64,000 nucleotides of DNA from Phormidesmis priestleyi BC1401. Lineage in GTDB: Bacteria; Cyanobacteriota; Cyanobacteriia; Leptolyngbyales; Leptolyngbyaceae. The translations under genes were made by a program, and so were the position numbers. The stretch covers positions 1 through 64,000 of the forward strand of contig NZ_LXYR01000021.1 of NCBI RefSeq assembly GCF_001650195.1, read 5' to 3'. The notes under the pieces were generated by a model. That model worked only from the letters and a program-made list of their open reading frames with translations. It was not told the origin of the DNA and made no database searches. The first letter of the stretch is position 1. The number at the start of each line of letters is the position of its first letter. This document shows positions 1 to 64,000 of the stretch, piece after piece.

Positions 1-139
1 GTCCCTTGAGTGGACTTCGCACCGTTAGACCGTGATGTTCAATCACGGGCGGGTGAATGCCAGAAACGAGAGAGTTTTAGTTCAGGTGCAAGATCTCAGA
101 TAACGAAGACCCACGATTTTCCTAATTGAGGACTGAATC

Positions 140-504
140 ATGCCCGCTAAGAAATATAAAGTAGCGCTGAGCGGCGAAGAACGACAAATCCTTGAGCAAC
201 TGACCACGACGGGCAAAACCGCCGCCTACAAGATGAATCGTGCTCGAATTTTGTTGAAAGCGGATGAGCATCACGCCGATGGAGGATGAGGGCATCTTCG
301 GACTTTTGCAAGAAGTTTATTGAACTGAGTGTCTTAGCCCGTCAATGTTTGGATCGTCGGATTCCTGATCAACAACCCTTACAGCAAGGATTCGCGGCTT
401 GGCAACAGTCGAGAAATGCTCAGAACCACACGGTCGATTGGCACTTTACCACAGCAGATGCTCGCGTCAGACTGAAGCGGCTTTATCCCTCAATTCAACC
501 TTGA
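140..504 (+). pseudogene. IS630-family transposase remnant (internal deletion)
   Basis: Two pieces of one IS630-type transposase remain. Positions 140-289 open with ATG and encode the usual N-terminus (MPAKKYKVALSGEERQ, then TTTGKTAAYKMNRARILLKA), ending at a TGA. Positions 286-504, in another frame, carry the family's C-terminal tail (IELSVLARQCLDRRIPDQQ, DWHFTTADARVRLKRLYPS). The catalytic DDE core that should lie between them, roughly 200 residues, is missing and the frames do not match, so the gene cannot make transposase. It is an old deletion derivative next to the 3' end of the glycogen debranching gene. No clear terminal repeats were identified around it. Confidence 0.85.
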
Positions 505-528
505 CTGTCTACCAGTTTCATTTACTAT

Positions 529-2544
529 CTAAACTTGCCCGATCGCAAACCAAGCCCGCAACACTTCCGCCACCGTCCACGCTTGAGCAAAACATCCGCG
601 TGGAGTCATCGGCGCATCGCCATCAAAAATCTCGCTCAAACTACCGACCCCGTGATTGGTGAGATGGTTTGCCATCGGCTCTAAAAACTCACGCGCCTTA
701 GCCGGATTGTTATACACGCGCAGATGAGCGATCGCAAACGCCCCCATCAGCCAACCCCAAGCCGTGCCTTGATGATAAGCTCCATCTCGTTGAAGCTGAG
801 AACCACCATAGTGTCCCTGATAGCTAGGATGCGAGGGGGAAAGCGATCGTAGCCCATAAGACGTGAGCAGCGATCGTGAACAGGCATCGACGACGCTTTT
901 TTGTTGAGCTGTCGTCAACGGACTTTCGGGCAGAGACACCGCAAAAATCTGATTGGGACGCAGCGCTGCCTCAGTGCCATCGGGGCTGTCTAGCACATCG
1001 TAACAATAGCCCTCAGACTCGTTCCAAAATCGGGAAAACCTTGCTAGCACTCGATCTGCCATCGCATCATATTCTCGATAGGGTCTGCCGATTTGACGGG
1101 CAAATTTCGCCATAATTCGCAGAGCGTTGTACCACAGAGCATTGATTTCGACAGGCTTGCCGATGCGTGGAGTCACCACCCAATCGCCCACTTTGCTATC
1201 CATCCAGGTGAGTTGCGCTCCGGCTTCTCCAGCGTAAAGCAGCCCGTCTGCTGGATCGAGATGAATGTGATAGCGAGTACCGCGACAGTGCCAATCGATG
1301 ATTTCTGCCAGAGCGGGAAAGATATCGTGCAGCAAGTCTCGATCGTCCGTCGCGTTGTAGTAAGACTGAATCGCTAGAAAATACCACAAGGTTGCATCGA
1401 CGGTATTGTATTCTGGGGTTTCACCCACATCGGGAAAGCGGTTTGGCAGCATTCCTTGATCGATGTGCAGTGCGTAGGTCTGAATGATCGATCGAGCAAT
1501 CTCTGGGCGACCCGTTGTTAGCGTCAATCCCGGTAGACTAATCATCGTGTCTCGCCCCCAGTCGCCGAACCAGGGATATCCCGCTACGATCGTTTTCCCA
1601 TTTGGGTTGTTGGGCTGCGATCGGTTCACGATGAATTGATCGGCGGCTAACACTAAGTGTCTGATCCAAGTTGGGGCACCATCGGTTTGTTTACCCTGGT
1701 CAATTTTCCAGCGATCGAGCAGTCTTTGTTCGTGGGCGTGTTGAGCGCGTAGAGCCGTCTCACCATCCAAATTAGGTGTGGCATCGGTGCTAGCGATGAA
1801 GGTCACTGATTCGCCCGGATGCAGCGTCGCTTCAAAGGTGGCAGCGTGAAGATGATCTTCTCGATCGTTTAACCCGCGATCGCGCTCAACCGCTAATTCA
1901 TAGTCATAATACCAATTGTGCATTGGGGTTGCCTTTGCGCCCCGACACAAAAGATAAAACGGCGTGGCTTCTGGGTAAGCAGAGATGCAAACGCCTTTTC
2001 CGATCGAGTCCACGCTCATGTGCCAGTTGTTGCCCTGAGTATCGCTGTGATAGTCGCGATAGTTGACCATTGCATTCAGCGTCAGCGTCAAGGGTTGAGC
2101 GGCTCGCTGCAAATGATATTGCACATAAGTGGTGTTGGCTCCTTGCTGCATCCAGACGCGCTTTTCGAGCAAGGCATCGCCACATGCAAACCGCCACACC
2201 GGAACCGTTCCTTCTAAAAAAAACCGCTCAATATGGTGATAGCCGTTTGAGCAGACAAAGCCGCCGACCCAACGGTTGGTGCTGAGAGAATAGAACTCTT
2301 TGCCATAACGAACGCTTTCATCGAGCTTTGTGACCAGAAGCGTGCGCTGTTGAGGCGGTTTAAGCGCAGCGATGAGTAACCCGTGATAGCGACGAGTCAA
2401 AAGCCCTGTGATCGTGCCTGCTGCATATCCTCCAATGCCGTTGGTGACGAGCCATTCTCGTGTTTCCGCAGCCGCGAGGGTGCCGCAGATCTCCCGTCCA
2501 AAGTCGATGCTCATCACAAAAAGCCTTTCCGGTAGCGTCTTCAT
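529..2544 (-). CDS. Glycogen debranching enzyme (amylo-alpha-1,6-glucosidase, archaeal/bacterial type)
   Basis: Predicted cytoplasmic alpha-1,6-glucosidase of glycogen breakdown. The N-terminal half (about residues 15-300) resembles the GDE N-terminal domain, with the characteristic start ETREWLVTNGIGGYA and LLTRRYHGLL. The C-terminal (alpha/alpha)6 GDE_C domain contains GYPWFGDWGRDT near residues 321-333 and WMDSKVGDW...PVEINALWYNAL near 446-475, both hallmarks of the family. Length (671 aa) is normal. ATG at 2544 has an AGGG upstream; the internal ATG at 2514 (MSIDFGREICG) matches the usual family N-terminus and is an equally good start. It stands alone, transcribed away from the lipoate-ligase gene, and its 3' end abuts the IS630 remnant. 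Confidence 0.9.
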   Translation of the reverse strand: MKTLPERLFVMSIDFGREICGTLAAAETREWLVTNGIGGYAAGTITGLLTRRYHGLLIAALKPPQQRTLLVTKLDESVRYGKEFYSLSTNRWVGGFVCSNGYHHIERFFLEGTVPVWRFACGDALLEKRVWMQQGANTTYVQYHLQRAAQPLTLTLNAMVNYRDYHSDTQGNNWHMSVDSIGKGVCISAYPEATPFYLLCRGAKATPMHNWYYDYELAVERDRGLNDREDHLHAATFEATLHPGESVTFIASTDATPNLDGETALRAQHAHEQRLLDRWKIDQGKQTDGAPTWIRHLVLAADQFIVNRSQPNNPNGKTIVAGYPWFGDWGRDTMISLPGLTLTTGRPEIARSIIQTYALHIDQGMLPNRFPDVGETPEYNTVDATLWYFLAIQSYYNATDDRDLLHDIFPALAEIIDWHCRGTRYHIHLDPADGLLYAGEAGAQLTWMDSKVGDWVVTPRIGKPVEINALWYNALRIMAKFARQIGRPYREYDAMADRVLARFSRFWNESEGYCYDVLDSPDGTEAALRPNQIFAVSLPESPLTTAQQKSVVDACSRSLLTSYGLRSLSPSHPSYQGHYGGSQLQRDGAYHQGTAWGWLMGAFAIAHLRVYNNPAKAREFLEPMANHLTNHGVGSLSEIFDGDAPMTPRGCFAQAWTVAEVLRAWFAIGQV

Positions 2545-2632
2545 TTACCCTGATATAGGGTCAAAGGGCAAGGCTTTGCAGCAATTTTTAGCGAGAAGCT
2601 ATGAAAAACAGAAGTCTTAGTCCCGCCCTTTG

Positions 2633-3358
2633 TCAATTTAACAGGGTGTAAATCGTCCGCCACTCGGATTCCGTCAGCGATCGTGTCTCAAATTCAACCC
2701 CAAAACAGTCTGTTGCCGATCGGGTTAGAGCGTCTACGAGCGCTCTAATCAGCCCGTCGCCTTTGAGGAACGGGAGGGTTGGAATCAGCGACTCTGAGCC
2801 GAACACGCGATCGAATAATTCTCTATCTGGTTCTAATCGCATTGAGCCGTGTTGCAAAATTGCATCTCCCTTTCGCAATTGAGCACTGCCAATTAGCTTT
2901 GCGCCATCAGACATGACTAAATCTGCAACCGTTGCCGTCCCAAAACAGTTGGGATTTTGGATGTAGCTGCGTCCTGCTTGCCCGTAATGGAGATCAACGT
3001 TGAGCGATCGCCACCCCGCAATCAAAAATTCACAGATGGTTTGATATGCCGGCATTCGATTGCCAGACAACCCCGATGTGATCACGGCGTAAGTCAAATC
3101 TCCCTGATGCAAAACGGCGCGTCCTCCACTCGGTCGGCGCACTAGTTCGATCGGGTCACCCTGCCAGATTAGCTGCTTCCACTCATCGGGATATCGGTGC
3201 TGATGATAGCCCAACGACAGGGCAACAGGCGACCACGTATAGAAGCGCAACGTGGGTGGATGATTGCCTGAACAATGCTGGTCTAAAAGCCACTGATCAA
3301 TCGCCATCTGCACCCGACCCGATGCCTGCATTAGAGGAATGAGTCGCCAAGTTTTCAT
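2633..3358 (-). CDS. Lipoate-protein ligase A-like (BPL/LPL catalytic domain) protein
   Basis: A 241-aa BPL/LplA-fold protein, likely transferring lipoyl/octanoyl groups to carrier-protein lysines. The diagnostic RRPSGGRAVLHQGDLTYAV block is at about residues 72-90, preceded by SLGYHQ. The LIGSAQ segment and HGSMRLE are also typical of cyanobacterial lipoate ligase family members. The open frame runs further upstream to 3562, but that extension is translated repeat DNA, so the ATG at 3358 (MKTWRLIPL) is chosen. A dispersed GC-rich miniature repeat sits immediately upstream (3386-3523), so promoter signals probably overlap it. Substrate preference (lipoate, octanoate or another acyl donor) cannot be told from sequence. 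Confidence 0.85.
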   Translation of the reverse strand: MKTWRLIPLMQASGRVQMAIDQWLLDQHCSGNHPPTLRFYTWSPVALSLGYHQHRYPDEWKQLIWQGDPIELVRRPSGGRAVLHQGDLTYAVITSGLSGNRMPAYQTICEFLIAGWRSLNVDLHYGQAGRSYIQNPNCFGTATVADLVMSDGAKLIGSAQLRKGDAILQHGSMRLEPDRELFDRVFGSESLIPTLPFLKGDGLIRALVDALTRSATDCFGVEFETRSLTESEWRTIYTLLN

Positions 3359-3385
3359 AGGATGGATTTCGATCGTAAAGAATAA

Positions 3386-3523
3386 CAGGCGCTGCTGAAG
3401 TGCCCTCACCCCCAATCCCTCTCCCTGGGGAGAGGAGAGCCAGAACTCTTGTCCCCTCTCCCCAGGAAGAGGGCTAGGGTGAGGGTAAAATCTGTGCTTC
3501 ATAGATCGACTCAGCAACGCCTG
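3386..3523 (-). repeat. Dispersed miniature palindromic repeat, copy 1 (end type I, reversed)
   Basis: About 138 bp with imperfect terminal inverted repeats: CAGGCGCTGCTGAAG on the left and the reverse complement CAGGCGTTGCTGAG on the right. The core is the CCCTCACCC...CTCTCC / GGGAGAGG palindrome shared with five other copies in this window. It is inserted just upstream of the lipoate-ligase-like gene. It has no coding capacity of its own, although open frames run through it by chance. Confidence 0.85.
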
Positions 3524-3761
3524 ATTTTTATCGATTGTATAAATGAATTGCAGGTCACGCACTATTGTCGTTGCCGTTGCGTTTGACTTTCGTAAACTCT
3601 TCTGGTTAGGGAGTCAACGATCGTTTTTAACCCTTATGAATCGTTTTGTAAACCTCAACAACAATTTTGTAGACCCAAACATTGTTTGGCAAGTTTTAAC
3701 AGGGGTTAATGTACCTTGTGTAGAGCAGATTTTGTTGTATTTAGCGTGGCACGATCGCTGC

Positions 3762-4961
3762 TTATTGCGCTTCAGCCATGGGAAGTTGTTCTGGCGAAAT
3801 CTTCAACGCTACTAAGCGATCGTCCCGTTTCACCGTCACGTCTAGCTGACCGTTAACCCCCACCTGATCGACTAACCGCTGGAGTATATTAACTTTATTC
3901 ATAGGTTGTTGATTGACTTCTGAAATTACGTCGCCTGCCCGCAGCCCCGCTTTTGCCGCTGGAGTGCCCTTGCCTACCTGCACGACTAAGATTCCGTTGT
4001 CTTCCTCAACTCGAATCTTGCTGTTGGGCGCTTGATTCACAAACTGCTTTACCTGCGGAGTCAGTGCCACCATCTGCACCCCAATATAAGGATGTTGTAC
4101 CGTTCCGGTTGCGATCAACTGCCGAGCCACACTTTGAACTGTATTGATCGGAATCGCAAATCCAAGCCCTTGAGTGCCGCGAATAATCGCCGTGTTCACG
4201 CCAATCACTTCCCCTTGAGCATTCAGCAGAGGTCCGCCAGAATTGCCGGGGTTAATTGCCGCATCGGTTTGAAGGAACCCCACGCGCTTGTCAGGTACGC
4301 CAATATCAGCGCTCGATCGCTCTGTGCCGCTAATCACGCCTACCGTAACCGTTTCTTGCAGCCCTAGCGGATTGCCGATTGCGATCGCCCACTGCCCCTG
4401 ACGCACCTTGTCAGAATCGCCCACACTCACAGCAGGCAGGTTATCGCCTTGCACCTCAATCACCGCTACATCGGTCACGAGGTCTTTGCCCAATACCTTC
4501 CCCTCTAAAATGCGCCCGTCTTGAAACGACACTGTGACCATATCAGCGTTATCGACGACGTGGGCGTTGGTAATGATTTGCCCCATCGAATTTGCTGAAC
4601 TGATCACAAATCCAGAGCCGATGCCGCGCAAAACCGATTGAGGCGATCCCCCTTGAGGTCTGCCTAAAAAAGGTCTGAGCGCAGCCGGAATATCGCCGCC
4701 CATTGTGCGAGACACGTTGACCTGAACGACTGCCCCTTCGACTCTCTCAACTACTGCGGTGACAAAGTTATTAGAGTCAGAACTTGGAAACAAAGAGTTA
4801 ACCCCTGCTGCCTGAGCAGTGTTCGACCCAGCACCGATAAAAAGAATACTGACGATCGCCAGAAAAGTAACAACTTGAGTCCCTAATTTTCGTAAAAAAG
4901 AATGCATTGAAGGCGGCTGATTTGACACTTGAAGGTCAAGGCGGCATCGTGATTGAGTCAT
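3762..4961 (-). CDS. HtrA/Deg family serine protease with PDZ domain
   Basis: Envelope (periplasmic or lumenal) trypsin-like protease for protein quality control. After a basic N-terminus, a hydrophobic stretch (about residues 27-45) followed by NTAQAAG looks like a signal peptide. The catalytic triad is visible: H134 in TNAHVVD, D164 in VTDVAVIEV, S241 in NPGNSGGPL. One PDZ domain occupies about residues 290-385 (AAKAGLRAGDVISEVN). At 399 aa it is a typical cyanobacterial HhoA/HhoB/HtrA paralogue; which one cannot be decided. The ATG at 4961 has an AGGA about 12 nt upstream; ATG at 4907 (MHSFLRKLG) is an alternative start closer to the signal peptide. Confidence 0.93.
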   Translation of the reverse strand: MTQSRCRLDLQVSNQPPSMHSFLRKLGTQVVTFLAIVSILFIGAGSNTAQAAGVNSLFPSSDSNNFVTAVVERVEGAVVQVNVSRTMGGDIPAALRPFLGRPQGGSPQSVLRGIGSGFVISSANSMGQIITNAHVVDNADMVTVSFQDGRILEGKVLGKDLVTDVAVIEVQGDNLPAVSVGDSDKVRQGQWAIAIGNPLGLQETVTVGVISGTERSSADIGVPDKRVGFLQTDAAINPGNSGGPLLNAQGEVIGVNTAIIRGTQGLGFAIPINTVQSVARQLIATGTVQHPYIGVQMVALTPQVKQFVNQAPNSKIRVEEDNGILVVQVGKGTPAAKAGLRAGDVISEVNQQPMNKVNILQRLVDQVGVNGQLDVTVKRDDRLVALKISPEQLPMAEAQ

Positions 4962-5106
4962 AAATTGAATTCCTGTGCTGAGATGTCTAGATGAGAGTGG
5001 CTCTGATCAACTGCTATATGGTAGCGATCGCACAGAAAATTTCTTCAATCCTACGGCTGAATCCTGCCTCTTTGTCTAGCGGTGTACTAATCGACACTAC
5101 GCACAA

Positions 5107-5262
5107 GATTGCTCTATGAAAAACAGATTTTGCCCTCACCCTAGCCCTCTCCCAAGAGGAGAGGGAACAAGATTTCTAGCTCCCCTCTCCTTGAGAGAGG
5201 TTGGCGAGGGCTTTGTCCCACTTCGTGAGGAGGGCAATATATTTGCCTTCAGCAGCGCCCAG
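5107..5262 (+). repeat. Dispersed miniature palindromic repeat, copy 2
   Basis: Same GC-rich core as the other copies (CCCTCACCCTAGCCCTCTCC ... GGTTGGCGAGGGCTT ... GTGAGGAGGGC). The right end, CTTCAGCAGCGCCCAG, matches end type I; the left end is decayed and its boundary is approximate. It stops 3 bp short of the msrB stop codon, so it forms the msrB 3' flank and could act as a transcription terminator. Confidence 0.75.
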
Positions 5263-5265
5263 ATT

Positions 5266-5673
5266 TTAGTTAGGCTCGAATTTGAGGGAGACTCCGTTCA
5301 TGCAATAGCGCTGTCTCGTTGGAGCCGGACCGTCGTTAAAGACGTGCCCTAAATGCCCGCCACAGCGACGGCAGTGGACTTCAACACGGGTCATAAAGAG
5401 TGACTTGTCGGTTGTGGTCTCGATCGCGCCTTCAAGGGGTGCAAAAAAACTGGGCCATCCAGTGCCGCTATCAAACTTGGTGTCTGAGGTGAAGAGGGGC
5501 AACCCACACCCGCCACACTCGTAAGTGCCTGGGTCATATTGTTTGTCTAGTGGGCTGGTGCGAGCGCGTTCGGTTCCGTGCTTCCGCAAAACTTGAAACT
5601 GTTCGGGCGTAAGCAGCTTTTTCCATTCATCGTCTGTTTTTTTGATTTCAAACTCACTGTTTGAGGTTGTCAT
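5266..5673 (-). CDS. msrB: Peptide-methionine (R)-S-oxide reductase MsrB
   Basis: Repairs methionine-R-sulfoxide in proteins. The 135-aa frame holds one complete MsrB domain: WKKLLTPEQFQVLRKHGTE near the N-terminus; two zinc-binding CxxC pairs (CGGC, CRRC); GTGWPSF; the HVEVHCRR-like and GGHLGHVF signatures; and the catalytic Cys in RYCMNGVSLKF near the C-terminus (the usual following Ser is Gly here). No signal peptide, so probably cytoplasmic. It is flanked on both sides by miniature repeats (5107-5262 and 5778-5931). ATG at 5673. Confidence 0.95.
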   Translation of the reverse strand: MTTSNSEFEIKKTDDEWKKLLTPEQFQVLRKHGTERARTSPLDKQYDPGTYECGGCGLPLFTSDTKFDSGTGWPSFFAPLEGAIETTTDKSLFMTRVEVHCRRCGGHLGHVFNDGPAPTRQRYCMNGVSLKFEPN

Positions 5674-5777
5674 CTTGGTTGCGCTCCGGCTAAATCTTTG
5701 GCTCTCTAACCATCATTTTAGAGGGTTCTGATAGGTCTTGCGACTTTGGATAACCGAACACTTTTTAGGCTGTCCAA

Positions 5778-5931
5778 TAGACCTCATGCACAAATACTTC
5801 GCCCTCACTCTAGCTCTCTCCCCAAGGAGAGGGAACAGGAGGTTCTAGCTCCTTTCTCTCTAGAGAGAAGGGTTGGCGAGGGCTTGCCCCACTGCGTGAG
5901 GAGGGCTGTCCAGATTCACGCAGGAAATCTA
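5778..5931 (+). repeat. Dispersed miniature palindromic repeat, copy 3 (end type II)
   Basis: Core as in the other copies, but the ends differ. The left end TAGACCTCATGCAC and the right end (reverse complement TAGATTTCCTGCGTGAAT) form an imperfect terminal inverted repeat of the TAGAC..CCTG type, shared only with the copy at 24276-24448. It fills most of the gap between msrB and the TPR-glycosyltransferase gene and probably overlaps that gene's promoter. Confidence 0.8.
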
Positions 5932-5996
5932 ATTAAAATCTTTGATGCAAATGGGTTAGGTTGACGCAAAATGATCAACAGTTTGTGCAGGTTGCG

Positions 5997-8882
5997 ATGT
6001 CGATGAAAGAGGCTTCTGAGCAGTTGACCTTGGCAAAAAACGCCTTTCAAGCGGAGGATTGGGACACCGCCGAGCAAATCTGTCTGCAAATCATCCGACA
6101 AGACTCGCAGCAGGTCGAAGCGTTGGAGATGTTGGGCATGGTCTATTGTCAAGTGGGGCAATTTGACCGCGCGATCGAGCACTATCAGTCTTTTCTCGCT
6201 CTCACGCCTGATCATGCGTCTGCTCGCTACAATTTAGGCACAGCGTTCTCAAAAATAGAGCAGATGGAGGCGGCGATCGAGCATTATCAAGCCGCGATCG
6301 CTCTCGACTCAACGTTCTATCAAAGTCACTACAATCTCGGTAATGCTTATCTCGCCCAACACCACAATGAGGAGGCGATCGCGGCATATCGTCAAGCGTT
6401 GAGATTGAGGCCTGACCATCGCCAATCGCTGCATAATTTAGGGGCGTGTCTGCAAAGTTTAGACCAGTTTGAGGCAGCGGCGATCGCCTATCAGCAAGCC
6501 TTAGCGCTCAAATCCGACCACGCGATCGCGCACAACAGCTTAGGCGAAATTTTGCGAAAACTGGGGCGAGTGGATGACGCGATCGAGCATCTCAAACGGG
6601 CGATCGCGATTGACCCCGACTTTGCAGAAGCACACAACAATTTAGGAGTCGCCTACTACTATCGAGGGCAGTTTGAAGAGGCAGACGATTGCTATCAGAA
6701 TGCGCTGAGACTCGATTCTAACTATGCAAATGCTCAACTCAATCATGGGTTTTTATTGCTGCTAAAAGGCGATTTGCAAACGGGATTTCGACACTATGAG
6801 CAACGCTGGACAGGACAATCTCTAACGCCGCCGTCGTTTCCTCAGCCTCAGTGGGATGGCGCTAATCTCAACGGCAAAACAATTTTTCTATGTCACGAAC
6901 AAGGCTTTGGAGATACGATTCAATTTATTCGCTATGCGCCATTGGTTGCAGAACGGGGCGGACGGGTTATCGTCGGGTGTTCAGCCCCATTGATGCGATT
7001 GCTTAAAACGGCTCCTGGTATTGATCAGCTTGTTCTCGAAGGTGAGCCACTTCCGCCGTTTGATTGCTATGCTCTGTTGCTGAGTTTGCCCTATCTACTG
7101 GGCACGACTTTAGACGCAATCCCGGCGGCGATTCCTTATCTCTCGGCTCCTGATCTTCCGAACCCTAATGCACGTCTAAAAGTCGGGATTGTCTGGGGTG
7201 GAAATTCTAAAAATGGAAACGATCGCGATCGCTCTATCTCGCTCACCGATTTGCTGCCGCTGTTAAGCTTATCTGGAGTAGAATTTTACAGTTTGCAGAA
7301 AGACAGATCTGAGGAGTTGCAGCAGTTTCGAGAGATGCACCCGCTGATCGCGATCGTCGATTTAGACGAGCAGCTTGAAGACTTTGCAGACACGGCAGCG
7401 GCGATCGCTCCGCTCGATTTAATGATCAGCGTCGATACATCGGTTGCCCATTTAGCCGGAGCAATGGGCAAATCGGTCTGGATTTTGCTGTGTGCTGTTC
7501 CTGATTGGCGATGGTTTCTCGATCGGGCTGATAGTCCCTGGTATCCTACGGCTCAACTTTTTCGACAGCATTGCCTTAGCGATTGGTCTAGCGTCACTCA
7601 ATCTGTTGTAGATCGATTGTCGAAGATGATTGAGAACTCATCTCAAAAGTTTACCTCTAGTTCAAATCAAAGTAGTAATTTAGGAATTAATAAACCGCTC
7701 AAAGCTAAGAAAATTGGCATTGGTTTTCCGATCGGTGGAAGTCTCGGCTGGGGCGTTTATGGATTAAATCTAGCATTACAGTTACTAAAAATTCCCCATC
7801 TAGAACCTGTACCATTGATAGAGATTTCCGCATTGTCAGAGTTGAATCCGGTGTTGCGATCGCGGCTCAACTCAGTGCTTCACTATCCCCAACAAATTCA
7901 AACTCTTCTGGCTCAGAGCCCTGACAAGATATTGAACACAAACCTTCTCATACTCAAGCCTTTAGGAAATCACTTTGCAACCAGTGACGACAATCATCGC
8001 ATTCAGGGATCTCATAATGTTGGCGTTATTTTCTCAGAAGACACGCAGTTTTTGCCGCACGAAATCGAGCAAGCGAAACGCTACGATCGCATCATTGCCG
8101 GGTCTGACTGGAATGCAGAAATCTTGCGAAGCTATGGACTGACTCAAGTTGAAACTGTTCAGCAGGGAATCGATCCGACCTTGTTTCATCCGGCTTCCAA
8201 GTCGGGACTGCTGCACGATCGCTTCGTCATTTTTTCGGGCGGCAAGTTAGAGCATCGCAAAGGTCAAGACATTGTGGTGGCTGCCTTCCGCATTTTTCGA
8301 TCACGTCACCCTGAAGCGCTGCTGTTGATGGCATGGCACAACCACTGGCTGCACACCATGACGGGACTCGATCGCGCCAAACACGTCATCGGATTGCCCA
8401 CCGTTGATGCTCGTGGGCAGTTGCAGATCACTCGCTGGCTGACCAAAAATGGTATTCCTGCCGACGCGGTGTTAGATGTGGGCAGGATTCCGAATGCGAT
8501 CGCGCCTCAAATTCTCCGAGAAGCTGATGTCGCCGTGTTTCCTAATCGTGCCGAAGGTGGCACCAATTTAGTTGCAATGGAGAGCCTTGCTTGCGGCATT
8601 CCCACCATTCTCTCAGCCAACACAGGACATTTAGACTTGATTCAGCCCGATCGCTGCTATCCTCTCCGCACTCAACGTCAAGTGGTTAGAAGCGAACACT
8701 ATCACGGCACTGAGGGCTGGGGAGAATCGGATGTTGAGGAAGTCGTCGAGCAGTTAGAGCAGGTGTACCGTGATCGCTCAGAAGCCCAGCGTCGAGGAAC
8801 TGCTGCCGCACAGTTTATGCAAAATTGGACTTGGGAGATTCAGGTGCAGCGATGTCTCAAGGTTCTAGCAGATTTTCTTTAG
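5997..8882 (+). CDS. TPR-repeat protein fused to two glycosyltransferase-like domains
   Basis: Large cytoplasmic protein (961 aa from this start). Residues about 10-265 are seven or more tandem tetratricopeptide repeats ([20 protein letters not shown]-type units), a protein-interaction scaffold. Residues about 280-550 resemble the heptosyltransferase/GT9-like domain often following TPRs in cyanobacteria ([32 protein letters not shown]). Residues about 580-955 are a GT4/GT1-like domain with [13 protein letters not shown] and an [17 protein letters not shown] acceptor/nucleotide motif. A likely role is glycan or polysaccharide assembly; substrate unknown. Start is uncertain: ATG 5997 chosen, in-frame TTG at 5961 possible. 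Its last 18 nt overlap the convergent GGDEF gene. Confidence 0.85.
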
Positions 8883-9860
8883 ACTTACTGCCATTGCTTC
8901 TGAAGCAACCACCCGATCGCGTCCCCTTCTTTTTGCCTGATAAAGTGCTTTATCTGCTAACGTCACTAGACGCTCTGGAGAGAGGGCGCGATCGGGGATT
9001 AGACTTGCCACCCCTAAACTCAACGTCACTGATGTATGAACGGAAGACTTGATATGAGAAATCTGCAACGCTTTAACAGCCGTGCGAGTTCTTGCGGCGA
9101 CTTCTTCAGCACCTGCGATCGTCGTGTTAGGTAACACGATCGCAAATTCTTCTCCCCCATAGCGAGCAACGAGATCAGATGGACGTTTTGCTACTGATTG
9201 CATCACCTGTGCAACTTGACGTAAACAGCGATCGCCTGCCTGGTGCCCATAGGTGTCGTTAAACCCTTTAAAGAAATCAATATCACACAAGATTAAAGAC
9301 AATGGCGTTTGTTCGCGCCTCATTCGCCGCCATTCTTGGTTTATATATTCGTTAAACCATCGCCGATTAGCAATCTGAGTCAAATCGTCAAACCGAACGA
9401 GATGCTTTAAAACCTGATTGGCTGACTGTAGCTGCTGACATAACAAAGCCTGTTGCTGCTGAAGCCGAAACTGGTAGATTAAACGACGCAAACGCTGAAA
9501 AAACACCGCCCCGTTAATCGGCTTGGTCACATAGTCAGTCGCCCCAACGCTGAATGCTTGCTCGATCGATGCCACATCGTCCAGCGCTGTCATCATCAAG
9601 ATAGGAGCAGCATGAATATCTGACAGCGCGTTCAACTCAGCACAGCAAGTAAAGCCATCCATCACGGGCAGTGCAGTATCTAGCAGCACCAGGTCTGGCT
9701 TAAGCTGCAAATAGAGGTCGAGACACTGCTGACCATTTGTGACTTCTACGACTTGATAGTGTTCTTGTTCTAGCAGTTCTTTAAGCTGAGATCGCATAAA
9801 TCGATCGTCATCAACGATTAAGACGATAGGCGGATCAGAGTTAGAAATAGGTAGATTCAT
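8865..9860 (-). CDS. Response regulator with GGDEF diguanylate cyclase output
   Basis: Predicted phosphorylation-controlled c-di-GMP synthase, 331 aa. The receiver domain spans about residues 12-130, with acidic pocket VDDD near 17-19, phospho-acceptor D61 ([13 protein letters not shown]) and conserved K113 (VTKPI). The GGDEF domain occupies about 155-325, with an intact active site GGEEF at 235-239. An allosteric RxxD inhibitory site (RPSD, 226-229) lies exactly five residues upstream, so product feedback is expected. No membrane segment. No kinase gene is adjacent, so the partner is unknown. The 3' end overlaps the convergent TPR-glycosyltransferase gene. Confidence 0.93.
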
Positions 9861-10083
9861 GAACGGTTATTATGGGGGCGACAATTGAATCAGGAGGGGA
9901 TAAGTTGCGATCGAGCCGCCCCTTGAAAGGTCACTAAAATTCTACTTTTATTATGAGGAAGCAATCAAAAAATAAACCTTTTTAATCAGAATATCTGTAG
10001 AAAGAGTTAGGGACTATAGAAGCAACCTACAGGAAAGTCTGGCATTTGTTAACAACATTACCAGCTTTTTATACTCCCAAGCT

Positions 10084-10120
10084 AAAAAAAGTTTTAGGGA
10101 TCAAGCTCTGCTCCGATCCC
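10084..10120 (-). terminator. Probable Rho-independent terminator of the small exported protein gene
   Basis: Read on the minus strand, GGGATC and GATCCC form a six-base stem around a 12-nt loop, followed shortly by TAAAACTTTTTTT. It begins 28 bp downstream of the stop codon at 10148. The short stem makes this a moderate call. Confidence 0.55.
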
Positions 10121-10147
10121 CAAGACTTTTCATCGAGATCTGATTCA

Positions 10148-10510
10148 CTACTTCGCTGCTTTTTCAGCCTTTTCTTGTGCCTCTTTGAGAGCGCCTATTT
10201 TGTCTGACTCTTTAGGGTTATAGATAGCGCCCTTCTGACGAACGTTTAGATCGACGGTTTCTTTGATGTTTTCTCCCAATTTTTTGATGTTCTTCAACCC
10301 CGTTTTTCCGATCGGGCGATCGGGGCTATCTCCTAGATCCTCAGCGTCTCTCTGAATTTTCTGGATCATATCTTGACCAGAGGAGGTCTGACTCGGCATA
10401 GAGGCTGCCAAAGAAACAGCAGGAATGAAAAGAACAGTCAACGCGATAAAAATGACTGCGACCGCCGCACGTAATCCAACCGTTTGTAGCCAATTTGTAA
10501 CTCGGTTCAT
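10148..10510 (-). CDS. Small exported hypothetical protein
   Basis: About 120 aa from the ATG at 10510, which has a strong AAGGAG ribosome site just upstream (the frame extends to 10585 without a better start). Residues about 12-38 are hydrophobic (AVAVIFIALTVLFIPAVSLA) and end in an AxA-like site, so a signal peptide is likely. The mature part is small, lysine-rich and hydrophilic, ending in a run of Lys/Glu/Ala (EAQEKAEKAAK), with no cysteines. Resembles small secreted proteins common in cyanobacteria. Function not recognised. Monocistronic, with a terminator-like hairpin downstream. Confidence 0.7.
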   Translation of the reverse strand: MNRVTNWLQTVGLRAAVAVIFIALTVLFIPAVSLAASMPSQTSSGQDMIQKIQRDAEDLGDSPDRPIGKTGLKNIKKLGENIKETVDLNVRQKGAIYNPKESDKIGALKEAQEKAEKAAK

Positions 10511-10677
10511 TAGAAATCTCCTTAAATTTATCCTAGATATCGTGGTGATGAAATCACAACCATTAATCAATTCGTCTATAGACAAACGAACTCAAGTAAC
10601 AATAAAAATGGTTGATAGCCAGTTTTTATTGCTTACGCCAGATTAGTCGAGAGCAACCGTTTCATCTTCCCTCGCAG

Positions 10678-10713
10678 GTGAGAAAACGGGATGCTATCAG
10701 GCAGTTTTCTCAC
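10678..10713. other. Perfect 10-bp inverted repeat downstream of cbiD
   Basis: GTGAGAAAAC and GTTTTCTCAC are separated by 16 bp, 27 bp past the cbiD stop codon. There is no strong T-run on either strand, so it may be an RNA 3'-end stabilising hairpin rather than a classical terminator. Confidence 0.5.
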
Positions 10714-10739
10714 TGAGCTTCTCTGTCTAAATGAGGATG

Positions 10740-11822
10740 TCAGGAAGCGATCGTGTCAATTAGCTCTTGAGCGATCGAGTCTTGGCTGACTCGTTGACCT
10801 TTGCGATCGAACAAAAAGGTACCCACTTTTAGAGACACATCTGCATACTTTTTGACATAGTTCGTCGCTTTTTGACTAATTAATACTGCTAAATCAGAAA
10901 ACACTTGTTCCGCCAATCCGAGTTGAATAAGCTGCTGATGGGCATCATCGGCGGTCTTGGCGTTGAGAACTCGGTTCGCTGCTTCTAAACTGCCGCCCGA
11001 TCGGATCACAGCCGCGCTGATGATTTCTAGTTTCGCGTCTGCCAAATGACTTGATGTGTTGAAAATTCCGCCTGCTAGTTTGATGAGTTTGCCTTGATAG
11101 CCCAATAGTAAGACCGATCGGGCGTGATGTAATCCGGCTTCGACGAGTAGGGCACCGAGCCAATTTCCGGTGGGCACGATCGTCGCTTCGGGAATATTTA
11201 AGCAATGAGCAACCTGCTGCCCATTGCTGCCAATGCAAAACACGAGATTGGGTGACTCACGGACTTTTTGCTGCAAAATAACCCGAAATTCTTCCAGGTG
11301 ATCGGCGGCTGACAGCGGTTTAGAAATGCCGCTTGTTCCCAACAGTGATAAGCCTTCTAGAATGCCAAACGCCTCGTTTGAGGTGCGCTGAGCCAGTTGA
11401 CGACCTTCGGGCAAAATAATCCGCACGGTGACGGTTTTATCAGCCGGAATCAAAGGCAGAAGATTGGCATCAAACAATCGTTGAGCATAGCGATAAATTG
11501 CTGCTTCGCCCGTGATGGTGCGTCCGAGTCCTTCGCCTGCTTCTAAAATTAGCGGCTGAGACTGTCGATCGCAGAGTCTAACCCATGCCCAAATCGGTGT
11601 GTTGCGAGTTAAATCGAGGTTGTCGCCAGGGTCGCTGAGGGTGACAGCTAGTGCGCTCATTTCGTCTAGCGCAGCGATTTGTTGAATTGCAACGTCGGCA
11701 TTTCCGGGCAGAATATCGAGTTCGATCGTCGTGCGTCGATCGTCCCTATTCAACAACTGGAGTAGGGCAGCCTTTGCAGAGGCAACCGCAAAAACGGGCA
11801 AGGTGTAGCCAGACTGAGCCAT
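10740..11822 (-). CDS. cbiD: Cobalt-precorrin-5B C(1)-methyltransferase CbiD
   Basis: SAM-dependent C1 methylation in corrin-ring synthesis for vitamin B12. The 360-aa length and sequence fit CbiD: N-terminal SGYTLPVFAVASAKAALLQL, a central GILEGLSLLGTSGISKPLS segment and VLLLGYQGKLIKLAGGIF near residue 240. ATG at 11822 lies 2 bp from the stop codon of cbiA, so the two minus-strand genes are almost certainly one transcript. It belongs to the cobalamin block 10.7-17.9 kb. No cobalamin riboswitch was recognised. Confidence 0.93.
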   Translation of the reverse strand: MAQSGYTLPVFAVASAKAALLQLLNRDDRRTTIELDILPGNADVAIQQIAALDEMSALAVTLSDPGDNLDLTRNTPIWAWVRLCDRQSQPLILEAGEGLGRTITGEAAIYRYAQRLFDANLLPLIPADKTVTVRIILPEGRQLAQRTSNEAFGILEGLSLLGTSGISKPLSAADHLEEFRVILQQKVRESPNLVFCIGSNGQQVAHCLNIPEATIVPTGNWLGALLVEAGLHHARSVLLLGYQGKLIKLAGGIFNTSSHLADAKLEIISAAVIRSGGSLEAANRVLNAKTADDAHQQLIQLGLAEQVFSDLAVLISQKATNYVKKYADVSLKVGTFLFDRKGQRVSQDSIAQELIDTIAS

Positions 11823-11824
11823 CG

Positions 11825-13387
11825 TTAGGAACTAAGAGACAGACACTCAAACTGTGAGCAATGGTGTAGAAATCGCGTCAAAAACTGTGGCTGTGCGCCG
11901 AAGTGTAGATGCGTGTAAGACGCGTGAACTTGATGACATTGCCAACCCTCCGATCGCAGCGAAATGCTGGAGTGATAACCCTGAAGCTGAAAGAGCGGCT
12001 GATCCGATTCGTGGGTTAACGTCGATCGATGAAATTCGTGACCCCATGCGCGATCGCCGATGTTCATCATCGGACTGTTTTGCATCACGGTAGCTTGCCG
12101 ATAGCCCAGTGTTAACTTTTTCCCCATTGTTGCAGTTGTAGGTAGGATGCCGACCATGTCGTGAGACTGTCCTGCAAAATCGACAATGCGATCGCACAAA
12201 TACATCAATCCGCCGCATTCTGCATAGGTCGGCATATTGGACTGAATAGCAGCTTTAACCGCATGACGCGCAGACCGATTGTTGGCAAGTTCGATCGCAA
12301 ACACTTCTGGAAAGCCACCCCCGAAATACAAGCCCTGTGTCCCTTCTGGCAATTGAGAATCCTTTAAAGGACTCCAATAAACGAGTTCTGCACCGAGTTT
12401 TTCTAATAGATCCAAGTTGTCAGCATAGTAGAAATTAAACGCAGAATCATACGCGATCGCGACTCTAACTTTAGAGATTGAACCATGAATATTAGAATCT
12501 TTTTGAGTATTGCTAAACTGCGTTTTGTCTAAGGTTGAAAGGGTTGACCGCTGCGGTTCAGTCAGCTTATGCCCCCTAAATCCCCCAAGGTTGGGGGACT
12601 TTGAATCGAAGCAATGTTGTGAACTCTGAACCTCTGTCTGTTTCAAAGTCTCCCATTCTGGGGGATTTAGGGGGCGAACAACTTTGGCAGCGACGAGTCG
12701 TTCGCTAGGCTGACCTTTCAACAGCGGCAACAACTGTGACCAATCGAAGCAAGTTTCACCCAAATCTGCAAGCCGATCGAGCAATGGATTCAGATTCTCA
12801 AGTTCCGCAGAAGGCACTAAACCTAAGTGACGATCGGGGATTGTAATATCATCTTGACGACGCAAAACGCCCAAAATTGGCAGATTGAGCGGTTCTAAAG
12901 CGGCAGTCAAAAGCTCTAAATGACGATCGCTGCCAACTCGATTTAAAACCACTCCCGCAACTTGCACACGCGGGTCAAAACTGCGATAACCATGCGCGAT
13001 CGCGGCAATCGATCGAGCCAAACTGCTGCAATTCAGAATCAGCAAAACAGGCAAATTCAGCAGTCGGGCGATGTGAGCCGTGCTGCCAAAATCATCTGAT
13101 CCACTGGCTCCATCAAACAGACCCATCACCCCTTCAATCAAGGCATATTCAGCGTTTTGGCTATGTTGAATAAAGCACTGCTGCACGTAATCTTCTGAAG
13201 TCAAAACCGGATCGAGATTGCGACAAGCCCGTTTTGTCACATGGCGATGAAACATCGGATCGATGTAATCAGGACCGACCTTAAACGACTGCACCGCCTG
13301 ACTGCGACGCTGCAACGCGGCTAACAGCGCCAACGTAACTGTGGTTTTGCCAACTCCGCTTCGTTCTCCTGCAATGATCAGTGCCAT
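11825..13387 (-). CDS. cbiA: Cobyrinic acid a,c-diamide synthase CbiA/CobB with in-frame repeat insertion
   Basis: ATP- and glutamine-dependent amidation of cobyrinate side chains a and c. The N-terminal dethiobiotin-synthetase-like domain has a P-loop at residues 8-16 (ERSGVGKTT). The C-terminal class-I glutaminase domain has the nucleophile Cys near 390 (TYAECGGLMYL) and the WGHEFHRS motif near 460. At 520 aa it is longer than most homologues; the excess is explained by a 105-bp palindromic repeat (12571-12675) encoding about residues 238-273 in the interdomain linker. The gene stays open through it, so the protein is probably functional. Diverges from cobN (81 bp between starts) and precedes cbiD. 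Confidence 0.93.
   Translation of the reverse strand: MALIIAGERSGVGKTTVTLALLAALQRRSQAVQSFKVGPDYIDPMFHRHVTKRACRNLDPVLTSEDYVQQCFIQHSQNAEYALIEGVMGLFDGASGSDDFGSTAHIARLLNLPVLLILNCSSLARSIAAIAHGYRSFDPRVQVAGVVLNRVGSDRHLELLTAALEPLNLPILGVLRRQDDITIPDRHLGLVPSAELENLNPLLDRLADLGETCFDWSQLLPLLKGQPSERLVAAKVVRPLNPPEWETLKQTEVQSSQHCFDSKSPNLGGFRGHKLTEPQRSTLSTLDKTQFSNTQKDSNIHGSISKVRVAIAYDSAFNFYYADNLDLLEKLGAELVYWSPLKDSQLPEGTQGLYFGGGFPEVFAIELANNRSARHAVKAAIQSNMPTYAECGGLMYLCDRIVDFAGQSHDMVGILPTTATMGKKLTLGYRQATVMQNSPMMNIGDRAWGHEFHRSTLTHESDQPLFQLQGYHSSISLRSEGWQCHQVHASYTHLHFGAQPQFLTRFLHHCSQFECLSLSS
12571..12675. repeat. Palindromic repeat inserted in frame inside cbiA
   Basis: 105 bp (35 codons exactly), bounded by a perfect 17-bp inverted repeat (GCCCCCTAAATCCCCCA / TGGGGGATTTAGGGGGC), with CAAAGTC/GACTTTG pairing further inside. 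It lies in the linker between the two cbiA domains and adds no stop codon. Confidence 0.9.
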
Positions 13388-13468
13388 ACATCAATCGTGA
13401 CTACCTGTAAGATGGAAAAGCCTTCGGGCGATCGCACTTCCTCACTATAAACGCAATCTCCAACGCTT

Positions 13469-16400
13469 ATGCACCGTCTCACAACGATTCCTGGAGGGTG
13501 GAACCCCGCCGCAGAAGGCGTGATTTTTGTCGAACAGCAACCCGCTCCGATCGTAGTGATTACGGCGGCTGACACTGATATTCAAACACTGGGAGCGGCA
13601 GCAAATCGTCTACCCGATGGGTTTTCAGCCCTGAGAGTTGTCAATCTGCTGCAACTGCAACAACAACTCACGATCGACACTTACGCCGAGGATGTGTTGA
13701 GTCAGGCAAAGGTAATTATCGTTCGGGTGATTGGGGGGCGATCGTATTGGAGCTATGGACTAGAAGTCGTTGAAGAAACGGCAAAGCAAACGGGCGCAAA
13801 ACTAATTATTTTGCCAGGAGATGAGCGACCTGATCCCAATCTAATGAGTCATTCAACGGTTTCATTAACCGAAGTTAATCAGGTTTGGAAATACTTTTTA
13901 GAAGGCGGCGTTGATAATTATTGCAACCTTCTTAAATTCGTCTCAACCTATTTCTTAAATCAAACCTACGCCTTTAATTTGCCCCAGCCTGTCCCGCGAA
14001 TTGGCATCTATGGGGGACAGCAAACAATCGCAGAATCAACGGTTCATTCTGGAGTTGGCATCTTATTTTATCGGGCACATTACCTCTCTGGAAACACGGC
14101 AGTCATTGATGCAATGTGCGACGCGTTAATCAAACGAAATCTAACGCCCGTTCCTATTTTTGTATCGTCGCTAAAAGAGCCTGATGTGCAAAAAGAACTG
14201 CTGACTTACTGCGATCGGGGCATTGAGCTACTCTTCAACACGACCAGTTTTTCGCTGGCTCGATTAGAGTCAGAAACGCCTCAAGTCGAACTCTGGGAAG
14301 CGCTGAATGTCCCTGTATTTCAGGTAATTTTTAGTGGCGGAACTCAGGAGCAATGGGCATCGGGTTTTCAAGGATTATCGCCCAAAGATATGGCGATGAA
14401 TGTCGCTCTACCCGAAGTCGATGGACGAATTATTACGAGAGCCGTTTCGTTTAAGGCGGTGCAAACTCAGAATCCGTTATTGCAAACGGATGTAGTTGGA
14501 TATGAACCTGTTTTATCTCGAATCGAGTTCGTTTCAGAGCTAGCTGCTAATTGGATTAAGCTGCGTCAAACTTCGCCAAACGATCGGAAGATTGCGCTGA
14601 TTTTAGCCAATTATCCGACTCGCGATGGGCGATTAGCGAATGGAGTTGGATTAGACACTCCGGCAAGCTGCATCGAGATTCTTAAAGCCTTAAAACTCGC
14701 TGGATATCACGTCGAAAATATCCCAACAAGTGATAAAGAATTGATTCAATTACTAACCACTGGAGTCACCAACGATCCTGAGGGTTGGACGTTGAGAAAT
14801 GTCCGCCAATCTCTCGCATTGAAAGACTATCAAACTCAGTTTGACCAGTTGCCGATCGCTGTTCAAACGGGCATTCAATCTCGCTGGGGTTCGCCCGAAG
14901 AAGCCGCATTTCCAATTCCAGGCATTCAGCTAGGAAATGTGTTTGTGGGCGTGCAGCCCGCGCGGGGCTACGATCGTGACCCTTCTCTTAACTATCACGC
15001 CCCCGATTTAGAACCACCGCACAACTATCTCGCCTTTTATCACTGGATTCGATTTCAGTTTGGGGCAAATGCGATCGTGCATGTCGGCAAGCACGGTAAT
15101 TTAGAATGGCTTCCCGGAAAAAGCGTGGCACTCTCTGAAGCGTGCTATCCCGAAGCGGTGTTTGGGGCAATGCCTCATTTGTATCCGTTTATCGTCAACG
15201 ATCCGGGCGAAGGGGCACAGGCAAAACGCCGCACTCAAGCTGTGATTATCGACCACTTAACGCCTCCGATGACTCGCGCCGAGCTATATGGCAATCTGCA
15301 TCAAGTCGAAGGATTGATCGACGAATATTATGAGGCACAAACCTTAGATCCGTCGCGACTGAAACCGATTAGCGATCGGCTTTCTCAACTGATCATTCAA
15401 GAGAATCTTCACCAAGATTTGGGCATCGATAGGGCAGGTTTAGACGAGTCGAGTTTAGCGAGCTTTCTCAAGACCGCAGATGGCTATTTGTGTGAGCTAA
15501 AAGAATCTCAGATTCGAGACGGGCTTCACATTTTGGGGCAGTGTCCTCAAGATCGGCAGTTACGGGATTTGATCGTGGCGATCGCTCGTAATCCCAGCGC
15601 AAATCGACTAGGCTTAACCCGCGCCATTGCTCAAGATTGGCAACTCGAATTAGATCCGCTCACGTCTGATTTAGGTGAACTAATTCGGGAAAAGTCCCAT
15701 CCCAAAATTCATCACTGTCGAATTAACGGCGATGTTGTAGAAGTCATTGAAGACTTTGCCGCAGATCTGATCACTCAACTAATGCAAAGTGACGAATTTT
15801 TAGAAATTGGGACGGCGACGATTCGAGAATTAAACTGGATTCACGATCGCTTACTTCCAGCGTTGCAAAAAACTGATCAAGAGATTCTCAATCTCCTTAA
15901 AGGACTCAACGGACAGTATGTGCCCAGTGGTGCATCTGGCGCACCGACTCGTGGCAGACCCGAAGTGCTGCCCACCGGACGCAATTTCTACTCGGTTGAC
16001 ATTCGCGCCATCCCCACTGAGACGGCTTGGGAAATTGGCAGAAAAGCCGCAGAAGCCCTCGTCGAGCGATACACCCAGGAAAACGGCGACTATCCCAAAA
16101 CGCTAGGCTTGTCTGTGTGGGGCACCTCGACAATGCGAACGGGCGGAGATGACATTGCGGAAGCACTCGCCCTGCTCGGAGTCAAACCCGTGTGGGATGG
16201 GGTATCTCGTCGAGTTGTGGATTTTGAGATTTTGCCCCTCTCCGCGATCGGTCGTCCCCGCGTCGATGTGACGCTGCGAATCTCTGGATTTTTTCGAGAT
16301 GCCTTTCCTAACTTAATCGATTTATTTGATAGCGCCGTCACAGCCGTTGCACAGCTAGACGAATCGGATGATGAAAATCCGTTATCGGCACAAGCAACAC

Positions 16401-17185
16401 AAGAACAAACGCACTGGGAATCACAAGGATTGACCTCAGAAGACGCAAAAGAACGATCGCTCTATCGCATTTTTGGCTCAAAACCCAGCGCCTATGGAGC
16501 CGGATTGCAGGGAGTGATCGAGTCACAAAACTGGACAGACGAAAACGATTTAGCACAGGCGTATATCAACTGGAGTGCCTACGCCTACACCCGCAAATCA
16601 AACGGAACATCAGCCCCCGAAGCGTTTAATCAACGTCTCAACACGATGCAAATCGTTCTGCAAAATCAGGATAATCGAGAACATGATTTACTCGACTCTG
16701 ATGATTATTATCAATTTCAGGGAGGGTTAACGGCGGCGGTTAAGTCGATTTCTGGTAAGCAACCTGAGATCTATTTCGGTGACAACTCACGACCCGATCA
16801 GCCGAAAGTGCGTCAACTATCCGAAGAAATTAGCCGTGTGTATCGATCGAGAGTCGTCAACCCTAAATGGATCGCGGGTGCCATGCGCCACGGCTACAAA
16901 GGCGCGTTTGAGATGGCGGCTACCCTCGACTATTTGTTCGCCTACGATGCGACAACAAACTGTGTCCAGGATTTTATGTATCAAGGCATTGCGGAGACTT
17001 ACTTGTTCAATTCTTCAGTACAAGAATTCATTCAAGAAAATAATCCTTGGGCACTGCGAGATATGTCAGAGCGATTATTAGAAGCACATCAACGCGGGCT
17101 ATGGAAAGACGCTTCACAAAAGACGTTAGACCGATTGCAAAACTTATCACTAGAGGCAGAAGAAATTATTGAAAACCAGCTATGA
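13469..17185 (+). CDS. cobN: Cobaltochelatase subunit CobN
   Basis: Large subunit (1238 aa) of the ATP-dependent metal chelatase that inserts cobalt into the corrin ring; related to magnesium-chelatase ChlH. Family landmarks: VIIVRVIGGRSYWSYGLE near residue 85, GRLANGVGLDTPAS near 390, HVGKHGNLEWLPGKSVALSE near 535, LPTGRNFYSVD near 835 and the MRHGYKGAFEMAAT block near 1135. ChlH versus CobN is decided by the cobalamin neighbours and these motifs. ATG at 13469; the stop overlaps the start of the next gene by 4 nt (ATGA), indicating translational coupling. The small chelatase subunits are not in this window and may be shared with magnesium chelatase. Confidence 0.92.
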   Translation: MHRLTTIPGGWNPAAEGVIFVEQQPAPIVVITAADTDIQTLGAAANRLPDGFSALRVVNLLQLQQQLTIDTYAEDVLSQAKVIIVRVIGGRSYWSYGLEVVEETAKQTGAKLIILPGDERPDPNLMSHSTVSLTEVNQVWKYFLEGGVDNYCNLLKFVSTYFLNQTYAFNLPQPVPRIGIYGGQQTIAESTVHSGVGILFYRAHYLSGNTAVIDAMCDALIKRNLTPVPIFVSSLKEPDVQKELLTYCDRGIELLFNTTSFSLARLESETPQVELWEALNVPVFQVIFSGGTQEQWASGFQGLSPKDMAMNVALPEVDGRIITRAVSFKAVQTQNPLLQTDVVGYEPVLSRIEFVSELAANWIKLRQTSPNDRKIALILANYPTRDGRLANGVGLDTPASCIEILKALKLAGYHVENIPTSDKELIQLLTTGVTNDPEGWTLRNVRQSLALKDYQTQFDQLPIAVQTGIQSRWGSPEEAAFPIPGIQLGNVFVGVQPARGYDRDPSLNYHAPDLEPPHNYLAFYHWIRFQFGANAIVHVGKHGNLEWLPGKSVALSEACYPEAVFGAMPHLYPFIVNDPGEGAQAKRRTQAVIIDHLTPPMTRAELYGNLHQVEGLIDEYYEAQTLDPSRLKPISDRLSQLIIQENLHQDLGIDRAGLDESSLASFLKTADGYLCELKESQIRDGLHILGQCPQDRQLRDLIVAIARNPSANRLGLTRAIAQDWQLELDPLTSDLGELIREKSHPKIHHCRINGDVVEVIEDFAADLITQLMQSDEFLEIGTATIRELNWIHDRLLPALQKTDQEILNLLKGLNGQYVPSGASGAPTRGRPEVLPTGRNFYSVDIRAIPTETAWEIGRKAAEALVERYTQENGDYPKTLGLSVWGTSTMRTGGDDIAEALALLGVKPVWDGVSRRVVDFEILPLSAIGRPRVDVTLRISGFFRDAFPNLIDLFDSAVTAVAQLDESDDENPLSAQATQEQTHWESQGLTSEDAKERSLYRIFGSKPSAYGAGLQGVIESQNWTDENDLAQAYINWSAYAYTRKSNGTSAPEAFNQRLNTMQIVLQNQDNREHDLLDSDDYYQFQGGLTAAVKSISGKQPEIYFGDNSRPDQPKVRQLSEEISRVYRSRVVNPKWIAGAMRHGYKGAFEMAATLDYLFAYDATTNCVQDFMYQGIAETYLFNSSVQEFIQENNPWALRDMSERLLEAHQRGLWKDASQKTLDRLQNLSLEAEEIIENQL

Positions 17186-17937
17186 AACGAGTTTTGATTC
17201 TGGGCGGAACGGGTGACGCGATCGCACTCGCAGCAGAAGCGTCTCAGATTGCCAACGTTGAAATTATTACATCACTGGCAGGACGCACTCAAACGCCAAC
17301 GGCGATCGCGGGTTCAGTTCGAGTCGGCGGCTTTGGTGGCGCAACTGGATTGAGTGACTATCTCCGCGATCGCCAAATCGACTACCTGATTGATGCGACT
17401 CATCCCTTCGCGGCTCGAATGTCTCACAATGCCGCGATCGCAATCCATGATGTGGGCATTCCTCACCTGATGCTCGTCCGCCCCGCGTGGGAAAAAACGC
17501 CCCTCGATCGCTGGCTCGAAGTCGGAAGCATTGAGGCAGCCGTCCTTGCTCTCAAACCGATGGCTAAACGGGTATTTCTGACGATTGGGCGGCAACAACT
17601 CGCCCCATTTGCACAACTCCATGATGTTTGGTTTTTGATGCGATCGATTGATCCGCCCTCACCCGATATCGCCATTCCTAACGGAATCACAGTCCTCGAT
17701 CGTGCGCCTTTTACGATCGAGCAGGAAAAAAAACTGATCCTTGATCACGCCATTGATACGATCGTCAGCAAAAATAGTGGTGGCAATGCAACTTACGCAA
17801 AGATTGTTGCTGCGCGGGAGTTGGGGATTCCGATCGTCATGGTGCAGCGATCGCCTACTCCAACCGTTGAGCAAGTGGCAGATGTCGAGGGCGCGATCGG
17901 TTGGCTGCTCGATCGTTTAAACTCTCTCCTGCCATAA
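17182..17937 (+). CDS. cobK: Cobalt-precorrin-6A reductase CobK/CbiJ
   Basis: NAD(P)H-dependent reductase of the corrin pathway, 251 aa. The Rossmann-type start VLILGGTGDAIALA, YLIDATHPFAARMSHNA (about residues 70-87), LTIGRQQLAPF (about 133) and TIVSKNSGGNATYAKI (about 193-208) are family signatures. Starts inside the cobN stop codon (ATGA overlap), so it is co-translated with cobN. Ends at 17937; the following 280 bp hold only a possible gene fragment. Confidence 0.93.
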   Translation: MKRVLILGGTGDAIALAAEASQIANVEIITSLAGRTQTPTAIAGSVRVGGFGGATGLSDYLRDRQIDYLIDATHPFAARMSHNAAIAIHDVGIPHLMLVRPAWEKTPLDRWLEVGSIEAAVLALKPMAKRVFLTIGRQQLAPFAQLHDVWFLMRSIDPPSPDIAIPNGITVLDRAPFTIEQEKKLILDHAIDTIVSKNSGGNATYAKIVAARELGIPIVMVQRSPTPTVEQVADVEGAIGWLLDRLNSLLP

Positions 17938-17949
17938 TTGCCGATCGCT

Positions 17950-18060
17950 TTACTCATCGACATCTAATTCATCAGTAAATTTCCACAATTCTTCTGATAT
18001 CTCAAACTGTGGATCTGCACTTACTACAGCAATATCACCAACCACTGTTGCTTGATGAAT
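17950..18060 (-). pseudogene. Possible 3' gene fragment, unassigned
   Basis: A 36-codon open frame on the minus strand with coding-like composition (ATVVGDIAVVSADPQFEI, ending ELDVDE and TAA at 17950). An in-frame TGA stands immediately upstream and there is no start codon with a ribosome site. It may be the tail of a lost gene; it may also be chance. The rest of the 17938-18220 gap shows no gene. Confidence 0.25.
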
Positions 18061-18220
18061 TCAGCCAGAACACACAAACTGCATCGTGCTTCTAATAGAG
18101 AAGATGCTCGATCGTAGCCGCTCAGAATTTAAGAGTTTTCTGTCCCTCGATCGTGATGCCCTATAAATGGTATAAGGTCTACAGTTCTGGGTCTAGTCTA
18201 TTTCGTTGGTAGGGTCAACC

Positions 18221-18907
18221 ATGACTGAACTCGATTTTGTGCTCTTGACGGTCTATCTTCTGTGCATCACCTATGGCTTATACGAAGTTATTGACTCGTT
18301 TAATGATGAGTTTACGATTCGACTCGATCAAAAAGAGTTAGACCAATATCTTCAGTCTCTCAACCTGCAAGACATCGTTAGCGTTAGCTTCAAATTTGAC
18401 ACCCATTACGAATTTGACAAGCTCAAAGAGCTATCGATCAGCATTAATAACAAATCTGACGACTATCCCATTTACATTGATTGGGACGATTGCTCAGTAA
18501 CCGATCTCGATGGACGATCGCGTCGAGTCACCCGCTTGCCTCCCGGCACCACTCTCGATCTGTTTCAAAATCAGGTTTTTAGCGTCATTGCCCCCGGCAA
18601 AACTCTTAAAGAGAAAATCGCCTCTGAAGATATGCTTGCCCGACTAGGAGACAACGGGCTTTTGGTCGCAGAAAAGACGATTATCGATCTGACAAAGCCT
18701 GACCCTAAAAAATCGAGTGAACCTCAGCGAAAACGCTACAAAGATTTCGTGGATAGGCAAATAGAACTAAAGTTTTCGCTCTATTTAGCAATGCGGCTTA
18801 AAGGGTCAAAGACTTCTCCAACGGGCGATCGGACTCGCGTCCTCTGCAACTTCACCCTCACCAAACTCAACTGGACTGCCGGATTGCCCTGGAACCCCAG
18901 AAAATGA
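18221..18907 (+). CDS. Hypothetical protein with N-terminal membrane anchor
   Basis: 228 aa from the ATG at 18221 (an upstream in-frame TTG at 18206 is less likely). One hydrophobic segment at about residues 5-22 (FVLLTVYLLCITYGLY) suggests a membrane anchor, followed by a soluble part rich in acidic residues and beta-like stretches (KELSISINNKSDDYPIYIDW), possibly a beta-sandwich. The C-terminus is basic. No enzyme motif recognised. It ends about 30 bp before rnpB, and the rnpB promoter may lie within its 3' end. Confidence 0.65.
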   Translation: MTELDFVLLTVYLLCITYGLYEVIDSFNDEFTIRLDQKELDQYLQSLNLQDIVSVSFKFDTHYEFDKLKELSISINNKSDDYPIYIDWDDCSVTDLDGRSRRVTRLPPGTTLDLFQNQVFSVIAPGKTLKEKIASEDMLARLGDNGLLVAEKTIIDLTKPDPKKSSEPQRKRYKDFVDRQIELKFSLYLAMRLKGSKTSPTGDRTRVLCNFTLTKLNWTAGLPWNPRK

Positions 18908-18936
18908 TCCTAACCATCTCCAGCTAAACTGAAAAA

Positions 18937-19351
18937 GGAGAAGAGTCAGCGCAGGCAGTTGCGGACGGTGGAATCTCCATCCGTCTGAGGAAAGTCCGGA
19001 CTCCCGAAAGACCAAACCTGCTGGGTAACGCCCAGTGCGAGCGATCGTGAGGATAGTGCCACAGAAAGATACCGCCCACGAGAGGGATAAAACCTTTTCT
19101 TCGGTAAGGGTGCAAAGGTGCGGTAAGAGCGCACCAGCAGCATCGAGAGGTGCTGGCTCGGTAAACCCCGGTTGGGAGCAAGGTCAAGGAACAAGGGTTG
19201 GTCTTTTTCCTGTTCTGTGTGATGGCGGTAGACGACTGCCGCCATAGAGAGCCGCTTGAGGTATTTGGTAACAAATGTCCCAGATAGATAACTGCCCTTT
19301 GAGTGCATTGCACTTAGAGAACAGAACCCGGCTTATGTCTGGCTCTTCTCT
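18937..19351 (+). ncRNA. rnpB: RNase P RNA (M1 RNA), cyanobacterial type A
   Basis: Catalytic RNA that matures tRNA 5' ends. Recognised by conserved blocks: GAGGAAAGTCCGGACTCCC (18978-18996), CTGGGTAACGCCCAGTGCGAG with the ATAGTGCCACAGAAA segment (about 19020-19065), AAGGTGCGGTAAGAGCGCACC (about 19115), CTCGGTAAACCCCGGTTGGGAG (about 19155) and the 3' AGAACCCGGCTTATGTC. The termini pair as helix P1: GGAGAAGAGTCAG at 18938-18950 with CTGGCTCTTCTC at 19339-19350, which fixes the ends to within a few nucleotides. Apparent open frames across this stretch are spurious. Confidence 0.97.
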
Positions 19352-19549
19352 ACTAATGATTCTTCAACCGGAAGTGCTAACCATTCTTTTCGCTGCCTAA
19401 CGGGGAAGCCTTGACTTCTCGATATTCTTTAAAGTTTGATCGACAATATGTAGATTCAGCAAAGTCACTGAGTGAATGAACAGGATGCTTGTAACCTGCA
19501 TTACCATGAGATGACTTGAGAATTTACTTGATTAAAGACACTTGCTTTA

Positions 19550-19563
19550 CCTACGATCGTAGG
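19550..19563 (+). promoter_or_regulatory. 14-bp palindrome covering a ribosome-binding site
   Basis: CCTACGATCGTAGG is a perfect palindrome whose last bases (AGGAT) are the only Shine-Dalgarno-like sequence for the GTG start at 19572. It could be an operator or simply an extended GATCG (HIP1-like) site, which is common in this genome. Confidence 0.3.
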
Positions 19564-19571
19564 ATGACACT

Positions 19572-20189
19572 GTGAATAGTCAAACTTTGATGCTGATCAC
19601 CCCATTTAGTCGTTCAGAGGTCGCCCTCCCGTCTGAGCACCTCGTTGCCATTAGCGAACAAAAAAAGAGTGGGCTAATCCTCTGCAAAGAATTTCACGCC
19701 GAGTTTGCAGGTCCGGGTGCTGTAATCGGCAGTCTCGTTGAGCCACATTATCGAGCGGTGATTGCGATCGGGTCACCAGAGTTAGTCCCTGTTAAGTCGT
19801 TTGACGATCGTCGGAGAGCCTACGGGCGACGAATTCAATGGGGACGATGGTTGCAGAAAATCATCGAAAACGCTGAGCCGACCCTGAGAGCAGAGCGGCT
19901 TTTGGCTGGGTTTGAAGAGTTTTTTGGTCGTCAAGTGGTAACTAGCCTGCCGAGCGATGTGTTAGCCATGCTAGCAGGAGTCTTTCCGAGCACGATCGAT
20001 GCCGTGCGAGCGCAGCATTGGCAATCAGGCAAATTAGTCAATGCCGCTTTCCTTTCAAGTTCTGACCAACTCAAAGTGACGACGATTACGCTCGATCGGG
20101 CAGTTCCAGAAGTCAGTGAGGTTCCTCTGCTGACCACTGCCACCATTAGCGAGATTCAGCGCACCTATGATGGGTTGCGATCGGCTTAA
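19572..20189 (+). CDS. Hypothetical protein
   Basis: 205 aa starting with GTG at 19572, seven bases after AGGAT. No membrane segment, signal peptide or recognised catalytic motif. Composition is mixed alpha/beta, with a positively charged patch (DDRRRAYGRRIQWGRW, about residues 76-91) that might bind nucleic acid. It sits between rnpB and rnc on the same strand, with about 67 bp to rnc, so co-transcription with rnc is possible. Function unknown. Confidence 0.65.
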   Translation: MNSQTLMLITPFSRSEVALPSEHLVAISEQKKSGLILCKEFHAEFAGPGAVIGSLVEPHYRAVIAIGSPELVPVKSFDDRRRAYGRRIQWGRWLQKIIENAEPTLRAERLLAGFEEFFGRQVVTSLPSDVLAMLAGVFPSTIDAVRAQHWQSGKLVNAAFLSSSDQLKVTTITLDRAVPEVSEVPLLTTATISEIQRTYDGLRSA

Positions 20190-20256
20190 GCATCAGACAT
20201 CGAGAGTGGAGAAGGTGTAGGGTGGAGAAGATCGCTTTCATCTCCCGCACGTTAGG

Positions 20257-20967
20257 ATGATTTTACCGTACCCTCGCCGTCAACAACAGCTACAGCAAGT
20301 CGTTCAACGATTGGGCTTGCCCGAAACGGCTCCCATTAAGTGGGAGTTACTAGATTTAGCATTGACTCACTCGACCGTTTCAGCAGAAGAAAACTATGAG
20401 CAGCTCGAATTTGTGGGAGATGCCGTCGTCAAACTAGCGTCGGCGGAGTTTTTGCTAGAAGTCTATCCTCACTTAAAAGTTGGCGAATTTACCGCTTTGC
20501 GATCGGTGCTGGTCAGCGATCGTATTCTCGCAACCATTGCAGACGACTATGGCTTCGATCGCTATCTGCTCGTTTCGGCAAGCGCGCTGTCAGATGTGGC
20601 AGGGCAAGAGTCGCGAATGGCAGACTCTTTAGAGGCAGTTTTGGCGGCTCTCTATCTCAGCACCCATACTTTAGAACTGATTCGACCCTGGCTCGACCAG
20701 CGCTTTCAGCCGCTCGCAACCGATATTTTGGCTGATCCGGCTCGACAGAACTACAAAGCGGCTTTGCAAACCTTGACTCAGGCACATCAAAAAACGCTGC
20801 CTGACTATCGCACTCAAGAAATTGGGCAAACTCACAATGACCCCAATCGCTTCACTGCTGAAGTGTGGGTTCAAGGACAGTGTTTGGGTTGGGGCACGGG
20901 GCGATCGCGCAAAGCGGCAGAGCAAGCGGCTGCCCAGATCGCATTCCTGAAGTTGAGTGGTCAGTAG
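20257..20967 (+). CDS. rnc: Ribonuclease III
   Basis: Double-stranded RNA endonuclease for rRNA and mRNA processing, 236 aa. The signature EQLEFVGDAVVKL includes acidic residues E48, E51 and D55; the second acidic pair D123/E126 lies in MADSLEAVLAALY. A C-terminal double-stranded RNA binding domain follows (about 165-235: NYKAALQTLTQ ... GRSRKAAEQAAAQIAFLKL). ATG at 20257. All metal-binding residues appear intact. It lies downstream of the RNase P RNA gene, putting two RNA-processing functions close together. Confidence 0.95.
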   Translation: MILPYPRRQQQLQQVVQRLGLPETAPIKWELLDLALTHSTVSAEENYEQLEFVGDAVVKLASAEFLLEVYPHLKVGEFTALRSVLVSDRILATIADDYGFDRYLLVSASALSDVAGQESRMADSLEAVLAALYLSTHTLELIRPWLDQRFQPLATDILADPARQNYKAALQTLTQAHQKTLPDYRTQEIGQTHNDPNRFTAEVWVQGQCLGWGTGRSRKAAEQAAAQIAFLKLSGQ

Positions 20968-21005
20968 CGCCGCCCAATCTGCGGGTCAATCGAAGGAGCT
21001 TGAAG

Positions 21006-22031
21006 ATGGCACGAACTGGGATTGCGATTTTGGGGGTGGGGCGCTGGGGTGTTCATTTACTGCGAAATTTTCTAGAAAACCCTCTGGCTCGTGTGGTGGC
21101 GATCGCTGACCCCAACCCAGAAAATTTGAGCAGGGCATCCGCTCAGTTTAGCCTCGATCGAGTTGCGTTAACTCACGATTGGCAAACCGCTTTAGAAACA
21201 GAAGGCGTTGAAGCCGTCGCGATCGCAACCCCTGCCGAAACCCATTTTTCTCTCGTTACGGCGGCTCTCAAGCAAAAGTTACACGTTCTATCTGAAAAAC
21301 CGCTGACGTTGACCGTGGAAGAGTCCGTTCAGCTTTGTCGTCTGGCAGAACAGCAGCACCGTCAACTCGTGATTGATCATACTTATTTGTTTCATCCTGC
21401 CGTTTTGCGTGGAAAGGCGGTGATACAGGCGAAAGAATTAGGCGATTTGCGCTATGGCTACGCGACTCGAACTCATCTCAGCCCCGTGCGATCGGATGTC
21501 GATGCCCTGTGGGATTTAGCGATTCATGACATCGCCATATTTAACCACTGGCTCGGAGAAACGCCCTGTCAGGTGCAAGCCAGAGGGACGGGATGGCTTC
21601 AAGAAGGACTATCGGATGTGGTATGGGTGACGCTCACTTATCCGAGTGGGTTTGAGGCAACGATTCATCTAGGCTGGCTAAACCCTGATAAGCAGCGCAG
21701 ACTGTGTGTGGTGGGCAGTCAGGGAACGCTGATTTTTGATGAGCTTTCGCCAGAGTCGCTCTCAATTCAGTGGGGGCAGCTTGCACGGCAAGAACAGCAT
21801 TTCGTCCCAACTAATCAACGTCGTGAAGGTCTCAGCTTGCCATTGGGTGAGCCACTTCAGCAGGTGTGTGATCACTTTCTGACCTGTGTTCGACACAACC
21901 AGCCTTCAGAGATTTCGTCAGGTTGGCTAGGAGCGGAGTTAGTTCACTGTCTCGTTGGACTGACTCGATCGATGCAGCAAAATGGACGATCGGTGTCTCT
22001 TCAACCCCTGATTAGACACTATACTCGTTAG
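21006..22031 (+). CDS. Gfo/Idh/MocA family oxidoreductase
   Basis: NAD(P)-dependent sugar-type dehydrogenase, 341 aa. The N-terminal Rossmann fold has GVGRWG (about residues 9-14), followed by VVAIADPNPENL and the conserved SEKPLTLTVEES motif (EKP lysine). The C-terminal alpha/beta substrate domain includes the DLAIHDIAIF region with a catalytic-type His. ATG at 21006 has AAGGAG about 8 bases upstream; the open frame continues upstream into rnc but without a sensible start. Substrate unknown. The last four bases (TTAG) are shared with the stop codon of the convergent sensor kinase gene. Confidence 0.9.
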   Translation: MARTGIAILGVGRWGVHLLRNFLENPLARVVAIADPNPENLSRASAQFSLDRVALTHDWQTALETEGVEAVAIATPAETHFSLVTAALKQKLHVLSEKPLTLTVEESVQLCRLAEQQHRQLVIDHTYLFHPAVLRGKAVIQAKELGDLRYGYATRTHLSPVRSDVDALWDLAIHDIAIFNHWLGETPCQVQARGTGWLQEGLSDVVWVTLTYPSGFEATIHLGWLNPDKQRRLCVVGSQGTLIFDELSPESLSIQWGQLARQEQHFVPTNQRREGLSLPLGEPLQQVCDHFLTCVRHNQPSEISSGWLGAELVHCLVGLTRSMQQNGRSVSLQPLIRHYTR

Positions 22032-24049
22032 TTTTGAGACGTGATAGGCTGTGGCTCGGTGGGTTGATTGGTCGAGTTGCTGAGGTCTCGTGGGTCGATC
22101 GCTCCGACGGACTTATTAAGCGGCATCTGTTCTAGCAGAGGGAGCCAAATCCGAAAGGTGCTGCCCTTATTTTGAACTGAGTCAAATGAGATCGTGCCAC
22201 CGTGCAGTTCAGCGAGGCGTTTTGTCAGCGATAATCCCAGCCCAGTGCCTTCGTGTTTGCGGGTTAAAGAAGAGTCAATCTGCTGAAAAGGACGGAACAA
22301 CAGATGCCAGCGATCTTTAGGAATGCCGATGCCTGAATCCTGAACTTCTAGACACAGATAGGGCGTGTTGGGGTTAACAGGACTGCGATCGGGGCGATTG
22401 TCATGTTCTAACTGGTGCCCATAGCCTAGCCAAACTTTCAGTTTCACCTGTCCGCCTTCGGGCGTAAACTTGACTGCGTTAGACAGTAGATTGATCACCA
22501 TTTGGCGCACACGGCGTTCATCAATGGGCACTCGATCGACCCGATCGTCCAACTCCAAAACGAGCGTTAATCGCTTCATCTCTGATCCTGGCTCGACCAT
22601 TTTGAGACACTGACGGCAGAGGTCTTGAATCGGCACAGGTTGCAGATTGAGTTCGACTTTGCCCGCCTCAATTTTTGCGATGTCTAACAAGTCGTTGATG
22701 ATTTTTAGCAGATGAAGAGCGGCATCATCGGCTTGTTGCAAAAATTCTAGCTCTTCGTCTCGATCGTCACAGCACCCATCTCTGACCAGCCGCACACAGC
22801 CAATGATCGCGTTGAGCGGGGTGCGCAACTCGTGGGATGTCGTTGCCAAAAATTCGCTTTTTAGCTGGTTGGCAACCTGAGCTTCTTGCCATGCCGTTTC
22901 GAGTTCTTCTGTCCGTTTTTCTAGCCGCTCTACCATGCTATCGAGGGCTTCTGCCAGGTGATTGAGTTCTCGAACCTTGAAATTTTTGGGCGCACGATCG
23001 GACGAATCGCGTTCTCGAATTTGTAGCGCATAGTCACTGAGTTGCTCGATCGGACGGGCTAAATCTCTGGCTAAATAGAGCGTTGCCAGCAGAATTGCCG
23101 TCAAGAATCCGATCATCAGAATTGAGAGAACTTGCTGAATTTCATTAAGGCTAGACAGCGCGGCTGTCAGAGGCGTGGCTGATAAGACGACCCAGGTTCG
23201 GGTGACGGTGCCATCCATCGGAACTTGCACTAAACTGTAACCTGCTAGCCAATCGGCTCCATTTTCTTCAAACGTGGAGAGGTAGAGAGAGCCTTGTTTG
23301 CTGACGATCGCGTCTCTGACTAGGGTTTGCAGATGATCGTTGCCTGCTTGATCAATCGTTTGCCCCACTCGATCGGGGTTAGGGTGTGCCAAAATAGTGC
23401 CGTCTTCGTCGATCACGACCGTATGGCCAAAGGTCATCTTCGTGGAGCTAATCTCATGTTGATGCAGCGCAGACTGGAGACTCAAGACATAGCGAAGGGG
23501 ACTGACTTGGCTCTTAGAAGTCTGCGGCACATAAACCGGAGCGCTCAATATAAGACGAAGTTGATCAGCATCTTGGTTTGGCAACTTTAGAGGTTGAGCG
23601 ACCACCTGCACCGCTGCCGGGTTGATCAGCACTCCGCGCTGCTGCTTTGCCCAGGAATTTATTGAAGGCTGAGCGATCGCTAATCGACCACAGGTGCTGG
23701 CAACCACCTGCTGGGTTTGAGCATCGGTCAATTGCACACACTGCACCTCGATCGCTGAAGCCTGCTGCAACTGCCCTAAAAATCCTTGAAGTTCATCAGA
23801 CGGCTGAGATTGCAGAGCCGCCGCCGTGGTTGCCGTCGCTAAATTGGTTCTTAGAGACGTAAGGGCATCGCGAACTCCTTCTCCTTTTCTGACCGCACTA
23901 GCAGTCAAGCTAGCCCGCGCCGTTTCGAGTAGCCCCGATCGAGCTTTACGATATGCCACGATTTCTCCAGTCACTAAGACGGGGATGCTGAGGAGCAACA
24001 GACGCGCCAGCAAAATGCGACGAAAAGAGGACTGACGGAGTTTAGCCAT
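22028..24049 (-). CDS. Membrane-bound sensor histidine kinase (Cache-HAMP-HisKA-HATPase)
   Basis: 673 aa. A first transmembrane segment (about residues 12-30) and a second (about 300-325) enclose a 270-residue periplasmic sensor, probably a dCache-type domain (GHTVVIDEDGTILAHPNPDRVG). A HAMP linker follows (RPIEQLSDYALQIRERD), then a coiled coil, HisKA with the phospho-acceptor His in TTSHELRTPLNAIIG (about 400), and a HATPase domain with INLLSNAVKFTPEGG (N box), DSGIGIP (G1) and GTGLGLSL (G2). No partner regulator is adjacent. ATG at 24049. Signal unknown. Confidence 0.93.
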   Translation of the reverse strand: MAKLRQSSFRRILLARLLLLSIPVLVTGEIVAYRKARSGLLETARASLTASAVRKGEGVRDALTSLRTNLATATTAAALQSQPSDELQGFLGQLQQASAIEVQCVQLTDAQTQQVVASTCGRLAIAQPSINSWAKQQRGVLINPAAVQVVAQPLKLPNQDADQLRLILSAPVYVPQTSKSQVSPLRYVLSLQSALHQHEISSTKMTFGHTVVIDEDGTILAHPNPDRVGQTIDQAGNDHLQTLVRDAIVSKQGSLYLSTFEENGADWLAGYSLVQVPMDGTVTRTWVVLSATPLTAALSSLNEIQQVLSILMIGFLTAILLATLYLARDLARPIEQLSDYALQIRERDSSDRAPKNFKVRELNHLAEALDSMVERLEKRTEELETAWQEAQVANQLKSEFLATTSHELRTPLNAIIGCVRLVRDGCCDDRDEELEFLQQADDAALHLLKIINDLLDIAKIEAGKVELNLQPVPIQDLCRQCLKMVEPGSEMKRLTLVLELDDRVDRVPIDERRVRQMVINLLSNAVKFTPEGGQVKLKVWLGYGHQLEHDNRPDRSPVNPNTPYLCLEVQDSGIGIPKDRWHLLFRPFQQIDSSLTRKHEGTGLGLSLTKRLAELHGGTISFDSVQNKGSTFRIWLPLLEQMPLNKSVGAIDPRDLSNSTNQPTEPQPITSQN

Positions 24050-24275
24050 AGAAGCGTGTAACCTGAGACGGATAACCCCATCGCGATCGCAATTTACTCA
24101 AACCCTACAGGAGCCGCTCTAAGTCAGATTAGAACTAGGTCACGAACGATCTATCTCAAGAAAGGATTAGTCGATATGTTCCCAAAATAGCCTGTTTTTA
24201 GCTCAGAAGTAGACGGGGTGCCTGAATATAAACCAATGAACCATTGAATATAAAAATTAAGACATCATTGGACAT
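24050..24275. other. Intergenic DNA, nothing recognised
   Basis: Between the sensor kinase start (24049) and the miniature repeat (24276). Presumably holds the kinase promoter; no RNA gene, palindrome or coding frame stood out. Confidence 0.5.
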
Positions 24276-24448
24276 TAGACCCCCTGCACGAATAACTTCG
24301 CCCTCACCCTAGCCCTCTCCCTCACCCTAGCCCTCTCCCTAAGGAGAGGGGACAAGAGGTTCTGGCTCCTTTTTCCTTGGGGAGAAGGGTTGGCGAGGGC
24401 TTGCCCCACTTCGTGAGGAGGGCTGTTCAGATTCACACAGGAAGTCTA
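24276..24448 (+). repeat. Dispersed miniature palindromic repeat, copy 4 (end type II, internal duplication)
   Basis: Ends TAGACCCCCTGCACGAAT and, reversed, TAGACTTCCTGTGTGAAT form the type II terminal inverted repeat. The core matches the other copies except that the CCTCACCCTAGCCCTCTCC segment occurs twice in direct tandem (about 24302-24340), making this the longest copy. It ends 18 bp before the RibD-like gene. Confidence 0.85.
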
Positions 24449-24465
24449 TTTTAACAATTTGACTG

Positions 24466-25209
24466 ATGCAGGTGACTCCACTTCTGAGAAAAGTTCCTCA
24501 TGCGACCGTGATTTTGGCGATGAGCGCTGACGGCAAAATCGCAGATGCGACTCGTGCCCCAGCCCGGTTTGGTAGCGCGATCGACAAACTCCACCTCGAA
24601 GCGCAAATTTCCCAAGCCGATGCCGTCTTGTTTGGGGCAGGAACTCTATGGGCGTATGGCACGACTCTTAAAGTTACCCAGGCTGATTTACTAAACCAAC
24701 GCCAGCAGCAAGGGAAGCCGCTTCAACCCGTGCAAATCGTTTGTTCGGGATCGGCAAAACTAGACGCTGAGGCGCGATTTTTCTCGCAGCCTGTGCCACG
24801 TTGGTTGTTGACGACGACGATCGGGGCGCGTTGGCACCCAGACAAATTTGAACGAGTTTTAGTCGCGGAGTCAAAAGAAGATGCTTCAAAAATCAACTGG
24901 CAAGAAGCCTTTGAGCAACTCTATGCGCTGAGTTTGGAGCATTTGGCGGTCTTGGGCGGCGGTGAACTGGTGGCTTCACTATTCGCTGCCGATTTAGTGG
25001 ATGAACTCTGGCTCACGGTCTGTCCATTGATTTTGGGGGGCGCAATGGCTCCGACTCCGGTTGAGGGAGTTGGCTTTTTAGCGGGTGTGGCTCCTCGCTT
25101 AGAGCTGCTAGACGTTCGACCCGCAGATGAGGAGGTGTTTTTGCACTACCGGGTTAAACGGAAGCCGTTGACATCCACCAATGAGCGGGAATGGGGCGAT
25201 CGTACCTAA
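24466..25209 (+). CDS. RibD C-terminal-domain (dihydrofolate-reductase-like) reductase
   Basis: 247 aa with the RibD_C fold: VILAMSADGKIAD near residue 15, DAVLFGAGTLWAYGTTL about 52-68, and LAVLGGGELVASLFAADLVDELWLTVCPLILGG about 165-197. Such stand-alone proteins reduce the riboflavin intermediate 5-amino-6-ribosylamino-uracil phosphate or related pyrimidines. There is no deaminase domain and no other riboflavin gene next to it, so exact role is uncertain. ATG at 24466, preceded by a miniature repeat. Confidence 0.85.
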   Translation: MQVTPLLRKVPHATVILAMSADGKIADATRAPARFGSAIDKLHLEAQISQADAVLFGAGTLWAYGTTLKVTQADLLNQRQQQGKPLQPVQIVCSGSAKLDAEARFFSQPVPRWLLTTTIGARWHPDKFERVLVAESKEDASKINWQEAFEQLYALSLEHLAVLGGGELVASLFAADLVDELWLTVCPLILGGAMAPTPVEGVGFLAGVAPRLELLDVRPADEEVFLHYRVKRKPLTSTNEREWGDRT

Positions 25210-25556
25210 AACTCAATGTTGGCTTTCAGGTCTGATGAGTTAACGGTGAAGTTGTGCGGCGGCAGACAACCTCGAATCGCAGATATAGCACTACGAAGTT
25301 GCATGAGGACGCTGAGTTGCTGTCGAAGCAACAACGGGCTGAGGGCGTGTTTTGAACCTCTTTCGCTGCGATTCTATCGCGCCCTGAACTTCAATATCAG
25401 TGAAGAAGTTTCATTGAGTGCCCTGATAGCCTCCGCGTGTTCACAAGCCTTGCGAGTACACTATCCTAGTACATAGGGTTTTAGGGGAAACGAAGCATTT
25501 GTATGCCCCTTCTTATTCTCGGCTTTTGAGCTTTTGCCTCGTACCTATAATCATTC
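25210..25556. other. Intergenic DNA upstream of phytochrome, nothing recognised
   Basis: About 350 bp with short open frames on both strands but no recognisable protein, RNA or repeat. It probably contains the promoter of the phytochrome cluster. Confidence 0.5.
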
Positions 25557-27811
25557 ATGACCCATCAATCTGTTGATTTGACCAACTGCGATCGCGAACC
25601 AATTCACATTCCAGGGCTAATTCAGCCCCACGGCGCGCTGTTGGTTTTGCAAGAGCCAGACTTGACGATCATTCAGGTCAGCAGCAACACGCTTGAGTCA
25701 ATCGGTCAGCGCCCTCAAGACCTATTAGGCAAACCGTTATCAACCTTACTCGCTCCCAAGCAGATTGCTACCATCCGGCAATGCTTAAGCGAAGACTTTG
25801 AGCATGTGAATCCGTTAGATATCGCCATCAAACGTGCAGCCAAACTGTTGCGGTTTGATGGCATTGTGCATCGCCAGAAGGCGCTGATTGTTTTGGAACT
25901 AGAACCCAAACAGAAAAGCCAGAAGGCGGATTGTTTTGAGTTTTACCAGCGGGTTAAAGGCACGATTACTAAGATTCAAAAGGCTCCCACCTTGCTTGAG
26001 ATGTCTGAGGCGGTGGTCAAAGAAGTGCGAAAAGTCACCGGGTTCGATCGCGTCATGGTCTACCAGTTTGACGCAGACGGATCTGGACGAGTGATCGCAG
26101 AAGATCGGGCAGACGCGCTGACTCCTTATCTGGGCTTGCACTACCCTCCGAGTGACATTCCTAAGCAGGCAAAGCAGCTTTACACAACTGGCTGCGGTTG
26201 ATTCCTAACTCTACCTATCAGCCGATCGCGTTAGTCCCGGCGCACAATCCAGTGGACGATCGCCCCACAGATTTGAGTTTATCGGTGCTGCGGAATGTGT
26301 CTCCTTTGCATCTGGAATATCTCAGCAACATGGGGGTTGGGGCTTCCATGTCAATTTCTCTGATCCAGGATCAAAAACTGTGGGGACTGATCGCCTGTCA
26401 TCATTCAACACCTCGCCGTGTGCCCTATAGTGTGCGAACGATTTGTGAGTTTGTGGGGCAGGTGATGTCGGTGGAACTGTCTAACAAGGAAGATCATGAA
26501 GACTTAGACTACAAAATGACGCTAAAGTCGCTGCAAGGCAAGCTGGTCGAATCGCTGTCTCAGTCAGAACGCTTTTTAGATGGGTTGGTTCAACTAGACT
26601 CAAATTTGCTTGATCTCGTCAGCGCATCAGGAGTGGCAATTTGTGCGGCAGATCAAATCATTTGTGTCGGTCAAACGCCCCCAGAAGCTGAACTGCCAGC
26701 CCTGCGAGATTGGGTCAAAACTCAGATTCAACACAACCAGTTTGAGACCCGATCGCTCGCTCAGCTTTGCCCAGCCGCAGAATCCTTTAAAGCAGTTGCC
26801 AGTGGCGTGTTGGCGTTATAAATTTCTCAATTTCATCAAAATTACATTTTCTGGTTTCGTCCAGAGGTGATTCAAACTGTTGACTGGGGCGGCAACCCCA
26901 ACAAACCTGTAGAAGTCACAGACGATGGAGAAACACGGCTATCGCCGCGCAAATCATTTGAAAAATGGCAAGAAACGGTGCAGGGTTGCTCTTTGCCCTG
27001 GAGAGCGTGTGAGATTGAAATTGTCACCGAACTGCGGAGCCTGATTGTGGGCGTGATTCTCAAGCAGGCAGACGATTTGGCAGAAATTAACCTAGAGCTA
27101 GAGCGCAGCAATACTGAACTCGATTCGTTTGCCTATGTTGCGTCTCATGATCTCAAGGAGCCACTGCGAGGGATTCACAATTACTCCAATTTCTTGATGG
27201 AGGATTATGCAGAATTGTTGGATGCCGATGGAGTTGCCAAATTAAACACCGTTGTGCGTCTAACGCAGCGCATGGAAGATTTGATTAATTCGCTGCTGCA
27301 CTATTCTCGACTCGGACGCGCCGAACTCTCTCGCCAACTCACCAACCTGAATGAAGTGGCGCGACAGGCGATCGACACCTTGAGAATCAGCCAGCCCCAA
27401 AGCTCGATCGAGTTTCGGTTGCCTCGCCCCTTGCCGACGATTCACTGCGATCGCACCCAAATCAGTGAGTTATTCACCAACCTGCTAACCAACGCCATCA
27501 AATACAACGACAAAGCTGAGAAATGGGTGGAAATCGGCTTCACGCAGTCAGGCAAGGGCGATCCTGAAGACCCGTTACTTTACACTTTTTATGTCCGCGA
27601 TAACGGGATTGGCATTCCCCCGCACCATTTAGAACGAGTGTTTCAGATTTTTAAGCGGCTGCATACGCAAGACCAGTTTGGCGGCGGGACGGGGGCAGGG
27701 CTGACGATCGTCCAAAAAATCGTCGAGCGACATGGTGGAAAAATTTGGGTAGAATCAACGATCGGTGAAGGCAGCACGTTTTACTTCACGCTGGCAGCAA
27801 GGCAGTCATGA
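25557..27811 (+). pseudogene. Phytochrome histidine kinase, broken by a frameshift and an in-frame stop
   Basis: A PAS-GAF-PHY-HisKA-HATPase photoreceptor kinase of the bacteriophytochrome type. The PAS region starts NCDREPIHIPGLIQPHG, with Cys11 in the position that binds biliverdin in BphPs; the GAF site has SPLHLEYL without the plant/Cph1-type Cys, agreeing with this. GAF has PPSDIP, PHY has the PRKSF tongue motif, and the kinase has FAYVASHDLKEPLRG, DNGIGIP and GTGAGLTI. Lesion 1: one base missing near 26187-26189; the next frame continues as WLRLIP. Lesion 2: TAA at 26819-26821 interrupts an otherwise continuous frame (LAL*ISQF). Otherwise full length. It overlaps the next gene by 4 nt. 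Probably a recent pseudogene unless sequence error. Confidence 0.88.
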
Positions 27812-28290
27812 GTGAATCATCTGTGACTTCGATCGAGCAACCCCCGCTCTTATTAGTGATTGAAGACAGCAATGAAGATTTTGAGGCATTCCAACGCTAT
27901 GTTCGTCGATCGCCGTTAACGATCCCGATTTATCACTGTGTAGATGGCGATGACGCGCTGGCATTTCTGGATCGCACCGGTCGCTACTCTGATCCCCAAA
28001 GCGCCCCGCGTCCAGGGCTGATTTTGCTCGATCTCAACTTACCCGGAACGGACGGACGAGAAGTGTTGCGAAAAATTAAACAAGATGAGATTCTGAAGGT
28101 AATTCCGGTCGTTGTTTTTACGACTTCCAACAACCCCAAAGATATTGAAGCGTGTTATCGACAGGGTGTTAACAGCTATATTGTCAAACCGATGGATTTT
28201 AATCGATTAAAGCATAGTATCCAAATCTTAATCGACTACTGGTTTGATACGACGATTCTCCCTACCAGCGTGATAGATCAGCGCCCATGA
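27808..28290 (+). CDS. Rcp1-like single-domain response regulator
   Basis: 160-aa receiver with no output domain, typical of the regulators paired with cyanobacterial phytochromes. Acidic pocket VIEDSNED, phospho-acceptor D75 in LILLDLNLPGTDG, switch TTSNNPKD and conserved Lys in YIVKPMDF. The start overlaps the phytochrome stop (ATGA) and the stop overlaps the next kinase (ATGA), so all three are translationally coupled. With the phytochrome broken, its phosphodonor may now be the hybrid kinase downstream. Confidence 0.93.
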   Translation: MSESSVTSIEQPPLLLVIEDSNEDFEAFQRYVRRSPLTIPIYHCVDGDDALAFLDRTGRYSDPQSAPRPGLILLDLNLPGTDGREVLRKIKQDEILKVIPVVVFTTSNNPKDIEACYRQGVNSYIVKPMDFNRLKHSIQILIDYWFDTTILPTSVIDQRP

Positions 28291-31200
28291 ACACTCAACT
28301 TCATCGCACCATCTTAATCGTGGAGGATAGCCCAGAAGACCGCGAGCTGTATCGACGATATTTGATACATGATCGCGACTATGACTATACGATCGTAGAG
28401 GCGAGTCTAGGCGAAGAAGGATTGAATCTCTGGCACCAGCACCAGCCCGATGCCATGTTGCTCGATTATCGACTGCCCGATCTGGACGGGCTAGAATTTC
28501 TTGCCGCCCTGCAAACTCAGAAGTCGCAAACGCCTCTGCCGATCGTGATGGTGACGGGAGCCGGAAGCGAAACGATCGCCGCTCAAGCGATTAAAGCGGG
28601 CGCACAAGATTATCTGGTTAAGGGACAAATCACGTCGGAGGGTCTGAAGCTGGCGTTGGATGCAACGATTAAGACGGTGCAGCTTCAAACTCAACTCCAA
28701 GAGTGCATCGATCGAGAGCGAGTCGTCGCCCAGATTGCTCAGAAAGTGTTGAGATCGCTTGACTTAAACGAGATTTTGCAGACTACCGTCACAGAAGTGC
28801 GGCAATTTCTTCAGACCGATCGGGTGGTTGTGTTCCAGGTGGAGCCGGACAGTAACGGCAGGGTGGTGGCAGAATCTGTGGGGGCGGAGTGGCGATCGAT
28901 TCTGGCAGAGCAGATTTATGATCCCTGTTTTGCCGAGAGCTATGTCGATCTCCAGCGTCAAGGAAGAGTGACTGTCAAAGCCGATATTTATGATGGCAGC
29001 ATCGATCCGTGCCACGTCCAACTCTTGGCTGGGCTTCAAGTAAGAGCAAATCTAGTGGTGCCCATTTTGCACGACGATCAGTTTTGGGGTGTGCTGATTG
29101 CTCATCACTGCGCTGCGCCTCGTCAGTGGCGATCGTTGGACATTGACTTACTTCAGCAGTTGTCCACACAGGTCAGCGTTGCCATTCGACAGGCAGAGCT
29201 TTATCAGCAAGCCCAAGACGAACTCGCGGAGCGCAAACGTACAGAGGAGGTGCTGCGAGACAGTGAAGAAAGACTACGGCTGGGGCTACAAGCTGCCCGG
29301 ATGGGAACCTGGGATTGGAATATTCCAGAAAACCGATTTATCTGGTCAGCCAACATGGAAGCCCTATTTGGGTTGGCTCCTGGAGAATTTGATGGCTCTT
29401 ATGAGCAGTTTGTGGCAAGGCTGCATCCAGACGATCGCGATCGCGTTCTAAAAGCGATCAATGCGGCAATGACCCCTGGTGCAAACTACGACATCGAATT
29501 TCGGGTGCTTTATCCAGATGGCACCATTCGGTGGGCACTGAGTCAGGGAAAAGTGTTTTACGATGCGATCGGTCAACCGATTCGGATGTCGGGCGTAGAT
29601 CTGGATATTAGCGATCGCAAACGGACAGGCGAAGCGTTGCAGGAGAGTGAAACCCGCTTTCGTCAGCTTGCCGAAAATATTGATGCAGTGTTCTGGTTAA
29701 GAGAAGAACCTGAAGGTCGTGTTGCCTACGTTAGCTCTGCCTATGAACGCCTGTGGGGATGGCAGCCGCAGGAATTGTATGAAAACCACTCATTTTGGTT
29801 TGATCATATTCATCCAGACGATCGCGAATGGACGTATCAAGCCTTTCAGTCAAAAGCTGCTGCGGGTCAATTTGATGAAGACTACCGCATTGTCTTAGAC
29901 GATGGCAGGATTCGCTGGGTGAACGATCGCTGCTTTCCCCTTTACGATCAGACTGGGAGGCTTTATCGATTTGCTGGCATTGCGGAGGATATTACCGATC
30001 GCAAGCTGATCGAAGAATCTCTGCGTCAGAGTGAAGAGTTTAGAAAACGGGTGTTGGAGAGCAGTAGCGACTGCATCAAAGTCCTTGATCTGGATGCACA
30101 ACTCTTATACATGAATGCTGGGGGCATATGTCTGCTGGAGATTGACGACCTAACTCCCTACCTCAATTCAGAGTGGCTCTGTTTCTGGGAAGGTGACCAT
30201 CGGCAAGCGGCAGAAGCGGCATTCACAGCAGCAAAATCCGGCGAAGTGGGCAAATTTCAGGGCTTTTGTCCGACCGTCAAAGGCAAACCAAAATGGTGGG
30301 ATGTAGTGGTCACGCCAATTCGGGATGGTGCGGGACAAGTCGTCCAGGTTTTATCGACTGCGCGGGATGTCACAGAGCGGAAACGCACCGAAGAAGAGTT
30401 GCGGCAAAAGAATGCCATTTTGGATGTGATCAATGAATCTGCACCGACCCCAATTTTTGTCAAAGATCGGCAAGGACGGATTATTTATGCCAATCCAGCC
30501 ACCCTTGCCGCCCTGGGCAAAACGGCTGCTGAGGTAATTGGCTATAGCGATGGCGATCTCTACCCATCACCTGAAGATGCTAGGCGGGTGATGGAAAATG
30601 ATCAGCGGATTATGGCATCGGGGCAAATGGAAGTAGTGGAAGAATCTCCCGATGGCATTCACATCTTTTTGGGGATGAAAGCACCCTACTATAACGAAGC
30701 TGGAGAGGTAATCGGGCTAGTTGGCATCTCGAATGATATTACCGATCGCGTTCAACTTGAACGCGATCGTGAGCGTATCCTACAACAAAAACAAGCTGCT
30801 CTGGCAGAATCGGAACGAGTCAACCGCATCAAAGACGAGTTTCTAGCTGTGCTCTCTCACGAATTGCGATCGCCGCTCAACCCGATCTTAGGCTGGACAA
30901 AACTGCTGCAAACTCGCAAACTTGATGAACCCAAAACCGCCGAAGCATTAGCCACAATTGAGCGAAATGCCAAAGCGCAATGTCAATTGATTGATGACCT
31001 GCTTGACATGGCTCGTGTGCTGCGCGGCAAGCTGAGTCTGAATATGGCTCCTGTCGATCTGTTATTGGTGATTGAGTCCGCGATCGACACCGTGCAGACT
31101 GCTGCGATCGTCAAGTCCATTCAGATCCATGCGGTGCTTTCCGATATCAGACAAGTATCTGGAGATGCCGTTCGGCTCCAGCAGATCATCTGGAACTTGC

Positions 31201-31943
31201 TAACCAACGCGGTCAAGTTCACGCCCAGCGGCGGACGCATCGACATTCGGCTAGAGCAAATCGACAACCAGGCACAGATCACCATCACAGACACGGGCAA
31301 AGGCATCAGTCCAGACTTTCTGCCCCACATCTTTGAGTCGTTCCGCCAGGAAGATGCTTCTGTGACTCGCAACCACGGTGGGCTAGGGTTAGGAATGGCG
31401 ATCGTCTATCAACTGGTCGAAGCCCACGGCGGCACCGTCACCGCTGACAGTCCTGGAGAAGGAAAAGGCGCTACTTTTACGGTCAGGCTCCCCCTGCTCA
31501 ACGTCAACTCAAAGAAAAATCAATCTAGCCCATCGCGAGAGCAAAACCTGGATCTCACCAGCATCCGCGTGCTGGTAATCGACGACGAGCCAGACAGCCG
31601 CGAACTTCTCGCGGTGATGCTGACCCAGGCTGGAGCGGAAGTGATGTCCGTCGCCTCTGCCGCCGAATTTCTCGCTGCTCTAGAGTCATTTCAGCCCGAT
31701 GTAGCGGTGAGTGATATTGGAATGCCAGAGGTCGATGGCTATACGTTGCTTAGACAGGTGCGGTCTCTGTCACTAGAGCAAGGAGGGCAGGTTCCGGCGA
31801 TCGCTCTGACTGCCTACGCTGGAGAAATCGATCGGCAACACGCGATCGCGGCAGGCTTTCAGAAACACATTGCCAAGCCGATCGAACCCGACCAGTTGGT
31901 GGTGGCGATCGTGAGTCTATTGAGTGGGCGATCGCTGCCTTGA
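28287..31943 (+). CDS. Hybrid sensor histidine kinase (receiver-GAF-multiple PAS-HisKA-HATPase-receiver)
   Basis: Soluble 1218-aa kinase. Residues about 8-125 are an N-terminal receiver (D60 in AMLLDYRLPD). A GAF domain lies at about 155-305; its PCHVQLL stretch has a Cys-x-His but no clear chromophore signature. Four PAS/PAC segments cover about 330-830 (WALSQGKVFYDAIGQPIRM; DITDRK repeated). HisKA with FLAVLSHELRSPLNP (His about 858) and HATPase (NLLTNAVKF, DTGKGI, GLGLGMAI) follow. A C-terminal receiver has Asp about 1144 (AVSDIGMPEVDG) and Lys in HIAKPIEPD. Start overlaps the Rcp1-like stop. Likely a cytoplasmic phosphorelay hub; input unknown. Confidence 0.92.
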   Translation: MNTQLHRTILIVEDSPEDRELYRRYLIHDRDYDYTIVEASLGEEGLNLWHQHQPDAMLLDYRLPDLDGLEFLAALQTQKSQTPLPIVMVTGAGSETIAAQAIKAGAQDYLVKGQITSEGLKLALDATIKTVQLQTQLQECIDRERVVAQIAQKVLRSLDLNEILQTTVTEVRQFLQTDRVVVFQVEPDSNGRVVAESVGAEWRSILAEQIYDPCFAESYVDLQRQGRVTVKADIYDGSIDPCHVQLLAGLQVRANLVVPILHDDQFWGVLIAHHCAAPRQWRSLDIDLLQQLSTQVSVAIRQAELYQQAQDELAERKRTEEVLRDSEERLRLGLQAARMGTWDWNIPENRFIWSANMEALFGLAPGEFDGSYEQFVARLHPDDRDRVLKAINAAMTPGANYDIEFRVLYPDGTIRWALSQGKVFYDAIGQPIRMSGVDLDISDRKRTGEALQESETRFRQLAENIDAVFWLREEPEGRVAYVSSAYERLWGWQPQELYENHSFWFDHIHPDDREWTYQAFQSKAAAGQFDEDYRIVLDDGRIRWVNDRCFPLYDQTGRLYRFAGIAEDITDRKLIEESLRQSEEFRKRVLESSSDCIKVLDLDAQLLYMNAGGICLLEIDDLTPYLNSEWLCFWEGDHRQAAEAAFTAAKSGEVGKFQGFCPTVKGKPKWWDVVVTPIRDGAGQVVQVLSTARDVTERKRTEEELRQKNAILDVINESAPTPIFVKDRQGRIIYANPATLAALGKTAAEVIGYSDGDLYPSPEDARRVMENDQRIMASGQMEVVEESPDGIHIFLGMKAPYYNEAGEVIGLVGISNDITDRVQLERDRERILQQKQAALAESERVNRIKDEFLAVLSHELRSPLNPILGWTKLLQTRKLDEPKTAEALATIERNAKAQCQLIDDLLDMARVLRGKLSLNMAPVDLLLVIESAIDTVQTAAIVKSIQIHAVLSDIRQVSGDAVRLQQIIWNLLTNAVKFTPSGGRIDIRLEQIDNQAQITITDTGKGISPDFLPHIFESFRQEDASVTRNHGGLGLGMAIVYQLVEAHGGTVTADSPGEGKGATFTVRLPLLNVNSKKNQSSPSREQNLDLTSIRVLVIDDEPDSRELLAVMLTQAGAEVMSVASAAEFLAALESFQPDVAVSDIGMPEVDGYTLLRQVRSLSLEQGGQVPAIALTAYAGEIDRQHAIAAGFQKHIAKPIEPDQLVVAIVSLLSGRSLP

Positions 31944-31976
31944 CTTACCTACTGCCTCCACCAATAATTTGGAGCA

Positions 31977-32065
31977 GCCCAACGTTGCCCATCACCCGCC
32001 GCTAGCAACCTTTGCTTCATAGTCGATCAACTTTCGGCGATCGGTGTGCGTGGGCGTTATTAAAC
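31977..32065 (+). repeat. attC-like imperfect palindrome 1 (upstream of bioA)
   Basis: Begins GCCCAAC (fits the integron R'' consensus RYYYAAC) and ends GCGTTATTAAAC. Inner arms GCCCA/TGGGC and CGCCG/CGGCG pair imperfectly across an 89-nt span. The right half is nearly identical to that of the element at 38557-38647 (TCAACTTTYGGCGATCG). The right core box is a poor GTTRRRY match. Confidence 0.55.
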
Positions 32066-32107
32066 TGCAACGTCTGAACATCCTTGTCAAATCAGTCCTC
32101 ACAGTCC

Positions 32108-33391
32108 ATGCAGTCTTTACAGCAACTCCTTGATTTTGATCGACTACATGTTTGGCACCCCTATGCCGCCATGCCCAGTCTTCTACCCGTGTTTCCAGTA
32201 GAGTCAGCGCAGGGCGTACATATTCAATTGATGGATGGTCGATCGCTGATCGATGGCATCTCTTCTTGGTGGACTTGTATTCACGGTTATAACCATCCCC
32301 GCTTAAACCAAGCTGCCCACGCGCAAATCGATCGGATGTCACACGTCATGTTTGGTGGTCTGACCCACCAGCCAGCAGTGGATTTGGCACAGAAATTGAT
32401 TGCCATAACGCCAGAGGCACTCCAGCAGGTCTTTTTTTGCGACTCTGGCTCAGTAGCGGTAGAGGTAGCCATGAAAATGGCGGTGCAGTATTGGTACAAT
32501 CGCGGGTTGCCGCAGAAGCAGCGTTTTCTCACTGTTCGTCATGGCTATCATGGGGACACCTTTGCCGCAATGTCGGTCTGCGACCCGGTGAATGGGATGC
32601 ACCATCTTTTTCGTAATCTGCTGACCCAGCAATATTTCGCCGAGGCACCGCAGATTTCGTTCGATCGAGACTGGCAGGAACGAGATATTGACAGCTTTGC
32701 GGCACTGCTAGCCGCTCACCACGACCAAATCGCAGCAGCCATTTTGGAGCCAGTCGTGCAAAATGCTGGGGGGATGCGATTTTATCATCCAGACTATGTG
32801 CGACAAGCCAAGGCGTTATGTGAAAAATATAATGTCCTACTGATTTTAGATGAGATTGCTACGGGGTTTGGTCGCACGGGCAAAATGTTTGCCTGTGAAC
32901 ATTCGACGGTATGTCCAGACATTCTGTGTGTAGGCAAGGCGCTGACTGGCGGGTTTATGTCCCTGGCAGCCACGCTGACGACGCAGGAGATTAGTGAGAG
33001 TTTTGCAGCAGGTGAGGCAGGGGTCTTTATGCACGGTCCAACGTTTATGGCAAATCCCTTAGCCTGTGCGGTGTCTTTAGAAAATTTGGTCTTGCTGGAA
33101 AGTTATGATTGGCAATCCACGATCCGAGCGATCGCATCCCAGCTCAAAGCTGAGTTAGAACCTTGCCGGAGTCTGGCGGCAGTGAAGGACGTGCGGGTGT
33201 TAGGGGCGATCGGGGTAGTGGAGCTGCACGAGCCAGTGGATATGCAAGTGATACAGCCGCGCTTTGTAGAAGAGGGGGTCTGGTTACGTCCGTTTGGGCG
33301 ACTGATCTATACAATGCCGCCTTACATTATTCAACCCTCAGAACTCACAGCCATTACTCGTGCTATTTACAAAATTGTTGCTCAGCTTTAG
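32108..33391 (+). CDS. bioA: Adenosylmethionine-8-amino-7-oxononanoate aminotransferase
   Basis: PLP-dependent step of biotin synthesis (KAPA to DAPA), 427 aa from ATG 32108 (an in-frame TTG at 32084 is possible). BioA-specific N-terminus VWHPYAAMP and SSWWTCIHGYNHP; LDEIATGFGRTG with the PLP Asp; Schiff-base Lys about residue 277 in VGKALTGGFMSLAAT; HGPTFMANPLACA. Complete. No other biotin gene is adjacent. It sits between two attC-like palindromes (31977-32065 and 33472-33556), the downstream one 80 bp after its stop, the arrangement expected of an integron-type cassette. Confidence 0.94.
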   Translation: MQSLQQLLDFDRLHVWHPYAAMPSLLPVFPVESAQGVHIQLMDGRSLIDGISSWWTCIHGYNHPRLNQAAHAQIDRMSHVMFGGLTHQPAVDLAQKLIAITPEALQQVFFCDSGSVAVEVAMKMAVQYWYNRGLPQKQRFLTVRHGYHGDTFAAMSVCDPVNGMHHLFRNLLTQQYFAEAPQISFDRDWQERDIDSFAALLAAHHDQIAAAILEPVVQNAGGMRFYHPDYVRQAKALCEKYNVLLILDEIATGFGRTGKMFACEHSTVCPDILCVGKALTGGFMSLAATLTTQEISESFAAGEAGVFMHGPTFMANPLACAVSLENLVLLESYDWQSTIRAIASQLKAELEPCRSLAAVKDVRVLGAIGVVELHEPVDMQVIQPRFVEEGVWLRPFGRLIYTMPPYIIQPSELTAITRAIYKIVAQL

Positions 33392-33471
33392 CTTGACAGG
33401 TGCATTGAATTTAATACGCCTGTTCGAGGTCGAGCTTGACTTTCAAGCTCTCAGTTACGGTAGTTGCCACA

Positions 33472-33556
33472 GCCTAACAAGTCGTTGGAGCAGCGAATCA
33501 AGTCTCCCTGTCTACGTTTCAAGGCTACTTTTCGCCGCTCAACTCAATCGTTATGA
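33472..33556 (+). repeat. attC-like imperfect palindrome 2 (downstream of bioA)
   Basis: R''-like GCCTAAC (perfect RYYYAAC) at 33472 and R'-like GTTATGA at 33550. The arms GTTGGAGCAGCGA and (reverse complement) GTTGAGCGGCGA pair with one unpaired G, the extrahelical-base arrangement of attC sites. Length 85 bp. Same extra G position as in the element at 37493. Confidence 0.65.
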
Positions 33557-33684
33557 GTACGATCGCCAACCTCATCGATTGGTTTGGATGTTACGAAGTC
33601 CAGCACAATCCTCCACTCACCCTCTTGTCTGCTCTTGCGATGCCAGCGATCGCTGCCTTAGCAGTAGAGCGGTAAGAGACAGAA

Positions 33685-33737
33685 CGCTGTAGGGAGGCGC
33701 AAGTGTCGTATGAATGCGCTTTCACCTCCCTACAGCG
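33685..33737. repeat. Perfect 13-bp inverted repeat
   Basis: CGCTGTAGGGAGG and CCTCCCTACAGCG separated by 27 bp. Could be a small mobile-element remnant or transcription terminator; no T-run follows. It directly precedes the 84-bp repeat array. Confidence 0.6.
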
Positions 33738-33760
33738 ACAGTAAAAGGGCGATCGCTATC

Positions 33761-33990
33761 ATGAATGCGCGATCGACTGAAATGAGTAAGCAAACCGCAG
33801 TTTGAGAAAGCAATTTGCCTTTTTGCTTGCGGAAAACACCAAAATGAATGCGCGATCTACTGAAATGAGAAAGCAAATGGTTGAAATGAGAAAGCAATTT
33901 GTCGTTTTGCTTGCAGAAATTACTGAAATGAGAAAGCAAACAGGCAAAATGAGCAAGCAAATTGCTACTTTGCTAATTCAATCAGGATGA
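33761..33990 (+). repeat. 84-bp tandem repeat encoding a heptad-repeat peptide
   Basis: Two and a half units starting at 33761, 33844 and 33928. Units share ATGAATGCGCGATC, GAAATGAGAAAGCAA and TTTTGCTTGC. Unit 2 is 84 bp (28 codons, four heptads); unit 1 is 83 bp, one base short, which shifts its frame. From ATG 33844 the strand encodes 48 residues in strict seven-residue steps (EMRKQMV, EMRKQFV, VLLAEIT, EMRKQTG, KMSKQIA, TLLIQSG), predicting a short amphipathic coiled coil. An in-frame TTG at 33802 would give 62 residues. No function recognised; it may be a remnant. Confidence 0.6.
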
Positions 33991-34232
33991 GAGAGCCAGC
34001 GATCGCCCCATACACTCCTTCATAAGATTCAAATGTTTTGTTGGTGTCAGGCAAGAAAAACTCAAACCATTCGCAGAGTTACCTCGAATACCACGATCGC
34101 CGTGCTTGAGCTGAATGATATATCGTGGCAGATCGAGCAGGTTCTTTGGGCGCTCTTACATAGCGAGTGTAGAGGAGGACTGTATGATGTGTCTAATAGC
34201 ACACGCGTCCGCGCCCGTAGTGAATCTGAAAA

Positions 34233-34367
34233 TATGCGGAAAGATTCCAGCTATCCAGCTTGAGCGGTGTATTATGCAGAAAGATTCTACCTAAGTACCA
34301 AATTTGGGGTGTTATGCCGAGTCATTCTCCCTATTCACCTCCTATGGGATCTTAGGCGGAAACTTTC
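34233..34367 (+). repeat. Degenerate repeat array with exact 40-bp period
   Basis: Four degenerate copies begin at 34233, 34273, 34313 and 34353, each exactly 40 bp apart. All carry a TATGCNGAAAGATTC-like head (TATGCGGAAAGATTC, TATGCAGAAAGATTC, TATGCCGAGTCATTC, TAGGCGGAAACTTTC) followed by a weaker CCTA...ACC...GGG pattern. The fourth is interrupted by the MITE at 34368. The stretch 33991-34232 shows no gene or repeat. Confidence 0.65.
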
Positions 34368-34488
34368 GGCTCTCCTGGATTTGTGGTTGAAACCGTAGTA
34401 AAAGCTACAAAATTGACCAAATCTAAGGGCTGAAACCCTTGTCAGGAGGCTTATAAGTTTCACTTATCATCCAATACCCAGGAGAGCC
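34368..34488. mobile_element. 121-bp MITE with 8-bp target-site duplication
   Basis: Terminal inverted repeats GGCTCTCCTGG and CCAGGAGAGCC (11 bp, perfect) enclose 99 bp with no coding capacity. Directly abutting both ends is AAACTTTC (34360-34367 and 34489-34496), an exact 8-bp direct repeat as left by transposition. An internal small hairpin (AAGGG..CCCTT) is present. The parent IS is not in this window; an 8-bp duplication fits several DDE-transposase families. Confidence 0.88.
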
Positions 34489-34655
34489 AAACTTTCTGTC
34501 TATTAATTGTTACGCCGCTGGGTTATCGGTGGAGGGCAACCGAAATCTCATCTGTTAGTATTCAAAGCTAAATTGCCGATAAATTTTCGATAGAACAGTG
34601 TTTTGAATCTGACATTGGGAACAAGCGCCCCCAAATATGTTAGCGCTGTATAAAA

Positions 34656-34669
34656 AGTATAGCTATACT
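34656..34669 (+). promoter_or_regulatory. Candidate operator (14-bp perfect palindrome)
   Basis: AGTATAGCTATACT lies 38 bp upstream of the zinc-ribbon gene start and includes a TATACT that could be a -10 box. The position suits an operator, possibly for self-regulation by one of the two downstream proteins with winged-helix-like parts. Confidence 0.45.
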
Positions 34670-34707
34670 AGTAGCCAAATATTGAGAGAATTTAGGAAGA
34701 TCTGACT

Positions 34708-35877
34708 GTGCCAAACTGCCCATACTGCGATTTTCTAATTGATGAAGCCTATAACTTCTGTGTTAGCTGTGAGCAGCAAGTTAAGTGTCTGACATGTGGC
34801 AGTTATCTGATTAAAGATAAGAGCAAGTGCCTCAAATGCGGTAACTTCCTGAACACGCCTCAAACTGCTGCTACTCCCATGAATAATTTTTCATTAGAAG
34901 AGGAGCAATCGGATAGCAACTATTCAAGAAAGCTAAATCTATCTTTTACTGATAACGCGATCGATAAGGTCGCATCTGTTTTAGGTGGTTACGTTCCTTT
35001 AGTTCCACCTAAAAGTCCGAAACCCGTTGCGCAACAACAACTTGCCTTACCTTTTCTACAGACATCAGAAGAGAACGAGCAACTGGATCAATCTGAAATA
35101 ATGACTGATGAAGCTGTAGAGACCACAGCGAAAAACGTTTTAGATAATAACTCTCCCTCCGATTATTTTGAGAAAGATGGGCAGGGTTTCCTTATTTCAA
35201 ATAATCATGACTACAAAGGTAAGAATAAGAAGCTTCAGCAGCAAAGGTTTAGCATTCTTTACGTATGGGCTTACAACTCTCTTAATAGAGAACTAGTTCC
35301 TAATGATCATTTAACACAGGCTGCTCAAAGAAATGGAGTTTATGATCAGAATTATCCTACTTATCTTAAAGAAGCAGCAAATCGCTTCTTCACTAAATTG
35401 GATGGCACTTTCAAGCTTAATCCTAGCGGGCGTGCTGAACTAAGCAAGATTCATGCAGAGATGCAAGACTCGGATTTAAGCGGTTCAGAGTACTGGAATT
35501 CAACTCGGAAAAAATCCAGCCGAAGTCCTCGTGCAACAAAAGAAGATGCACAGAGAGTCGAGCAGTGGGTTCAGATGCCGTCAAAATTTGATAGCTTTGA
35601 TGTGAGAGGACTAAACACTAGGTCTGACCTTGCAATTCTTGCACTCTATGACATTACGAAAGAACTAAAGGTTGAGACTTCTGTGAAACCGTCTTTGGCA
35701 TATGAGTATCTTACTAAAAGGTACAAAACAGTTTCAATAACCAATAAAAATCTCAGTGATACGCTATCTGACAAGAGATACAAGAAATATTTTGAGCGCA
35801 CCTCTGAAGGGTTATGCTACCTCACCCAAGAATCTGAAAGCCTTGCAGAAAGCTGGATTAGCAAAGGTAGTATTTAG
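34708..35877 (+). CDS. Double zinc-ribbon protein with tandem winged-helix-like segments (unknown)
   Basis: 389 aa, GTG start at 34708. Two treble-clef/zinc-ribbon units are clear: C4-C7-C18-C21 and C27-C30-C41-C44. A low-complexity linker (about 48-165) follows. Two similar segments, about 178-255 (FSILYVWAYNSLNRELVPN ... LNPSGRAEL) and about 310-380 (DLAILALYDITKELKVE ... LTQESESL), look like a duplicated winged-helix domain, joined by a basic stretch (TRKKSSRSPRATK). This implies nucleic-acid binding. The DNA is visibly AT-richer and poorer in GATCG sites than its surroundings, suggesting transfer. Its stop is 2 bp before the HEPN-like gene. No known family recognised. Confidence 0.75.
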   Translation: MPNCPYCDFLIDEAYNFCVSCEQQVKCLTCGSYLIKDKSKCLKCGNFLNTPQTAATPMNNFSLEEEQSDSNYSRKLNLSFTDNAIDKVASVLGGYVPLVPPKSPKPVAQQQLALPFLQTSEENEQLDQSEIMTDEAVETTAKNVLDNNSPSDYFEKDGQGFLISNNHDYKGKNKKLQQQRFSILYVWAYNSLNRELVPNDHLTQAAQRNGVYDQNYPTYLKEAANRFFTKLDGTFKLNPSGRAELSKIHAEMQDSDLSGSEYWNSTRKKSSRSPRATKEDAQRVEQWVQMPSKFDSFDVRGLNTRSDLAILALYDITKELKVETSVKPSLAYEYLTKRYKTVSITNKNLSDTLSDKRYKKYFERTSEGLCYLTQESESLAESWISKGSI

Positions 35878-35879
35878 GC

Positions 35880-36653
35880 ATGAGTATTCAAAGATCCAAA
35901 CTTGAGGCGACTTTATCTACACAGTTTCCAAAAGATGTTCTGGTTGCATTACTGGATGAATATCAACATATTAAGCAACAGTTCTTTTTAAGGAGATTTC
36001 AGCCAACTGAGCTAAATGCTGCTCGTTTTAGTGAATGCGTTCTTCGCTTAATTGAGTTCTTAGACACAGGCAGTTACACAGCTTTAGGGAAGCAACTAGA
36101 CACGCAAAAAATAATAAATCGTGCTGCTAACAATACAGGCTTGCCAGAGGGTATTCGCTTCTTTATCCCTCAACTTACGAGAGTCCTTCTCGATATTAGA
36201 AATAAAAGGAATGTTGCTCATGTTGGTGGAGAAGTAGACCCCAACTATTCCGATTCTCTATTTGTATCTCATTCCGCAGATTGGATCTTAGTTGAGCTAA
36301 TACGCAACTACCACACAAACAGCATTGACGAGGCAAGAAAAATCGTTGAAAGTATTACTGAAACTAAAATTCCTGTGATAGTAGAAATTGGTAATTTTAT
36401 ACGAGTTCAAAACACAAAGCTAAAAGCTGATCAAAAAACTTTACTTATTCTTTACTATAAACAGCCGGCCAAGGTTAGCGATGCAGATTTAATGAAGTGG
36501 GTTAGATATACGAACACAAGTAGATATCGAACTGAAATACTGAAATTACTGGATGATGAAGCTCTTATCCATTATGAAAATGGTCTCTGTGTAGTTCTTC
36601 CTAAGGGCATTCTTTATGTTGAGAAAAATATCAGCCCTGAATTAATCATGTAA
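35880..36653 (+). CDS. HEPN-like / winged-helix protein, partner of the zinc-ribbon gene
   Basis: 257 aa, ATG 35880. An alpha-helical N-terminal domain (about 1-160) contains LLDIRNKRNVAHVGGEVDPN near residues 108-127, an R-x(n)-H arrangement like that of HEPN ribonuclease or HEPN-like domains. The C-terminal 65 residues (KTLLILYYKQPAKVSDADL ... ENGLCVVLPKG) read as a winged helix. Translationally adjacent (2-bp gap) to the zinc-ribbon gene, so the products likely act together. AT-rich like its partner. The HEPN reading is inference from one motif; catalytic activity is not established. Confidence 0.7.
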   Translation: MSIQRSKLEATLSTQFPKDVLVALLDEYQHIKQQFFLRRFQPTELNAARFSECVLRLIEFLDTGSYTALGKQLDTQKIINRAANNTGLPEGIRFFIPQLTRVLLDIRNKRNVAHVGGEVDPNYSDSLFVSHSADWILVELIRNYHTNSIDEARKIVESITETKIPVIVEIGNFIRVQNTKLKADQKTLLILYYKQPAKVSDADLMKWVRYTNTSRYRTEILKLLDDEALIHYENGLCVVLPKGILYVEKNISPELIM

Positions 36654-36665
36654 TCAATAAACGAT

Positions 36666-37151
36666 TTACTCACCTGCTGTATTCAAAACGTCTGAATACA
36701 GTTGAGTACTTATCCGAAAACTTGCCTGGAGCATGAGATCATCCATTATAGGTTTAACTGCCATAATTAGACTTTGGCGTTTTGCTGATAGAAGAATTCC
36801 TAGGACTCCAGTGATTCTTATTCCCAAATCTGTCGCGGCTTGTCTGCCCAGTCGCTCATCAATTAGCAATCGAGATGCTTCTACTTCGACAGCAAGTGCG
36901 ATTGCTTCAGCCTCTCCTAAATTCACACGATTTCTCAACTCACTCACCAATTCTTGATTTTGTACTGGTTGAATTCCCAGCCATATCGCCGATTGGACTG
37001 CTGTAATTACAGTTTTACCAGCCCTTTCATCCAACAGTTCCTCATAAACCGCAGTTGGAATCAGAATCATCCCATATATTTGCTGCATAAGTTCTAGCTG
37101 CCCAACCTTCGCCAAATTAGAGATTGGTGAAGTGTTACTTACGATTTTCAC
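36666..37151 (-). CDS. PIN-domain (DUF3368 type) toxin
   Basis: Predicted ribonuclease toxin, 161 aa. The start IVSNTSPISNLAKVGQLEL has the Asn variant typical of DUF3368 in place of the first PIN acid. GEAEAIALA (about 76-84) and LLIDERLGRQAA (about 93-104) supply the remaining acidic residues. Lies 2 bp downstream of the UPF0175 gene, the standard partner of this toxin type. Convergent with the HEPN-like gene, with 12 bp between stop codons. Full length. Confidence 0.9.
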   Translation of the reverse strand: MKIVSNTSPISNLAKVGQLELMQQIYGMILIPTAVYEELLDERAGKTVITAVQSAIWLGIQPVQNQELVSELRNRVNLGEAEAIALAVEVEASRLLIDERLGRQAATDLGIRITGVLGILLSAKRQSLIMAVKPIMDDLMLQASFRISTQLYSDVLNTAGE

Positions 37152-37153
37152 TA

Positions 37154-37393
37154 TCAGTCCGTTTCCTGTAAGGTCTTGAGATCTTCTTGAAACTCAGCTA
37201 CATCATAGTGGACACAGATGTCTCGATCAGCCAGTAGTTTTTGAAACTGCATTCGATGCATTCCCATCAACTCGCTAGCCTTTCCCAAACTAATTTTGTC
37301 TTGGCGAAAAAGCATAAGTACAATCTCCAAGAATAAATCGTGTTCTGATAAACCACTTGCTCTGACAAGATCGTCTGATATTACCAAACTCAT
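37154..37393 (-). CDS. UPF0175 family antitoxin
   Basis: 79 aa. DLVRASGLSEHDLFLEIVLMLFRQDKISLGKASELMGMHRMQFQKLLADR is the UPF0175 helix-turn-helix region that binds DNA and represses its own operon; the acidic C-terminus (YDVAEFQEDLKTLQ) neutralises the toxin. ATG 37393; the toxin gene follows after 2 bp. The pair lies at the right end of the AT-rich cassette, 100 bp from the attC-like palindrome at 37493. Confidence 0.9.
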   Translation of the reverse strand: MSLVISDDLVRASGLSEHDLFLEIVLMLFRQDKISLGKASELMGMHRMQFQKLLADRDICVHYDVAEFQEDLKTLQETD

Positions 37394-37492
37394 GATTATA
37401 CCCCTAGCTCTTAAATCTACTGCTTAGATCGTAGCAGCCAAAACAAGGGTAGGTTAGACTATTTTATAAGTTTAACCTTCGTAGCGGCGCGG

Positions 37493-37578
37493 CATAACAA
37501 CGCGCTGGAGCGGACGGGCGAGAGGTTCTGGCGTTGCTGCCAAGGTTATCTGCCGCCGCTCAGCTAAGCCGTTAGACA
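37493..37578 (+). repeat. attC-like imperfect palindrome 3
   Basis: Best of the four. R''-like GCATAAC (37493) and R' GTTAGAC (37572, perfect GTTRRRY). The left arm GCGCTGGAGCGGACGG pairs with the reverse complement of the right arm (AGCTGAGCGGCGG), leaving single unpaired G and A bases, as in integron attC stems. 86 bp. It marks the right end of the segment holding the zinc-ribbon/HEPN operon and the toxin-antitoxin pair. Confidence 0.7.
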
Positions 37579-37629
37579 GGATGAGTTGAAGCTACATAAG
37601 ATCTTAATATCGCTTCTATAGAAACGACA

Positions 37630-38484
37630 TTAAGGATTACAGTATAAACATTGTGCAGGATCTGCTGCTTCGATGCCATCGGGGAACAATTTTTCTTGGC
37701 GAAACCCGCAGTGCTGGCAGTGGTGGATGGCGACACGGGTGAGATCTGTGGGAAAATGGCACAGGGCGCAGGGCAGACCGGGCTGATATTCGACTGGCTC
37801 AAAGCCGGGATAGGCACAATTGGGACAAGTGCTTTGAATCGCATTCACGAGGTTGTTTGTGGCTTTTGCAATCACGTTCATGCGGGTTGGGTTATGGAGC
37901 GCCCGCATGTCAGTTTCTAGGTGAATGGTGGGCGATCGCCGCAGCGCTTCGGTCACGACGGTTAGCAGTTGCGCTTCACTGACAATGCCTTTCACAATCT
38001 CATTTGAATTTTTAGTCGATGCGTGAGGCATGACGACCAACCCATGCTCTGGAAAGCCGATGGTCTGAGCAAAAATCTGTGCTTCTTCTAAGCTGCAAAC
38101 GGTTGTATGGCGGTAGTTGGTTTCCAGAGAAATTTCTTGACCGAAAATTTCTAGGTTGTGAGCGCGATCGACCAAGACGACTAACTCACAATTGCAGGCA
38201 ACCATCGGAAAGCTAGGATGGGGTCCAAAGCTGCCTTCGCTGGCGATCGCCAGACTTTCACCCGTAAGCTCCAGTGCGCTTTCAGCCTTTAAGCGTGCGG
38301 TTGATCTTTGATCACCCGGTCGGTCGCGATCGCGAGTAAAGGTGCCAAACCTATCCGTATTAAAGTTTTCAGGAATCTGAAGCTTGATGCCTAACTCCTG
38401 TTCCAAAATGGGTGCAATAGCTTTTTCCTTACGGTGCATCGTGGCTAGTACTCCAACCCGATTTGCAAAGAAGGGATGGGTCAT
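37630..38484 (-). CDS. DUF6671 family protein with C-terminal zinc-binding region
   Basis: 284 aa from ATG 38484 (in-frame start at 38502 possible). The N-terminal region VGVLATMHRKEKAIAPILEQELG is typical of DUF6671; the middle has EGSFGPHPSFP and LETDMRALHNPTRM. The C-terminus has four Cys pairs (CPNC, CALC, CQHC, CLYC), an evident double zinc ribbon. Soluble. Biochemical role unknown. It is the only gene between two attC-like palindromes (37493-37578 and 38557-38647). Confidence 0.85.
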   Translation of the reverse strand: MTHPFFANRVGVLATMHRKEKAIAPILEQELGIKLQIPENFNTDRFGTFTRDRDRPGDQRSTARLKAESALELTGESLAIASEGSFGPHPSFPMVACNCELVVLVDRAHNLEIFGQEISLETNYRHTTVCSLEEAQIFAQTIGFPEHGLVVMPHASTKNSNEIVKGIVSEAQLLTVVTEALRRSPTIHLETDMRALHNPTRMNVIAKATNNLVNAIQSTCPNCAYPGFEPVEYQPGLPCALCHFPTDLTRVAIHHCQHCGFRQEKLFPDGIEAADPAQCLYCNP

Positions 38485-38556
38485 CCGCGTTCTCCTAAAC
38501 AATCGTTCATTTCACGCAAACCTGATTTGAACGGTGGTCTTCTTGACCAATTAAGC

Positions 38557-38647
38557 ATTCTAATGCTTGGCTTGAGCGGCTGTAGATAATCTTTGTATCA
38601 CAACCCAATCAACTTTTGGCGATCGATGTGCATGGGCGTTGTTGGAC
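38557..38647 (+). repeat. attC-like element 4 (upstream of pyrC)
   Basis: The right half, TCAACTTTTGGCGATCG through GGGCGTTGTTGGAC, is almost the same as in the element at 31977-32065 and ends in GTTGGAC, a perfect GTTRRRY box. The left half (GCATTCTAATGCTTGGCTTGAGCGGCTG) pairs poorly. It may be a decayed or chimeric copy. Confidence 0.45.
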
Positions 38648-38705
38648 TATGGACAAAATTTGGCTCGTAATTTCCTATGATGGAAGCAGTATTTTCTGGT
38701 TTAGC

Positions 38706-40085
38706 ATGACCCCATCGCCCGATCGAACGTTATTGATCCGCAACGCCAGGGTTTTACTCCCTAATGGACAGTTTCAATCCGCTGATGTTTGGGTTGAGGG
38801 AGGCTTGATTGGGGAGATTGGCTCAAACCTCGATCGCACGGCTGATACTGTGATTGAGGCTAACCATCTAACCCTGCTACCAGGCGTAATCGACCCCCAA
38901 GTGCATTTCCGTGAACCGGGATTAGAGCACAAAGAAGATCTCACCACCGCCTCCCGTGCCTGTGCCCGTGGCGGCGTGACTTCCTTTTTAGAAATGCCCA
39001 ACACAAAACCGCTGACTATTAATCAGGCAACCCTAAACGATAAGCTGGCACGCGCCGCCCAAAAGTCCTTTGTGAACTTCGGCTTTTTTATCGGAGCCAC
39101 GGCAGAAAACTTACCTGACCTGCAAACAGCGACTCCAACTCCCGGCATCAAGATTTTTATGGGGTCGATGCACGGCGATCTGCTGGTTGATCAAGAAGCT
39201 GCGTTAGATCGCATTTTTGCCACAGGCACCCGCCTGATCGCAGTTCATGCCGAAGACCAGGCGCGGATTGCTCAACGGCGGAAAGAATTTGCAGGCATTA
39301 CTGATCCGGCGATTCATTCCGTGATTCAAGATAATCAGGCGGCGCTCAATGCAACGCAACTGGCGCTCAAACTGTCCAAAAAATATCGGCGACGGCTCCA
39401 TATCCTGCACCTTTCAACCGCGGAAGAAGCCGAACTGTTGCGTCAGGATAAGCCAGCGTGGGTGACAGCGGAAGTCACGCCTCAGCATCTACTGCTCAAT
39501 ACAGGCTTCTATGAACAACTGGGGTCACTGATTCAGATGAACCCGCCGATTCGGAGTGTTCACGACAATGAGGTGCTGTGGCAGGCACTTCAGGATGGAG
39601 TCATTGATTTTATTGCCACCGATCATGCCCCCCATACGCTGGCAGAAAAAGGTCGGGCGAATCCCACAACTCAAGTCGATGAGGAAGCATCTGCGACGAC
39701 CGTTTTTCTAGAGCCTGCCAAGGTGCCATCGGGAATGCCTGGAGTAGAAACCTCTTTGCCGCTGATGCTAACCCAGGCAATGCAGGGGCGATGTAGCGTG
39801 GCTCAAGTGTCTCACTGGATGTCTACGGCAGTGGCAAAGGCATACGGCATTGTCGGAAAGGGGACGATCGCTCCTGGTTACGATGCAGACTTAGTGCTGG
39901 TAGATTTGGACACCTACCATCCTGTCCTGCGCGAAGAACTTCAGACGAAGTGTGGCTGGAGTCCGTTTGAGGGATGGAATTTGACGGGCTGGTCTGTGGT
40001 GACGATCGTGGGCGGGCAAGTGGTATACGAACGCGGCAAATTTAATGAGCAGGTTCGCGGTCGAGCGCTGGCTTTTAACCCCTAG
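38706..40085 (+). CDS. pyrC: Dihydroorotase (class I type)
   Basis: Pyrimidine synthesis, cyclising carbamoyl-aspartate; 460 aa from ATG 38706. Amidohydrolase fold with GVIDPQVHFREPGLEHKEDL (about residues 61-80), the carboxylated-lysine region GIKIFMGSMHG (about 148), HAEDQARI (about 180), LHILHLSTAEE (about 232) and DFIATDHAPHT with the catalytic Asp (about 303). The first metal ligand of the usual HxH pair is Gln here (DPQVHF instead of DxHxH), apparently normal in some cyanobacterial homologues. The frame extends upstream to 38616 across the attC-like element, but MTPSPDRTLLIRNA is the sensible start. Confidence 0.9.
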   Translation: MTPSPDRTLLIRNARVLLPNGQFQSADVWVEGGLIGEIGSNLDRTADTVIEANHLTLLPGVIDPQVHFREPGLEHKEDLTTASRACARGGVTSFLEMPNTKPLTINQATLNDKLARAAQKSFVNFGFFIGATAENLPDLQTATPTPGIKIFMGSMHGDLLVDQEAALDRIFATGTRLIAVHAEDQARIAQRRKEFAGITDPAIHSVIQDNQAALNATQLALKLSKKYRRRLHILHLSTAEEAELLRQDKPAWVTAEVTPQHLLLNTGFYEQLGSLIQMNPPIRSVHDNEVLWQALQDGVIDFIATDHAPHTLAEKGRANPTTQVDEEASATTVFLEPAKVPSGMPGVETSLPLMLTQAMQGRCSVAQVSHWMSTAVAKAYGIVGKGTIAPGYDADLVLVDLDTYHPVLREELQTKCGWSPFEGWNLTGWSVVTIVGGQVVYERGKFNEQVRGRALAFNP

Positions 40086-40194
40086 CCCAACTACCCAAGT
40101 GGTCGATTAAACTTCTACAAGATTCTCTAGGAAAAATCTTGTTGCTATGCTAAAGATTGAGGGCAAGTAGCGAGTAGAGATGAAAGGGTCGTAA

Positions 40195-40578
40195 GTGGAC
40201 ATTTTAATAGAGTCAACCAGGAACTTTGAGCAGGATCTTGAAAGGTTGAGCAACGAAGAGAAGGCGATCACAGTTAAAAAAATCAACGATTGTGCGAGTC
40301 TGTTTCCAACTCAAAAAGTTGACGTTTATCGAAAGCTTCGTCGGCTCTCTTTGTTGTCAGGACTGAATGGATACGAATCTTCTCTGTATACGTTAAAGGT
40401 TTCACAAAAGCTAAGGGTAATTTTGGCAGTTGACGAAGATCCTATTTTTGGGCAAGTTATCTTTACTCTTTTTCGAGTAGTAGAACATGATGACATCGAT
40501 ACCGTGTATCGAGGTATAGCGGAATCCCCATATCAAGATATACTCCATCACGATCGAGAACCTGCCCAGATCTCGTAG
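40195..40578 (+). CDS. RelE/ParE-like toxin-family protein
   Basis: 127 aa, GTG start. NFEQDLERLSNEEKAITVKK, then YRKLRRL, LYTLKVSQKLRVILAVDED and VIFTLFRVVEHDDIDTVYRG follow the RelE-superfamily pattern of a helical hairpin then antiparallel beta strands ending in an HD-type motif. It lies 8 bp upstream of a second small gene (40587). No classical antitoxin is visible on either side. Confidence 0.65.
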   Translation: MDILIESTRNFEQDLERLSNEEKAITVKKINDCASLFPTQKVDVYRKLRRLSLLSGLNGYESSLYTLKVSQKLRVILAVDEDPIFGQVIFTLFRVVEHDDIDTVYRGIAESPYQDILHHDREPAQIS

Positions 40579-40586
40579 ATTCATTT

Positions 40587-40928
40587 ATGGCACAAACCCT
40601 TACTCTTTGTGATGAATACGGAATTCTCTACCAAGCAATGAAAATCTTGCCAGATGACCAACTGAAAATTAGTTTTCTTGAAGGCTTGGCAGAGCTTGAG
40701 GACAGTGAGTGCCATAGAACAAGAAAACTTCCAAAAACGAGGCTGCACAAAGTAAAAGGTGTGAAGCAGGCGATCTGCCGTGCTGACATTGATAAAGTTT
40801 CAGGTTGGCACATTCACGTTCAATATGTCGATGGGCAAATCCATCTCAAGGACATCATTGAGGGACAAAAATGTGATGGTGTCCTTGATGTGATCAAGTC
40901 CAAAAAGACCCGCTACGAGTGGTTCTAG
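40587..40928 (+). CDS. Small RelE-superfamily-like protein, partner of preceding gene
   Basis: 113 aa, ATG 40587. The C-terminal half (PKTRLHKVKGVKQAICRADI, then GWHIHVQYV, QIHLKDII, VLDVIKSKKTRYE) also resembles the RelE/ParE beta-sheet core, while the N-terminal 45 residues are helical and acidic. It might be an antitoxin-like partner, a second toxin or a fused regulator. Gap of 8 bp suggests one operon with 40195-40578. Confidence 0.55.
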   Translation: MAQTLTLCDEYGILYQAMKILPDDQLKISFLEGLAELEDSECHRTRKLPKTRLHKVKGVKQAICRADIDKVSGWHIHVQYVDGQIHLKDIIEGQKCDGVLDVIKSKKTRYEWF

Positions 40929-41024
40929 GTTTGTTGGTCTTGCGATCGCAAGAGACTTGATTCTCCTGCGATCACAATCCCAAACCTCATCCGAAATCGT
41001 GAAGGAGCAGTGACTCCGGCTTCA

Positions 41025-42713
41025 TTAAGGCGACACGTTGAGATCGGTGACGGCACCTAAGCTGCTAGAAGATACCAGAGTGGCATATTTCGCCAGAACG
41101 CCAGAGGTATAGCGAGGGTTTGGTTTTTGCCAAGCAGCGCGCCGTAGTTCTAACTCTTCATCCGACAAATTCACTTGCAAGAGACGAGCAGCGGCATCAA
41201 TGGTGATGGAGTCGTTTTCTTGAACTAAGGCGATCGTGCCACCCACATAGGCTTCTGGTGCCACATGCCCCACTACCATGCCATAGGTGCCGCCAGAAAA
41301 CCGTCCATCGGTGATCAACCCAACGGCATCGCCCAAACCAGCCCCAATGATAGCAGAGGTGGGAGCCAGCATTTCCCGCATTCCAGGTCCGCCTTTGGGA
41401 CCTTCGTAGCGAATGACGATCACGTCTCCGGCAACGATCTTGCCTGCCAAAATCGCATCCAGACAGGCTTCTTCAGAGTCAAACACCCGTGCGGGTCCGG
41501 TGATCTGTGCTTTTTTGATGCCTGTGATTTTAGCGACGGCTCCTTCGGTTGCCAGATTGCCTCTCAAGATTGCCAGATGTCCCGTGGCGTACATGGGGTT
41601 AGTCCAGGGACGAATCACATCCTGGTCAGCGCGAGGCTGATCGGGAACCTGCCGCAAGCGTTCGGCAATGGTATCTCCGGTAATGGTGGGGCAATCGCCG
41701 TGGATCAAGCCGTGGTTCAACAGCATTTTCATCACTTGGGGGATACCACCCGCTTTGTGCAAATCGGTGGCGACATAGCGACCGGAGGGTTTGAGATCGC
41801 AGAGGACGGGAACGCGAGCGCGGATGGTTTCAAAGTCATCGAGCTTCAGAGCTACTCTGGCGGAATGGGCGATCGCCAAAAAGTGCAGCACCGCATTAGT
41901 AGAACCACCGACTGCCATAATCACCGCGATCGCGTTTTCGATCGACTGGCGGGTGATGATGTCGCGGGGACGAATATTATTGCGAATTGCTTCTACCAGC
42001 GCTTTTCCTGCCAGTGCCGTATTCTCAGCTTTTTCAGGATCTTCCGCCGCCATCGTCGAGGAATACATCAAGCTCATGCCCATTGCCTCGAATGCTGCGG
42101 ACATCGTATTCGCAGTATACATACCACCACAGGAACCTGCTCCTGGACAGGCATTGCGCTCCACGGACATCAGCCGCACTTCATTAATGCGACCTGCACT
42201 ATATTGACCCACCGCTTCAAAGGAACTCACGACGGTTAGATCTTCGCCCTCTAGATGCCCTGGTTTGATGGTGCCACCATAAACGAAGACGGCTGGAATA
42301 TTCATCCGCGCCATCGCAATCATGGCTCCTGGCATATTTTTGTCGCAGCCACCGATCGCCAATATGCCATCCATACTCTGGGCGTTGCAGGCAGTTTCAA
42401 TAGAGTCGGCAATTACATCTCGCGACACCAGGGAATACTTCATTCCTTCGGTGCCCATCGAAATGCCATCACTCACGGTAATGGTGCCAAAGAGTTGGGG
42501 CATCCCGCCCCCTAGCCGAATGCCTGCCTCTGCTTCCACTGCCAGGGCTGCGATTCCCATATTGCAGGGCGTGATTGTGCTATGGGCGCTGGCGACTCCC
42601 ACGATCGGCTTCTGAAAGTCTCCATCGCCAAAACCAACCGCTCGCAGCATGGCGCGATTGGGCGATCGCTGCACTCCTTCGGTGACGGCTTTACTTCTCC
42701 AGTTCTCAGACAT
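41025..42713 (-). CDS. ilvD: Dihydroxy-acid dehydratase
   Basis: Iron-sulfur enzyme of valine/isoleucine/leucine synthesis, 562 aa. Cluster and active-site signatures present: [16 protein letters not shown] (about residues 118-133), [17 protein letters not shown] (about 188-204), GGSTNAVLH (about 271) and [19 protein letters not shown] (about 470-488). All Cys ligands are visible. ATG 42713; monocistronic, with a miniature repeat upstream (42873-43029). Confidence 0.96.
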
Positions 42714-42872
42714 CCTAATTTTCCTAAATTTATGGGTCAGGCAGCAGGTGCCAGATGCTCAACGTCCTTTCAATCACTATAACTAAACAACTGCTCTTAC
42801 CAATTCTCGCAGAACGCTCCAACTTCATCTACCAAACAATTCTTAGGCTGAGATTTTTAGCCCACTTCTTTT

Positions 42873-43029
42873 TGCTGAATCGATCCATGAGGCACAGAGT
42901 TTGCCCTCACCCTAGCCCTCTCCCCAAGGAGAGGGGACAAGAGTTCTGGCTCCCTTCTCCTTGGGGAGAAGGGTTGGCGAGGGCTTGCCCCACTGCGTGA
43001 GGAGGGCATTTCATATCTGCATTCAGCAA
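42873..43029 (+). repeat. Dispersed miniature palindromic repeat, copy 5 (end type I)
   Basis: Left end TTGCTGAAT and right end ATTCAGCAA are perfect inverted repeats of 9 bp. The core is the standard CCTCACCCTAGCCCTCTCCC ... GGGAGAAGGGTTGGCGAGGG. Located in the 393-bp gap between the ilvD start and the 3' end of the transglutaminase-like gene; nothing else is recognised in that gap. Confidence 0.9.
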
Positions 43030-43106
43030 TGAACGGAATCTTTCCTCTTGGGTTCAGATTTATTCAGATGTTAGCCTACAGAATTCCTGTGTTGAAGGCG
43101 ATCGCC

Positions 43107-44804
43107 TTAAATTGGGGGTAGCTCCTCCAAAATGGTGAAGCGGATGTGATTAATGGCAAGATCACCGATCGACAAGTCAAACAAGTCGCCCACCGGAACG
43201 CCGCCACTTCTCAGCGACTCGAAGGTGATGCCTTTGCCGATTTCGGCGTGAAACCAGGGTAGACCCATAAAAAATCGTGTTGGATACGGACCGCGCTCTA
43301 CGATGTCGTCGGGGTTTGACTCCATTGGCAGCCACCCAAACCCAGGCACATAGAATTCGATCCAAACGTGGTTATAGTCGGGTTCTAGCGGGATGCGCTG
43401 ACGCTCAGGGTAAGGAGGACACTTGTAGCGCCCAACAGTGCGACAGGCGATACCGTTCAGCCGAGACAGCGCCAACAGCAAGCCGACATATTCGCCACAT
43501 GAGCCAATACCTCGTTCTAAGACGACATCGGGCGGATCGATGTGAGGCTTGATGCCATAAGAGAGACGATCGTAGACAAAGTTGCGAATCTTGAGAATTT
43601 TTCTGAGCAGATTGGTTTCGGTGCCGATCGCTTCTCGCGCAGCAGCCTGAATCACGGGCGTATCCATCGCTAGCTCATCGTCATCGATCAAATAACGCGC
43701 TCTAAATTCGGGCGACAGTTCGGAGACTTGATCAATATCGTCCGGCTTGAGTTGATATTTGATGCCTCTCACTTCGAGCAGGGCTTTCCAGCCAAAGATA
43801 TTCCGCTCGTTGGGCTTGAGAGAGTCAAACTTAAAGACCGCGACCTTTTGCCCTTCCTGGATTTCTTCGGTAAAAGGCACTCCGATCGCTTCAACGTGTT
43901 TAACTTTTTGCCGATCGGTTTCTGTTGGCAGAGCAATGCGCCACTCTAGATTTTCGAGATCAACCTCGTCTAGGGGCAGCAGTTCTTCAGCGTAGGACAT
44001 CTCAACCAAGTAACCATTTGAGAGCGCATAGCGTCCTTTAGAATCGTTGTGGAAATAGAGCGGATGAACAAAGGTGCGATCGCGAAAGGTCAATTCGTGA
44101 CTGGGATCGGCATTAGGGTTGTCGCGAATATATGCCTCTTCGCTGGCGTAGGAGACATAGAGCGTCTGCTGTCCAGTCGTTGGGTCGGGCAAAAATGCCA
44201 ACCCGGTCGGCGACTCAAACGGCGTGAGAATGCTGAACTGAAGCTCGCCCGTTGCCCGATCGAGACAATAAACCGTTTGCTCAATGCGATCGCAGACCCA
44301 GAGTTCTTCATCTCGCACAGTCAAATTGGCGGTTCCGACCCCAAGCAATGGAAACTGAGTAATCTTTCGTTTAGTGCTGCGTTCGTAAATGAAAATATAG
44401 CCTGACTTTTGACAGGTCACATAAATCGTAGATTCCCAAACCCCTACCCCGTCGGCAGCATAAGGCAAACTCACAAAAAGCTGTGGCGTTAAGTCATGAA
44501 ATCCACAAAAATAAACGTTATTTTCTTGAGTAAACCAGATCGTTTCGCCCCAAATCGCCAAACTCGTTGCGTCAACAAACGGTTCTGTGCTGTGAGCGTT
44601 GAGCACGATCGTATTGTCGCTCGCCGCATCGAGCCGGAGTAAATAGCCGCGAACGGAGTCGAGAGCCAGCAGTTGACTTTGCCAAACTGCCAACCCATTT
44701 AGCGCATAAACCGCGATCGGACGAATGGTGCGCGGTGGCATAATGGGCTGAGATGAGACAGCCAGCGAGGAAGACTGCTCAGAAGAGATACCGAAATTGA
44801 GCAT
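43107..44804 (-). CDS. Transglutaminase-like protein with N-terminal beta-propeller-like region
   Basis: 565 aa from ATG 44804 (the frame reaches a TTG at 44870). The first ~270 residues contain repeated blade-like units (ALNGLAVWQSQLLALDSVRGY; LTVRDEELWVCDRIEQTVYC), like an NHL/WD-type propeller. The C-terminal transglutaminase core has catalytic Cys in GIGSCGEYVGLLLALSRLNG, His in YNHVWIEFYVPGFGWLPMES and an acidic third residue in NPDD. Probably a protease or cross-linking-type fold, substrate unknown. No signal peptide. Divergent from the lipid kinase gene. Confidence 0.85.
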   Translation of the reverse strand: MLNFGISSEQSSSLAVSSQPIMPPRTIRPIAVYALNGLAVWQSQLLALDSVRGYLLRLDAASDNTIVLNAHSTEPFVDATSLAIWGETIWFTQENNVYFCGFHDLTPQLFVSLPYAADGVGVWESTIYVTCQKSGYIFIYERSTKRKITQFPLLGVGTANLTVRDEELWVCDRIEQTVYCLDRATGELQFSILTPFESPTGLAFLPDPTTGQQTLYVSYASEEAYIRDNPNADPSHELTFRDRTFVHPLYFHNDSKGRYALSNGYLVEMSYAEELLPLDEVDLENLEWRIALPTETDRQKVKHVEAIGVPFTEEIQEGQKVAVFKFDSLKPNERNIFGWKALLEVRGIKYQLKPDDIDQVSELSPEFRARYLIDDDELAMDTPVIQAAAREAIGTETNLLRKILKIRNFVYDRLSYGIKPHIDPPDVVLERGIGSCGEYVGLLLALSRLNGIACRTVGRYKCPPYPERQRIPLEPDYNHVWIEFYVPGFGWLPMESNPDDIVERGPYPTRFFMGLPWFHAEIGKGITFESLRSGGVPVGDLFDLSIGDLAINHIRFTILEELPPI

Positions 44805-44934
44805 CGGTGTTATTAAATAAGCGTTCAGCCCCCAATCATAAACAAAACTGTCCCACGATGAATGTATCAAGACACGCTCTATGCAAAAAATGGGAGGTGA
44901 GAAAGCTTTATTTGAATTATGGACATCACTATTT

Positions 44935-45807
44935 ATGAATCAGCGCGCTTTATTATTGGTCAACCGTCATGCTCGCAGAGGGCAGCAGCCGTTAGACGCT
45001 GCCGTCCATCAATTAGAATCGTTGGGGCTTGAGTTGTGCGAAGAAGCGATCGCAGACCCCGATCGTCTCCCAGATGTGATTCGTGATTATCGTAACAGGG
45101 TAGATTTAGTGATTATCGGCGGCGGTGACGGCACGTTGAATGCGGCGGTAGAAGGCTTAGTCGAGACTCAGTTACCGCTGGGCATCTTGCCATTGGGGAC
45201 TGCCAACGATTTAGCGCGGACGCTAGGAATTCCGGCGACGTTGCCCGAAGCGTGTCAGATTATTGCAGCAGGCAAAGTTCATGCGATCGATTTGGGTTGG
45301 GTGAATGGCAAATATTTCTTCAACGTCGCCAGTTTGGGGTTGAGTGTGAAGATCACTCGCAGCCTCACCCAAGAAGTCAAGAGGCGCTGGGGCGTTTTTG
45401 CCTACGCCGCGACTGCTTTGCAAGCACTGTGGAAGAGTCGGCGGTTTCACGCAGAGATTCAGATTGAGGGAGGACGATCGCAGAAAGTTCGGGCGATTCA
45501 AATCGCGGTGGGCAATGGGCGCTATTATGGCGGCGGCATGGCAGTGGCAGAAGATGCGGCGATCGATGATCAGCGTTTAGATCTCTATAGTCTGGAGGTC
45601 GATCACTGGTGGCAGATGTTGGCGGTGCTTCCGGCGCTGCGGCGGGGACGGCAGGGCGTGTCGCCTTGGGCACAGTCTTGGACAGGCAAAGAGTTTCACG
45701 TTTATACTCGCAGACCTCGATCGATCAACACAGATGGAGAGATCACGACTTCGACCCCGGCTCATTTTAAAGTGGTGCCGAATGCTTTATCGGTGATTGT
45801 GCCGTGA
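44935..45807 (+). CDS. Diacylglycerol/lipid kinase family protein (YegS/BmrU type)
   Basis: 290 aa from ATG 44935 (MNQRALLLVNRHARRG); the frame begins at ATG 44881, but the family normally starts at the LLLVN strand. DAGK catalytic motif VIIGGGDGTLNAAVEGL, then PLGILPLGTANDLARTLGIP; NGRYYGGGM later. Predicted ATP-dependent lipid kinase; lipid not known. No membrane segments. Convergent with the HicB-like remnant downstream. Confidence 0.9.
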   Translation: MNQRALLLVNRHARRGQQPLDAAVHQLESLGLELCEEAIADPDRLPDVIRDYRNRVDLVIIGGGDGTLNAAVEGLVETQLPLGILPLGTANDLARTLGIPATLPEACQIIAAGKVHAIDLGWVNGKYFFNVASLGLSVKITRSLTQEVKRRWGVFAYAATALQALWKSRRFHAEIQIEGGRSQKVRAIQIAVGNGRYYGGGMAVAEDAAIDDQRLDLYSLEVDHWWQMLAVLPALRRGRQGVSPWAQSWTGKEFHVYTRRPRSINTDGEITTSTPAHFKVVPNALSVIVP

Positions 45808-45828
45808 GTTATTGTTGAACGATCGGAT

Positions 45829-46049
45829 TCAGGAAGCAATTTGATCGATCGCTGGGCGATATTTGGGGGTCGGAATAGGCTTGCCTTCTGCTTTAGCCGT
45901 TTCTAGCCATGCTGCTTTGGCTTTTAAGAGTTCGTGGACGGCTTCTTCAACGGTATCGCTAAACGCCGAGCATATTTCAAATCGGGAATGTCGGCAATGT
46001 AGCCTTCGTCTTCTTCGCGATGAAAAATGTTGATGTGATAGTCTTTCAT
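45829..46049 (-). pseudogene. HicB-like (DUF1902-type) antitoxin with frameshift
   Basis: From ATG 46049 the frame reads MKDYHINIFHREEDEGYIAD then IPDLKY, the usual start of a HicB/DUF1902 antitoxin, but runs out of frame near 45971-45976. Dropping one base brings it into the frame that continues CSAFSDTVEEAVHELLKAK and AWLETAKAEGKPIPTPKY, a clear family C-terminus. A single missing T is the likely lesion. It follows the XRE gene by 18 bp. No HicA toxin is present. Confidence 0.8.
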
Positions 46050-46067
46050 AGCTCGTCTTCACCTGTC

Positions 46068-46307
46068 TTAACTCTCATCAGTCTCGGCATCTCTGAGAAA
46101 CAGCCGAATAAACTCTTCAGCCGCCTCTGGTTTGAGCTTTCGCAACGCCCGATAGATTTCAAATAACGCTTCTGCTAATGGATCTCTATCTTCACTCACC
46201 CAACGACTCATCACTGCGGGATTGATACCCATCGTCTTTGCAAGCTGGCTGCGCTTAATCTCGTGATTTATGAGTACTTGTTTGAGGGCGTTCCCTGCTC
46301 TTGCCAT
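46068..46307 (-). CDS. XRE-family helix-turn-helix regulator
   Basis: 79 aa. ALKQVLINHEIKRSQLAKTMGINPAVMSRWVSEDRDP is a Cro/C1-type HTH (about residues 7-43), with a short helical tail (EEFIRLFLRDAETDES). In one minus-strand unit with the damaged HicB-like gene. Likely regulates itself. A short dyad (TGTCA..TGACA, 46376-46387) lies in its upstream region. Confidence 0.85.
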   Translation of the reverse strand: MARAGNALKQVLINHEIKRSQLAKTMGINPAVMSRWVSEDRDPLAEALFEIYRALRKLKPEAAEEFIRLFLRDAETDES

Positions 46308-46375
46308 GCGCCAAATCTTAATAGAGCGTCGTATCTAAATTTGATTGCTAATTGACACCACCTCGTGTAAACTGA

Positions 46376-46387
46376 TGTCAGATGACA
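46376..46387. promoter_or_regulatory. Candidate operator between divergent small genes
   Basis: TGTCAGATGACA, a dyad with a 2-bp centre, lies 69 bp upstream of the XRE start and about 95 bp upstream of the divergent small gene at 46482. A TTGACA-like box is nearby (46353). Binding by the XRE protein is a guess. Confidence 0.3.
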
Positions 46388-46481
46388 CGAACGTTATCTA
46401 TCAATGGTTAAGAACCAGCCTCGCCCTGGAAAAGCATTTGGGCTGGTTTTTAGCTCCAATTCTCATGGAGACGTAATCATT

Positions 46482-46664
46482 ATGCCTTACAAAGACCGCC
46501 TAGAATCTTGGGCTGTCATCCGACTGCTGCCAAAAATGCAGCGAGTCACCGTTGCCCGTCGTCGCACCGCATCTGATGCCGAAGGTTGTTGTCAGATATT
46601 ACGCCGCTTAGAACCTGACGCTCAATTTATCGTGGTGTTCGATCGTCGAGAGCAACCCAGTTAG
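46482..46664 (+). CDS. Small hypothetical cyanobacterial protein
   Basis: 60 aa from ATG 46482 (MPYKDRLESWAVIRLLP), with GGAGAC about 10 bases upstream; the frame is open from 46404 but that part looks non-coding. Basic, with QRVTVARRRTASDAEGC and ARFIVVFD-like C-terminal strand. No known domain. Its TAG stop shares TTAG with the stop of the convergent ATPase gene. Confidence 0.6.
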   Translation: MPYKDRLESWAVIRLLPKMQRVTVARRRTASDAEGCCQILRRLEPDAQFIVVFDRREQPS

Positions 46665-47749
46665 CCCAATCGATATTTAAGCCAAAACCCCAAAAGCGGC
46701 AGCGCAATTTGATAGCCGTGATCTGCCCCATACACGAGTCCTTTTTGCTCCAAGCTGGCTAACGCTCCCTGCAAGCCGCCGCCCCTCGACAGATGATGTT
46801 TTTGAATATATTCCCGCGCATGAGGGCTATCGGTCGGGTCAAGCGCAAGGCTTTCTAGCACCCGCACTTGGCTATGAGGCAACAGCAAAATCAGCGATTC
46901 AAACGTGACGGACAGATCTTCGACGAGAGCGATCGCGCTGCGATGAACGTGATGAGGCTGAATAATTACAGGATGAAAAAGATCGTCACTTACCCGTTCA
47001 GACTGCCAGATGCGACGGGCAAGGGCGATCGTATCTCCAAAATGACCCTGCACATAGCCGAGAAATAATGCCTGACTCTCAGGCTCAAGCTGCAATCCCT
47101 TCGCTGTTATCGCGTCCACAATCCAGGGCTGCAAGTCTCGATCGGTGAGCGGTGCTAGAGAAACAACTTTTAGATCGCTCGGCTGAGTTTGTTGCTCTGC
47201 GACCGTAGCAATTAGCGCATAGCTGACTCGACTTTGCTGCTGAATTTCTTGGCGCAAATGATGTTCCCATTTACTGGTGCGATCCCACGATCGCAGGTGC
47301 GGAAAATTCTGAAACACGAGCACGACTCGGCAGTCTAGCCACTCTGCCATCTTTTGCGGCAGTGTCAGCAAAGCCTGAAATAATGACCACTCTTTCCCAG
47401 AAGACAGATGCCAAACCAGCGTTGCCCGTCCGCTTGAAGATGATTGCAAAACTACAGGCTGATCTTGGCTCCAGCGCTGGATTAGAGGATGTTCATCAGA
47501 GCCAAACGCCGACAGTAAGCCTTCTGCCAGCAGTTGAAGGAAGCGATCGCAGCTAGTTGCCCGCAGACAGTCAATTTCAACGACTCTTGCGCCAGAGTGT
47601 TTCGCCGCCCAGCGAATCAGAGTTCGTCGCCCAATTCCTGGCACTCCTGCTAAAAGCAAGTCTTCATCAGCCGCCAAAATTGCGCTGACCTGCTGCAATT
47701 CAGCCTGTCTGCCAACCAACCTTTGCGGAATAAACGGGTTATCAACCAT
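46661..47749 (-). CDS. P-loop ATPase (archaeal-ATPase/STAND-like) protein
   Basis: 362 aa. Starts with PFIPQRLVGRQAELQQV, the 'VGR' box of AAA/STAND ATPases, then Walker A GVPGIGRRT (about residues 35-43) and a hydrophobic Walker B-like strand CRVVLVFQNFPHL (about 147). The C-terminal part (LLPHSQVRVLESLALDPTD ... LSRGGGLQGALASLEQKGLV) is winged-helix-like. Soluble. Function unknown; possibly a regulatory ATPase. Confidence 0.75.
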   Translation of the reverse strand: MVDNPFIPQRLVGRQAELQQVSAILAADEDLLLAGVPGIGRRTLIRWAAKHSGARVVEIDCLRATSCDRFLQLLAEGLLSAFGSDEHPLIQRWSQDQPVVLQSSSSGRATLVWHLSSGKEWSLFQALLTLPQKMAEWLDCRVVLVFQNFPHLRSWDRTSKWEHHLRQEIQQQSRVSYALIATVAEQQTQPSDLKVVSLAPLTDRDLQPWIVDAITAKGLQLEPESQALFLGYVQGHFGDTIALARRIWQSERVSDDLFHPVIIQPHHVHRSAIALVEDLSVTFESLILLLPHSQVRVLESLALDPTDSPHAREYIQKHHLSRGGGLQGALASLEQKGLVYGADHGYQIALPLLGFWLKYRLG

Positions 47750-47822
47750 CTCACATTAAATCGGTGTACGAGCTTCCTGCTCCCTCTCCTCAAGAAAGAG
47801 CCTTTTCTCTCATTGAACATCT

Positions 47823-47897
47823 AGAGTATCGAGTCTATACTCTAAGTCAAGAAGTTTACACTATTTAATAGTGCTAAATCTAATTTCTAAGCACTAT
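47823..47897 (+). promoter_or_regulatory. Two dyads upstream of pacL (candidate operators)
   Basis: AGAGTAT/ATACTCT (47823-47843) and ATAGTGCT/AGCACTAT (47868-47897), both perfect, lie 40-115 bp upstream of the Ca2+ ATPase start, with a further AAGTGCT half-site at 47901. This spacing suits a metal-responsive repressor or promoter control; none is encoded next door. Confidence 0.4.
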
Positions 47898-47936
47898 GAT
47901 TAAGTGCTGTAGGCGTTCATTCCCTTATTCAATTCT

Positions 47937-50762
47937 ATGGCTCCTAATCTGCTTTCTCTCAACTCGGCATGGCACACGATCGACCCTGAACGATCGCTCG
48001 ACCTTTTGCACAGCGATCGCAAAACGGGGTTAACCCAACAACAAGTCGATGAACGGCTACAAGAATTTGGGACAAACGAATTAGAAGAAGTGAGCGGACG
48101 CAGCTCTTGGGAGATCTTGATCGACCAGTTTAAAAACGTGATGCTGCTGCTGCTAATCGGCGTAGCGCTGGTGTCTGGCGTTTTAGACTTGCTAGATTTG
48201 GTGCAGGGAGTCGGCAAACCGGGAGATATTCCTTTTAAAGACACGATCGCGATTTTGGCGATCGTGTTTCTCAATGGCGCATTGGGCTACTTTCAAGAAA
48301 GCCGCGCTGAGAAAGCGTTAGCCGCACTTAAACAACTGTCTTCTCCCAGAGTTCGGATTCTTCGCGATGGCAAAGTGCACGAAATCGACTCGGAGCAGCT
48401 CGTTCCGGGCGATGTGATGATGGTGGAAGCAGGAGTTCAATTAGCAGCCGATGGGCGACTGATCGAAACCTCAAACCTGCAAATCCGAGAATCTGCCCTA
48501 ACGGGAGAGGCTCAGGCTGTCAACAAACAAGCCGACCTGCACCTGCCAGAAGAGACTTCGCTCGGCGATCGCTTAAATCTAGTCTACCAGGGCACTGAAG
48601 TCGTTCAAGGTCGCGGCACCGTCGTCGTGACAGGCACCGGGATGCGAACCGAACTCGGCAAAATCGCTACCATGCTGCAAGCTGTCGAGACCGAGCCGAC
48701 TCCTCTACAGCAGCGAATGGATCAACTCAGTCAAGCGTTGGTGACTGGGGCGCTGATTCTGGTGGGTGTCGTGGTGATTGGGGGGCTAATTGCAGCTAGA
48801 AGCTTTGCGCCGCTTCGAGAATTGCTGCAAGTGTCGTTGAGTATGGCAGTCGCCGTTGTGCCAGAAGGGTTGCCTGCGGTAATCACCGTGACTTTGGCGA
48901 TCGGCACTCAGCGAATGGTGCGCCGCAATGCTCTGATTCGCAAACTCCCGGCAGTCGAAACTCTGGGTTCTGTCACCACAATTTGCTCTGACAAAACTGG
49001 AACATTGACGCAAAACAAAATGGTGGTGCAATCGTTTCATACTGCCAGCTTTTCGCCCAGTGTGACCGGAGAAGGCTATGTGCCTGAAGGCAAATTTCTG
49101 ATTCAAGGGCAGGTTGCCGACCCGATCGAGTATCCAGAAGTGCGATCTCTCCTGCTTGCCTGCACACTCTGCAACGATTCACTCTTGCAAGCAGAAAACG
49201 GAAAGTGGACAATTTTGGGCGACCCTACCGAAGGCGCACTGCTGGTCGTCGCCGCCAAAGCCGGATTAGAGCAAGACCAGTGGAACAGCAAACTGCCGCG
49301 TGTGTCTGAGATTCCGTTCACCTCAGAGCGGAAGCGCATGAGCGTGATTGTTCAAGATGCCGCTAACCTGCTGCAATCAGAAACAGGCTTTTTGGCAACG
49401 CCCTACTTGATGTTTACCAAAGGGTCGCCAGAGTTAGTTTTAGAACGATGCCAGAAGATTCAGTATGGCGATCGGGTTCAGGGTCTAACCGATGAGCAGC
49501 GCAGCCAAGTTCTAGAACGCAATAATCAACTTGCTGCCAGAGGGTTACGAGTTTTAGGATTTGCCTATAAACCGTTAGATACTGTTCCACCTGAAGGTTC
49601 GGACTCGGCAGAAAATGACTTAATCTGGCTCGGCTTGGTCGATATGCTCGATGCCCCTCGGCTAGAAGTCCGGGATGCTGTGGCTCGTTGCCGCACAGCC
49701 GGGATCCGTCCGGTGATGATCACGGGAGATCATCAACTCACCGCCCAAGCGATCGCCGAAAACCTGGGGATCTCTAAACCCGGCGACGAAGTGCTGATTG
49801 GACGCGACCTCGAAAAAATGGACTTGCCAGAACTCGAACGGCACGTCGATCGCGTTAGCATCTATGCTCGTGTTGCCCCCGAACACAAACTGCGAATCGT
49901 GCAGGCGCTTCAGCGTAAAGGCAAAATTGTTGCGATGACGGGTGACGGGGTAAACGACGCTCCTGCCCTCAAGCAAGCCGATATTGGGATTGCAATGGGC
50001 ATCACCGGAACCGATGTCAGCAAAGAAGCCAGCGATATGGTCTTGTTAGACGATAACTTCGCCACGATCGTCGCTGCCACCGAAGAAGGTCGCGTGGTCT
50101 ACACCAACATTCGTCGCTTTATCAAATACATTCTCGGCTCTAACATTGGCGAAGTGTTGACGATCGCCGCCTCGCCGCTGCTATTGCCGATCGGGGGCGT
50201 TCCTCTGTCTCCCCTCCAGATTTTGTGGATGAACCTCGTGACTGATGGATTGCCCGCTTTAGCGCTAGCGGTCGAGCCTGCCGAATCCAATGTGATGAAT
50301 CGTCCTCCCAATCACCCAGATGAAAACATTTTTTCTCGCGGTTTGGGCGCTTACATGATTCGCATCGGCATCGTCTTGGCAGTGTTGACCATCACTCTCA
50401 TGGTGGGATCTTACCAATACACCACTCAACATTTTGGCAACGGTTTAGATGCCGATCGCTGGAAAACGATGGTGTTCACAACCCTGTGCATTGCTCAAAT
50501 GGGACACGCGATCGCCATTCGCTCAAATTCTAAATTGACGATCGAGCTAGACCCGCGCACTAATCCCTATGTTTGGGGTGCTGTCATCATCACCACAATT
50601 CTGCAACTGCTGTTGATCTACGTCGCCCCCCTGCGAAGCTTCTTTGGCACTCACTACCTCACCTTAAACGAGCTTGGAGTTTGCATCGGTTTCAGCGCCC
50701 TGATGTTTGTATGGATTGAGATGGAGAAGCTATTTGTGCGCTGGTTTGTCAATCGTCGATAA
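47937..50762 (+). CDS. pacL: P2-type cation-transporting ATPase (PacL-like, Ca2+)
   Basis: Membrane ion pump, 941 aa. An N-terminal cation-ATPase domain precedes paired transmembrane segments near residues 62-80 and 85-110. The actuator domain has [11 protein letters not shown] (TGE loop); the phosphorylated Asp352 is in [34 protein letters not shown] completes the P domain. M4 has [13 protein letters not shown], the PEGL motif characteristic of SERCA-type Ca2+ pumps. C-terminal helices M5-M10 are present ([15 protein letters not shown]). Likely exports Ca2+ from the cytoplasm. Followed by a hairpin terminator. Confidence 0.93.
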
Positions 50763-50781
50763 AACGATTTAGATCCAGTTA

Positions 50782-50826
50782 AAAAGCCTTGAGGGTATTG
50801 AAACAATAGATACTTTCAAGGCTTTT
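50782..50826 (+). terminator. Terminator after pacL
   Basis: Perfect 11-bp inverted repeat AAAAGCCTTGA / TCAAGGCTTTT around a 23-nt loop, 20 bp after the stop codon, with A and T runs at the ends of the stem. Confidence 0.7.
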
Positions 50827-51012
50827 GAGTTACTTAATGAAATTTAATCAACATTCTCGAAGCCGTGCACAACCATCTTCTGACCTTTCATCTCAAAAAG
50901 TCTTACTGAACTTGCTTATTTCCTAATCATCGAAAATCTATCCCAGGGTATACTTTACGAAATCTTAACTCCCTCTTAAGGGAGTAGACAGCACCCATTG
51001 GAGATAGATGCA

Positions 51013-51381
51013 GTGCAACAAAGTAATTCTCTAGAACTTGAAACCGACCTGAGTCGATTAACCAGTGCCTTCGCAACTCGCAGCACGACGATTGGCAAAG
51101 AGGTGATCGCCAGTCTGAGAAGTCGGCTGACTCTGCGCGACGTAGCCGGAATGGTGATCGTCAGCCTCGAACGCCTTGTTTGGCAAGATCCACTGTCGTT
51201 TTGCTGGGCAATCGAAAACACGGTTCCTGGCTATGTGATGCGAGAAATCAGAAAAATCACCTCGATCACCGTCTACAAACGTCTCATCGATCGAGGTCTA
51301 GAGCCGGGGCAAGACTTCAGCATGGATGCCGAAGGGAACATTTTGTTTAGCGATCGGGTGAAGGTCACCGTTTTTAGCTAA
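51013..51381 (+). CDS. Hypothetical protein
   Basis: About 122 aa. The GTG at 51013 has GGAG nine bases upstream; an in-frame TTG at 50998 is an alternative. Mostly helical and soluble: RLTSAFATRSTTIGKEVIASL, RDVAGMVIVSLERLVW, and a C-terminal basic/acidic strand pair (DRGLEPGQDFSMDAEGNIL). No recognised domain. A short hairpin (ACTCCC/GGGAGT, 50969-50986) lies upstream. Confidence 0.6.
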   Translation: MQQSNSLELETDLSRLTSAFATRSTTIGKEVIASLRSRLTLRDVAGMVIVSLERLVWQDPLSFCWAIENTVPGYVMREIRKITSITVYKRLIDRGLEPGQDFSMDAEGNILFSDRVKVTVFS

Positions 51382-51501
51382 TTTAGAAAGGCTGATGCCT
51401 GTGTAGAAACCTATCCAGCTTGGGCAACTTATCAGTAGGGTGCAACGTGATTCGTCACCAGCGATTCCACGATTCTAATCAAACCCCTCACCATAGTTAC
51501 C

Positions 51502-52494
51502 ATGCTGGATTTCACCGTCGCCATCCGCACATTTAACGGGGCAAAGCGTCTTCCCCTCGTCCTCGATCGCCTGCGAACTCAGATTCAAACCAAGACGATC
51601 GCTTGGGAAGTGCTCGTAGTCGATAACAACAGCAACGACGACACTGCACGAGTCATTCAGAGCTATCAAGCCACTTGGGTAGGTCAGTGCCCATTGCGCT
51701 ATGTGTTTGAACCTCAGCAAGGAGCCGCGATCGCCCGTCGCCGCGCTATTCAAGAAGCCGAGGGTCGCCTCATCGGTTTTTTAGATGACGACAATCTGCC
51801 CTCTGAAGATTGGGTGGCTTCCGCCGTTGCTTTTGGGCAGGTCAACCCTAAAGCTGGAGCATTTGGCAGTCGGATTCGGGGCGTTTTTGAGACAGAAATC
51901 CCGAAAAACTTTGAGAAAATCTCGGCATATCTAGCAATCAAAGGAAACACTCAACAGTATTGCTACGACACTTATAAAAAAGGACTGCCTGCTGGGGCAG
52001 GACTCGTTGTGCGGCGGCAAGCGTGGCTAGAGAGCGTTCCGACTCATCTCGTTCTTCAGGGTCCGACGGGCGATCGGCTACCGACAAAAAGTGAAGAGAT
52101 CGAAGCTTTGTTCTACCTCCGCAAAGCAGGCTGGGAAATTTGGCATCATCCGACGATGCAAATTGAGCACCACATCCCTGCACGGCGCTTGGAGAGAGAT
52201 TATTTGCTCAACTTTTTTCACACGTTAGGTCTGAGCCGTCATCGTTTGAGAATGCTCCGCTTTGTGCCCTGGCAGCGCCCTGTGATGACGATCGTGTATT
52301 TAGTCAGCGACCTCTGCAAGATTACTAGCTCCTTTGTTCGCCATCACAAAATACTTAAAACTGATGTGGTCGCCGCCTGTGAGATGCAGGCTTTAATCGG
52401 TAGCTTGTTCAGCCCTTTCTATCTGCTTAAGAAAAATCTGTTGCCAGTCAATCAGCAGCCCCATCCAGTTGCAAAAACGCAGTCTTGTCTCTAA
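51502..52494 (+). CDS. hpsE: HpsE-like family 2 glycosyltransferase
   Basis: 330 aa GT2 enzyme of the hormogonium-polysaccharide type, probably adding sugars to an exported polysaccharide used in gliding. LDFTVAIRTFNGAKRLPLVL at the start, VVDNNSNDDTARVI (about residues 46-59), the DxD-like metal site GFLDDDNLPSEDW (about 92-104) and GAGLVVRRQAWLESVP (about 164-179). No transmembrane segments. First of three consecutive glycosyltransferase genes; the next is a close paralogue. Gene symbol is by resemblance. Confidence 0.82.
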   Translation: MLDFTVAIRTFNGAKRLPLVLDRLRTQIQTKTIAWEVLVVDNNSNDDTARVIQSYQATWVGQCPLRYVFEPQQGAAIARRRAIQEAEGRLIGFLDDDNLPSEDWVASAVAFGQVNPKAGAFGSRIRGVFETEIPKNFEKISAYLAIKGNTQQYCYDTYKKGLPAGAGLVVRRQAWLESVPTHLVLQGPTGDRLPTKSEEIEALFYLRKAGWEIWHHPTMQIEHHIPARRLERDYLLNFFHTLGLSRHRLRMLRFVPWQRPVMTIVYLVSDLCKITSSFVRHHKILKTDVVAACEMQALIGSLFSPFYLLKKNLLPVNQQPHPVAKTQSCL

Positions 52495-52543
52495 TTGGTC
52501 GATTCTTCTCAAGCATTTTAGTCTCTAATTCTATTTATAAATA

Positions 52544-53488
52544 ATGCTAGATTTTACAGTTGCTATTTGCACCTACAACGGAGCGAATCGGATCAAGCAA
52601 GTATTAGAGCGGCTGCACTCGCAGGTCAATCTCCAAGGCATTCAGTGGGAGATTGTGGTCGTTGACAACAACAGCACCGATCACATTCAGCAAGTCATTG
52701 ACGATTATCAAAAGAGTCGCTTTTCTGCAACGACACTGCGCTATTTGGTTGAGCCTCAGCAAGGAGTCGCTTTTGCTAGACTTCGGGCAGTTCAAGAAGC
52801 ACAAGGCAATCTCGTTGGCTTTCTCGACGATGACACTCTCCCAGATGAAACCTGGCTTGCAAACGCCTACAAATTTGCCCAAACTCATCCACAAGCAGGA
52901 GCCTTTGGAGGGCAGATTCACGGCGAATTTGAAGTTGAACCATCACCAGAATTTAAGCACGTTGCTATTTTTTTGGCGATCGTCGAGCGAGGTTCAACCC
53001 CACATCTTTACACAAAAGTCCTTCCCCCCGGAGCAGGACTCGTCGTGCGACGGCAGGCGTGGCTAGAAAGTGTTCCTCAAAAACCGTTTCTGTCAGGACG
53101 TACCACCCAGTCAATGTTAACGAGCGAAGACATTGCAGCGATCGTGCACATTCAAAAAGCAGGCTGGGAAATTTGGTATAACCCAGAACAGCACCTCTAT
53201 CATCAAATTCCGGCTTGGCGATTAGAGCGCACGTATCTTCTAAACCTAGTGCGAGGAATTGGATTAGCCAAACATCACATCCGCATGATGCGCCTCAGCG
53301 CTTGGCAGCGTCCCCTGGCTTTTCCGGTTTACCTCACCAATGATCTCATCAAAACAGTTTCTTATTTTGTCAAACATCAAAAATTACTCAAAAAAGACCT
53401 GTCCACCGCTTGTCAAATGGAGCTATTGACCAGTAGCGTAGCCAGCCCATTTTATCTCTGGAGTCGTCATCTAAACTTAAAAAAATAA
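52544..53488 (+). CDS. HpsE-like family 2 glycosyltransferase, tandem paralogue
   Basis: 314 aa, clearly similar end-to-end to the preceding gene: LDFTVAICTYNGANRIKQVL, VVDNNSTDHIQQVI, GFLDDDTLPDETW, the shared GAGLVVRRQAWLESVP and a C-terminal LERTYLLNLVRGIGLAKHHIRMM. The two probably arose by tandem duplication and may act at successive steps. 49 bp separate them. The next gene starts 1 bp after this stop, so these two are coupled. Confidence 0.82.
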   Translation: MLDFTVAICTYNGANRIKQVLERLHSQVNLQGIQWEIVVVDNNSTDHIQQVIDDYQKSRFSATTLRYLVEPQQGVAFARLRAVQEAQGNLVGFLDDDTLPDETWLANAYKFAQTHPQAGAFGGQIHGEFEVEPSPEFKHVAIFLAIVERGSTPHLYTKVLPPGAGLVVRRQAWLESVPQKPFLSGRTTQSMLTSEDIAAIVHIQKAGWEIWYNPEQHLYHQIPAWRLERTYLLNLVRGIGLAKHHIRMMRLSAWQRPLAFPVYLTNDLIKTVSYFVKHQKLLKKDLSTACQMELLTSSVASPFYLWSRHLNLKK

Positions 53489-53489
53489 G

Positions 53490-54605
53490 ATGAAACTTAA
53501 GATGAAACTATTGATTCAACACACTCATCGTAGAGATGAAATTTCTGGGGTTCTGACTTATATTCAGTCAATTCAGACAGAGCTAAACTTGAGAGGAATT
53601 GAAACTAAAGTAATTTCAACGACTGACAGTTCGTTGCAACAATGGGTCGGCGCTATTCTTTGGGCTGATTTCGTTCACATGAATTCTAATCACTTGTTCT
53701 TTGCGTGTTTGTGTAAGATTCTCATCAAAAGAGTTGTCATTAAATATCATTATTTATTCTACTCATCCATTCACTTTACTTATCAAGAAATGCCTTTATC
53801 ACAGAGGCTAAAAGCAGAGTTTATTCACTCATTACCTAAGTCTAACTATCCTTTAAAGTGGAAGTTGCATACAGTCGTAAAACTCGCTAAACTAGCGACT
53901 CGTTTTTTAACAGCATTGGTTGTCGATCGCCACACTGCCTGTAGTCAATTTTTAGCAGATTCCCACAGCTTCCCTTGGAAGGTGGAAACCTTATATAATC
54001 CCATCCAAGCTCAGGATCAAGGTGCTCACAAAACAGTCAATGAATTATCTAAACCGCATTCGTTTGTTTATGTCGGGCGGCTCAACTCAGATAAAGGCGT
54101 TGATTTACTTCTAAAAGCAACTCAACTGCTTCAGGCTCAAAACAAAGACTTTCGCGTGTTGATTATTGGAGATGGCGGAGAAGTCAAAGCGCTCCGAGAC
54201 TTAGCAGCAGCGCTCGACATTTCAAACTGCGTTGAGTTTTTAGGGAACTACTCTCAACCCAAAATATTGCCGATCGTTCGATCGTCGCTTGCGCTGGTCG
54301 CACCTTCTCGTTGGCAAGAACCCGCTGGCTATGTCGTGCTTGAAGCCTCTAGCGTGGCAACCTGCTCGATCGCTGCCAATGTTGGCGGTTTACCAGAAAT
54401 GGCAGGGTCGCACAACTTCCTGTGTGAGCGAGAAAACGTTGAAGAATTAGCGGCAGCTATGCGGGTTTGCCTCGATTGTCCCCAAGATGCTATTGAACGG
54501 GGCAAAAGAGCAACCGAATATGTTAGAGAGAAGTTTTCTCCTGCTCAAACTGTTGACCAACTCATTCAAATCTATCGAGAACTTAGCCCAGATTTTAAGC
54601 TATAA
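53490..54605 (+). CDS. Family 4 (GT-B) glycosyltransferase
   Basis: 371 aa retaining-type glycosyltransferase. The N-terminal half starts KLLIQHTHRRDEISGVLTYIQSIQTEL; the C-terminal GT4 domain starts FVYVGRLNSDKGVDLLLKA (about residue 188), then VLIIGDGGE, VEFLGNYSQ and the E-x7-E region SRWQEPAGYVVLEASSVAT (about 273-291). Begins 1 bp after the HpsE-like stop; ATG at 53502 is an alternative start. Its codons are AT-richer than its neighbours in the first half. Part of the polysaccharide glycosyltransferase trio. Confidence 0.87.
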   Translation: MKLKMKLLIQHTHRRDEISGVLTYIQSIQTELNLRGIETKVISTTDSSLQQWVGAILWADFVHMNSNHLFFACLCKILIKRVVIKYHYLFYSSIHFTYQEMPLSQRLKAEFIHSLPKSNYPLKWKLHTVVKLAKLATRFLTALVVDRHTACSQFLADSHSFPWKVETLYNPIQAQDQGAHKTVNELSKPHSFVYVGRLNSDKGVDLLLKATQLLQAQNKDFRVLIIGDGGEVKALRDLAAALDISNCVEFLGNYSQPKILPIVRSSLALVAPSRWQEPAGYVVLEASSVATCSIAANVGGLPEMAGSHNFLCERENVEELAAAMRVCLDCPQDAIERGKRATEYVREKFSPAQTVDQLIQIYRELSPDFKL

Positions 54606-55241
54606 GTCATTATCTGTTGACGGCTACTGCGTCCATGACTCGCTGCATATCGAGTAAGAAAATTGCCAGCGTCGCCTTGCCTTGAGGCAATACAGCGACT
54701 CGCGATATTTAAGGGGTGCCCATTGCAATAAGGTTCTGGCAATCTGCGAATCATGTTGAGCGGGAGATTGTAATGTTCTGAACAAGGTTTTCTTAGAATG
54801 AGACATGGTTTCAGGAAACGTTATCTCCAATACTGGAAAGGCTCTAATGGTACTCGAACCTGTAAAGTGCCCCAATTGCAGTGGGATGAAGGAGCCATCC
54901 GGAATTGAGAATTTTACACGGACGGTTGGGGCGCTTGCGAAAGACACCTCAACGCTCAACACCAGGTCGGGAAAATCAACACGTAAAAGATCGAACGTAG
55001 CCATCTGACGTTACGAACTCGAATTAAGCGATTAACCCGAAAGACCATTTGCTTTTCCAAGTCGATTCAGATGCACGATATCGTGCTGGGCTTACTCATC
55101 AATCGATTTGAGTCTGGTCGCTCTGTCTGATCTTGAGACTACCTTGTCTAGAACACCACCTGAGGGGCAGTGATGACTCAGGAAACTACTGAAGAAGAAT
55201 CTGTAATTTTTTCTTGAGGAAACTCACTTATAAAATTCGGC
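54606..55241. other. Non-coding or decayed region
   Basis: About 640 bp without a convincing gene. On the minus strand, 54624-55004 is open (MATFDLLRVDFPDLVLSVE...) and a short frame ending at 54610 reads RVAVLPQGKATLAIFLLD and MQRVMDAVAVNR; the two look like coding sequence out of frame with each other, possibly an old pseudogene. I could not assign a family. The part 55010-55241 shows nothing. Confidence 0.35.
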
Positions 55242-55405
55242 GTTGCTGAATCGATCGATGAAGCACAGGTTTTACCCTCACCCTAGCCCTCTCCCTAATG
55301 GAGAGGGGACAAGAGTTCTGGCTCCCTTCCTCCCTAGGGAGAAGGGTTGGGCAAAGCTCTCGCCCCACTGCGTGAGGAGGGCATTTCATATCTGCATTCA
55401 GCAAC
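55242..55405 (+). repeat. Dispersed miniature palindromic repeat, copy 6 (end type I)
   Basis: Perfect 10-bp terminal inverted repeats GTTGCTGAAT / ATTCAGCAAC. The core is as in the other copies. Shares flanking internal sequence CATTTCATATCTGCATTCAG with copy 5, so these two are the closest relatives. Confidence 0.9.
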
Positions 55406-55493
55406 ACCTAAAATCCCTATATTTCGTTGAGATCGCTTTACATGAGCAGTGAAAAGTGAGTAAGGCTCCATACTTCACTTCTTCTAGACTGCA

Positions 55494-56417
55494 TCAGCTA
55501 GCCAGAGAGAGGTTGAAAACTCCGCTATAGGTCGAAGTCAGCGGGGCTTGAAACGCAACTTTCGCCGCAATTTCACCCGTATCAATCTCTAGCACCGTTT
55601 TTTCTAAATTCCAGTTTCCTCCGAGCTTCGCGCTGCCTGTCTGATCAGTAGATGCGGCAATATCGGCTGCGGTCAGCTTACTCAACTTTTTCATAAATTC
55701 ATCGCCAACCATCCCTGCGCCCACGTTAGACCCATAAAGCAAGATGTCAGCGTCGGGGGTTAGCGCAGATGCCCAACGTCGTAGGCTAGCTCGATAAATA
55801 TCGAGTGAACTGGTGGTTAGCTGAGTCACTCCAAGCTTTAAGACTCCTGCATCACCCGGTGAGATCAGGTGAATTGCAGAAATATTTTTAGCGCTCTTTA
55901 ACACTTGAGTGATTTGAGCAATGCCGTCTCGATCGCCCTCCAAAATCACGACGGTGACTCCTGAACGAACTTCAGCCGCCAGGCTTTCATAATTGGGCAA
56001 ACTGGAGTCAATAAACGCAATCTCTCCCATAATCGTTGCCGAGAGAGGAGGCGGCACAACTGGCGCAATTCCTACATCCAGTGATTGAGGCGTGATGGGG
56101 TCTGTAGAGATTTTGGAAGTCGGCTGAGGAAGCAATGCAGCAGGCATCCCTAACGACATCAAATCGATCGGGGCGACCTGCACTTGAACAGTCGGCAACG
56201 AATCAGTGGAGCTGGTTAAAGCAGCTTGGTGCGCAGACCCTGTGAAAGGTTGAAGCGTGGAATCACTAAGAGATGAAGAGGACGTAAGCGCTAAACCAGT
56301 GGAAATCGGATCTTGAATCGCTCCACTGGTAAGGGGTGAGTTTAAGGTAGAGATGTTCTCAGACAGGGGTGCTGAGGTTGAAGCAGGTAGCCCAATATCA
56401 GAATTCATAAACTCCAA
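55494..56417 (-). CDS. DUF4347 domain protein (short form)
   Basis: 307 aa. A Ser/Thr/Pro-rich N-terminal 120 residues are followed by a complete DUF4347 domain (about 130-305): EIAFIDSSLPNYESLAAEV, VVILEGDRDGIAQI, AIHLISPGDAGVLKLG, DADILLYGSNVGAGMVGDEF and DIAASTDQTGSAKLGGNW. In most proteins this domain is the N-terminal cap of very large adhesin or calcium-binding exoproteins; here the frame ends right after it (YSGVFNLSLAS). No signal peptide. Start ATG 56417, or 56408. Confidence 0.8.
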   Translation of the reverse strand: MEFMNSDIGLPASTSAPLSENISTLNSPLTSGAIQDPISTGLALTSSSSLSDSTLQPFTGSAHQAALTSSTDSLPTVQVQVAPIDLMSLGMPAALLPQPTSKISTDPITPQSLDVGIAPVVPPPLSATIMGEIAFIDSSLPNYESLAAEVRSGVTVVILEGDRDGIAQITQVLKSAKNISAIHLISPGDAGVLKLGVTQLTTSSLDIYRASLRRWASALTPDADILLYGSNVGAGMVGDEFMKKLSKLTAADIAASTDQTGSAKLGGNWNLEKTVLEIDTGEIAAKVAFQAPLTSTYSGVFNLSLAS

Positions 56418-56704
56418 ATTTTCCTTAAGACGTAAAACGACCGAACCCAGTTGATAGGGACAGTCATGATCACCGCTGCTTTATTGAAAGAGGCACCCCT
56501 AAACCCAAGTGACTTAGGCTGCTGCGAATTGAGGATTGACTGAGCGAGTTGTCACCCCCTCGATCGCATCTCCGCAAAGATGTTGACTTCCTGAACAGTT
56601 ATGATTCTTTCTACAGCTTAGAGAGAAGTCTCCCGGAGCTATTAGCACAAGAAACCTAACTTTACAAAACTTTCACGACCGATCCACTCAAACTGCCCAT
56701 CTTC

Positions 56705-57001
56705 TTAGCGAACCTCATACTGAGGGAGAGGATGATTCATTTTGCGGGATTCTGAAGGGTCACGCCGTTGCGGACGCAGCGATCGAGGTCTGGAGTTTTC
56801 GTCTCGAATCGGATCTAGGGGCGGTGGCGACGATGCAGCCAAGACAAAAACGCGCCGACCATTCACGATATTGTAGAGATCGGTTCCGACACACACTAAC
56901 CCAGTTGATTGCAGGTCTAAAATGCGCTCGTCTCGCTTCTGTCGAGCTTGCGCCGCATCATCCCAGTCTGTCTCTAGAAACACTTCTTGAATAGAACTCA
57001 T
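56705..57001 (-). CDS. Small hypothetical protein
   Basis: 98 aa from ATG 57001 (MSSIQEVFLETDWDD); a start at 57010 is possible. The N-terminal 55 residues are well-formed (RDERILDLQSTGLVCVGTDLYNIVNGRRVFVL); the C-terminus is disordered and Arg/Pro-rich. No known domain. Divergent from the rbp-rpsU unit. The gap 56418-56704 shows nothing else. Confidence 0.55.
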   Translation of the reverse strand: MSSIQEVFLETDWDDAAQARQKRDERILDLQSTGLVCVGTDLYNIVNGRRVFVLAASSPPPLDPIRDENSRPRSLRPQRRDPSESRKMNHPLPQYEVR

Positions 57002-57188
57002 CGAATCCAAAAACCTCTTTTACTACCTTGCTATTCAGCGTAGCGCTTCTTCTGAACCATGTGGGAACCATGACTTAAAGAAAGTCGTAGGCAAATCGTG
57101 ATGATTTGACGTGTTCCCTAACCTATTTCCTGTGCTAGGCTGTCACCAGGAATTATTTTCGGCTGTGTAATTCGTGTTCATCAGCGTC

Positions 57189-57230
57189 TCTCCGAATCTA
57201 ACTCTCCACACTTTTTTTGGATTCTGGAGA
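57189..57230 (+). promoter_or_regulatory. 5' UTR hairpin that would sequester the rbp ribosome-binding site
   Basis: TCTCCGAATC (57189-57198) can pair with GATTC and GGAGA (57220-57224, 57226-57230) with one bulged T. GGAGA is the Shine-Dalgarno sequence of the rbp start at 57238, so the stem would hide it. The 21-nt loop is pyrimidine-rich. Confidence 0.5.
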
Positions 57231-57237
57231 CAATTTC

Positions 57238-57531
57238 ATGTCAATTTACGTGGGCAATCTCTCTTATGAGGTCAAGCAAGAGGACCTAACTGAGATCTTT
57301 GCTGAGTATGGGACGGTTAAGCGGGTGCAGCTTCCGACCGATCGAGAGACTGGACGGATGCGTGGGTTTGGGTTTGTTGAAATGGGCACCGATGCCGAAG
57401 AAGATGCCGCGATCGCAGCATTAGACGGAGCAGAGTGGATGGGTCGCGATCTCAAAGTAAACAAAGCGAAGCCTCGCGAAGACAGAGGACCATCAGGTGG
57501 TGGCGGTGGTCGTCCTCCTAGACGCTATTAA
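57238..57531 (+). CDS. rbp: RNA-binding protein with one RRM domain (cyanobacterial Rbp)
   Basis: 97 aa. RNP2 is SIYVGNLSYEV and RNP1 is RGFGFVEM, followed by a short Gly/Arg/Pro-rich tail (GGGGGRPPRRY). Cyanobacterial Rbps of this kind are typically cold-induced and bind mRNA. ATG 57238 with GGAGA seven bases upstream. An upstream hairpin overlaps that site. It is followed by a terminator and then rpsU, a common arrangement in cyanobacteria. Confidence 0.95.
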   Translation: MSIYVGNLSYEVKQEDLTEIFAEYGTVKRVQLPTDRETGRMRGFGFVEMGTDAEEDAAIAALDGAEWMGRDLKVNKAKPREDRGPSGGGGGRPPRRY

Positions 57532-57570
57532 GCTGGTAAGCTAGGAAACTGACGTTAAACCCTCTTAAAG

Positions 57571-57593
57571 GCAGACCCTCGTCTGCTTTTTTT
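57571..57593 (+). terminator. Terminator/attenuator between rbp and rpsU
   Basis: GCAGAC-CCTC-GTCTGC stem followed by seven T. Position between the two genes would let some transcripts read through into rpsU. Confidence 0.85.
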
Positions 57594-57626
57594 GATAGAG
57601 ACCCATTCATTAAATCAGGAGAACCG

Positions 57627-57809
57627 ATGACCCAAGTGATTCCTGGCGAAGACGAAAGAATTGATTCCGTGTTGCGCCGATTTAAGCGTGAAGTGTCTAA
57701 AGCAGGCATTTTTCCTGATATGCGAAAGCATCGTCACTTTGAAACGCCGATCGAAAAGCGGAAGCGTAAAGCTTTGGCTAAACAGAAGCAACGTCGCTTC
57801 CATCGCTAA
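57627..57809 (+). CDS. rpsU: 30S ribosomal protein S21
   Basis: 60 aa small ribosomal subunit protein. [31 protein letters not shown], with a Lys/Arg-rich C-terminus, is typical S21. AGGAG 7 bases before ATG 57627. Transcribed in the same direction as rbp, separated from it by a terminator hairpin. Confidence 0.96.
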
Positions 57810-57875
57810 CGATCGTGTCAATTTGTAACCGATTCAAGACCTCGTAGTCCTATAAATCGTTGAAATTTCTCATAC

Positions 57876-57909
57876 AATGTCAAGCTCTAGTGGCTTGGCA
57901 TTATTTTTT
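57876..57909 (+). terminator. Terminator after rpsU
   Basis: AATGTCAAGC and GCTTGGCATT pair (one G-T wobble) around a short loop, followed by ATTTTTT. Confidence 0.85.
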
Positions 57910-58001
57910 GCGACTCGTCCACTACCAGGTTTGTCTAGGGCTGTCGAACTCGCTAGCCACCGTGATTTTAGACTGTCTAATGAGGTCAACAGCAACCTAA
58001 T

Positions 58002-59030
58002 TTAAGCGGTGTAAATTTTGCCCAGTCCGAGGGCGCTTAAGCCTTTGCGATAAGCGATCGAAGTTTTATCTGCCCGGATGTGCGCCTCAGCCAGCAACTC
58101 TAACGGCAAGTCTTCGGGATATTGCGCCTCTACGACTTCTTTGTCTTCGGCAAACACCTGGTAATTAAATTCATACACAGGTTCGAGCGGCATCTCACGA
58201 TCGAAGTTCCGGCAAATCGGGCAAAAAACGCGAGTCTTGCGGGCAGAAACCGGAGAGGCGGCATTAAGAATACACAGCCGCCCGTCGTCTGGAAAGTGAA
58301 CCGTCAGGCGAGCCGTAAACGGAAAGTGAACATCAAAAATGCGGAGCCATTCAAAATCGGCAGGAGCGCGATCTTGCAGCGCTTTGGGAAAATTGCTGAC
58401 AGTGCTGAGATATTCAACGTGAACCCCGTTGTTCGTAGTGTTCACTTCATAGCGAGGCACGATCGGGTTATTTGAATCACCAAACGTGTCTGTGTGTACC
58501 CAAGCAAAATGGGAAACATCCAGAAATCCCTCGACCTGCCTGCCCGCCGCCGCGTTTAAGTTGACCGCATCGGGCAGAATTTGCTGATAATCAGCGTCTT
58601 CCCACTCAGGAAAATCGGGCAGCGGAGTGCGATCGTCGCCCGCTAAACACGTCCAAATCAATCCATAGGCTTCTTTGACTGGATAGGTCTTGAGGCAAAG
58701 TTTTGGCGGAATGCTGGCACCCGGTTGGGCAGGAATCAGCACACAGCGACCGTCAGACGAATAGTGAAAGCCGTGATATTTGCACACCAGTTGATCAGAC
58801 TGAACTCGACCCATACTTAGCGGAATGCCGCGATGTAAACAGAGGTCGTTTGCTACCGACAGTCCCGCAGCCGTGCGCCAAATCACCAAACGCTGATCGA
58901 GCAACGTAGCTGAAATCGGCTGGTCTTTGAGATCGTGGCTAAACGCGATCGGATACCAAAATTGAGACAACGCATCCCAATCAGACTCGGTAAACGTGCA
59001 GCCTCTCGGATAAGTCATGTGATCGCTCAT
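58002..59030 (-). CDS. Rieske non-heme iron oxygenase
   Basis: 342 aa oxygenase alpha-subunit-like protein. The Rieske 2Fe-2S site is CLHRG ... CKYHG (about residues 64-86). The mononuclear-iron domain has DVSHFAWVHTDTFG (about 172-185). Resembles vanillate/phthalate-type or chlorophyll-catabolic oxygenases, but without a C-terminal membrane anchor. The substrate cannot be assigned. ATG at 59030 or 59021. A reductase partner is not adjacent. Confidence 0.85.
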   Translation of the reverse strand: MSDHMTYPRGCTFTESDWDALSQFWYPIAFSHDLKDQPISATLLDQRLVIWRTAAGLSVANDLCLHRGIPLSMGRVQSDQLVCKYHGFHYSSDGRCVLIPAQPGASIPPKLCLKTYPVKEAYGLIWTCLAGDDRTPLPDFPEWEDADYQQILPDAVNLNAAAGRQVEGFLDVSHFAWVHTDTFGDSNNPIVPRYEVNTTNNGVHVEYLSTVSNFPKALQDRAPADFEWLRIFDVHFPFTARLTVHFPDDGRLCILNAASPVSARKTRVFCPICRNFDREMPLEPVYEFNYQVFAEDKEVVEAQYPEDLPLELLAEAHIRADKTSIAYRKGLSALGLGKIYTA

Positions 59031-59548
59031 AGTGATAAATTCAGCAATAGTCCGGGTGAGAGCAAACCGTTCATAAAAGCAATTAGTCCTCTCAGTTTAG
59101 TAACCTATAGAGCCTGTCGCGATCCCTGACTCTAAAATTGTGTGAATCAGAGGCAGAAATGCCTTTAAGCCATACAGCAGATTAGGAAGAGGGGCAGTCT
59201 GATTGCCTTCAGCGTGAACGGCTACGTGAGTCATGGTCAGAGCCTCAACTTTTTCTAGAACGAAAGCATTCTCTAAAAGGCTTCCGGGGTTAGCGGTGCA
59301 GAAAAAGGCTGACAAAAGCAGAAGTCAAACGGTAAAGTGTTCAGTATTGTGTCAACTGCCCTCCCGTATACGGTATACACTTGAGGCAAGACGGTTACTG
59401 TGTCTAGTAATACATTCTCGACATCCTTCAGCTCTCGATCGGTTCGCGCCTCGTTTTCTTAGGTGATTTAACTTGAAATCAAACCATCACTTTTTCTGTA
59501 ATTGATAGAAATATGCGTAGAGAAACACGCTTATAGGATAATTAATGA
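59031..59548. other. Intergenic DNA, no confident gene
   Basis: About 520 bp. A 72-codon minus-strand open frame (59097-59315, ending LLYGLKAFLPLIHTILESGI...) might be a gene remnant, but no family was recognised. Promoters for the genes on either side probably lie here. Confidence 0.4.
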
Positions 59549-59845
59549 ATGACTACTTTACTGATTAAGAACATTCACACGCTGGTCACAATGGATTCAG
59601 ACAGACGAGAAATTCGCAATGCTGCGATGATCGTTCGTGATAACGTGATTGAACACATTGGAATAATCGAAGAACTCCCGCAAACGGCTGACGAAATTTT
59701 AGATTTGCACGATCGCCACATCGTCCTTCCGGGTCTCGTCAACACGCATCATCACTTTTTTCAGACGCTAACGCGAGTGGTTCCAGCCGCACAGAACTGC
59801 GATTTATTTAACTGGCTGAAAGTGCTCTATCCCCTGTGGGCAAAT
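59549..59845 (+). pseudogene. Truncated 8-oxoguanine deaminase-like amidohydrolase (5' part)
   Basis: The first ~98 residues match the start of amidohydrolases of the 8-oxoguanine deaminase/AtzB group: LLIKNIHTLVTMDSDRREI, the metal-binding LPGLVNTHHHFFQTLTRVVP, and NCDLFNWLKVLYPLWA. Homology ends near 59838-59846; the frame then runs on to 59917 through sequence that on the other strand encodes a peptidase. About three-quarters of the enzyme, including the remaining metal ligands, is gone. Confidence 0.8.
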
Positions 59846-60520
59846 CAAAACATCTTCAGCCTGGTTAGCGCCAAGCCGATGATAGTAAAGTTTTTGAAAA
59901 TAGTTTGCGTCTTCTAGCTTGGTTTTTTCGTTCGGCTCGTCATAGCGAGAATAGAAAAATCCTTTGTGATCATGAGTCCACGATGCGCCAGAAAATTTAA
60001 TCCACTGCAAGCGATCGCTCGTGTCTTCCCCTGTTTCGATAGTTCGCACTCGCCACTCTTGCCAATCAGAGCCAGACGTAGACAGCCCATACGCCATCCA
60101 CGCGCCGTCTTCGCTGATTGACAGTCCAGAAAGTGCGACGGTGCCATCGTCTGAGAGTTTGTTGGGGTCGAGCAACACTCTCGGTTCATCGTCTAAAGCA
60201 TTCAGCGTGTAGAGAACGCTTTGATTTTGCAGTCCATCATTTTTGAAATAGAAATAGCGATTTCCTTCTTTAAACGGAACGCTGTATTTTTCATAATCCC
60301 AGAGTTGCGTTAGGCGTTTCTGAATCGCTTCTCGCACCGGAATTTGCTGCAAATAGCCGAACGTGATTTGATTTTGCGCCTCAACCCAGGCTTTCGTTTC
60401 GTCAGAGTCAGGATCTTCTAGCCATCGATAGGGATCAGCGATCGCAACCCCATGATAATTATCAGTTTGCTCGATTTTACGGGTGTCAGGGTAACGCAAC
60501 GATTGATCAGAATTGGACAT
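59840..60520 (-). pseudogene. Truncated prolyl oligopeptidase (S9A) (5' part)
   Basis: From ATG 60520 (MSNSDQSLRYP, preceded by AGGAT; the frame reaches 60547) the sequence matches the S9A N-terminus: DNYHGVAIADPYRWLEDPDS, YEKYSVPFKEGNRYFYFKN, and SWTHDHKGFFYSRYDEP. It stops near residue 225 (LGANQAEDVLI); the rest of the propeller and the whole alpha/beta-hydrolase catalytic domain are missing. The frame continues to 59804 as read-through of the amidohydrolase fragment. Confidence 0.82.
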
Positions 60521-60693
60521 AGCGCGGCATCCTAGAATGTGAATCACCTTCTAGTGTGCGATCTTTGCCTCAAAAATTCTATGGGGGTGGCGATCAGAGA
60601 ATCCATTTTATTCATCATCAGCCATTCAATAGCCATCTAAAAGTAGATCTTGTCGATTCATGCCTCGTTGAGGCTTGTTTTCCAAATACGCCT

Positions 60694-61740
60694 CTAACCC
60701 CCTTGTGCCTCCTCAATTTCTAGCAGGCTGACGATCACTCCCGCGATCGGAACCGCCAAAAAGATTCCCAGGAGTCCTGAGACCCGCGTCCCAACCAGGA
60801 GCGCAAAAAACACCACTATAGGATTGAGATGAACCGTACTTTGCATCACGCGCGGCGAAACAAGATTATCTTGCAGTTGTTGCAAAACCACGCAAATGGC
60901 TAATACCTTAAGTGCCTCAACCCAGCCGCTTTGCACCAAAATAATTAAACATACAAAGGTGACTCCTAACGTTGCGCCAATGCCTGGAATCACATCTAAA
61001 ATGCCGATCGTCACGGCAAGCAAAAACGGAAAGGGGATTTGAAGCAGCACGAAAACAAAAAAAGTGGCAACACTCAGCAGAGACGAAATCAGCAGTTGAC
61101 CTCGAATAAATCCCACAAAGTTTCTTTGCACCACGGTCGAGACCCGATCTCGATGCTGAGTGGGAACCAGTTTGAGGATCAGTCGCCACAGCTTTGCGCC
61201 ATCAATCAACATAAAAAAAGCAACGACCAGAACAATGATAGAGGTGACGTAATTCTGCAAAAGAAAGGGCAAAGAACTGACTGCCCAATTTAACCCAACC
61301 ACAAACGCATTGCGAACCTGAGCTTCGATCGCATTTAAGTTGAGTGAAATATTTCGGGCAGCTAAAGCACTCTGCACCTGGTCGAGTGGATTGTTTGAGG
61401 TATTGAGAGTCTGAAGTAGCAGCATCGCTAACTGTTGAACTTGATCGGTCAGCGTTAGCCCGATCGCAATGCTCAATACAATAATAGTGATCAGGCTCGA
61501 TGCGATGACAAGACCTAATGCAACGCGTCGTTTGACAAATCGCTCTAGATAGCGCACTGGATAATTGAGCAGCAGTGCCAAAATTGCTGAAAACGCAAAC
61601 ACAAAAATCACGTATTCAAAATATTGAATTAGGGCAACAAATGCCCAACCGCACGCAAAGAACAGCAAGAAGCGAACTGACTCATTCGTGCTGATCCGAC
61701 TCCAAAGCGACTGGTGATTGGTGGGTGGCTCTTTATCCAT
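60694..61740 (-). CDS. AI-2E/PerM family membrane transporter
   Basis: 348 aa with about eight hydrophobic segments, first pair at residues about 22-60 (FLLFFACGWAFVALIQYFEYVIFVFAFSA, spread over two helices). The C-terminal signatures GVLDVIPGIGATLG-like and LQDNLVSPRVMQSTVHLNPIVVFFALLVG identify the UPF0118/AI-2E exporter family. Substrate unknown; family members include quorum-signal and sodium exporters. ATG 61740. No partner genes. Confidence 0.9.
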   Translation of the reverse strand: MDKEPPTNHQSLWSRISTNESVRFLLFFACGWAFVALIQYFEYVIFVFAFSAILALLLNYPVRYLERFVKRRVALGLVIASSLITIIVLSIAIGLTLTDQVQQLAMLLLQTLNTSNNPLDQVQSALAARNISLNLNAIEAQVRNAFVVGLNWAVSSLPFLLQNYVTSIIVLVVAFFMLIDGAKLWRLILKLVPTQHRDRVSTVVQRNFVGFIRGQLLISSLLSVATFFVFVLLQIPFPFLLAVTIGILDVIPGIGATLGVTFVCLIILVQSGWVEALKVLAICVVLQQLQDNLVSPRVMQSTVHLNPIVVFFALLVGTRVSGLLGIFLAVPIAGVIVSLLEIEEAQGG

Positions 61741-62118
61741 TTCTATTACCGCTCTCCTAATTGGTCGTCTTGTGGATTCGTTATATCTGCTTGCGGCACA
61801 ACTAAACCTGTCAAGAAGATGTAGACTTCAGCCAGATTAAAAGACTTCCAACGGGACCACTTCAGTCAAAGGGTGAATCTATTTGTGAATTGCTGTGAAC
61901 GTCAGGGTTCAGCTGTAATGGTTAAGGTTCAGGAAGCTTCAGCTATTTTCCCCGCCAAAGCATGTCAGGTTTGACTGGTTCTAGATCGACTCTAAGTTAA
62001 GCAATGCTGCCGCGCTTGCGGGTTTCTTTATAAAACGTGCCCACTCTTAGCCCCGCGCGGATGAGTCAATCTCCTCTATTTCAGCCGATTCTCCTAGCAG
62101 AAGCAACGATCTTCAGCA
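61741..62118. other. Intergenic DNA, nothing recognised
   Basis: About 380 bp between the AI-2E-type gene start and the pterin dehydratase stop. GC-rich short inverted segments (CCGCGC/GCGCGG near 62010-62058) are present; no coding frame or RNA gene recognised. Confidence 0.5.
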
Positions 62119-62403
62119 CTACGCTAATTCGTTTGCTTTGCGTGCCCAATCGACATCTTTCATCGTGATGCCACCCGAATCATGGGTTGTGAGATCGATC
62201 GTCACTCGGTTATAGACGTTGAACCATTCGGGGTGATGTCCGATCGCTTCTGACACCAGCGCCAGACTTGACATAAACCCAAACGCTTCGACAAACGAGG
62301 GGAACTTGAACTGTTTATGCAGTTTGTCAGATTCGATCGTCCAGCCATCAAGTTGAGCGAGTTGGACTTCTAGATCTGGGGGTGACAGTTTGGAATCAGA
62401 CAT
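62119..62403 (-). CDS. Pterin-4a-carbinolamine dehydratase
   Basis: 94 aa. Contains the family signature HHPEWFNVYNRVTIDLTTHD followed by SGG, plus LDGWTIESDKLHKQFKF-like N-terminus. Dehydrates 4a-hydroxytetrahydropterin; in cyanobacteria also suspected of other roles. Lies 9 bp after the MBL-fold gene on the same strand, so probably co-transcribed. Confidence 0.95.
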   Translation of the reverse strand: MSDSKLSPPDLEVQLAQLDGWTIESDKLHKQFKFPSFVEAFGFMSSLALVSEAIGHHPEWFNVYNRVTIDLTTHDSGGITMKDVDWARKANELA

Positions 62404-62412
62404 CTTTTTTCC

Positions 62413-63192
62413 TTAGTAAACGATCGCCGCAGGTCGCAGAGGAATCTCGATGCGATCGCCAGGTTTGGGTTCTAACACTTGAGTATCGAGATTGTTTTGA
62501 GCTAATCTTGTGCGAAACTCATCAACACTTCCGATCGCCTTCAGCACTGAAATTAACAATCCCTCAAACATAATATCGCCCCCTGCGGCCGTCGGAAGCA
62601 TTACTTGGGGCTGAACGTCTTGTGCCAGCTTTAAAGCGCTTTCGCTGCCTTTGATTAGCGAACCGATGAAGGGGAGTGCCAGATCGATCAACGGAGTGAT
62701 AATGACCTCGATCGGAGCATTCTCTTTGAGGGTCGGAGCGTGAGACCCATGCGGCTCATAGTAAAGTTTGACTCCGCTCGTTAGCTCCTTCAGCAAATAA
62801 CCGTTCTCCTGCACGATCGGACCTAACGGAGAACCCGGAGTTGCCTGAATCGTCAGGTGATCTAACGTGAAGGTCTCCCCATGTTTAAGGGCAGTCACTT
62901 GAGAAAAACCCAACTGTTGAGCAACCTTTGCAGCGCTGGGAGAACCGACTACCGGAATGGCTTTATCCAACCGCTTTAACGTCTCTGGGTGAGCGTGATC
63001 TTCTAACCCCTGTGACAGCAAAATCAAGTCTAGAGCGTCAGGAATCGTCCGGTTTTGATGACGGTAGCCTTTAAACAACCAGGTGAGATTTCCGAAGGTC
63101 AAATCTCCAACTAGCCAAGGGTCAAGCAAAATGCGCTTTCCGGCAATCTCAATCAGCCAGGAGTTGCTGTCTAACCAGGTTAAATACATCAT
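62413..63192 (-). CDS. Metallo-beta-lactamase-fold protein
   Basis: 259 aa. N-terminal YLTWLDSNSWLIEIAGKRIL and LDPWLVGDL are typical of the MBL (L-ascorbate lactonase/UlaG-like) fold. The usual metal motif HxHxDH is altered: LLSQGLEDHAHPETL keeps only DH. A later PHGSHAP and a C-terminal HMLPT-like segment are present. May bind fewer metals. Precedes the pterin dehydratase gene. ATG 63192. Confidence 0.82.
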   Translation of the reverse strand: MMYLTWLDSNSWLIEIAGKRILLDPWLVGDLTFGNLTWLFKGYRHQNRTIPDALDLILLSQGLEDHAHPETLKRLDKAIPVVGSPSAAKVAQQLGFSQVTALKHGETFTLDHLTIQATPGSPLGPIVQENGYLLKELTSGVKLYYEPHGSHAPTLKENAPIEVIITPLIDLALPFIGSLIKGSESALKLAQDVQPQVMLPTAAGGDIMFEGLLISVLKAIGSVDEFRTRLAQNNLDTQVLEPKPGDRIEIPLRPAAIVY

Positions 63193-63260
63193 TAGAATTC
63201 GGAGCGGCGGTGACTTCTAAATCTTAGAGGATTGTTGCGAAATATGAACATTTAGATGCT

Positions 63261-63458
63261 TCATACATCCACCTTGATATATTCCCCCATTGTGAAAACC
63301 CGATCGCCTTTAATCAGCTTCCGTCCTCGTCGCGTCTCGACCTGCCCGTTTACCTTCACTTCTCCGGCTTGGATCAGCACCTTTGCCTGTCCGCCGCTTT
63401 CGACAATGCCTTTCATTTTGAGGAATTGGTCGAGTTTAATCTTTTCGTCAGTTGCCAT
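63261..63458 (-). CDS. S4 domain RNA-binding protein (YbcJ-like)
   Basis: 65 aa, a single S4 domain: KLDQFLKMKGIVESGGQAK then LIQAGEVKVNGQVETRRGRKL. Similar to the small ribosome-associated YbcJ/RlbA proteins. ATG 63458. Lies 68 bp upstream of the MBL-fold gene on the same strand. Confidence 0.92.
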   Translation of the reverse strand: MATDEKIKLDQFLKMKGIVESGGQAKVLIQAGEVKVNGQVETRRGRKLIKGDRVFTMGEYIKVDV

Positions 63459-63604
63459 GATGAGCTATTGAATAGTTGATGATCTTCTACAGTAGTCTGC
63501 TTCGCTTTCAACCGACAGAATTCATCACCACTTTAAACAATCCGTCCTTCGCTTCGCTAGGATAAATAATATAATCTCACCGTCTTTGAGATGACACTCA
63601 TGGA

Positions 63605-63994
63605 ATGGATTTGATGCTCAACGCTTCATCGGGTGACGGCAACGCGGCACCGATCGTCGAATCAGAAGATGGCTTGTCTGGCACGAGTCAAATGAGACCT
63701 TTGGGAAATTATCAAACGCTGTCTGCCTATCGCAGTCGGCTTCGGGTTGAAGAAATGCTGGTCAGTCCTTGGCGACACGCTGAGACGGCGACTCGCTCCA
63801 ATCCTCGCCCTGCTTATCTCGATCATGCCGCTCCGTTGTCTCCTCTGCGCGATCGCGATCTAGTTGCGCTTGATGAATTCTTCGATCGCTCTGATATGTC
63901 TAGCTTAGAGCAAGACGTAAATCGTCATTTACTCCGTCTGTTTCCTGAACCCTGCTGGGGAGACGATCTCAGCTTTCTCAAAGAGCATCTCTGA
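63605..63994 (+). CDS. Hypothetical protein
   Basis: 129 aa; complete, ending with TGA 6 bp before the window edge. ATG 63605 or 63614. N-terminal ~35 residues look disordered (Gly/Ser/Asp-rich). The C-terminal half is more ordered (LRDRDLVALDEFFDRSDMSSL, then NRHLLRLFPEPCWGDDL). No known domain. Confidence 0.6.
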   Translation: MDLMLNASSGDGNAAPIVESEDGLSGTSQMRPLGNYQTLSAYRSRLRVEEMLVSPWRHAETATRSNPRPAYLDHAAPLSPLRDRDLVALDEFFDRSDMSSLEQDVNRHLLRLFPEPCWGDDLSFLKEHL

Positions 63995-64000
63995 TAAGTT

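Follow-up and report, generated by a model that had tools for sequence, protein, structure and literature searches.

An apparently undescribed gene pair, probable HEPN and zinc-ribbon/winged-helix, on an integron-type cassette of Phormidesmis priestleyi, a putative defence or growth-arrest module

In the 64,000-nt stretch of Phormidesmis priestleyi BC1401 that we analysed (contig NZ_LXYR01000021.1, positions 1 to 64,000; hereafter the window), two adjacent genes, g1 and g2, apparently form a tightly linked, undescribed pair. Our best reading is that they belong to a known kind, the HEPN RNase modules, in a known vehicle, the integron-type cassette. Such a cassette-borne, two-component RNase module is probably defensive, and a putative switchable defence or growth-arrest role is the most likely one. 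The relevant features of the window are as follows.

31973..32069, minus strand: weaker attC-type site before bioA (covariance model E 8e-4)
32084..33391, plus strand: bioA-like aminotransferase, in an interval absent from the sister species, between attC-type sites
33468..33560, plus strand: attC-type site 3' of bioA, 5' boundary of the cassette; arms GTTG(G)AGCAG / CGCCGCTCAAC (covariance model E 1.5e-6, outside the training set)
34656..34669, no strand: 14-bp perfect palindrome AGTATAGCTATACT, 38 bp upstream of g1
34708..35877, plus strand: g1, 389-aa partner, GTG start (ORF, DZR match, Cys positions, model, Foldseek, homologues)
35880..36653, plus strand: g2, 257-aa candidate HEPN protein, ATG start (ORF, model, Foldseek, alignment, criteria of PMC3710099)
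36666..37151, minus strand: PIN-like toxin (DUF3368; PADLOC candidate PDC-S70), tail to tail with g2, as in G280 and G504
37154..37393, minus strand: UPF0175 antitoxin-like gene of the PIN pair (profile matches), as in G280 and G504
37488..37581, plus strand: attC-type site, 3' end of the cassette; arms GCTG(G)AGCGG / CCGCTCAGC (homologous sites in G504 and G280; covariation; covariance model, training member)

ORF calling placed g1 and g2 on the plus strand with a gap of 2 bp, and their G+C content (38.8%, versus 49.1% for the window) ranked 2nd of 620 among windows of the same size, in agreement with an earlier note on this DNA that had described two coupled AT-rich genes. No curated family in Pfam, NCBIfam or PADLOC named either gene, and g2 stayed without assignment in all three. 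Among the known and candidate defence families of PADLOC, there was no match for g2 and, for g1, a weak match to Cas7 alone (E 0.0018); this match is confined to the variable linker, and we rejected g1 as a Cas7/DevR relative. Nor did we find, in the literature searched, a described system with this pairing of a HEPN and a zinc-ribbon/winged-helix protein. The literature and family searches bear out the earlier note, which knew of no such system and had named assignment to a known family as an outcome that would speak against it; no known family claims the pair.

The product of g2 was modelled from eight sequences (mean pLDDT 65.5) as a helical bundle, with predicted helices at residues 18-36, 48-63, 75-83, 90-108 and 121-144; residues 11-108 and 121-144 are mostly confident helix. 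The bundle carries the motifs E52xxxR56 and R107x6H114 and is followed by a winged-helix-like region at about residues 183-250. Members of the HEPN superfamily, a trait of which is metal-independent RNase activity, are recognised by an Rx4-6H motif ending helix 3 of the bundle, mostly with N, D or H after the Arg, and by an upstream conserved acidic residue, typically in Ex3[KR] (PMC3710099). In g2, the motif is R107-NKRNVA-H114, in which R107 ends a predicted helix and H114 lies in the next loop, and it is invariant as Rx6H in 15 of 15 g2 sequences, a set that spans down to about 20% identity. The following residue is N108 in 13 of the 15 (Ser in G027 and G420), and the upstream motif reads E52-C-V-L-R56, with an invariant Glu and an Arg absent in Natronomonas and G602 only. 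Altogether, E52, R107, R110, H114, N122, D125, W135, E139 and R142 are unchanged across the set.

At the sequence level, g2 carries the HEPN signature. The HEPN-like motif pointed out earlier was upheld, with its Rx6H and invariant Glu, and where the lack of a HEPN fold would have told against the claim, a helical bundle was predicted. In Foldseek comparisons of the g2 model with the PDB, the HEPN structure 2hsb was the sole high-probability match (0.92, but with E 0.9); TT1696 and Csm6 ranked below it, and all E-values were near 1 or higher. The C-terminal winged helix, also claimed before, is plausible, but was modelled at low confidence (pLDDT 31-52).

The predicted layout of g1 comprises a double zinc ribbon (residues 4-44), a short strand-strand-helix segment (about 56-97), a variable linker and two winged helices (about 172-252 and 278-388). 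Eight cysteines, at positions 4, 7, 18, 21, 27, 30, 41 and 44, form four pairs with zinc-ribbon spacing, much as had been described; the N-terminus matched Pfam DZR below threshold (E 3e-4, 21.2 bits against a cut-off of 27.3), and the g1 of G420 scored above the cut-off for Zn_Ribbon_1. Most relatives retain the eight cysteines, and Crocosphaera L006 is down to four. For the g1 model (mean pLDDT 61.3, built from five sequences), the best PDB matches were forkhead and MarR winged helices, with Foldseek probabilities of 0.94-1.00, E-values of 0.04 or worse and a target TM up to 0.65, which suggests that the modelled fold is that of a winged helix. Both of the winged-helix-like segments previously called similar were modelled, but their mutual resemblance is weak (hhalign P 2e-4 to 3e-3). 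Foldseek gave no match with E < 0.01 for either the g1 or the g2 model, and PDB profile searches with the two proteins gave no meaningful match.

In 13 cyanobacteria and one IMG/VR contig, 14 loci altogether, g2 is intact and its partner is readable. A winged-helix-like partner lies 5' of g2 in every one of them and has the zinc-ribbon form in 11. Homologues scattered without each other, an outcome that the earlier note had set against its own proposal, were not what we saw. Outside the window, zinc-ribbon g1 followed by g2 occurs in the same order in ten loci (L002-L007, G197, G280, G463 and G420). Close pairs come from Nostoc carneum, Fortiea, Nostoc NMS9, Dendronalium, Crocosphaera, Cyanothece and the genomes G197 and G280; those of G463 and G420 are more distant, both with a zinc-ribbon g1. 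The partners of the distant g2 relatives in G027, L025 and G602 are winged-helix-like too, but of other kinds: a 206-aa protein with a C-terminal winged-helix-like region in G027, three small winged-helix-like ORFs 5' of the HEPN gene in L025 (the IMG/VR contig), and in G602 a partner related to one of the L025 ORFs (E 4e-6) and broken by two in-frame stops. On plasmid PL131 of Natronomonas pharaonis, a distant g2 relative precedes a short ORF that resembles a partner and extends into a transposase gene. Homology of the zinc-ribbon g1 to the partners in G027, L025 and Natronomonas was not demonstrable by BLAST or hhalign. We discarded a Halorubrum match covering only the C-terminal part of the Natronomonas protein.

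The pair is rare and patchily distributed. Relatives of g2 were found in 4 of 386 cyanobacterial genomes, in 2 of 42 genomes of the window's order (the window's own included) and in 4 of 293 genomes of a second order (one of them a remnant), and g2 was absent from a same-genus genome. Crocosphaera L008 has lost the middle of the pair to an internal deletion and retains the beginning of g1 and the last part of g2. Among the matches listed, phage records held no relative of g1 or g2, L025 was the sole relative on viral contigs, and plasmids held a relative of g2 in Natronomonas only and none of g1.

The window, G280 and G504 have in common an element of about 90 nt beyond the UPF0175 gene. The two arms of this element are paired save for one bulged G, and between copies both sides change at three arm pairs; paired arms and a bulged base are the anatomy of an integron attC site, and such sites are already known in cyanobacteria (PMC8352920). 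With a covariance model built from four copies, two same-strand (+) attC-type sites were found to bracket g1, g2, PIN and UPF0175 in the window. The attC-like repeats reported before could in this way be placed at 33468-33560 and 37488-37581 (covariance model and covariation), and the adjoining PIN/UPF0175 pair, also reported, at 36666-37393 (profile matches). The model found the same block likewise bracketed by two sites in G280, and three sites in G504, where the block is a remnant. Same-orientation sites with paired arms, a bulged base and flanking cargo define a cassette, and an integron-type cassette carries the pair in these three genomes. The DNA fold z-score of the 3' site was not significant, and the case for this site therefore rests on covariation and on the homologous sites; a scan with the strict attC consensus found none near the pair.

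The window genome (G000) has 26 attC-type sites with E < 1e-3, spread over contigs C28, C49, C50, C30 and C40, with five within 7.3 kb on C28. The model matched once among 13 control loci, in G060, and not at all among the remaining pair loci save for a borderline match in G027. No integron integrase above the TIGR02249 cut-off was found in the window genome, only short sub-cut-off fragments, so that its attC-type sites form a cluster without integrase. G280 has a truncated integron integrase near the block (TIGR02249, 4.5e-27) and a TIR gene upstream, and aligns continuously with the window from about 34630 to 37552 at 74%. On L017, also from G280, the stretch at 4237-6773 lies upstream of the cassette and holds the truncated integrase, then the TIR-domain gene and then an unknown gene.

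Genome G413, of the same genus, has pyrC 41 bp after a gene resembling the kinase gene at 28287 of the window; in the window itself, the interval between the kinase-like gene and pyrC is about 6.6 kb and holds bioA, g1, g2, PIN, UPF0175 and DUF6671. The bioA-like gene, whose best sister-species match is 40% identical, may be a further cassette (31973-33560). Between the 5' attC-type site and g1, at 33755-33975, we noticed 21-nt direct repeats of the ATGAGAAAGCAA type.

Six of 16 related loci lie near restriction-modification, TIR, DUF1016, OLD-like ATPase or PIN/UPF0175 genes, and most of the others have ordinary chromosomal surroundings. PADLOC-type genes occur within 5 kb in the window, G280 and G504 (PIN/UPF0175), G420 (DUF1016) and L025 (type ISP restriction enzyme); in G463, an OLD-like ATPase accompanied by DUF4276 lies slightly further off. 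The pairs of Nostoc carneum, Fortiea, Nostoc NMS9, Crocosphaera, Cyanothece and G197 have housekeeping surroundings, and within 5 kb of them neither a restriction gene nor a named defence gene was found. We counted 79 PADLOC families around the pair versus 16, mostly generic, in a control set of the same size; this excess, from a small comparison, is suggestive rather than a measure of significance; many of the 79 are models of the same few genes, and some are candidates known by association only.

Some neighbours deserve mention in their own right. The L025 locus is flanked by the type ISP enzyme and a DUF2779 gene; the row at 1007-8246 of this contig (IMGVR_UViG_3300007352_000472), comprising the type ISP enzyme, three small winged-helix-like genes, the HEPN gene and a DUF2779/Cas4-like gene, possibly constitutes a defence operon of its own. 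At 1222-3293 of L033 (G463), an OLD/AriA-like ATPase gene, with HEC-01A and AriA as best PADLOC matches, adjoins DUF4276 about 4 kb off the pair. That pyrimidine genes such as pyrC, upp and prs occur close to several of the loci looks like coincidence.

HEPN RNases are effectors common to many immune and toxin systems, and their triggering differs in each. In HEPN-MNT toxin-antitoxin modules, two genes are adjacent, one of them encoding a HEPN RNase. Like the RNases of the superfamily (PMC3710099; ApeA, AbiV, Csm6/Csx1, HEPN-MNT), g2 has an Rx4-6H ending a helix, a polar residue after the Arg, a conserved Glu in Ex3[KR] and a predicted helical bundle; unlike them, it has no family profile match and has its own C-terminal winged-helix-like region, and its partner is a zinc-ribbon/winged-helix protein instead of an MNT, ATPase or CARF protein. 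The arrangement of two adjacent genes, one HEPN, recalls the HEPN-MNT modules named in PMC3710099 and PMC12839542, but g1 shows no nucleotidyltransferase signature, has the look of a nucleic-acid-binding protein and, in some genomes with the HEPN gene preserved, is broken. By domain description, the EC042_2821 family of R-M operons likewise combines HEPN with a winged helix (wHTH) and a zinc ribbon, in a fusion that also includes an REase (PMC3710099); that, however, is one polypeptide with a nuclease domain, whereas g1 and g2 are two proteins with no REase.

As for the vehicle, attC-bracketed cargo with PIN/UPF0175 aboard resembles the integron-borne anti-phage and toxin-antitoxin cassettes cited in PMC12444791 and PMC12409362, and the truncated IntI near the same block in G280 adds to the likeness. 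The differences are that most g1-g2 relatives lie outside cassettes and that the window genome has no intact IntI. PADLOC candidate PDC-S70 (PIN/UPF0175), itself known by association, is matched by the neighbouring pair (PIN gene E 1e-62) and not by g1-g2.

We propose, tentatively, a mobile two-component module that is triggered by invasion or damage and in which g1 either restrains or directs g2, an RNase; here we infer the RNase activity of g2, a g1-g2 complex, the direction of control and the defence role. In such a mechanism, g2 would be a HEPN ribonuclease active under some condition only, recruited or switched by g1 as a fast-evolving nucleic-acid-binding partner. The likeliest trigger would be foreign nucleic acid or damage from it, and the outcome abortive infection or growth arrest. 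In the window genome, the pair shares one integron-type cassette with the PIN/UPF0175 toxin-antitoxin pair. Integron cassettes elsewhere carry anti-phage systems (Darracq, Getz, Kieffer 2025, as cited in PMC12444791 and discussed in PMC12409362), which fits the defence reading without proving it.

Of the two genes, g1 is the faster-evolving (dN/dS 0.16-0.29, versus 0.06-0.16 for g2). Strong conservation of g2 would be unusual, though possible, in a defence effector, and it suits a host regulatory or RNA-processing complex in which g1 targets transcripts or promoters and g2 is the associated RNase or binding subunit. We consider such a host role fairly unlikely: the pair has a common site beside typA in Nostoc carneum and Fortiea and another in the Crocosphaera/Cyanothece group, all at loci without defence genes, but its rare and patchy distribution, the internal deletion in L008, the remnant in G504, the cassette carriage and the relative on an archaeal plasmid speak against it. 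An unlikely alternative to both is a classical type II toxin-antitoxin system, with g2 as a toxic HEPN RNase and g1 as its neutralising, autoregulating antitoxin. Coupled genes with the DNA-binding-like partner first, the HEPN RNase signature of g2 and carriage on an integron cassette, common for toxin-antitoxin pairs, all agree with it. However, g1 is broken and g2 intact in four loci, L005 (a stop), L007 and G280 (frameshifts) and G602 (two stops), and loss of an antitoxin before its toxin is unexpected. The two frameshifts may be assembly errors, since the L007 sequence comes from a long-read unitig and the break in G280 falls within a poly-A run, and fragments of g1 could still act; taken at face value, the breaks mean that genomes tolerate g2 without a full-length g1, and they speak against g1 as a plain antitoxin. 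The upstream palindrome, moreover, is not conserved. That all four cassette genes, PIN/UPF0175 included, make up one system is very unlikely: the tail-to-tail block is kept in the window, G280 and G504, but the PADLOC scan puts the PIN family beside g2 in those three loci only, and the toxin-antitoxin pair may simply stabilise the cassette.

Returning to an RNase controlled by g1, it is conceivable, if doubtful, that the pair represents a new class of integron-stored, two-protein immune modules that range from haloarchaea to cyanobacteria and join a conserved HEPN RNase to exchangeable, rapidly evolving partners that sense nucleic acid, of the zinc-ribbon/tandem winged-helix type in one lineage and small winged-helix proteins elsewhere. 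If true, a conserved HEPN whose winged-helix partner can be swapped would offer a compact, testable case of sensor exchange. Carriage of uncharacterised putative RNase modules by cyanobacterial integron-type cassettes agrees with recent reports of integrons as an anti-phage store.

The 14-bp palindrome noted earlier is present upstream of g1, but we rejected it as a conserved operator: it is one of eight such palindromes within the window, and only its right half, TATACT, a -10-like box, is conserved in relatives, the left half not. In Crocosphaera L006 and Cyanothece L007, an inverted repeat, TGTAATAT-aaa-ATATTACA, absent from the other relatives, lies 27 bp 5' of g1 and is possibly an operator there.
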